Virus record (IMG/VR): IMGVR_UViG_3300032242_000553
Span: 1 to 20,931 of that record
Length of the DNA: 20,931 bases
Origin: a virus
Direction: 5' to 3' (one strand)
Shown here: in pieces, positions 1 through 20,931 of the stretch
Position numbering within the stretch: position 1 is the first letter of the stretch
Layout: each line of letters opens with the position of its first letter
Program-made: the position numbers and the translations under genes
The notes under the pieces: model-generated
What the model saw: the letters and a program-made list of their open reading frames with translations, nothing else
Databases searched by the model: none
Told to the model about the DNA's origin: nothing

Positions 1-236
1 CCGGGCAAGTAGGAGCGGTCTCTTATCCTCCGCAGGTAATCCAACTAGCAGTACCGGCTTATACGGATCCGGTCTACGGTACTTATAATATTGGCGACCA
101 AGCTCGTTTAATTATTACTGATAACCGCTTCCCGTCTACTCTTGATACTAACTATCGCATAATCGGGTTAAACGTATCTCCGGGCGAAAATGGTCCCGAA
201 AGAATTACGGTTACACTTACCTATACGACTAACTAG
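1..236 (+). CDS. Minor tail protein, C-terminal end (Gp37-like)
   Basis: An open frame enters from the left edge (codons begin at position 3) and ends at TAG 234-236. The visible 77 residues include IGDQARLIITDNRFP and a terminal YRIIGLNVSP...GPERITVTL pattern. This resembles the C-terminus of actinophage minor tail proteins of the ReqiPepy6 Gp37-like type, which belong to the tail tip and are often the last large tail gene. The start lies outside the window. The following gene begins 9 bp later, with its AGGAGG ribosome site directly on this stop codon, so the two are co-translated. The family call rests on a short C-terminal pattern and on position just before the lysis genes. Confidence 0.6.
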   Translation, partial: GQVGAVSYPPQVIQLAVPAYTDPVYGTYNIGDQARLIITDNRFPSTLDTNYRIIGLNVSPGENGPERITVTLTYTTN

Positions 237-244
237 GAGGCGTT

Positions 245-460
245 ATGCCGTACGTTAATTTACCGCCGGATCTTCGTTTAGTATTCGATAAACTTAACCA
301 AAGATTACAAAAATTAGAGACTGCTACGCGATTTACCGTACCGATAGTAGTTACTGATCCTACTAATTATCGTAAAGGCGATATGTGGATTAACTCGACT
401 ACTAATACCTTAAAAGTTGTAGACGCAGTTGGTACCATTAGAACTGTAACTATTGTCTAA
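245..460 (+). CDS. Small structural protein, probably tail-associated
   Basis: This 71-residue protein has an N-terminal stretch rich in Leu, Lys and Gln (about residues 5-27, DLRLVFDKLNQRLQKLE) that could form a short coiled coil. A C-terminal segment with GDMWINSTTNTLKVVD follows. The GDxWxN...NTLKxxD pattern is common in phage tail and baseplate proteins, where it forms a small beta unit. The start is supported by AGGAGG at 235-240. It sits between a minor tail gene and the lysis cassette, so a minor tail or fibre accessory role is likely. No enzymatic motif is visible. Confidence 0.55.
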   Translation: MPYVNLPPDLRLVFDKLNQRLQKLETATRFTVPIVVTDPTNYRKGDMWINSTTNTLKVVDAVGTIRTVTIV

Positions 461-482
461 ATTATAACCCGAAAGGGCGCAA

Positions 483-800
483 ATGAATTTATCTAACGCT
501 GCTAGCTGGACACAAGTAATTTGGGGAGCCAGCGCTTTTATCGTATTCCTTGTAACAATGGTATGGGGAGGCGCTCGTATTTACTTTAAGTTTATGAGCG
601 AGCTAAAAGAGATAAAGAACTATACCTATAAGCGTAATGGAGGCGGTTCTATTATGGATTCTTTAGTACGGATCGAAGCTCGTAACGAGAAGCAAGACCA
701 AGCGTTAGAAGAAAATACTCGACTTACTTTAGAGACGGTAAAGAGTCTATCTAAGCTAGAGGGTCGCTTTAATAACCATATAGAAGAAGGCGTACGTTGA
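483..800 (+). CDS. Membrane protein with coiled coil (DUF2746-like)
   Basis: The 105-residue product has one hydrophobic segment at about residues 10-32 (VIWGASAFIVFLVTMVWGGA). A charged linker follows, then NGGGSIMDSLVRIEARNE and an amphipathic helix to the C-terminus that looks like a coiled coil. The pattern of one TM, Gly-rich hinge, D-xx-xRIE and coiled coil matches small DUF2746-type proteins found in the lysis regions of mycobacteriophages; the family name is from memory. It is followed by the endolysin and a holin-like gene, so it may be a second holin-like or spanin-like membrane factor. Its stop overlaps the TTG start of the next gene (TTGA). Confidence 0.6.
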   Translation: MNLSNAASWTQVIWGASAFIVFLVTMVWGGARIYFKFMSELKEIKNYTYKRNGGGSIMDSLVRIEARNEKQDQALEENTRLTLETVKSLSKLEGRFNNHIEEGVR

Positions 801-1237
801 TCCTCGCTAAAGCGGTTATAGCGGTAGTCCTACCTCTTCTACCGGCTACGCCGGGTGCGTTAAATCCGGGAGTAACACAGGCTAATATCCAGCAGACTAT
901 TTGTACGACCGGCTATACGGCAACTATCCGTCCTCCGGCTTCGTATACGACTAAATTAAAAATATCTCAGCTTGCTACTACCTATAAGGCTTTTACCGAT
1001 AAGTCTCTAGCCTCTTACGAGGAAGATCACCTAATATCCTTAGAACTTGGTGGGAATCCGACCGACCCTAAGAATTTATGGCCAGAGCCTTACGCCGGTA
1101 CGGGCGCTCGCATAAAAGACCAAATTGAGAATAAATTACACGATCTCGTATGCGCTAATAAAATGCCTTTAGCTACGGCTCAAAAGTTAATAGCTACAAA
1201 CTGGTACTCTGCATACCAAACCTATATTAAGAAGTGA
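797..1237 (+). CDS. Secreted HNH-like nuclease-fold protein in the lysis cassette
   Basis: This 146-residue protein starts at TTG 797, overlapping the previous stop. Residues 1-22 (ILAKAVIAVVLPLLPATPGA) look like a signal peptide. The mature part carries YEEDHLISLELGGNPTDPKN followed by LWPEPY at about residues 74-99. That E-D-H...G-G-x-P-x-x-x-x-N-L-W-P-E pattern is found in small secreted bacterial and phage proteins with an HNH/treble-clef-like core. Two Cys (near residues 36 and 119) could form a disulfide. Its substrate is not known to me. It lies directly before the endolysin, so it may act in the envelope during lysis or degrade DNA there. An HNH fold is likely; nuclease activity is unproven. 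Confidence 0.6.
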   Translation: MILAKAVIAVVLPLLPATPGALNPGVTQANIQQTICTTGYTATIRPPASYTTKLKISQLATTYKAFTDKSLASYEEDHLISLELGGNPTDPKNLWPEPYAGTGARIKDQIENKLHDLVCANKMPLATAQKLIATNWYSAYQTYIKK

Positions 1238-1245
1238 GGCGTTAA

Positions 1246-1701
1246 ATGTCTACACCTTTAGACTTTGCTAAAAAAGAAGTGGGTTATAAAGAAGGCGTAA
1301 ATAACGATAATAAGTACGGAGTATGGTACGGATTAAACCACCAACCTTGGTGTATGATTTTTGTTGTATGGTGCTTTAACCAAGCAGGACTAGGTTCTAA
1401 GATCCTAAAGACCGCCGGCGTAGAGGCTTTAGAAGCGTGGGCTATTAAAAATAAATTTACCGTCCCGGTAGCTAAGGTACAGGCTAACGATCTTCTTTTA
1501 TTCGACTGGGATCACGCCGGACACGCGGAGCATATTGAGATTGCCGCAGAAGGAATAGACGCTAAGACGCACCTTATTCCAACAGTAGGCGGTAATACTG
1601 GACCCGATCACGTAGGAGTAAACCAATCCAACGGAGACGGGGTTTACAGTAAAGTTAGATCTACGACTGTTATCCGGACAGTTATTAGAATCCCAGTTTA
1701 A
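1246..1701 (+). CDS. CHAP-domain endolysin (peptidoglycan amidase/peptidase)
   Basis: The 151-residue product is a single CHAP (NlpC/P60-like) domain that cleaves amide or peptide bonds in peptidoglycan. The likely catalytic Cys is C36 in QPWCMIFVVWCF, the His is H96 in AEHIEI, and N117 in TVGGNTG is a plausible third residue. An N-terminal EVGYKEG motif is typical of the family. There is no signal peptide and no separate cell-wall-binding domain, so export would depend on a holin. A holin-like gene follows 9 bp downstream. The ATG start has a weak GAGG site in the short gap after the previous stop. Confidence 0.88.
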   Translation: MSTPLDFAKKEVGYKEGVNNDNKYGVWYGLNHQPWCMIFVVWCFNQAGLGSKILKTAGVEALEAWAIKNKFTVPVAKVQANDLLLFDWDHAGHAEHIEIAAEGIDAKTHLIPTVGGNTGPDHVGVNQSNGDGVYSKVRSTTVIRTVIRIPV

Positions 1702-1710
1702 GGAGTAAAA

Positions 1711-1938
1711 ATGTTAGAGAAGCTATCACCTCAACTACGCCACGCGCTTATCGCGCTACTCGGATCAGCCCTAACCCTCGCGGTCGGTTATATCCACTCG
1801 CTCCATTTCAGCGCTCCCGTACAGGCTCTTGTAGGCTCTGCGGTCGCTGCTATCGCTCTCGTACTAACTCCCCTAACTAGCCAATACGGGGTTGCGGAGC
1901 TTAATCCTGACGGAACACCTAAAACTCCTGCCGCTTAA
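1711..1938 (+). CDS. Holin-like small membrane protein
   Basis: This 75-residue protein has two hydrophobic segments, about residues 11-27 (ALIALLGSALTLAVGY) and 36-56 (VQALVGSAVAAIALVLTPLT), separated by a short loop, and a polar Pro-rich tail ending PKTPAA. Size, topology and position right after the endolysin fit a phage holin, which opens the inner membrane at a set time to release the endolysin. AAGGAG at 1701-1706 supports the ATG start. It is the last gene before a non-coding stretch with a terminator, so it probably ends the late transcript. Holins are too divergent for a family assignment by eye. Confidence 0.7.
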   Translation: MLEKLSPQLRHALIALLGSALTLAVGYIHSLHFSAPVQALVGSAVAAIALVLTPLTSQYGVAELNPDGTPKTPAA

Positions 1939-1983
1939 TCCCGGCGTGTCGTTTAGAGCTTTACCGATTTCTAAGATAATTTA

Positions 1984-2012
1984 ACCCTAATGCCAATTCC
2001 GGCAGGTAGGGT
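1984..2012 (+). promoter_or_regulatory. Hairpin after the lysis cassette
   Basis: An inverted repeat pairs ACCCTA (1984-1989) with TAGGGT (2007-2012). An inner GCC (1992-1994) pairs with GGC (2001-2003) around a 6-nt loop. No T-run follows, so it is not a simple terminator. It may protect the 3' end of the late transcript or bind a protein. The rest of the 234-bp gap 1939-2172 holds the terminator at 2065-2109 and the AAGGAGG site of the next gene; I see no small ORF in it. Confidence 0.4.
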
Positions 2013-2064
2013 CAAAACTTAATAGAACCACCTCTGCCTAGAGTGCTATCAAAGCAGAACTAAG

Positions 2065-2109
2065 GAGCCTCCTTTTACGATAATAAAAATCGTTTAACGA
2101 GGCTCTTTT
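2065..2109 (+). terminator. Intrinsic terminator between late and early regions
   Basis: GAGCCTC (2065-2071) pairs with GAGGCTC (2099-2105), and an inner ACGAT (2077-2081) pairs with ATCGT (2088-2092). TTTT (2106-2109) follows the 3' arm. The two-part stem plus U-tract fits a Rho-independent terminator, and it separates the lysis cassette from the DNA-metabolism genes. Confidence 0.75.
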
Positions 2110-2172
2110 CTATTAACGTGTCTCTATGCTACTTTTAAGATTTCTTGCTACCCTTCTCTCAAGGAGGCAATA

Positions 2173-2406
2173 ATGTCATTAGCTAATTCTTTAGAGAAAC
2201 ACCTAGTAACTAAAAGCGACCTTTGCACAGTAGGCGATCTTCTTCTTAAACTAGATAAAGATGATCACGCTACTTTTACCGAGGCTCTTGCTAACGGTAA
2301 ACCTACTCACTCTCTCGTAAGAGCTTTACGCGATATCGGTTATAAAATGAGTGATAACTCTCTTAACGCACATAGGCAAGGAAAATGTAAATGCGTAGAC
2401 GCGTAG
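2173..2406 (+). CDS. Small putative DNA-binding protein, conserved actinophage type
   Basis: The 77-residue product has helical N-terminal and central parts and ends in ALRDIGYKMSDNSLNAHRQGKCKC. That layout, a helix-turn-helix-like segment (about 48-68) followed by H-R-x-G-x-C-x-C, recurs in small actinophage proteins of unknown function. It is likely to be a DNA-binding regulator, but I know no precise family. The AAGGAGG ribosome site at 2161-2167 is strong, and the sequence AAGGAGGCAATAA is nearly repeated before the gene at 5187. It is the first gene after the terminator and overlaps the next gene by 16 bp. Confidence 0.6.
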   Translation: MSLANSLEKHLVTKSDLCTVGDLLLKLDKDDHATFTEALANGKPTHSLVRALRDIGYKMSDNSLNAHRQGKCKCVDA

Positions 2407-2648
2407 ACGAAGTTTTAGAAGAACGTCAAGAACAATACGGAGACGCGCAACCGGCTTTTACGGCGATTGGTCGTATATGGGGAGCGTTACTAAGGATCGA
2501 CGATATACAGGCGCACGAAGTAGCTTTAATGATGGACGCGCTTAAGACCGTACGACTATTTAACGATCCTACCTTTATCGACTCTTGGGACGATAAGACC
2601 GGATATGTCCGCCTAGCCCGAGAGATCGTTGGCGTAAATGAATCTTAA
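2391..2648 (+). CDS. DUF6378-like small phage protein
   Basis: The 85-residue product shows EERQEQYGD, then IGRIWGALLRIDDIQAHEVALMMDALK and a late DSWDDKTGY. This series (R-x-x-x-Y-G-D; W-x-x-L-L; I-x-A-x-x-V-x-x-M-M-x-x-L-K; D-D-x-x-G-Y) matches the DUF6378 family found in many phages. The family is all-helical and of unknown role, sometimes compared with MazG-like nucleotide-handling proteins. The family name is from memory. It overlaps the previous gene by 16 bp and the next by 11 bp, which implies translational coupling. Confidence 0.7.
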   Translation: MRRRVDEVLEERQEQYGDAQPAFTAIGRIWGALLRIDDIQAHEVALMMDALKTVRLFNDPTFIDSWDDKTGYVRLAREIVGVNES

Positions 2649-3663
2649 GGATTCGATAGAAGAGCAAGACCGTAAAGAAGAATTAGACGAAATTCGTAAA
2701 GCTTTAGTACACGCGCAACTACAACTTAAGAAGGCTCGCCAGCGTACGGAGGAATTAGCAGAGGCTACCTTCCGGGCTGCGTACGAAGCTACTTTAGCTA
2801 TGGGTGCGGTTAAGCCGGTAGAAGCTCCTAAACTCCTAAAGGTTAAAGGTAAGCCGGAAGTAGCTTTAGTACACGCTACCGATTGGCAAGGAGCGAAGGT
2901 AACTACTAGCTATAACTCCGAAGTAATGAAACGACGCGTAATGGAATTTGCTGCGAAGTCGGTTAAAATTACTGAGATTCAGCGCAACGACCACCCGGTT
3001 AAAGACGCGGTTATTATGTTCGGCGGAGATATGGTCGAAGGTTTATTTAACTATCCGGCGCAACTATGGGAAGTAGACGCTAGTATTTTTGAGCAATATA
3101 CGACGGTATCTCGATTACTCGTAGACTTCGTACGCTTTTACTTAGCTAACTTCGATAAGGTAACGGTAGTAGCGGAGTGGGGTAACCACGGGCGTATTGG
3201 ATCTAAAAGAGATCACGTCCCTAAAGGCGATAATTTTGATCGTATGTGCTACGAGCTAGCTCGCCAACTATTAGCCGGGGAAAAGCGCCTAACGTGGGAA
3301 GATTGCCCGGAAGATATCCAACGCGTTGAGATCGGCAACTATCGCGCTCTCTTAATGCACGGAGACGAAGTAGGTCGCTCAGGATTCGCTTCGCCTTCGG
3401 CGTGGCAAGCTGCCGGTAATCGCTGGAAAGCCGGATCGTATAAATGGGACTTCTCCGATATTTACTTAGGTCATTACCACCGTACCGCTTCGGAGCCTAT
3501 GTCCGCTCAAGACGGTATGATTTATTGGACGGGATCTATTGAAAGCGATAACCGATATGCTCGAGACTCTATGGCAGTATCTGGTGTCCCGTCTCAACGA
3601 CTTCACTTTATAGATCCGGTAAAAGGTAGAGTTACTGCGCAATATCAAATTTGGCTTGACTAA
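2638..3663 (+). CDS. Calcineurin-like metallophosphoesterase (SbcD/Mre11-type)
   Basis: This 341-residue protein begins with a charged, probably coiled-coil helix (residues 1-55), then a metallophosphoesterase domain. The metal-binding motifs appear in order: D82-W-Q84 (Gln where the usual motif has His), GGDMVEG (D131), WGNHGR (N183, H184), MHGDE (H241) and GHYH (H279, H281). The family includes Mre11/SbcD DNA exonucleases, and phage versions are thought to process DNA ends during recombination or host DNA turnover. No SbcC-like ATPase lies next to it. It is followed at a 1-base overlap (TAATG) by a gene of very different base composition. The fold is certain; the substrate is inferred. Confidence 0.87.
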   Translation: MNLKDSIEEQDRKEELDEIRKALVHAQLQLKKARQRTEELAEATFRAAYEATLAMGAVKPVEAPKLLKVKGKPEVALVHATDWQGAKVTTSYNSEVMKRRVMEFAAKSVKITEIQRNDHPVKDAVIMFGGDMVEGLFNYPAQLWEVDASIFEQYTTVSRLLVDFVRFYLANFDKVTVVAEWGNHGRIGSKRDHVPKGDNFDRMCYELARQLLAGEKRLTWEDCPEDIQRVEIGNYRALLMHGDEVGRSGFASPSAWQAAGNRWKAGSYKWDFSDIYLGHYHRTASEPMSAQDGMIYWTGSIESDNRYARDSMAVSGVPSQRLHFIDPVKGRVTAQYQIWLD

Positions 3664-4358
3664 TGAAAATTATAAAATATTCAACTGCGTCTACATATAT
3701 TAAAGACGATTTTGTAACTTCTAAATCTCAAATACCACAATGGTATAAAGATATTATTGCAAACAGACCCTTTGCAGAACAAAGCTTAAATCAAGCAACT
3801 GTTAAAAAATGTTTACCTTTTTTTGACGCTTTAACTAACGGTTATATGATACTAACTACACAAGATTTATTATTTACCCAAAATATAGATTCAGAATTTC
3901 TAAACGTACAATGGGCAATAGAGGATACCCCTTCGGTAGTAGTAGATATTCGTCAGCATACTTCTTATTTAACTCCGCCTTTAGGACACTCATCTGCTCA
4001 CGCTGTTTGGCGTATACCTTTTACCTTTAAGACCCCTAAAGGTTGGTCTATTTTGATTACCCACCCATTAAATAGAACAGACTTACCTTTTACTACAACT
4101 TCAGGTATTGTAGATTCTGATAAATTTCCAATGTATCCCGGAGATATTCCTTTTTTTATTAAATCTAATTTCAATGGAATATTACCCGCAGGTACGCCTA
4201 TTGCTCAAATGATTTTTATTAAAAGAGAATCGTGGTATAAAAAGTATTCAGTTAAACTTAACGAAGAAGGTAAATTTACTCGCTTCTTAAATCTAAAAAA
4301 TAATACGTCTTACGGACATTACCGTAAAAATATTTGGCAGCGTAAGGAAGCGGAGTGA
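3663..4358 (+). CDS. DUF6065-like phage protein, AT-rich and probably acquired
   Basis: The 231-residue product contains KKCLPFFDALTNGYMI (about 48-63), a central PFTFKTPKGWSILITHPLNR (about 124-143) and GILPAGTPIAQMIFIKRE. This resembles small proteins of marine and freshwater phages grouped under DUF6065; the family name is from memory and the function unknown. No catalytic motif is obvious. Lines I counted by hand within the gene run at about 22-43% GC, against 55-63% in lines of both neighbours, and AAA, TTT and ATT codons dominate. Together with its tight insertion between two coupled genes, this suggests recent transfer from an AT-rich phage. Confidence 0.6.
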   Translation: MKIIKYSTASTYIKDDFVTSKSQIPQWYKDIIANRPFAEQSLNQATVKKCLPFFDALTNGYMILTTQDLLFTQNIDSEFLNVQWAIEDTPSVVVDIRQHTSYLTPPLGHSSAHAVWRIPFTFKTPKGWSILITHPLNRTDLPFTTTSGIVDSDKFPMYPGDIPFFIKSNFNGILPAGTPIAQMIFIKRESWYKKYSVKLNEEGKFTRFLNLKNNTSYGHYRKNIWQRKEAE

Positions 4359-4900
4359 CTACGATCGTAGCGGTACAAAAAGAGGACGGCGTTTATTTTG
4401 GAGCTGATTCTCTCGTTACTGCCGGTCGAAAATATAACGATCCTCGTATGGTAAAAATTAGCGAGCGCGGAGCTTTTCTTATTGCCGGAAGTGGCGAAAG
4501 TGCGGCTTGCGATATCGCGCAGCATATTTGGGATCCGCCTAAAGTTGGAGTAAACGATAAGAAGGATCTCTACCACTTCGTAATTGCTAAGGTAATACCG
4601 AGCCTAAAAGAGTGTTTTAAGGCGCAGGATTATAAGTGGGAATCAACCGATGACGATACTAAATTTGCTTTCCTTATCGCCGTTGGCGGGGAGGTATTCG
4701 ATATCTCGGAGGACTTCGCCGTATCCTTAACGAGTACCGGGTTCTACGGGGTCGGATCCGGGTCTAGCCTAGCTATCGGAGCGCTAGAAGCCGGGGCTAC
4801 GCTCGAAGAAGCTCTAATAATTGCTAGTAAACACGACCCCTATACCGGGGAGCCTTTTCTATTCTACGAGCAGAAGAAGCCTAATCCTCTTCGTCAATAA
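4355..4900 (+). CDS. Proteasome/HslV-like Ntn hydrolase
   Basis: This 181-residue protein starts with MTTIVAV. Removal of Met would expose Thr1, the nucleophile of proteasome beta and HslV peptidases. Counting from that Thr, Asp17 lies in FGADS and Lys33 in RMVKI, exactly the spacing of the catalytic triad in this family. A later GVGSGSSLAIGALEAG matches the conserved Gly-Ser-Gly region and HDPYTGEPF the C-terminal Asp region. Its length is close to HslV (about 175). No HslU-like ATPase is in the window. It could degrade host proteins, act as a stand-alone ring peptidase, or interfere with the host 20S proteasome that many Actinobacteria have. The GTG start overlaps the previous stop (GTGA). 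Confidence 0.8.
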   Translation: MTTIVAVQKEDGVYFGADSLVTAGRKYNDPRMVKISERGAFLIAGSGESAACDIAQHIWDPPKVGVNDKKDLYHFVIAKVIPSLKECFKAQDYKWESTDDDTKFAFLIAVGGEVFDISEDFAVSLTSTGFYGVGSGSSLAIGALEAGATLEEALIIASKHDPYTGEPFLFYEQKKPNPLRQ

Positions 4901-5066
4901 TAGCTTCGTCGGCGATATTTATACCGCTTGCCTTCGAGACCTCGAGAGCGGTCGTATAGAGGAAGCTAGCCCGGTTTACGAGATCGTGGATCTGATCGGG
5001 GTAGGTAAGATCCGCCTCGACGATAACCGTTAAGGCGTAAAGACTTATTTGTACGCGAGTAGCCAT
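4881..5066 (-). CDS. Small hypothetical protein, the only likely minus-strand gene
   Basis: The 61-residue reading runs MATRVQISLYALTVIVEADL, then YPDQIHDLVNRASFLYTTAL and an acidic tail IIDEED. It looks like a beta hairpin followed by a helix, with codon choice like the + strand genes (GCT, GTA, CTC, GAC). It converges on the Ntn hydrolase and overlaps its 3' end by 20 bp. The competing + strand frame there has low-complexity content and no ribosome site. Against it, no GGAGG precedes its ATG, though a TACAAT box lies on its strand at 5112-5117. If real, the gap 5067-5186 is a divergent control region. Confidence 0.5.
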   Translation of the reverse strand: MATRVQISLYALTVIVEADLTYPDQIHDLVNRASFLYTTALEVSKASGINIADEAIIDEED

Positions 5067-5102
5067 ACCCGGATTCTGCCACTAATAATTCCGGCGCGTC
5101 GA

Positions 5103-5173
5103 GCTAGGGGTATTGTAATAGGCGTAATCTATCTAGTATCGTCCTCCCGAACGGTCTTTAAGAGACCCCTAGC
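5103..5173 (+). promoter_or_regulatory. Leader with mutually exclusive hairpins before the annealing-protein gene
   Basis: GCTAGGGGT (5103-5111) is a perfect inverted match of ACCCCTAGC (5165-5173), which lies just before the AAGGAGG site. GGTCT (5153-5157) can instead pair with AGACC (5163-5167). The two pairings share bases 5165-5167, so only one can form at a time. Between them lie paired GTAAT words (5115-5119 and 5124-5128) and CGTAATCTATC (5123-5133), which also occurs at 9774-9784. The 120-bp gap is probably a promoter/leader for the recombination operon. Confidence 0.4.
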
Positions 5174-5186
5174 AAGGAGGCAATAA

Positions 5187-5831
5187 ATGGCTGAAAAGAT
5201 AGTAAATCCCGTATCTAAAATGTTAGAACCCTTCTCACCTAACGAAATAAATCAGATCCCGAAAGGCGGTCTAAAGCTTGACTACGTAGGACACGCCGCA
5301 CTTACTAAGAGACTACTCGAGACCGATTTAGAGTGGTATTGGGAACCGTTTGCGATAGGTGAAGACGGTTTACCAAAACTTGACGAGCGAGGCGGTTTAT
5401 GGATTCGCTTAACGGTATGCGGAATTACTCGTATCGGGTACGGCGACTCCGGTAACTCCCGGGGAACTCAGGCGATAAAAGAAGCGATCGGCGACGCTCT
5501 TCGTAACGCCGGTATGCGATTCGGCGCTGCTCTCGATCTATGGCATAAGGGCGATCTATTCGACCTTACCGATTCTCGCGGAGATAGTAACGAGGCGTAT
5601 AAAAAAGAAACACGTACTCCTCTAAAAGCAGTCCGTCCTACTTATACCGAAGAAGAGATAGCGAAGGCTACGGAGAAGCTAGCGAAGATCCCTACTATGG
5701 AAGATCTACCTGCGCTTCGTAAAGTATGGGAAGAAGATAAAGCTCTCCTAGATATTCCTATTAACGGTACGACTATTAAGGACGCGTTAAATACCCGCGC
5801 TGCCGAATTACTCGAGGATAAAAGCGAGTGA
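5187..5831 (+). CDS. Rad52/Sak-like single-strand annealing protein
   Basis: The 214-residue product has an N-terminal domain (about 10-125) with LKLDYVGHAALTKRLLETDL, then WIRLTVCGITRIGYGDS, then KEAIGDALRNAGMRFGAALD followed by LW. This pattern of hydrophobic strands and a K-x-A-x-x-D-A-x-x-x-A-x-x-x-G helix is typical of Rad52/Sak/DdrA-related phage recombinases that anneal complementary single strands. The C-terminal 85 residues are charged and helical, as expected for a tail that contacts partners such as SSB. ATG 5187 follows a strong AAGGAGG. The next gene overlaps by 4 bp (GTGA). A Cas4/RecB-like exonuclease follows at 7352, completing a typical recombination pair. Confidence 0.78.
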   Translation: MAEKIVNPVSKMLEPFSPNEINQIPKGGLKLDYVGHAALTKRLLETDLEWYWEPFAIGEDGLPKLDERGGLWIRLTVCGITRIGYGDSGNSRGTQAIKEAIGDALRNAGMRFGAALDLWHKGDLFDLTDSRGDSNEAYKKETRTPLKAVRPTYTEEEIAKATEKLAKIPTMEDLPALRKVWEEDKALLDIPINGTTIKDALNTRAAELLEDKSE

Positions 5832-6145
5832 TCCGGCAACTATCGTTTGGCGAACTTCTCGGAGAAGAAGGAGCTAAGAAGGCTTTAGAAGCTAAGCCGG
5901 ATTGGTCATCTCTAGCCGATAACTGGCTAACCTCTATTCCTACCGGGGAAACTTTTACCTCCGAAGCTTTAACCGAAGCGATTGGATATCCCTCCGGTAC
6001 TTACGTAGTTATGAATACTAATAACGCCGTAGGTGCGAAGATGAAGGTATGGGCGCAGGGAAATTTAATCGCTAAAGAAGGCTATACGAAATCTACTAAC
6101 TGGCGCTCCCACGGACGCGTTATAACCCTATGGAGGAAGAAGTGA
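5828..6145 (+). CDS. Hypothetical protein, possible winged-helix DNA binder
   Basis: This 105-residue protein starts at GTG 5828, overlapping the previous stop. Residues about 24-105 read DNWLTSIPTGETFTSEALTE, then IGYPSGTYVVMNTNNAVGAK and a C-terminal RSHGRVITLWRKK. Helices followed by G-R-V-I-x-x-W-R look like a compact winged-helix domain, such as those on small phage DNA-binding proteins. No Cys or enzyme motif is visible. It lies in the recombination operon, so a DNA-binding accessory role is reasonable, but I do not recognise a family. Confidence 0.55.
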   Translation: MIRQLSFGELLGEEGAKKALEAKPDWSSLADNWLTSIPTGETFTSEALTEAIGYPSGTYVVMNTNNAVGAKMKVWAQGNLIAKEGYTKSTNWRSHGRVITLWRKK

Positions 6146-6414
6146 AACTATTTTGTAAAGCTAAGCAGCATTGGGAGATCGTAGACGGGAAGCTAGTCCT
6201 CGGAGCCGAAAACGACGAAATCTTAGCGAACCTACTTATGAAGATGACCGCTCGACTCGAGGCAGAGATCCGCACCTCGATTTACGACGAGATTATAGCC
6301 CTCGACTTTGAGAAGGATCGTAAGAAGATCGTTAAGTACGGTATTGAAAATGCAGCTCTCCAAGTGCAAGATATTTGCGCGACTATCGCTCTAGGAAAGG
6401 TAAATAATGATTAA
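6142..6414 (+). CDS. Hypothetical helical protein
   Basis: The frame is open from ATG 6130, but I prefer GTG 6142: GGAGGA at 6132-6137 is well placed for it, and it gives the GTGA overlap used by many genes here. The product is then about 90 residues, starting MKLFCKAKQHWEIVDGKLVL. The rest is mainly helical and charged (NLLMKMTARLEAEIRTSIYD). It has two Cys and no recognisable domain. It is coupled at both ends to neighbours, so it belongs to the recombination operon. Function unknown. Confidence 0.6.
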   Translation: MKLFCKAKQHWEIVDGKLVLGAENDEILANLLMKMTARLEAEIRTSIYDEIIALDFEKDRKKIVKYGIENAALQVQDICATIALGKVNND

Positions 6415-6541
6415 CCCAATCGAATACTTTAAGCAGGTTAGACACTTAACTAATTTAACTTATCGTCTCGAGGACGAGATGAACGAGCTTTACCAAGAAT
6501 TAAAGAAGATTCGTAAAGACGTAGATCGGTTAAAGAAGTGA
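6407..6541 (+). CDS. 44-residue coiled-coil protein
   Basis: A short frame from ATG 6407 to TGA 6539-6541 encodes MINPIEYFKQVRHLTNLTYR followed by an acidic/basic heptad-like helix (LEDEMNELYQELKKIRKD). It overlaps the preceding gene by 8 bp and the following GTG gene by 4 bp, and fills a gap that would otherwise be empty in a tightly packed operon. A coiled-coil dimer is likely. Function unknown. Confidence 0.6.
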   Translation: MINPIEYFKQVRHLTNLTYRLEDEMNELYQELKKIRKDVDRLKK

Positions 6542-6660
6542 TCGCGTTAGATCGGGAGACGGCGCAAAAAATAGCTACGCTCCGGGAAGTAAAAATAGAG
6601 ATCGTCTATAAAGAGTATTGGAGCTTTGTAGATAACGTAGAAGGAGGTAAAAATGGCTGA
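6538..6660 (+). CDS. 40-residue small protein
   Basis: A short frame from GTG 6538 to TGA 6658-6660 encodes MIALDRETAQKIATLREVKI then EIVYKEYWSFVDNVEGGKNG. It overlaps the previous stop by 4 bp (GTGA) and the next ATG by 8 bp, and its tail carries the GGAGG ribosome site of that gene. It may be a real microprotein or a coupling peptide. Function unknown. Confidence 0.5.
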   Translation: MIALDRETAQKIATLREVKIEIVYKEYWSFVDNVEGGKNG

Positions 6661-7027
6661 GGTACTTATAACTACTCCGGCGCAAGTCGAGCAACGTCTA
6701 AGGACTCTTTCGCACGAGATCGACGAAGCTCATAACGATTTAGTAGCGTCGGAGCATAACTATTACTCGGTTAAAAGCGAGTATGAGATTAAGGTAGCGG
6801 AGACGCGTATTAAACTGTCGAACGAGTCAAAACCTAACGGTAAAAACTATACGGTAGACGAACGCGAAGCCTTAGCGGTAGTTATAAATAAAGACTTACA
6901 TAAAGCTATGGGAATTGCCGAAGCGATCGTAAGAGCTTCTCGTGCTAATAGCGCTCGCTTACGCGTACAGGTAGACCTAGCTCGATCCGTAGGTAGTAAC
7001 GTCCGTAGCTCTATGGAGGCGCTCTAA
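6653..7027 (+). CDS. Hypothetical helical phage protein in the recombination operon
   Basis: The 124-residue product is almost entirely helical: EQRLRTLSHEIDEAHNDLV, KVAETRIKLSNE, a middle KPNGKNYTVDEREALAV and a C-terminal SRANSARLRVQVDLARS. The pattern recalls small helical proteins located between the annealing protein and the exonuclease in other actinophages, which may help load recombinases. I cannot name the family. The start has a strong GAAGGAGG at 6640-6647. It overlaps the next gene by one base (TAATG). Confidence 0.6.
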   Translation: MAEVLITTPAQVEQRLRTLSHEIDEAHNDLVASEHNYYSVKSEYEIKVAETRIKLSNESKPNGKNYTVDEREALAVVINKDLHKAMGIAEAIVRASRANSARLRVQVDLARSVGSNVRSSMEAL

Positions 7028-7197
7028 TGGCTAACTATGAGTACGAGTGCGAGTTAGACGGTATTTATACGATCGAATTCCCGATAGGGACTGCTCCGGA
7101 GAACGCACCTTGTAAAGTCTGCGGAGACAAAATGAAGCGTAAATTTTCTACTTTCGGAGCGGTATTCCGGGGAACAGGTTGGGGAGGACAAAAATAA
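7027..7197 (+). CDS. FmdB-like zinc-ribbon protein
   Basis: A 56-residue protein starting at ATG 7027 (TAATG). It begins MANYEYECELDG, has CKVCGDKMKRKFSTFGAVFR and ends GTGWGGQK. This is the layout of FmdB/regulatory zinc-ribbon proteins: YEYEC at the N-terminus, a C-x-x-C knuckle, a Phe-rich strand and a Gly-rich end. The first knuckle has only one Cys (C8), so metal binding may need another ligand or be lost. Such proteins are frequent in actinophages; their role is unknown. Transcriptional or DNA-binding partner functions are guesses. Confidence 0.65.
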   Translation: MANYEYECELDGIYTIEFPIGTAPENAPCKVCGDKMKRKFSTFGAVFRGTGWGGQK

Positions 7198-7352
7198 TGG
7201 TCGAGGAAACTACTACTAATAATTTTGCGGAGCCTTTAATTAGAGCGAAAATTTTAGGAGAGCTAGAAGTAGCTTTCCAACACCGCGAAATGGACGAAAG
7301 TGAAAAGATTATCTATGAACGCGCTAAGTCGGTTATCAAGGGTCGGCAGTAA
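7197..7352 (+). CDS. 51-residue helical protein
   Basis: A short frame from ATG 7197 to TAA 7350-7352 encodes MVEETTTNNFAEPLIRAKIL followed by an amphipathic helix ending SVIKGRQ. TAATG overlaps at both ends place it firmly in the operon between the zinc ribbon and the nuclease. It is acidic at the start and basic at the end. No family is recognisable. Confidence 0.6.
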   Translation: MVEETTTNNFAEPLIRAKILGELEVAFQHREMDESEKIIYERAKSVIKGRQ

Positions 7353-8020
7353 TGGATATCAACGGACTACTAACTAAATCCCTTAACGCGTACGACTCTT
7401 CTCGAGATAGATCTAAGCAGGTCGAGATTGGTCCTAGCTCTATCGGCGGTTGCCGTAGGCAGGTTTACCATAAGCTAATCGGTACGCCGGTTACGAACCC
7501 GGATACCGAAGGTCTCGCCGCAATTCTTGGGACTTTTATCCACGCCGGTATCGCGGAAGCTATTACTCGAGAGGATCCGTTTAAGGATAATTTTCTTATC
7601 GAGACGGAAGTAATCTACGGAGGTCTAAAGGGTCACGTAGATCTCTATATTAAAGATCAATGTTTAGTCGTAGATTGGAAAACAACTACGAAGAAGAATC
7701 TACGTAACTTCCCTAGCTACCAACAACGTATGCAGGTACAGGTCTACGGATATCTCTTAGCTATGAACGGGTACGACGTTAAGTACGTATCTCTAGCAGC
7801 GATACCTCGAGACGGCGGTATGAAAGATATCGTCTCGCACGTCGAGCCTTACGATATAGATATAGCTCAAGCCGGATTAGACTGGCTAGAAGAATTAAAG
7901 TTTATCGTCGAGGAGAAGCTCCCCGCTCCCGATCCGGAGAAGTCGGTTATTTTCTGTTCGTCTTACTGCGACTTCTACGACGCGACGGGAGTAGTCGGTT
8001 GCCCGAGTATTCGGAGGTAA
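7352..8020 (+). CDS. Cas4/RecB-like PD-(D/E)XK exonuclease with Fe-S cysteines
   Basis: This 222-residue protein shows the RecB/Cas4 nuclease motifs in order: GTFIHAGI (H64), GLKGHVDL (D97), VVDWKTT (D108, K110) and QVQVYGYLL. Four cysteines sit as in Cas4 and AddB nucleases that hold a 4Fe-4S cluster: C34 in IGGCRRQVYH, then C202, C206 and C217 near the end (FCSSYCDFY, GCPS). It would resect DNA ends to give single strands for the Rad52-like protein encoded at 5187, making a two-component recombination pair. No CRISPR array is present, so an adaptation role is unlikely. It overlaps the WhiB gene by 22 bp. Confidence 0.85.
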   Translation: MDINGLLTKSLNAYDSSRDRSKQVEIGPSSIGGCRRQVYHKLIGTPVTNPDTEGLAAILGTFIHAGIAEAITREDPFKDNFLIETEVIYGGLKGHVDLYIKDQCLVVDWKTTTKKNLRNFPSYQQRMQVQVYGYLLAMNGYDVKYVSLAAIPRDGGMKDIVSHVEPYDIDIAQAGLDWLEELKFIVEEKLPAPDPEKSVIFCSSYCDFYDATGVVGCPSIRR

Positions 8021-8346
8021 AGTGGGATAAGGCTGCTTGCGCCGGCTTCGATACTAACCTTTTCTATAAGATAGAAGAGGATCGTATGAACGTCGTAAAG
8101 CTTCTTAAAATAGATTTCTTTAGAGTCTTATGTACCGGGTGTCCGATATGGAAAGAGTGTCTATCCTACGGTGCGGAGAACGAGAAGTACGGAGTATGGG
8201 GTGGTATGACCTCCCTCGAAAGAGACGCGTTTAAGTACCGCTCCCGTACCTCCTTACAGAATAAAATCCTAAAAGAGTTTAGTATTTTTGGGATCAACGA
8301 AGAACAGGTTAGGGAGGCGTTAGATGAGTATTCGGATAATGTCTGA
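7999..8346 (+). CDS. WhiB-family iron-sulfur transcription factor
   Basis: The 115-residue product has the WhiB signature: C14, C45, C48 and C54 in a C-xn-C-x2-C-x5-C arrangement, and the G-[VI]-W-G-G turn at residues 65-69 (YGVWGGMTSLERD). WhiB proteins bind a 4Fe-4S cluster, partner with the primary sigma factor and control transcription in Actinobacteria. Phage versions (for example WhiBTM4) can repress host whiB2 and block septation or superinfection. The start is TTG 7999 behind GGGAG (7987-7991). The tail beyond residue 80 is longer than in minimal WhiB proteins. The gene overlaps the nuclease and the replication initiator. This is the best host marker in the window. Confidence 0.92.
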   Translation: MPEYSEVKWDKAACAGFDTNLFYKIEEDRMNVVKLLKIDFFRVLCTGCPIWKECLSYGAENEKYGVWGGMTSLERDAFKYRSRTSLQNKILKEFSIFGINEEQVREALDEYSDNV

Positions 8347-9127
8347 CGTATGGCTAGCGGATCTAGGTACGACCGAGAAGATAGTTTTACTCGTTATAGC
8401 CGATCACGCCTCCGATGACGGGGGTAACGCTTGGCCTTCTCAGGCGACGATAGCCCGGAAAGCTTCTCTCTCGATTCGTACTGTTCAGAGGGTTATTAAC
8501 GATTTAGAAGAAGCCGGGTGGCTATGGAAAGACCGCCACGCCGGAGGATCCGAAAATTGCCGGGACGATAGGAGACCTCACCTTTATACGATCTCTCTTG
8601 CGAAGCTACGGGGCGACAACGCGACGGGGCGTAAAGTAGTACGGGGCGACATAGACGACGTGGACGGGGCGACATTGACGACCGTCACGGGGCGACATAC
8701 GCGACCTAAGAACCATACTAATAAACCACCCTTAGATACGTCCTCAGATTTCGATAATTTTTGGAAGCTCTATCCTCGGAAAACAGCAAAGGGTGCGGCG
8801 AAGTCTGCTTACCTAAAAGCTCTAACGAAAGCGGAGGCGGAGGCGATTTATCTCGGAGCCGAAAGATTCGCTAGCGACCCTAACCGGGATCCGGCGTTTA
8901 CTCCTCACGCCTCGACGTGGCTTAATCAGGAGCGTTGGCTAGATGAACCCCTACCACCCCGTAGGCTGACCGTAGAAGAGACGAAAGCTCGAGAGCTAGT
9001 CCTAGCCCGGGAACGCGATCTAAAGGCTCGAGAAGCCTCTCGGAAGGTCGAAGAGGAGCAGGAAAAGGCAAGGTCTCGTGCAGTACCTATGCCAAAAGAA
9101 TTACGGGAGCTTCTTAAGCGTGTCTAA
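8324..9127 (+). CDS. Replication initiator / helix-turn-helix replication protein
   Basis: The 267-residue product has an N-terminal helix-turn-helix domain (about 10-75: TEKIVLLVIADHAS, NAWPSQATIARKASLSIRTV, RVINDLEEAGWL). A low-complexity linker follows (about 92-138), then FWKLYPRKTAKGAAKSAYLK to WLNQERWLDEP (about 145-208), a module shared by many phage replication proteins, and a charged helical tail. The layout is that of lambda O-like initiators, which bind origin repeats and recruit helicase. The linker-coding DNA carries 23-bp spaced repeats that are candidate binding sites. ATG 8324 has GGGAGG at 8312-8317; an in-frame ATG at 8339 is a weaker choice. Confidence 0.78.
   Translation: MSIRIMSDVWLADLGTTEKIVLLVIADHASDDGGNAWPSQATIARKASLSIRTVQRVINDLEEAGWLWKDRHAGGSENCRDDRRPHLYTISLAKLRGDNATGRKVVRGDIDDVDGATLTTVTGRHTRPKNHTNKPPLDTSSDFDNFWKLYPRKTAKGAAKSAYLKALTKAEAEAIYLGAERFASDPNRDPAFTPHASTWLNQERWLDEPLPPRRLTVEETKARELVLARERDLKAREASRKVEEEQEKARSRAVPMPKELRELLKRV
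8608..8709 (+). repeat. Iteron-like repeats, candidate replication origin
   Basis: ACGGGGCGACA occurs at 8608-8618, 8641-8651, 8664-8674 and 8687-8697, and the shorter ACGGGGCG at 8624-8631. The last three units are spaced exactly 23 bp and stay alike beyond the core (CATWGACGAC in the first two). Because 23 is not a multiple of 3, the copies are read in different frames and give unlike peptides (RGDIDD, GATLTT, GRHTRP), so the repeat is kept at DNA level. A more AT-rich stretch follows (about 8710-8745). Position within an initiator gene recalls lambda ori inside O. Confidence 0.7.
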
Positions 9128-9144
9128 CCAAGAATAAATTACTC

Positions 9145-9166
9145 GTAACCGTTACACTTAAGTAAC
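9145..9166 (+). promoter_or_regulatory. Inverted GTAAC repeat, possible operator
   Basis: GTAAC (9145-9149), one C, then GTTAC (9151-9155) form an odd palindrome, and a third GTAAC lies 6 nt on (9162-9166). It sits in the 60-bp gap after the initiator gene, just before the ribosome site at 9178-9183. The layout resembles the ATTAC-C-GTAAT plus GTAAT cluster at 9769-9791. It may be a repressor site or a promoter element. Confidence 0.4.
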
Positions 9167-9187
9167 TTATCCGCAAGGGAGGTGATT

Positions 9188-9385
9188 ATGACTACTTCTA
9201 CTCTTATCCCTACCGACGCTTCTAAGCTTCAAGCCGGAGATCGAATCCTACTTAACTCTAAGTCTTGGATCGTTAAATATATCTCGGAGCCTGATCGGAT
9301 CGGTACTTACGACCTAACCCTTATCGACGATTCCGGTACTCCGGGCGTAGGTATAGTCAATGGGATCGTTACTATTATCGCGTGA
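9188..9385 (+). CDS. Small hypothetical beta-rich protein
   Basis: I place the start at ATG 9188 rather than GTG 9182, because the GTG lies within the GGGAGGTGATT ribosome site that fits the ATG. The 65-residue product reads MTTSTLIPTDASKLQAGDRI followed by strands (LLNSKSWIVKYISEP, TYDLTLIDDSG) and a terminal GIVTIIA. It looks like a small SH3- or OB-like barrel. No family is recognised. It is the first gene after the operator-like repeat and is coupled by GTGA to the RusA-like gene. Confidence 0.6.
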   Translation: MTTSTLIPTDASKLQAGDRILLNSKSWIVKYISEPDRIGTYDLTLIDDSGTPGVGIVNGIVTIIA

Positions 9386-9756
9386 TTAACTTTAGAGCCG
9401 ACGGAGTACCCGTCCCGCAAGGCTCGATGAAAGTTATAAATGGTCACGTAATTCATTCGCAGGGATCGGCGCTTGCGGTTTGGCGCTCGACCGTAGGTCT
9501 CTCTGCCCGTTTAGCCGGGTCTAAACCCGTCTCCGCTCCCGTAGCTATCGAGATCGACTTCTATCTCCCGCGTCCTAAGACGGTTAAAAGGATCTATCCG
9601 ACCGTGCCACCCGACCTAGATAAGCTGATCCGAGCGGTTTTAGACGCTTTAACAGGAATTGTGTACCTAGATGACTCGCAGGTAGTCGAGATTAAAGCTA
9701 CTAAGGCGTACTCCCCGAATCCCGGGGCAGATATCCGACTCCGGAAAATGATCTAA
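9382..9756 (+). CDS. rusA: RusA-like Holliday junction resolvase
   Basis: The 124-residue protein has the RusA pattern: an early VPVPQGSMK, then FYLPRPKTVKR, PDLDKLIRAVLDALTGIVY and LDDSQVVEIKATKAY. The acidic residues D78, D80, D88 and D97/D98 match the metal-binding positions of the family, which cuts four-way junctions symmetrically as a dimer. In phages it resolves recombination and replication intermediates before packaging. The GTG start overlaps the previous stop (GTGA). The length is typical of the family. Confidence 0.85.
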   Translation: MINFRADGVPVPQGSMKVINGHVIHSQGSALAVWRSTVGLSARLAGSKPVSAPVAIEIDFYLPRPKTVKRIYPTVPPDLDKLIRAVLDALTGIVYLDDSQVVEIKATKAYSPNPGADIRLRKMI

Positions 9757-9765
9757 GAGCCTACT

Positions 9766-9798
9766 GGTATTACCGTAATCTATCCCGTAATGTATACC
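9766..9798 (+). promoter_or_regulatory. Repeat-rich intergenic element (GTAAT cluster)
   Basis: ATTAC (9769-9773), C, GTAAT (9775-9779) form an odd palindrome, with another GTAAT at 9787-9791. GGTAT (9766-9770) and ATACC (9794-9798) close an imperfect hairpin around it. CGTAATCTATC (9774-9784) is identical to 5123-5133, and its core TAATCTAT recurs at 12034-12041. All three lie between genes, so a shared promoter or operator is likely. Confidence 0.45.
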
Positions 9799-9840
9799 CC
9801 GTAAGGAAGCGAACGACTCCCTTATAGATAGGTAAATAAA

Positions 9841-10050
9841 ATGGCTAAGAATTATTGGAAAAATTACTACGGTTCTTTAGAAGGCGCAACTATTCTTAAA
9901 TTTTTAGGAATGTCCGAGGCTGATTACGGCGACGGATTCCCTAAATTTTTAGTACAGTTAAAAAACGGAGAAAAAATAGAAATCGAAATATCACAAGATC
10001 CCGAAGGTAACGGAGGCGGATTTATTTTCGGTCTCGAGGTAGCGTCGTAA
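9841..10050 (+). CDS. Small conserved phage protein, AT-rich
   Basis: The 69-residue product has SLEGATILKFLGM, FPKFLVQLKNGEKIEIEISQ and DPEGNGGGFIFGL. The S-L-E-G-A start and the D-P-E-G-N-G-G-G-F end form a pattern I recall from small conserved proteins of marine and freshwater phages, of unknown function. It looks like a small beta barrel. The first 60 bases are about 33% GC by hand count, lower than the neighbours. The ribosome site is poor (AGATAGGTAAATAA). TAATG overlap with the next gene. Confidence 0.6.
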   Translation: MAKNYWKNYYGSLEGATILKFLGMSEADYGDGFPKFLVQLKNGEKIEIEISQDPEGNGGGFIFGLEVAS

Positions 10051-10196
10051 TGGCTTACTGCGCTTGGTGCGGATCTAAAGGCGGATTCGCTAACCCTTTA
10101 ATCGAGTACGTCGTATCTAATTACGGCGACGTATTAAACGAGTGTCTATGGTGTTCTATAAATACAACTAACCACGCTATCAAGGAGGCTTCATAA
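10050..10196 (+). CDS. Zinc-ribbon protein, two CxxC knuckles
   Basis: The 48-residue protein runs from ATG 10050 (TAATG) and has CAWC (C4, C7) near the start and CLWC (C32, C35) later, with about 24 residues between: a classic four-Cys zinc ribbon. No other domain is present. It is one of several small Cys-rich genes in the 10050-10814 cluster. It may bind nucleic acid or a partner protein; no specific function can be assigned. Confidence 0.65.
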   Translation: MAYCAWCGSKGGFANPLIEYVVSNYGDVLNECLWCSINTTNHAIKEAS

Positions 10197-10354
10197 TGAA
10201 AATGGATCGTAAATATGTAAACCGTCGCAGGACGGTGGCTATTATCTTTATCGGTATTCCTCTACTCGTAATCTCCTTCTACCTCGTTAATCATATTTGG
10301 TGGACGGGAACCGGTTACTGTTTCGGGACTATGACGAAGTGCGTAGGTCTCTAA
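10196..10354 (+). CDS. Small single-pass membrane protein
   Basis: The 52-residue product starts MKMDRKYVNRRRTVAI with a strongly basic N-terminus, then a hydrophobic segment (about 14-34, AIIFIGIPLLVISFYLV) and an external tail WWTGTGYCFGTMTKCVGL with two Cys that may form a disulfide. Positive-inside charge suggests the tail faces outward. AAGGAGG at 10182-10188 supports the start, and ATG 10202 is a possible alternative. Superinfection exclusion or envelope interaction are possible roles, without direct evidence. Confidence 0.65.
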   Translation: MKMDRKYVNRRRTVAIIFIGIPLLVISFYLVNHIWWTGTGYCFGTMTKCVGL

Positions 10355-10671
10355 TGGCTATCGACTCTAAAGGAATTTTTAGTTGTAGCGATACCTGCCG
10401 GTTAGATGTAAATACCCCGGTACTTACGGCGGTATTTTGTTCGCAGTACGACTTTATGGACGACGAACTCTTTAATTGCGGTTACTGCGGATACTCCGGA
10501 TCTTGGACTATCCCGCAACTTCTATGGTCGAAGGAGGACGAATTTCTCGTTATGCCTTGTTGCCATACGGAAGCGGTCGTTGCGTTAGATCCTCACAACC
10601 CCAAAGAAGAAGGAGACGATCAGGCTCGAGAAGATTACGAGTCTTACGTTTACGCGGTGACCGGGCGATGA
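10354..10671 (+). CDS. Cys-rich hypothetical protein (zinc ribbon)
   Basis: I place the start at ATG 10354, which gives the TAATG overlap; the frame is open further upstream but runs through the membrane protein. The 105-residue product has SCSDTC near the start, NCGYCGYSGSW in the middle and MPCCH later, then an acidic tail. The CGYCG...CCH arrangement suggests a zinc ribbon. It has no enzyme motif. The tail overlaps the next gene by 4 bp (ATGA). Confidence 0.6.
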   Translation: MAIDSKGIFSCSDTCRLDVNTPVLTAVFCSQYDFMDDELFNCGYCGYSGSWTIPQLLWSKEDEFLVMPCCHTEAVVALDPHNPKEEGDDQAREDYESYVYAVTGR

Positions 10672-10814
10672 CTTGGAACGTATTTAGCTTTATCTGTCCC
10701 CGTTGCGACTCGCTTTACGAAGTAACTATGCGAGCAGACCGTATGCCTAGTCCGATCTGTTGCGCGGTCGAAACTACCCAAGTGGCTAAAAAGGAATCGG
10801 AGGTGCCATTTTGA
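10668..10814 (+). CDS. Small zinc-ribbon protein
   Basis: A 48-residue protein from ATG 10668 (ATGA overlap) to TGA 10812-10814. It reads MTWNVFSFICPRCDSLYEVT with C10/C13, then PSPICCAVET with two adjacent Cys, and a Lys/Glu tail. It is a minimal ribbon in which the second pair is CC rather than CxxC, so metal binding is uncertain. The same frame is open much further upstream, but that part is a low-quality Arg-rich shadow. Confidence 0.6.
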   Translation: MTWNVFSFICPRCDSLYEVTMRADRMPSPICCAVETTQVAKKESEVPF

Positions 10815-11089
10815 GCGAACTAAGATCTAATATCTCTTCCGCTAATCGGGAGTACGAGGGTTGGAAGAATTACGCATCGTGGAACGTATCCCTATGGATA
10901 AATAACGAGTACCCGCTTTACCAATCGGCGGTTGCCTTTATGAAGACTTATAAGGGTAAAGCTCCCTATAAAAATTTTATAGCCGGGCAGGGTCTTATTA
11001 ACGATAGGACTCCGGATCGTATTAAGTGGTTGAGCGATCAACTCGACTACTCCGCTCTTAACGAAATGATGAGGGAGATAAATGAATAA
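10811..11089 (+). CDS. DUF7249-like phage protein
   Basis: The 92-residue product has YEGWKNYASWNVSLWINNEY followed by PLY at about residues 15-37. This motif (G-W-x-N-Y-x-[ST]-W-N-V-x-L-W-[IL]-x-N) marks a conserved family of phage proteins of unknown function (DUF7249, from memory) common in phages of many hosts. The rest is helical and ends LNEMMREINE. It starts at TTG 10811 (TTGA overlap), behind a GGAGGTG at 10799-10805. It overlaps the methyltransferase by 8 bp. Confidence 0.7.
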   Translation: MSELRSNISSANREYEGWKNYASWNVSLWINNEYPLYQSAVAFMKTYKGKAPYKNFIAGQGLINDRTPDRIKWLSDQLDYSALNEMMREINE

Positions 11090-11741
11090 GCCAAAGTTAC
11101 TCGATTTATTTTGTAAAGCCGGGGGGGGGTCGATGGGTTACGCTTTAGCCGGTTTTGACGTTACCGGAATAGATATTAAAAGACAAAAGCGCTATCCGTT
11201 TACTTTTATCCAAGCAGATGTATTAGAAGTATTTAAGGATAAAAATTACTTAAAGCAATTTGACGCTATTGCCGCTTCTCCTCCTTGCCAAACTCATAGT
11301 ATTACTCAGCACTTAAGGAATGCTCAAGGTAAATCTACGAGTAAAATAGATTTAATCCCGGAGACCCGAGAAGCTTTAATAGAATCCGGTAAACCTTACA
11401 TAATCGAAAATGTACCCGGCGCTCCTTTAATCGACCCGGTAATTTTATGCGGATCATCTTTTGGCTTAAAAGTACGACGGCATAGACATTTCGAGTCTAA
11501 TATCCCATTAACCGGCTTACCTTGCGACCATAAAAAACAAGGTAGACCCGTAGGAGTTTATGGATCTATGAAAGATGAGATCCCGAAAGGCGGTAAAACC
11601 GCTTCTTCTCTTGAAGAGGCTCGAGAGGCTATGGGTATAGATTGGCAACTATGGGGAGACTTAGTAGAGGCTCTTCCGCCGGCTTATACAGAACACTTAG
11701 GAAAACAACTTATAACTTATTTAGGAGTTAATAATGAGTAA
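11082..11741 (+). CDS. Short phage C5-cytosine DNA methyltransferase
   Basis: The 219-residue protein has motif I LLDLFCKAGGGSMGYALAGF (SAM binding), motif IV SPPCQ with the catalytic Cys, and motif VI IIENVPGA. This is the compact DNA methylase type found in mycobacteriophages, which lacks a separate recognition domain and ends in LPPAYTEHLGKQLI instead of the usual motif X. It would methylate cytosine to protect phage DNA. Three successive GGG glycine codons form a G9 run at 11121-11129 inside motif I, where slippage would cause a frameshift. The gene is AT-richer than its neighbours in lines I counted. It sits in the early region, apart from the second methyltransferase at 14881. Confidence 0.85.
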   Translation: MNKPKLLDLFCKAGGGSMGYALAGFDVTGIDIKRQKRYPFTFIQADVLEVFKDKNYLKQFDAIAASPPCQTHSITQHLRNAQGKSTSKIDLIPETREALIESGKPYIIENVPGAPLIDPVILCGSSFGLKVRRHRHFESNIPLTGLPCDHKKQGRPVGVYGSMKDEIPKGGKTASSLEEAREAMGIDWQLWGDLVEALPPAYTEHLGKQLITYLGVNNE

Positions 11742-11949
11742 AAAATGCGCTTACCGAATTAACGTAATTGAGGACGGAGTTACCGTCTGCGAACACCATT
11801 ACGATAACGCGATAGACGCGGTAGAGGCGTGGAATAGTTACGTAGATTACGGACACGCGAGGATTCGTACGCTTTCCTTCTTCGGCGCAGCCGGGGATAT
11901 GTCCGTAAAGCAGTATAAAGATCCCTTTTACGCTGAGCAGATCGGGTAG
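11734..11949 (+). CDS. Small hypothetical phage protein
   Basis: The 71-residue product reads MSKKCAYRINVIEDGVTVCE then HHYDNAIDAVEAWNSYVDYG and a mixed tail. It looks like a beta hairpin packed on a helix. It overlaps the methyltransferase by 8 bp and has TAGGAG upstream. It is the last gene before the tandem hairpins, so it probably ends this transcript. No family is recognised. Confidence 0.55.
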   Translation: MSKKCAYRINVIEDGVTVCEHHYDNAIDAVEAWNSYVDYGHARIRTLSFFGAAGDMSVKQYKDPFYAEQIG

Positions 11950-11964
11950 TCCGTTCGCTACCAG

Positions 11965-11985
11965 CTAGGTACTCGTTCTACCTAG
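11965..11985 (+). other. Strong short hairpin
   Basis: CTAGGTA (11965-11971) and TACCTAG (11979-11985) form a perfect 7-bp stem around a 7-nt loop. It lies just after the 11734 gene and 11 bp before a second hairpin. It has no T-run; it may stabilise the transcript end or act with the next hairpin. Confidence 0.5.
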
Positions 11986-11996
11986 TAACGATCCCG

Positions 11997-12031
11997 CCTA
12001 ACCCCGGGCAACCTTTCACCCGGGGTTTAGG
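11997..12031 (+). terminator. GC-rich hairpin, probable terminator
   Basis: CCTAACCCCGGG (11997-12008) pairs with the segment 12019-12031 (CCCGGGGTTTAGG), giving a 12-bp stem with one extra T, and a 10-nt loop. The stem is the strongest in the window, but only a short T/A-rich stretch follows, so termination may be weak or factor-assisted. Confidence 0.6.
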
Positions 12032-12033
12032 TC

Positions 12034-12063
12034 TAATCTATTTCTAATAGGATAAAATATAAC
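12034..12063 (+). promoter_or_regulatory. Possible promoter for the 12098 operon
   Basis: TAATCTAT (12034-12041), shared with two other gaps, is followed by AT-rich DNA containing TAAAAT (12053-12058) and TATAAC (12058-12063), either of which could be a -10 box. No good -35 is visible. The site lies after a terminator-like hairpin and 35 bp before a strong AAGGAGG (12085-12091). Confidence 0.35.
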
Positions 12064-12097
12064 TCCCTATTCGCTATCTCTCTTAAGGAGGACGAAA

Positions 12098-12220
12098 ATG
12101 AATAGAACCAGTACGAATAACGTAGAAGAAGATAAGAAAATATCGCGGTGCGTTTGCGGAGAGTGGATTTACTCCGGTGTCGCTTGCGGAGTCTGTAAGG
12201 ATCGGTGGAAGGCGCACTAA
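12098..12220 (+). CDS. 40-residue zinc-ribbon protein
   Basis: A short frame from ATG 12098 encodes MNRTSTNNVEEDKKISRCVC then GEWIYSGVACGVCKDRWKAH. Cys at 18, 20, 30 and 33 (CxC...CxxC) form a small zinc knuckle. AAGGAGG precedes it at 12085-12091. It is first in the operon that leads to the transglycosylase, HNH nuclease and SSB. Function unknown. Confidence 0.65.
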   Translation: MNRTSTNNVEEDKKISRCVCGEWIYSGVACGVCKDRWKAH

Positions 12221-12627
12221 TACGCCTTATAGCGCGAATCCTCTTAATAGCCTTTATGGTGGGGTTCACGCAAAGCGTCGGAGCGGTAGCAGCCTTCGCG
12301 CCTAAAGAAAATCTATCTTTTCTTAAGGAGCCTAAGCTTTACGCTAAATTCGCGGTAAATAACTCTCGTCAATTCGAGTGCTTAAACGAGCTATGGACGC
12401 ACGAATCCCATTGGAACCCTAGAGCTGCTAACCCGCACTCGACGGCTTTCGGTATTCCGCAATTCCTAGACTCGACGTGGCGAAACTATAACTATCCGGT
12501 ACGTCCTAAAGATCCTATATTGCAGATCAAAGCCGGGTTACGTTATATTACGGTCAGGTACGGAACACCTTGTAAAGCTTGGGCGTTCTGGAAACTACAA
12601 CTAAAGCGCGGTAACGCGTGGTACTAA
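12205..12627 (+). CDS. Secreted lytic transglycosylase-like protein
   Basis: The 140-residue product has a signal peptide or membrane anchor (about residues 5-31, IRLIARILLIAFMVGFTQSV). A lysozyme-like SLT domain follows, with LWTHESHWNP (catalytic E67), AFGIPQF and QIKAGLRYITVRYGTPCKAW. This pattern is common in actinobacterial and actinophage transglycosylases that cleave the glycan strand of peptidoglycan. The GTG start at 12205 overlaps the previous gene by 16 bp; no better start is present upstream of the signal sequence. It lies outside the lysis cassette, among DNA-metabolism genes, so it may act early on the cell wall. Two Cys in the mature part could pair. Confidence 0.78.
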   Translation: MEGALIRLIARILLIAFMVGFTQSVGAVAAFAPKENLSFLKEPKLYAKFAVNNSRQFECLNELWTHESHWNPRAANPHSTAFGIPQFLDSTWRNYNYPVRPKDPILQIKAGLRYITVRYGTPCKAWAFWKLQLKRGNAWY

Positions 12628-12651
12628 GCGGTACTAAGAAGGCGGTACTCG

Positions 12652-12981
12652 GTGGATCAAAAGATAGTAAAGCTCGTAGAAGATCGAGCCGGGTATTACT
12701 GCGAGATTTGCGGTCTCCCGGCAGAGGACACTATGGCTTTACACCACCGAAAGCTTAAGTCCCGGGGTGGTAAGGATTCGGTTAGTAATCTAATCCGGAT
12801 CCACCACTCGTGCCATAATCTAAAAACTGATAGTGTCCACCTTAATCCTGAGAAGGCGGAAGCTAAGGGCTATATGTGTCCTAGTTGGGCTAGTCCCGAC
12901 GAACACCCTTTTACTCGTCCCGACGGATCGGTAGTGCTACTACTCGAGGACGGTACTACTAAATTACTTACGGAGGCATAA
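12652..12981 (+). CDS. HNH endonuclease
   Basis: The 109-residue protein has CEIC (C17, C20), LHHRK (H31, H32), SRGGKDSVSNLIRIH (N46) and HHSCH (C54, H55): a complete HNH/treble-clef nuclease with a structural zinc. The short C-terminal part is polar and has no added DNA-binding domain, so a stand-alone homing role is possible. A packaging role is also possible, because similar HNH proteins help terminases in HK97-like phages, though this one is about 3 kb from terminase. GTG 12652 start. It overlaps ssb by one base. Confidence 0.83.
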   Translation: MDQKIVKLVEDRAGYYCEICGLPAEDTMALHHRKLKSRGGKDSVSNLIRIHHSCHNLKTDSVHLNPEKAEAKGYMCPSWASPDEHPFTRPDGSVVLLLEDGTTKLLTEA

Positions 12982-13346
12982 TGGAAATTATCGTAGAAGG
13001 CAACGTTGGAACAGAGCCGGAGCTTAAGTTTGCTAAAGACGAATCGCTAGCAGAATTCTCTTTTGCATATACGCCTTATAGCAAGGCTAAGGGAGAAGGC
13101 GAAACCGTTTGGCTACGCGTTACCTTTTGGAATTCTAAGAGCGATCTCGTTATGAATAGCTTACGTAAAGGCGATAAAATTTTATTACACGGTATTTTTA
13201 AGCAACGTACCTACGAAGCTAAAGACGGATCTACTAAGGTCTCTAACGAAGTAACCGGTAAGAGCTTCGGAATTATCCCGAAGGCTCCTAAGAATCAAGC
13301 TCCTTACGTAGAGAGCGTTCACCAAGCGGAGGCGCCAGCGTGGTAG
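12981..13346 (+). CDS. ssb: Single-stranded DNA-binding protein
   Basis: The 121-residue protein has the OB-fold pattern of SSB: EIIVEGNVGTEPELKF, FSFAYTPYSK, TVWLRVTFWNSKSDLVMNSL and KGDKILLHGIFKQRTYEAKDG. It would coat single strands during replication and Rad52-like annealing. The C-terminus ends EAPAW rather than the acidic DDDIPF of bacterial SSB, so recruitment of host partners may differ. A GGAGG ribosome site precedes the ATG. It overlaps the HTH gene by 7 bp. Confidence 0.85.
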   Translation: MEIIVEGNVGTEPELKFAKDESLAEFSFAYTPYSKAKGEGETVWLRVTFWNSKSDLVMNSLRKGDKILLHGIFKQRTYEAKDGSTKVSNEVTGKSFGIIPKAPKNQAPYVESVHQAEAPAW

Positions 13347-13525
13347 AAGAATTTTGGACGTGTAAAGACGTTATCGAGTATTTAGGTATCGAGATGAATA
13401 ATCTCCGTCAATTACAATGGCGCGGGACTATTAAGTGGAAGAAAAAAGAAGGTAAAACCGTCTTTTACTCCGCAGACGATATTCGCTCTTATAAGTCGGT
13501 ACGCGACTCCCGTAAGCAGAGATAA
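13340..13525 (+). CDS. Small helix-turn-helix protein (excisionase/MerR-like)
   Basis: The 61-residue product has TCKDVIEYLGIEMNNLRQL, then WRGTIKWKKKEGKTVFYSAD and DIRSYKSVRDSRK. Helix, turn, helix, beta hairpin and Y-S-x-x-D-I-x-x-Y are typical of small winged-helix DNA binders such as phage Xis or AlpA-type regulators. No integrase is in the window, so a regulatory role is more likely than excision. GTG 13340 start with GGAGG at 13328-13332. Confidence 0.7.
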   Translation: MVEEFWTCKDVIEYLGIEMNNLRQLQWRGTIKWKKKEGKTVFYSADDIRSYKSVRDSRKQR

Positions 13526-13534
13526 AATAATGAC

Positions 13535-13750
13535 GTGCTTATTATTGACGAAGAGATTACCCTCGCAGAGCTAGACGAAGCGATAGGGCATATTTCGACT
13601 ATGCTTAAAACTGACGAGTACGGTAACCGTATGACTTATCAGCGTAAGCAATTTTTAGAAGGTAGCTTGGACGATTTACTCGACGCTCGCTTGGAGGTAA
13701 TGCGTGGAAAGCAAAGTAGTGAAGGTGGAGAGTCTAACTCCGGATCCTAA
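13535..13750 (+). CDS. Small hypothetical protein upstream of the modification genes
   Basis: The 71-residue product reads MLIIDEEITLAELDEAIGHI, then YQRKQFLEGSLDDLLDARLE and a polar Ser/Gly-rich tail. It is helical and acidic. The GTG 13535 start has no clear ribosome site, so the true start could differ. It overlaps the ParB-like gene by 47 bp and may be translationally coupled to it. I do not recognise a family. Confidence 0.55.
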   Translation: MLIIDEEITLAELDEAIGHISTMLKTDEYGNRMTYQRKQFLEGSLDDLLDARLEVMRGKQSSEGGESNSGS

Positions 13751-14189
13751 AAATGCTCGTAAGCATAACGATCGCAATATAAGCGTTATCGCGGAATCGT
13801 TAAATAAATTCGGGCAACGTAAGCCGATCGTAGTTACTCCCGAAGGCGTAGTAATTGCCGGTAATGGAACGCTACAAGCTGCGAAGTATTTAGGTTGGAA
13901 AGAGCTATCGGTAGTCGAAATCCCTAAAGATTGGGACGAGCCTATGATTAGAGCTTATGCGCTCGCTGATAACCGATCCGCCGAATTAGCGGAGTGGGAT
14001 ACGGCGATCCTATCCGAACAACTGTTCGAATTAGAAAATGAGTTAGACCTAAAGTCTTTCGGATTTGAGTTACCTAACGTCGAATCCGACGAAGCGCCTT
14101 TAGAAGATTTTAAGAGCTACGACGAATCTATGCCGACTACCCACGTCTGCCCTAAGTGTAGTTATGAGTGGAACGGCTCCTCTAAGTGA
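13704..14189 (+). CDS. ParB/Srx-like domain protein of the modification operon
   Basis: The 161-residue protein has a ParB N-terminal-type domain: LTPDPKNARKHNDRNISVIA, SLNKFGQRKPIVV, VVIAGNGTLQAAKYLGW and YALADNRSAELAEWD. This form (A-D-N-R-x-A-E-L-A-x-W-D) is often fused to, or next to, phage DNA methyltransferases. It ends with HVCPKCSYEWNG, a half zinc knuckle. ParB-fold proteins can bind DNA, hydrolyse CTP or cut DNA; which applies here is not clear. GTG 13704 has GGAGGT at 13693-13698. A GTGA overlap couples it to the CmoA-like gene, which suggests a role in targeting or controlling DNA modification. Confidence 0.8.
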   Translation: MESKVVKVESLTPDPKNARKHNDRNISVIAESLNKFGQRKPIVVTPEGVVIAGNGTLQAAKYLGWKELSVVEIPKDWDEPMIRAYALADNRSAELAEWDTAILSEQLFELENELDLKSFGFELPNVESDEAPLEDFKSYDESMPTTHVCPKCSYEWNGSSK

Positions 14190-14884
14190 CGTATAAAGAT
14201 AATATCGTTGCCGGCGATAAATGGAAGTTTGATAGCGAAGTAACAGAAGTATTCGACGAAATGCTCGAGCGCTCGATCCCTGACTATTTAGGTATGCGCC
14301 GTAATACTACGGAGCTAGCCTTAAGATTCGCTCAGCCGGGTACGTCTATCGTCGATCTAGGCTGCTCCCGGGGAACCGGGTTAAGACCGATTATAGATAA
14401 ACTCGGTAAGGCTAATAGTTATATCGGCGTAGAAGTCTCGGAGCCTATGATCGAAGTAGCTAAGGTTAAGATCCCCGAAGCCGAAATAGTAAACCTAGAT
14501 TTAAGAGACGAATACCCTAAAGCTCGAGCTTCGGTAACGCTTTCGATCCTTACGCTCCAATTTGTACCAATCGAGTACCGGCAGAAGATTATCTCTAACG
14601 TCTATAAAAATACGGTAGAGGGCGGAGTATTTCTATTCGTAGAGAAGATTCTCGGATCTGACTCTTACGCTGACGAGCTTCTCGTAAATACTTACCTCGA
14701 CCGTAAAGGCGAGAACGGATATACGCACGAGCAGATCGTAGCTAAGCGCCGAAGCCTAGAAGGAGTCTTAGTCCCGGTTACTAGCGATTGGAACGTAGAT
14801 CTACTTAACCGCGCCGGATTTAAGCACGTCGATTGCTACTGGCGACACTTAAACTTTGCGGCTTGGGTAGGCGTTAAAGAGTGA
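14186..14884 (+). CDS. CmoA-like carboxy-SAM synthase
   Basis: The 232-residue protein matches E. coli CmoA (as recalled) across its length: WKFDSEVTEVFDEMLERSIP against the DWTFDERVAEVFPDM region, RFAQPGTSIVDLGCS (SAM motif I, D57), LTLQFVP (123-128), FLFVEK, ENGYTHEQIVAKRRSLE (177-192) and a C-terminal HLNFAAWVGVK. CmoA converts SAM and prephenate to carboxy-SAM. R188 aligns with E. coli R199, reported to hold the new carboxylate. The usual partner CmoB, which uses carboxy-SAM on tRNA, is absent here. Instead a C5-cytosine DNA methyltransferase follows with a GTGA overlap, so the product is probably supplied to it. A simple SAM methyltransferase is the alternative. Confidence 0.85.
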   Translation: MTYKDNIVAGDKWKFDSEVTEVFDEMLERSIPDYLGMRRNTTELALRFAQPGTSIVDLGCSRGTGLRPIIDKLGKANSYIGVEVSEPMIEVAKVKIPEAEIVNLDLRDEYPKARASVTLSILTLQFVPIEYRQKIISNVYKNTVEGGVFLFVEKILGSDSYADELLVNTYLDRKGENGYTHEQIVAKRRSLEGVLVPVTSDWNVDLLNRAGFKHVDCYWRHLNFAAWVGVKE

Positions 14885-15957
14885 CCTACTCCGTACCCTC
14901 TATGGAGGAGATCGCTAAGGTAAAGGGTACTAACGGCTTTACTATGGTCTCTACCTTCTCCGGGTGCGGCGGATCTTGCCTCGGATTCGAGATGGCAGGG
15001 TTTAACCTTTTATGGGCTAACGAATTTATCGAAGAAGCTCGTACGACTTATAAAGCTAATCACCCGGGCGTAATCTTAACCGGGGAAGATATTAGAGAGA
15101 TAACCGCAGAACGTATCTTAAAAGATACGGGGCTAAAGGTAGGGGAACTCGATCTACTCGAGGGATCTCCTCCTTGCGCTAGCTTCTCGACCGCCGGAGT
15201 ACGCGAAAAGGCGTGGGGTAAAGTAAAGAAGTATTCCGATAGCGTCCAGCAAGCTGACGATCTATTTTTTGAGTATGCGCGCCTAGTAAAAGACCTACAA
15301 CCTAAAGTCTTTATAGCGGAGAACGTAACCGGGCTAGTAAAGGGTAAAGCTATCGGTTATTTTAAGTTAATCCTTAACGAGCTTAAAGAAGCCGGGTACG
15401 AAGTCGAGGTTAAAGTCTTAGACGCTAGCTATCTCGGAGTACCGCAAGCGCGACAACGCGTAATCTTTATCGGAGTACGACAAGACCTCGTAGACTGCTA
15501 CCTCGTTAAACCCGCTTTCCCTAAGCCTCGACCTAAACGCTATACCTTTAATGACGCCGTAGAGACCCTAGAGAAGCCGGTAGACCCTTTTATAGATCCG
15601 GAGACCGGTCACCCGATAGGACTCGGCAACGCCGTAGGAATCGAGTGGGATAAGCTTAAAGACGGCGGACAAAGCACTAAATACTTCCAACTCGTTAAAG
15701 CTTTCGCTAATAAACCCGTAGGGACTATAACCGCTTCAGGAGGGCAAGTAGGACTCGCTTCTATTACTCACCCTAGCGAAAAGCGTAAATTTAATCTTAA
15801 AGAGCTAAGGCGCTTATCTAGCTTCCCTGATGACTTCGAGCTAACCGGTACTTACGTACAAAGGTGGGAACGGATAGGACGTAGCGTCCCTCCTCTTATG
15901 GCTAAAGCTATTGCCGATACGATTCGAGATGAGATACTCCGTAAGGTTACAATGTAA
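14881..15957 (+). CDS. C5-cytosine DNA methyltransferase, probable carboxymethyltransferase
   Basis: The 358-residue enzyme has all core motifs: I (STFSGCGGSCLGFE, 24-37), IV with catalytic C99 (GSPPCASFS), VI (ENV, 147-149), VIII (QARQRVIFIG, 189-198), IX (LRRLSSFPDDFE) and X (RIGRSVPPLMAKAI, 331-344). In motif X the near-invariant Asn of GN[SA]V is Arg (R334). The same position in M.MpeI is N374, and the N374K change was reported by Wang and Kohli (2021, from memory) to allow use of carboxy-SAM and formation of 5-carboxymethylcytosine. Overlap with a CmoA-like gene fits that use. The target site is unknown. Plain 5-methylcytosine formation remains possible. Confidence 0.85.
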   Translation: MTYSVPSMEEIAKVKGTNGFTMVSTFSGCGGSCLGFEMAGFNLLWANEFIEEARTTYKANHPGVILTGEDIREITAERILKDTGLKVGELDLLEGSPPCASFSTAGVREKAWGKVKKYSDSVQQADDLFFEYARLVKDLQPKVFIAENVTGLVKGKAIGYFKLILNELKEAGYEVEVKVLDASYLGVPQARQRVIFIGVRQDLVDCYLVKPAFPKPRPKRYTFNDAVETLEKPVDPFIDPETGHPIGLGNAVGIEWDKLKDGGQSTKYFQLVKAFANKPVGTITASGGQVGLASITHPSEKRKFNLKELRRLSSFPDDFELTGTYVQRWERIGRSVPPLMAKAIADTIRDEILRKVTM

Positions 15958-15959
15958 CT

Positions 15960-16439
15960 ATGAGCGAGAGTAATGTAATTAAGCTCGATCCTAAACTGGT
16001 CGAGAAGGAGCGTAACGTCTTTCGCTACCGGCAAGCCGGGCTAACCTTCGATCAGATCGCTACTCGTTTAGGCTACTCGCACCCTTCCGGCGCTCACGCA
16101 GCGTTTAAGCGAGCGCTAGACCGTATTAAAGACGAGTCTCTAACGGAGGAGATGAGAACTCTTCATAAGGCGAGACTCGAAGCTGCCTTAGTCGCTATCT
16201 GGCCAGAGGTACAAAAGGGTAATCTCCAAGCTATCGACCGTATGCTAAAGATCCTCGATCGAGACGCGAAGCTTTACGGTCTAGATATGCCTACTAAGAC
16301 CGAAGTGGAGGTAACGCAATATGACGGAGTTATTTTACGAGAGAGAACACGAGAGATTATCTCGACTATACGAGCAGCTCGAAGAGCGCCGGATATCTTG
16401 GGAAGCGGATCTAGCGAGACCGGAGCAGTTACCGAATAG
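15960..16439 (+). CDS. Terminase small subunit-like protein
   Basis: The 159-residue product has an N-terminal helix-turn-helix (about 16-55: ERNVFRYRQAGLTFDQIATR then LGYSHPSGAHAAFKRAL) and a helical middle (LHKARLEAALVAIWPEVQKG). Small terminase subunits of this type bind the packaging start on phage DNA and regulate the large subunit. It begins 2 bases after the methyltransferase stop. The last 39 codons overlap the large terminase gene in another frame for 119 bp, an unusually long overlap. The tail there (RTREIISTIRAARRA) is basic. Confidence 0.75.
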   Translation: MSESNVIKLDPKLVEKERNVFRYRQAGLTFDQIATRLGYSHPSGAHAAFKRALDRIKDESLTEEMRTLHKARLEAALVAIWPEVQKGNLQAIDRMLKILDRDAKLYGLDMPTKTEVEVTQYDGVILRERTREIISTIRAARRAPDILGSGSSETGAVTE

Positions 16440-17691
16440 CGATGACGGTTGGTCTATCTATCTTTACCTAGCCGGTAGAGGAGCGGGTAAGACTCGTACT
16501 GCCGCAGAGTGGCTAGCTTGGGAAGCTATATCGCAAGAAGATACCCGTTGGGCTATCGTCGCTCCTACCTTCGGAGACGTTAGAGACGTATGCGCGGAAG
16601 GCGAATCGGGGATTATAAATATCCTTAGAAGCTACGGAGCGCTCGAGGACTATAACCGCTCGCAGGGGCAGATCGTCCTAACTAACGGATCTCGTATAAA
16701 GCTCTTCTCTGCCGACGAACCCGATCGCCTTCGTGGACCTCAACACCACGGCGCTTGGTGCGACGAGCTAGCAGCGTGGCGCTATATGGATACTTGGGAT
16801 CAGCTCCAATTCGGCTTACGTCTAGGAGATCACCCGCGTACCGTAATTACTACTACTCCTCGACCCGTCCCGCTTATCCGTAACCTAGCCGGGAGAACCG
16901 ACGGAACAGTAAAGGTAGTAAGAGGCTCGACCTTCGATAATGCGGCTAACCTCGCTCCGCAAGCTTTACTCGAGCTTAAGGCTCGTTACGACGGGACTAG
17001 GTTAGGTAGGCAAGAGCTTTACGGGGAAGTCTTAGAGGACGTAGAAGGCGCTCTATGGACTCGTCAGATGATCGAGGACGGTCGTATAGCTTTAGAGGAC
17101 GCTCCTCCTTACTTCCGTATCGTCGTAGCTATCGACCCGGCGGTAACGAGCGGGGAATTTTCCGACGAGACCGGGATTATCGTAGCCGGCGCTACTCCTG
17201 ACGGACACTATTACGTCTTAGAGGACGCGACTATGAAAGGCTCTCCGGAGGCGTGGGCGCGTAAGGCGGTAGAGCTTTACCGTAAATGGAAATGCGATCG
17301 AATCGTTGCCGAAACTAATAACGGCGGAGATATGGTCGAGGCGGTACTAAGGCAAGTTGATAACTCGATCCCTTATCGTAAGGTAACCGCGTCTCGAGGT
17401 AAGAAGGTAAGAGCGGAGCCGATCTCCGCTTTATCCGAACAGAAGCGACTTCATTTCGTCGGAGGCTTTTCGTTATTAGAAGATCAACTCGTATCGTGGC
17501 AACCTGACTCCGGAGTATCTCCCGATCGTATGGACGCTATGGTATGGGCGGTTACCGAGTTAATGGGAGGATCCGTCGCGTTGCGCTCGCTCGCAGCTCT
17601 TGCGGATTTTTGCCCGGCGTGTAGATTACCTTTACTTAAAGGCACAAGATTATGTCCGCGTTGTAATCACGCTATCATTACACCAGCCTGA
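16321..17691 (+). CDS. Terminase large subunit
   Basis: The 456-residue protein has Walker A AGRGAGKT (51-58), the Walker B-like WCDE (146-149), ITTTPRP (coupling motif) and a C-terminal RNase H-like nuclease starting IDPAVTSGEFSDETG (D272) with VAETNNGGDMV and DRMDAMVWA. It translocates DNA into the prohead and cuts concatemers. ATG 16321 is supported by GGAGGT at 16307-16312, in spite of the long overlap with the small subunit. The last 27 residues hold CPAC and CPRC, a zinc ribbon not usual for terminases. A 31-bp gap with AAGGAG leads to the portal gene. Confidence 0.92.
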   Translation: MTELFYEREHERLSRLYEQLEERRISWEADLARPEQLPNSDDGWSIYLYLAGRGAGKTRTAAEWLAWEAISQEDTRWAIVAPTFGDVRDVCAEGESGIINILRSYGALEDYNRSQGQIVLTNGSRIKLFSADEPDRLRGPQHHGAWCDELAAWRYMDTWDQLQFGLRLGDHPRTVITTTPRPVPLIRNLAGRTDGTVKVVRGSTFDNAANLAPQALLELKARYDGTRLGRQELYGEVLEDVEGALWTRQMIEDGRIALEDAPPYFRIVVAIDPAVTSGEFSDETGIIVAGATPDGHYYVLEDATMKGSPEAWARKAVELYRKWKCDRIVAETNNGGDMVEAVLRQVDNSIPYRKVTASRGKKVRAEPISALSEQKRLHFVGGFSLLEDQLVSWQPDSGVSPDRMDAMVWAVTELMGGSVALRSLAALADFCPACRLPLLKGTRLCPRCNHAIITPA

Positions 17692-17722
17692 TTTATAAGG
17701 GGCATTAAACAAGGAGTAGACA

Positions 17723-20041
17723 ATGGGTCTTATCGACCGTCTAGCTAAAGCAGTAGTAGATCAGATCGAGAAGGCTCCAAGTAATTTACCAGCCGGTGCG
17801 GTAACAATGACCGAGCAAGAGATGAATAACTCCGCTCGTAATACGCAAGCGACTTACGGTAACCAAACTCCTTTACCTCGTAACCCTCTTATGGCGGGCG
17901 TACCCTTTGGTCCCGGTATGCCGATTATGCCCGGAGCGATTAACCCGCTTCGTCAAGACGGTCGCGCAGATCCTCGCCGTTACGAATACCAAGTAGCACA
18001 AAACTTAAATATTGGAACAGAGCAGAAGCTCGTCCAATTTAAGACTCTTAGAGGCGCAGCAGAGCAAATAGATATCGTACGTCGTTGTATTGAAGTATTA
18101 AAAGCTAAAATCTCTTCTCTTGATTGGGATATCGTAATTGCCGAGGACGCTTCGGAAAAGATTATCTCCGAAATTGGTGGCGACCACGTACGCGCTATGT
18201 CTAAAGCTAGAGACCAATTCTCTGACGAGATCTACCGCCTTCGTAAGTTTTGGGAGAACCCTGACCGCTCTAACGGTCTAACCTTTATCGACTGGCTTAT
18301 GATGAGTCTCGAGGAGATCCTCGTACTTGACGCGTGGGCTATCTGGCCTCAGAGAACCGTAGGCGGAGATCTTTACGGATTTCAGATCCTAGACGGTTCT
18401 ACGATTAAGCCTTTACTCGACGAACGCGGTATGCGTCCTATGGCTCCGCAAGCGGCATACCAACAGATTCTTTACGGATTCCCTCGCGCAGAATTCCAAG
18501 TTAATAGCGACGATCCTAAAGCAGACGGAGAATTTACCTCCGACGATCTAAGCTACTTTATTCGTAACCGACGCGCTAATAGCGTCTACGGATCTTCTCC
18601 GGTCGAGCGTTGCTTGCCTATCGCCGATCTTTACCTACGTCGCCAACAATGGCTACGAGCCGAATATACCGACGGCGTAACTCCGGAGATGATGCTTACC
18701 TCTGACGCAGACTTCGGTAACGATCCGCTCGTTATGCGCCAGTATGAAAATATCATTAACGATAACCTCGCCGGTCAGACCGAACAGCGTAAGAGAGCGC
18801 TTATCCTTCCTGCTGGTCTTAAGCCTCAGATGTACGAAGGCTACGGAGAGAAGTTTAAGGATACGCTCGACCACTACTTACTTGAATCTATTACCGGTCA
18901 CTTCGGCGTACTACCTACCGAAATCGGATTTAGCTCTAAGGGCGGTCTCGGATCTAGCGGACACCAACAAGGCGAATCGGAAGCAGCGCAATCTATCGGC
19001 GTAGCTCCTCTCGTTCAATGGATTTCTAAAATGCTTACAAATATCTCTTATACCTATCTTGGTATGCCTAGAGAGTTAGAGTTTAAGTTTATGCTCGACG
19101 AAATGCGCGATAACGAACAGGCAGCGAAGAAGGCTGACCTCGAGCTACGCGGAGCTACTAAGACTATTAACGAGCGCCGTAGCGAACTCGGTCTACCGCT
19201 TCTCGATACTCCCGCAGCCGATCAGCCTATGCTCGTAGCGGGTCAATCTGTTTTCCTATTTTCTCCTGACGGTATCGTAAACGTTACGACCGCCGGAGGA
19301 TCCGCCGAAGAGGTAGACTCGGATACTAACCCGGTAGCTCCTACGGCTCCGGTAGAAGCTCCGGCTACTCCGGAAGCGGTTAAGCCTTTACCTAGCGAGA
19401 CTAATCCTTTACCTAATCCCGGAGCGCAGGATAAAGCCGGTATCCCGGATAAGGCGAAGATAAAAGACGCGCTCGCTCGCTTAGAAGTTTTACCTAACCT
19501 AGCCGGTAGTCACCCGGTGCACGATAGTAAAGAAGAGCTAAGAGACGAAGTAGCTACCCCGTGGGAAACCGTACCTACTAACGACGGAGCCTATTCTCTC
19601 GATCCCGATATTTGGCAGAGAGCGCAAGTAGCTCTAGTAAACCTAAAGGATCTTTACTCTACAAATACCTCTATGGATCGCTCTAACGTAGCCGACCATA
19701 TCGAGTCTGCCGGGCAAGCTACTACCGACTACCGTAACTATCCGCTCGTTTACGATGACGGAGATAAGCTAATTATCATCGACGGACACCACCGCCTAAT
19801 GGCTATGTGGCTCCTCGGTATGGAGCAGGTCGCGGTATGGCTAGGAAAGCCTAACTCCGGAAAGCTATCGGCTCTCGAGGTAAACGACTTCCTTAAGTGG
19901 GCTAAGCGTCCGTGGGATCGTACCCGTCAATTCGAGTTTAAGTACCTAGATCCGATCGTAGGAGACGCTCTTAACCGTTGCTACGCCGATAACGATATAG
20001 ATACTATGAAGTCTCTAGCTAAGGCTTATAAAGCGTGGTGA
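17723..20041 (+). CDS. Portal protein with C-terminal ParB-like domain
   Basis: The first 500 or so of 772 residues form a phage portal: QFKTLRGAAEQIDIVRRCIE, LDWDIVIAEDAS, FIDWLMMSLEEILVLDAWAI, VYGSSPVERCLPIADLYLRR and GHFGVLPTEIGFSSKGGLGS, with HQQGES after it. The portal is the dodecameric ring through which DNA enters. A Pro/Ala-rich linker (about 520-585) joins it to a second domain (about 590-720) holding LVYDDGDKLIIIDGHHRLMA, a ParB/Srx-like motif at D687-R691, and then a helical end. Such fusion is not the standard portal form, which usually ends near 450-550 residues. AAGGAG precedes ATG 17723. Overlaps the next gene by 4 bp (GTGA). Confidence 0.88.
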   Translation: MGLIDRLAKAVVDQIEKAPSNLPAGAVTMTEQEMNNSARNTQATYGNQTPLPRNPLMAGVPFGPGMPIMPGAINPLRQDGRADPRRYEYQVAQNLNIGTEQKLVQFKTLRGAAEQIDIVRRCIEVLKAKISSLDWDIVIAEDASEKIISEIGGDHVRAMSKARDQFSDEIYRLRKFWENPDRSNGLTFIDWLMMSLEEILVLDAWAIWPQRTVGGDLYGFQILDGSTIKPLLDERGMRPMAPQAAYQQILYGFPRAEFQVNSDDPKADGEFTSDDLSYFIRNRRANSVYGSSPVERCLPIADLYLRRQQWLRAEYTDGVTPEMMLTSDADFGNDPLVMRQYENIINDNLAGQTEQRKRALILPAGLKPQMYEGYGEKFKDTLDHYLLESITGHFGVLPTEIGFSSKGGLGSSGHQQGESEAAQSIGVAPLVQWISKMLTNISYTYLGMPRELEFKFMLDEMRDNEQAAKKADLELRGATKTINERRSELGLPLLDTPAADQPMLVAGQSVFLFSPDGIVNVTTAGGSAEEVDSDTNPVAPTAPVEAPATPEAVKPLPSETNPLPNPGAQDKAGIPDKAKIKDALARLEVLPNLAGSHPVHDSKEELRDEVATPWETVPTNDGAYSLDPDIWQRAQVALVNLKDLYSTNTSMDRSNVADHIESAGQATTDYRNYPLVYDDGDKLIIIDGHHRLMAMWLLGMEQVAVWLGKPNSGKLSALEVNDFLKWAKRPWDRTRQFEFKYLDPIVGDALNRCYADNDIDTMKSLAKAYKAW

Positions 20042-20931
20042 AGTGGGGAGCGCACCTTCCCCTAATCGAGCGCGTCGCTGCTAAGCACGCTATCAAGATC
20101 CGCGCTGCTCTTCTTAAGTCCGTAGACGCTAATAAGGTCGTACTCGATTATCTCCATACGCACCCGATAGTCGGAGATAATCCGGCGCAGGATAAAGCTC
20201 GAGCTAGAGCGTGGGCTATGTATTCGGTAAATCTAGATAGCTCTAGCCTTAGACCTATCTTCTCCCGGATCTACGCGGAGAACTACGTTATAGGTCAGGC
20301 TTCGGCGGAGGACTACGTTTATCGCTCCGTTAAAGCTCGTAAGAGCGCTAATCTAACCGTCGATTGGTCTACGTGGCAGCCGGGTAACCGTACCGCCGCA
20401 GCTCTCGTATCTCCCTCCGGAGGTCTAAAAGGTCTACTCGATCGAAGCTCGCTAACGATTAAATCTATAAATCAGACTACTTACGACGTACTCGGTAATA
20501 CCCTAGCTAACGGATTATCTAAAGGCTTACCGTCTAAACAGATCGCTTCTATGATTAACGACGCTTTAGGATCGACTCCTCGAGCTTTAACTATCGCTAG
20601 GACGGAAGGTACTCGTGCTTCTAACGCTGCTCTTACTGATACTTATTCTCAAATGGGGGTCGAAACAGTCGAGTGGTCGGCAGTCGCTCCCGATAAATGT
20701 ATCTGTGTCGATCTCGACGGAGAACAGACGAACCTCGGAGAAGAATTCCCCTCCGGCGACGGACTAACGCAACCTCCAGCGCACCCTAATTGCGTATGTA
20801 CCCTTATAGCGATTATCCCGGATAACGTAACTCTAGATTCGCTCTCAAATTACGCAAATAGTAACGGCTACTTTATCGAAGGAGTAATATCCGGATCTAT
20901 GGGAAGCGATTTTGGTACTAACGGATTAAAC
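20038..20931 (+). CDS. MuF-like minor head protein (partial)
   Basis: From GTG 20038 (GTGA overlap with portal) a frame runs to the right edge for 298 residues without a stop. It has RALTIARTEGTRASNAALTD then TYSQMGVETVEWSA, and later CICVDLDGEQ, GEEFPSGDG and PPAHPNCVCTL. The A-R-T-E-x-x-R...D-x-x-C-x-C...P-P-x-H-P-N-C-x-C pattern is diagnostic of the SPP1 gp7/Mu F head morphogenesis family. A few copies sit in the capsid next to the portal. The C-terminus lies outside the window; MuF proteins sometimes carry a toxin or enzyme domain there. Confidence 0.85.
   Translation, partial: MKWGAHLPLIERVAAKHAIKIRAALLKSVDANKVVLDYLHTHPIVGDNPAQDKARARAWAMYSVNLDSSSLRPIFSRIYAENYVIGQASAEDYVYRSVKARKSANLTVDWSTWQPGNRTAAALVSPSGGLKGLLDRSSLTIKSINQTTYDVLGNTLANGLSKGLPSKQIASMINDALGSTPRALTIARTEGTRASNAALTDTYSQMGVETVEWSAVAPDKCICVDLDGEQTNLGEEFPSGDGLTQPPAHPNCVCTLIAIIPDNVTLDSLSNYANSNGYFIEGVISGSMGSDFGTNGLN

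Follow-up and report, generated by a model that had tools for sequence, protein, structure and literature searches.

Repeats in the linker of an HTH_36-type phage initiator gene are probable iterons of an intragenic, lambda-type origin

Replication origins that lie inside the gene for their own initiator are established for phage lambda and the Stx phages (PMC7466680). The same kind of arrangement, with the origin embedded in the gene for the replisome organizer, is described for SPP1 gene 38 and oriL and for ORF20 of phage 80alpha (PMC5499656). In plasmids of the pSK41-type RepA_N group, the origin boxes occupy the central part of rep, which corresponds to the linker of the protein, and are bound by the N-domain, with the C-domain contacting the replication machinery (PMC5703833). 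The origin of rhizobial repABC plasmids lies inside repC, where silent mutations in its AT-rich part abolish replication (PMC3155836), and for the HTH initiator RepA of extrachromosomal mycobacteriophages an origin has been proposed either upstream of the gene or inside it (PMC7157519).

We considered how a replication initiator gene in a 20,931-nucleotide stretch of viral DNA, which we call the window, compares with these systems. The encoded protein matches HTH_36 in Pfam (E 4.2e-18) and, over residues 1-240, the replication initiation protein family phrog_270 (E 1.4e-45). An AlphaFold2 model based on 54 sequences predicts a winged-helix N-domain (residues 3-97, pLDDT about 95) and a helical C-domain (140-267, about 90), joined by a disordered linker (98-139, about 45), and this linker is the part encoded by the repeats that concern us here. 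Fold searches with the N-domain model returned only generic winged helices, MarR-like proteins among them.

What the window has in common with lambda O and its ori, and with the Stx-phage relatives, is the placing of its probable iterons in a mid-gene linker, their spacing of 20-24 bp, an AT-rich side downstream and a dyad-like form of the sites, weak in the window copies (PMC7466680; NC_001416). The two differ in that lambda O carries Phage_rep_O in place of HTH_36, the iteron sequences are unrelated, and lambda is without the GAACCRTCM box discussed below. The Pfam scan gave no Phage_rep_O (PF04492) match for the window protein, whereas lambda O matches at 6e-36; the window protein would work like lambda O but stands outside the O family. 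The likeness to SPP1 and 80alpha, an origin inside the initiator gene, is drawn from their description, and SPP1 differs in having a second, distant site as well (PMC5499656). An origin within the initiator gene, probable in the window, is likewise the point of likeness to repABC; repC is without iterons (PMC3155836). For mycobacteriophage RepA, in contrast to the window, the region examined is described by its authors as without repeated motifs (PMC7157519). The RepA_N N-domain structure 4pql superimposes on the window model with a Z of 8.0 and an rmsd of 4.1 over 88 aligned residues, a match tied with those of many other winged-helix proteins; the pSK41 system differs from the window in being a plasmid replicon, a sequence search of the PDB with the window protein was empty, and a Pfam scan up to E 0.01 found no RepA_N domain in it.

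The initiator gene stands among genes for a single-strand annealing protein, a PD-(D/E)XK exonuclease, WhiB, RusA, SSB, methyltransferases, terminase and portal, and this neighbourhood is the early region of a tailed phage. The WhiB-like regulator (7999-8346), which lies immediately upstream of the initiator gene and overlaps it, suggests an actinobacterial host. Elsewhere in the window, the ORF at 4355-4900 weakly resembles proteasome subunits (PF00227, E 5e-5) and is possibly an Ntn-type hydrolase, the ORF at 11082-11741 contains a C-5 cytosine methyltransferase domain, and that at 14881-15957, judged by eye, resembles a C-5 cytosine methyltransferase.

Table 1. Features of the initiator gene and its candidate origin in the window.
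Feature	Position	Strand	Remarks
Replication initiator gene, 267 aa	8324..9127	+	Pfam HTH_36, phrog_270, AlphaFold2 model
Iteron 1 core ACGGGGCGACA	8608..8618	+	Offset kept in relatives; synonymous codon identity 0.83
Short degenerate iteron ACGGGGCG	8624..8631	+	Full copy in some relatives, e.g. L083, L105
Iteron 2 core	8641..8651	+	23-bp unit 8641-8663
Iteron 3 core	8664..8674	+	23-bp unit 8664-8686
Iteron 4 core	8687..8697	+	Synonymous codon identity 0.87; clear dyad GGGGCG-N7-CGCCCC in relatives
Downstream box 1 AAGAACCATAC	8708..8718	+	9/11 to TAGAACCATCC; same position in relatives
AT-rich stretch adjoining iterons, candidate DNA-unwinding element	8710..8769	+	60% AT; z +1.63 vs synonymous permutations
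Downstream box 2, degenerate ATAAACCACCC	8721..8731	+	7/11; 13 bp after box 1, position matched to relatives
Downstream box 3 TAGATACGTCC	8733..8743	+	8/11

The original prediction described four copies of a repeat and a shorter one within about 90 bp, with a 23-bp spacing that shifts the reading frame so that the encoded peptides differ, and it took the DNA itself to be conserved. All of this holds. The 11-mer ACGGGGCGACA occurs exactly four times on the plus strand (Table 1) with start spacings of 33, 23 and 23 bp, which gives an array of 90 bp at 8608-8697; the 20,931 bases of the window contain no further exact copy elsewhere and none on the minus strand. The copies lie in codon phases 2, 2, 1 and 0, the last three thus in three different frames, and the peptides that they encode are accordingly unlike (RGDI, DGATL, TGRHT). 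When codons were either redrawn or permuted without changing the protein (20,000 shuffles each), the 24 pairs of identical 9-mers in the linker were never approached (mean 0.14-0.17, maximum 7). The 120-bp stretch at 8601 contains 34 repeated 8-mer pairs, against 7 at the next best place in the window. The repeats of the window are conserved as DNA and not as protein.

A search of the phage collection with the window gene at the DNA level gave no match, so the comparisons rest on protein-level relatives and on viral contigs, a search of which with the N-domain yielded 68 loci. The original prediction had turned on whether related phages that keep the protein also keep the repeats, and close relatives, whose N-domains are 65-73% identical to that of the window, do so: copies resembling CGGGGCGACA recur at the same offsets, in all three codon phases, in about 30 distinct genes of the window's group, with two or more of the copies degenerate in some of them (L086, L092, L109). 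Eighteen non-redundant close relatives give the site profile ACGRGGCGACA-N4-CGMC, in which C0, G1 and G6 are invariant in 72 of 72 copies across the three phases. The CGMC that follows the core as a second box makes of the site an imperfect dyad of about 20 bp, with the best axis at +10 in this profile; the symmetry is weak in the window copies, whereas several relatives show it plainly in their last copy. Where amino acids are identical, the same codon is used at a frequency of 0.83 in the first copy and 0.87 in the last; for the N-domain the figure is only 0.36 and for the C-domain 0.44, and no stretch of the N-domain reaches the codon identity of the iteron copies. The copies also resemble one another within a genome, with 1.31 mismatches as against 1.85 when permuted between genomes (0 of 5000 permutations as low), a comparison in which shared ancestry is not fully corrected and some of the picked sites are spurious. 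Such co-variation is exemplified by GGGGCGTCA, present in all four L083 copies, and by GGGGTGACA in L004, L121 and L123. In L092, L093, L098 and L099 several iteron copies have changed jointly to a CGACCCG form, which makes this group well suited to a study of how initiator and site co-evolve.

We extended the comparison to 99 non-redundant initiators, including phage r1t and, as a positive control, lambda O, and counted a gene as passing when the 8-mer repeats of its best 120-bp stretch were equalled or exceeded in at most 2 of 200 within-gene synonymous permutations. Repeats beyond synonymous expectation are present in 94 of the 99, nearly always with the best stretch in the linker, and in only 6 of 172 neighbouring ORFs, several of which are of low complexity; the claim of a lambda-like origin in the linker of the replication protein is strengthened by this difference. 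In lambda, the detected stretch covers four annotated iterons (NC_001416), and the method therefore recovers known iterons. Iteron similarity tracks similarity of the N-domain more closely (partial r 0.44; 0 of 2000 permutations) than that of the C-domain (0.14), as expected if the N-domain reads the iterons, with the reservation that the two are direct neighbours in the gene and that shared ancestry is not fully corrected. Five initiators fail the repeat test; one of these, in Burkholderia phage KS9 (L169), is encoded directly downstream of a DnaB-like helicase gene. The 94 genes that pass include families with a different N-domain, part of whose signal comes from a CCCATA hexamer repeat. Six loci (L011, L013, L014, L024, L030 and L049) combine the same C-domain with another N-domain and a PIPIPIP linker encoded by this hexamer, which also exceeds synonymous expectation there and may represent a further type of repeat for origins inside genes.

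These data bear directly on the notion that the repeats are a feature of the protein, a repetitive disordered linker or a codon bias, and that the DNA has no role of its own. The linker is indeed predicted to be disordered, and in-frame peptide repeats such as SDATVT occur in some relatives. Against this, the copies use three frames, 94 of 99 genes stand out in the synonymous tests, codon identity in the copies is 0.83-0.87, and CGG and GGG belong to the minority codons of this phage. For the window the frame and synonymous tests refute a protein-level origin of the repeats, and in general we consider it almost certainly wrong. Odd peptide repeats in initiator linkers would instead be translated binding sites.

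The original prediction also pointed to AT-rich DNA downstream of the repeats, which is real but modest in the window (Table 1). The stretch at 8724-8773, with 38% GC, is the lowest in GC of all 50-bp stretches of the gene. Across the 94 genes, the 60 bp past the iterons are enriched in AT beyond synonymous choice (mean z 1.25; paired p 6e-6 against the upstream side, where it is 0.40). In 48 of the 94, the 45-mer richest in AT begins at the iteron end, where 12% would be expected.

Judged from sequence, the repeats are very probably iterons, that is, binding sites of the initiator N-domain that form the core of an intragenic, lambda-type origin within the initiator's own gene. For the window array we infer binding, melting, helicase loading and origin activity. 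The winged-helix N-domain would bind four to five sites, each an imperfect dyad of about 20 bp and most of them spaced at 23 bp, and the bound initiator would bend or wrap the DNA. The AT-rich DNA on the C-domain side could then open, and the helicase would be recruited there by the helical C-domain, either by itself or together with a loader. The presence of genes for recombination, RusA and SSB around the initiator gene agrees with an origin here. We suggest that the array lies in the part of the gene that codes for the disordered linker because it must fit inside a reading frame. The window contains no DnaA boxes (TTWTNCACA), and GC skew shows no inflection at 8.6 kb, a measure that is uninformative in a 21-kb fragment of an unisolated phage.

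A winged-helix domain of this shape is common in repressors, as the MarR-like matches illustrate, and the repeats might accordingly be operator sites through which the initiator regulates its own transcription, with the origin elsewhere. However, the sites begin some way into the gene (280-370 bp), no promoter-like site was found in 7300-9800 with a weak promoter and terminator scan, and an origin is favoured by the AT-rich neighbouring DNA, by conservation of the downstream box and by the likeness to the lambda iterons. We regard a purely operator function as unlikely; operator and origin roles could coexist. That the repeats belong to partition, to recombination between modules, to packaging or to some other process acting on DNA is very unlikely. 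Partition sites, too, are marked by arrays of direct repeats, and the linker would be an obvious place for domains to be exchanged, but the array goes together with the winged-helix initiator and sits inside its gene, and lambda O, for which the iterons are experimentally known, gives the same signal. To our knowledge, phage origins have rarely been mapped, and for most environmental phages they have not even been guessed. For one very common class of initiators, the origin may be readable from the gene itself, by looking in the linker. We found no description in the open-access literature of near-universal intragenic arrays in HTH_36 initiators, and the novelty of this observation is uncertain.

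A second element becomes apparent beyond the iterons. Among k-mers compared with synonymous permutations, AGAACC and GAACCA are enriched downstream of the iterons in 27 and 32 of 69 families, respectively, where the maxima of the null were 15 and 19. In the 94 families, 57 copies of GAACCRTC lie close to the iteron end, compared with 0 times in the part of the gene encoding the N-domain and 3 times in that encoding the C-domain, and never on the opposite strand near the iteron end; the synonymous null for this position has a mean of 8.6 and a maximum of 16. All three codon phases are used (34, 9 and 14 times), and the distance from one degenerate box to the next is 10-13 bp in 55 of 60 cases. 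The codons for EPS at the candidate origin are GAA in 100%, CCA or CCG in 94%, with no CCC, and TCA or TCC in 100%, with no TCT, a usage quite unlike that in the rest of the same genes, and in every phase AACCRTC is followed by A or C. This codon choice and the A or C after AACCRTC rule out a preference for AT as the sole cause of the box, and the same codon evidence, together with a spacing of 10-13 bp that is not codon-phased, rules out a protein motif EPSxEPS. The box accompanies N-domains of the HTH_36 type, in 59 of 84 cases as against 1 of 10 for other N-domains. The three degenerate boxes of the window (8708-8743) occupy the positions at which close relatives carry TAGAACCATCC.

Because the boxes are strand-specific, common to families with different iterons and about one helical turn apart, they may be read by a conserved factor. 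We lean, by a small measure, towards a two-part origin in HTH_36-type initiator genes, in which family-specific iterons are followed in AT-rich DNA by shared, strand-specific GAACCRTCM boxes arrayed at intervals of 10-13 bp and read at opening or loading by a conserved factor, either a feature of the initiator or a host replication factor; the version in the window would be a degenerate one. The box itself may act in strand opening or in helicase loading. Searches of the open-access literature found no description of the GAACCRTCM box, which is apparently undescribed. If this model is correct, a box that is constant as DNA while the iterons vary by family would count among origin elements as a new one.

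Viral contigs scanned blind for two successive boxes (GAACCRTCAN{1,4}GAACCRTCA) gave at least 82 hits. Among the matches listed, 64 of 82 fall in an ORF with a winged-helix domain, all of them on the same strand, at a distance of 31-71 codons (5-95%) after that domain, and several of the others are cut by contig ends. Also among the matches listed, 56 of 63 two-box ORFs are HTH_36 by Pfam and 58 of 63 replication initiators by PHROGs, and iteron-like repeats lie upstream in 46 of 46 non-redundant cases. A letter-shuffled control pattern was found in 53 contigs of the whole collection, with 0 of 58 hits in a winged-helix ORF, and in 754 bacterial genomes the two-box pattern occurred 3 times, a frequency close to that of the reversed pattern used as a control. 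One hit lies near the start of a long ORF on the minus strand of L249 (475-2163) in which no winged-helix domain was detected. One of the scanned two-box ORFs encodes a DnaB-type helicase, and this may be the same ORF of L249.
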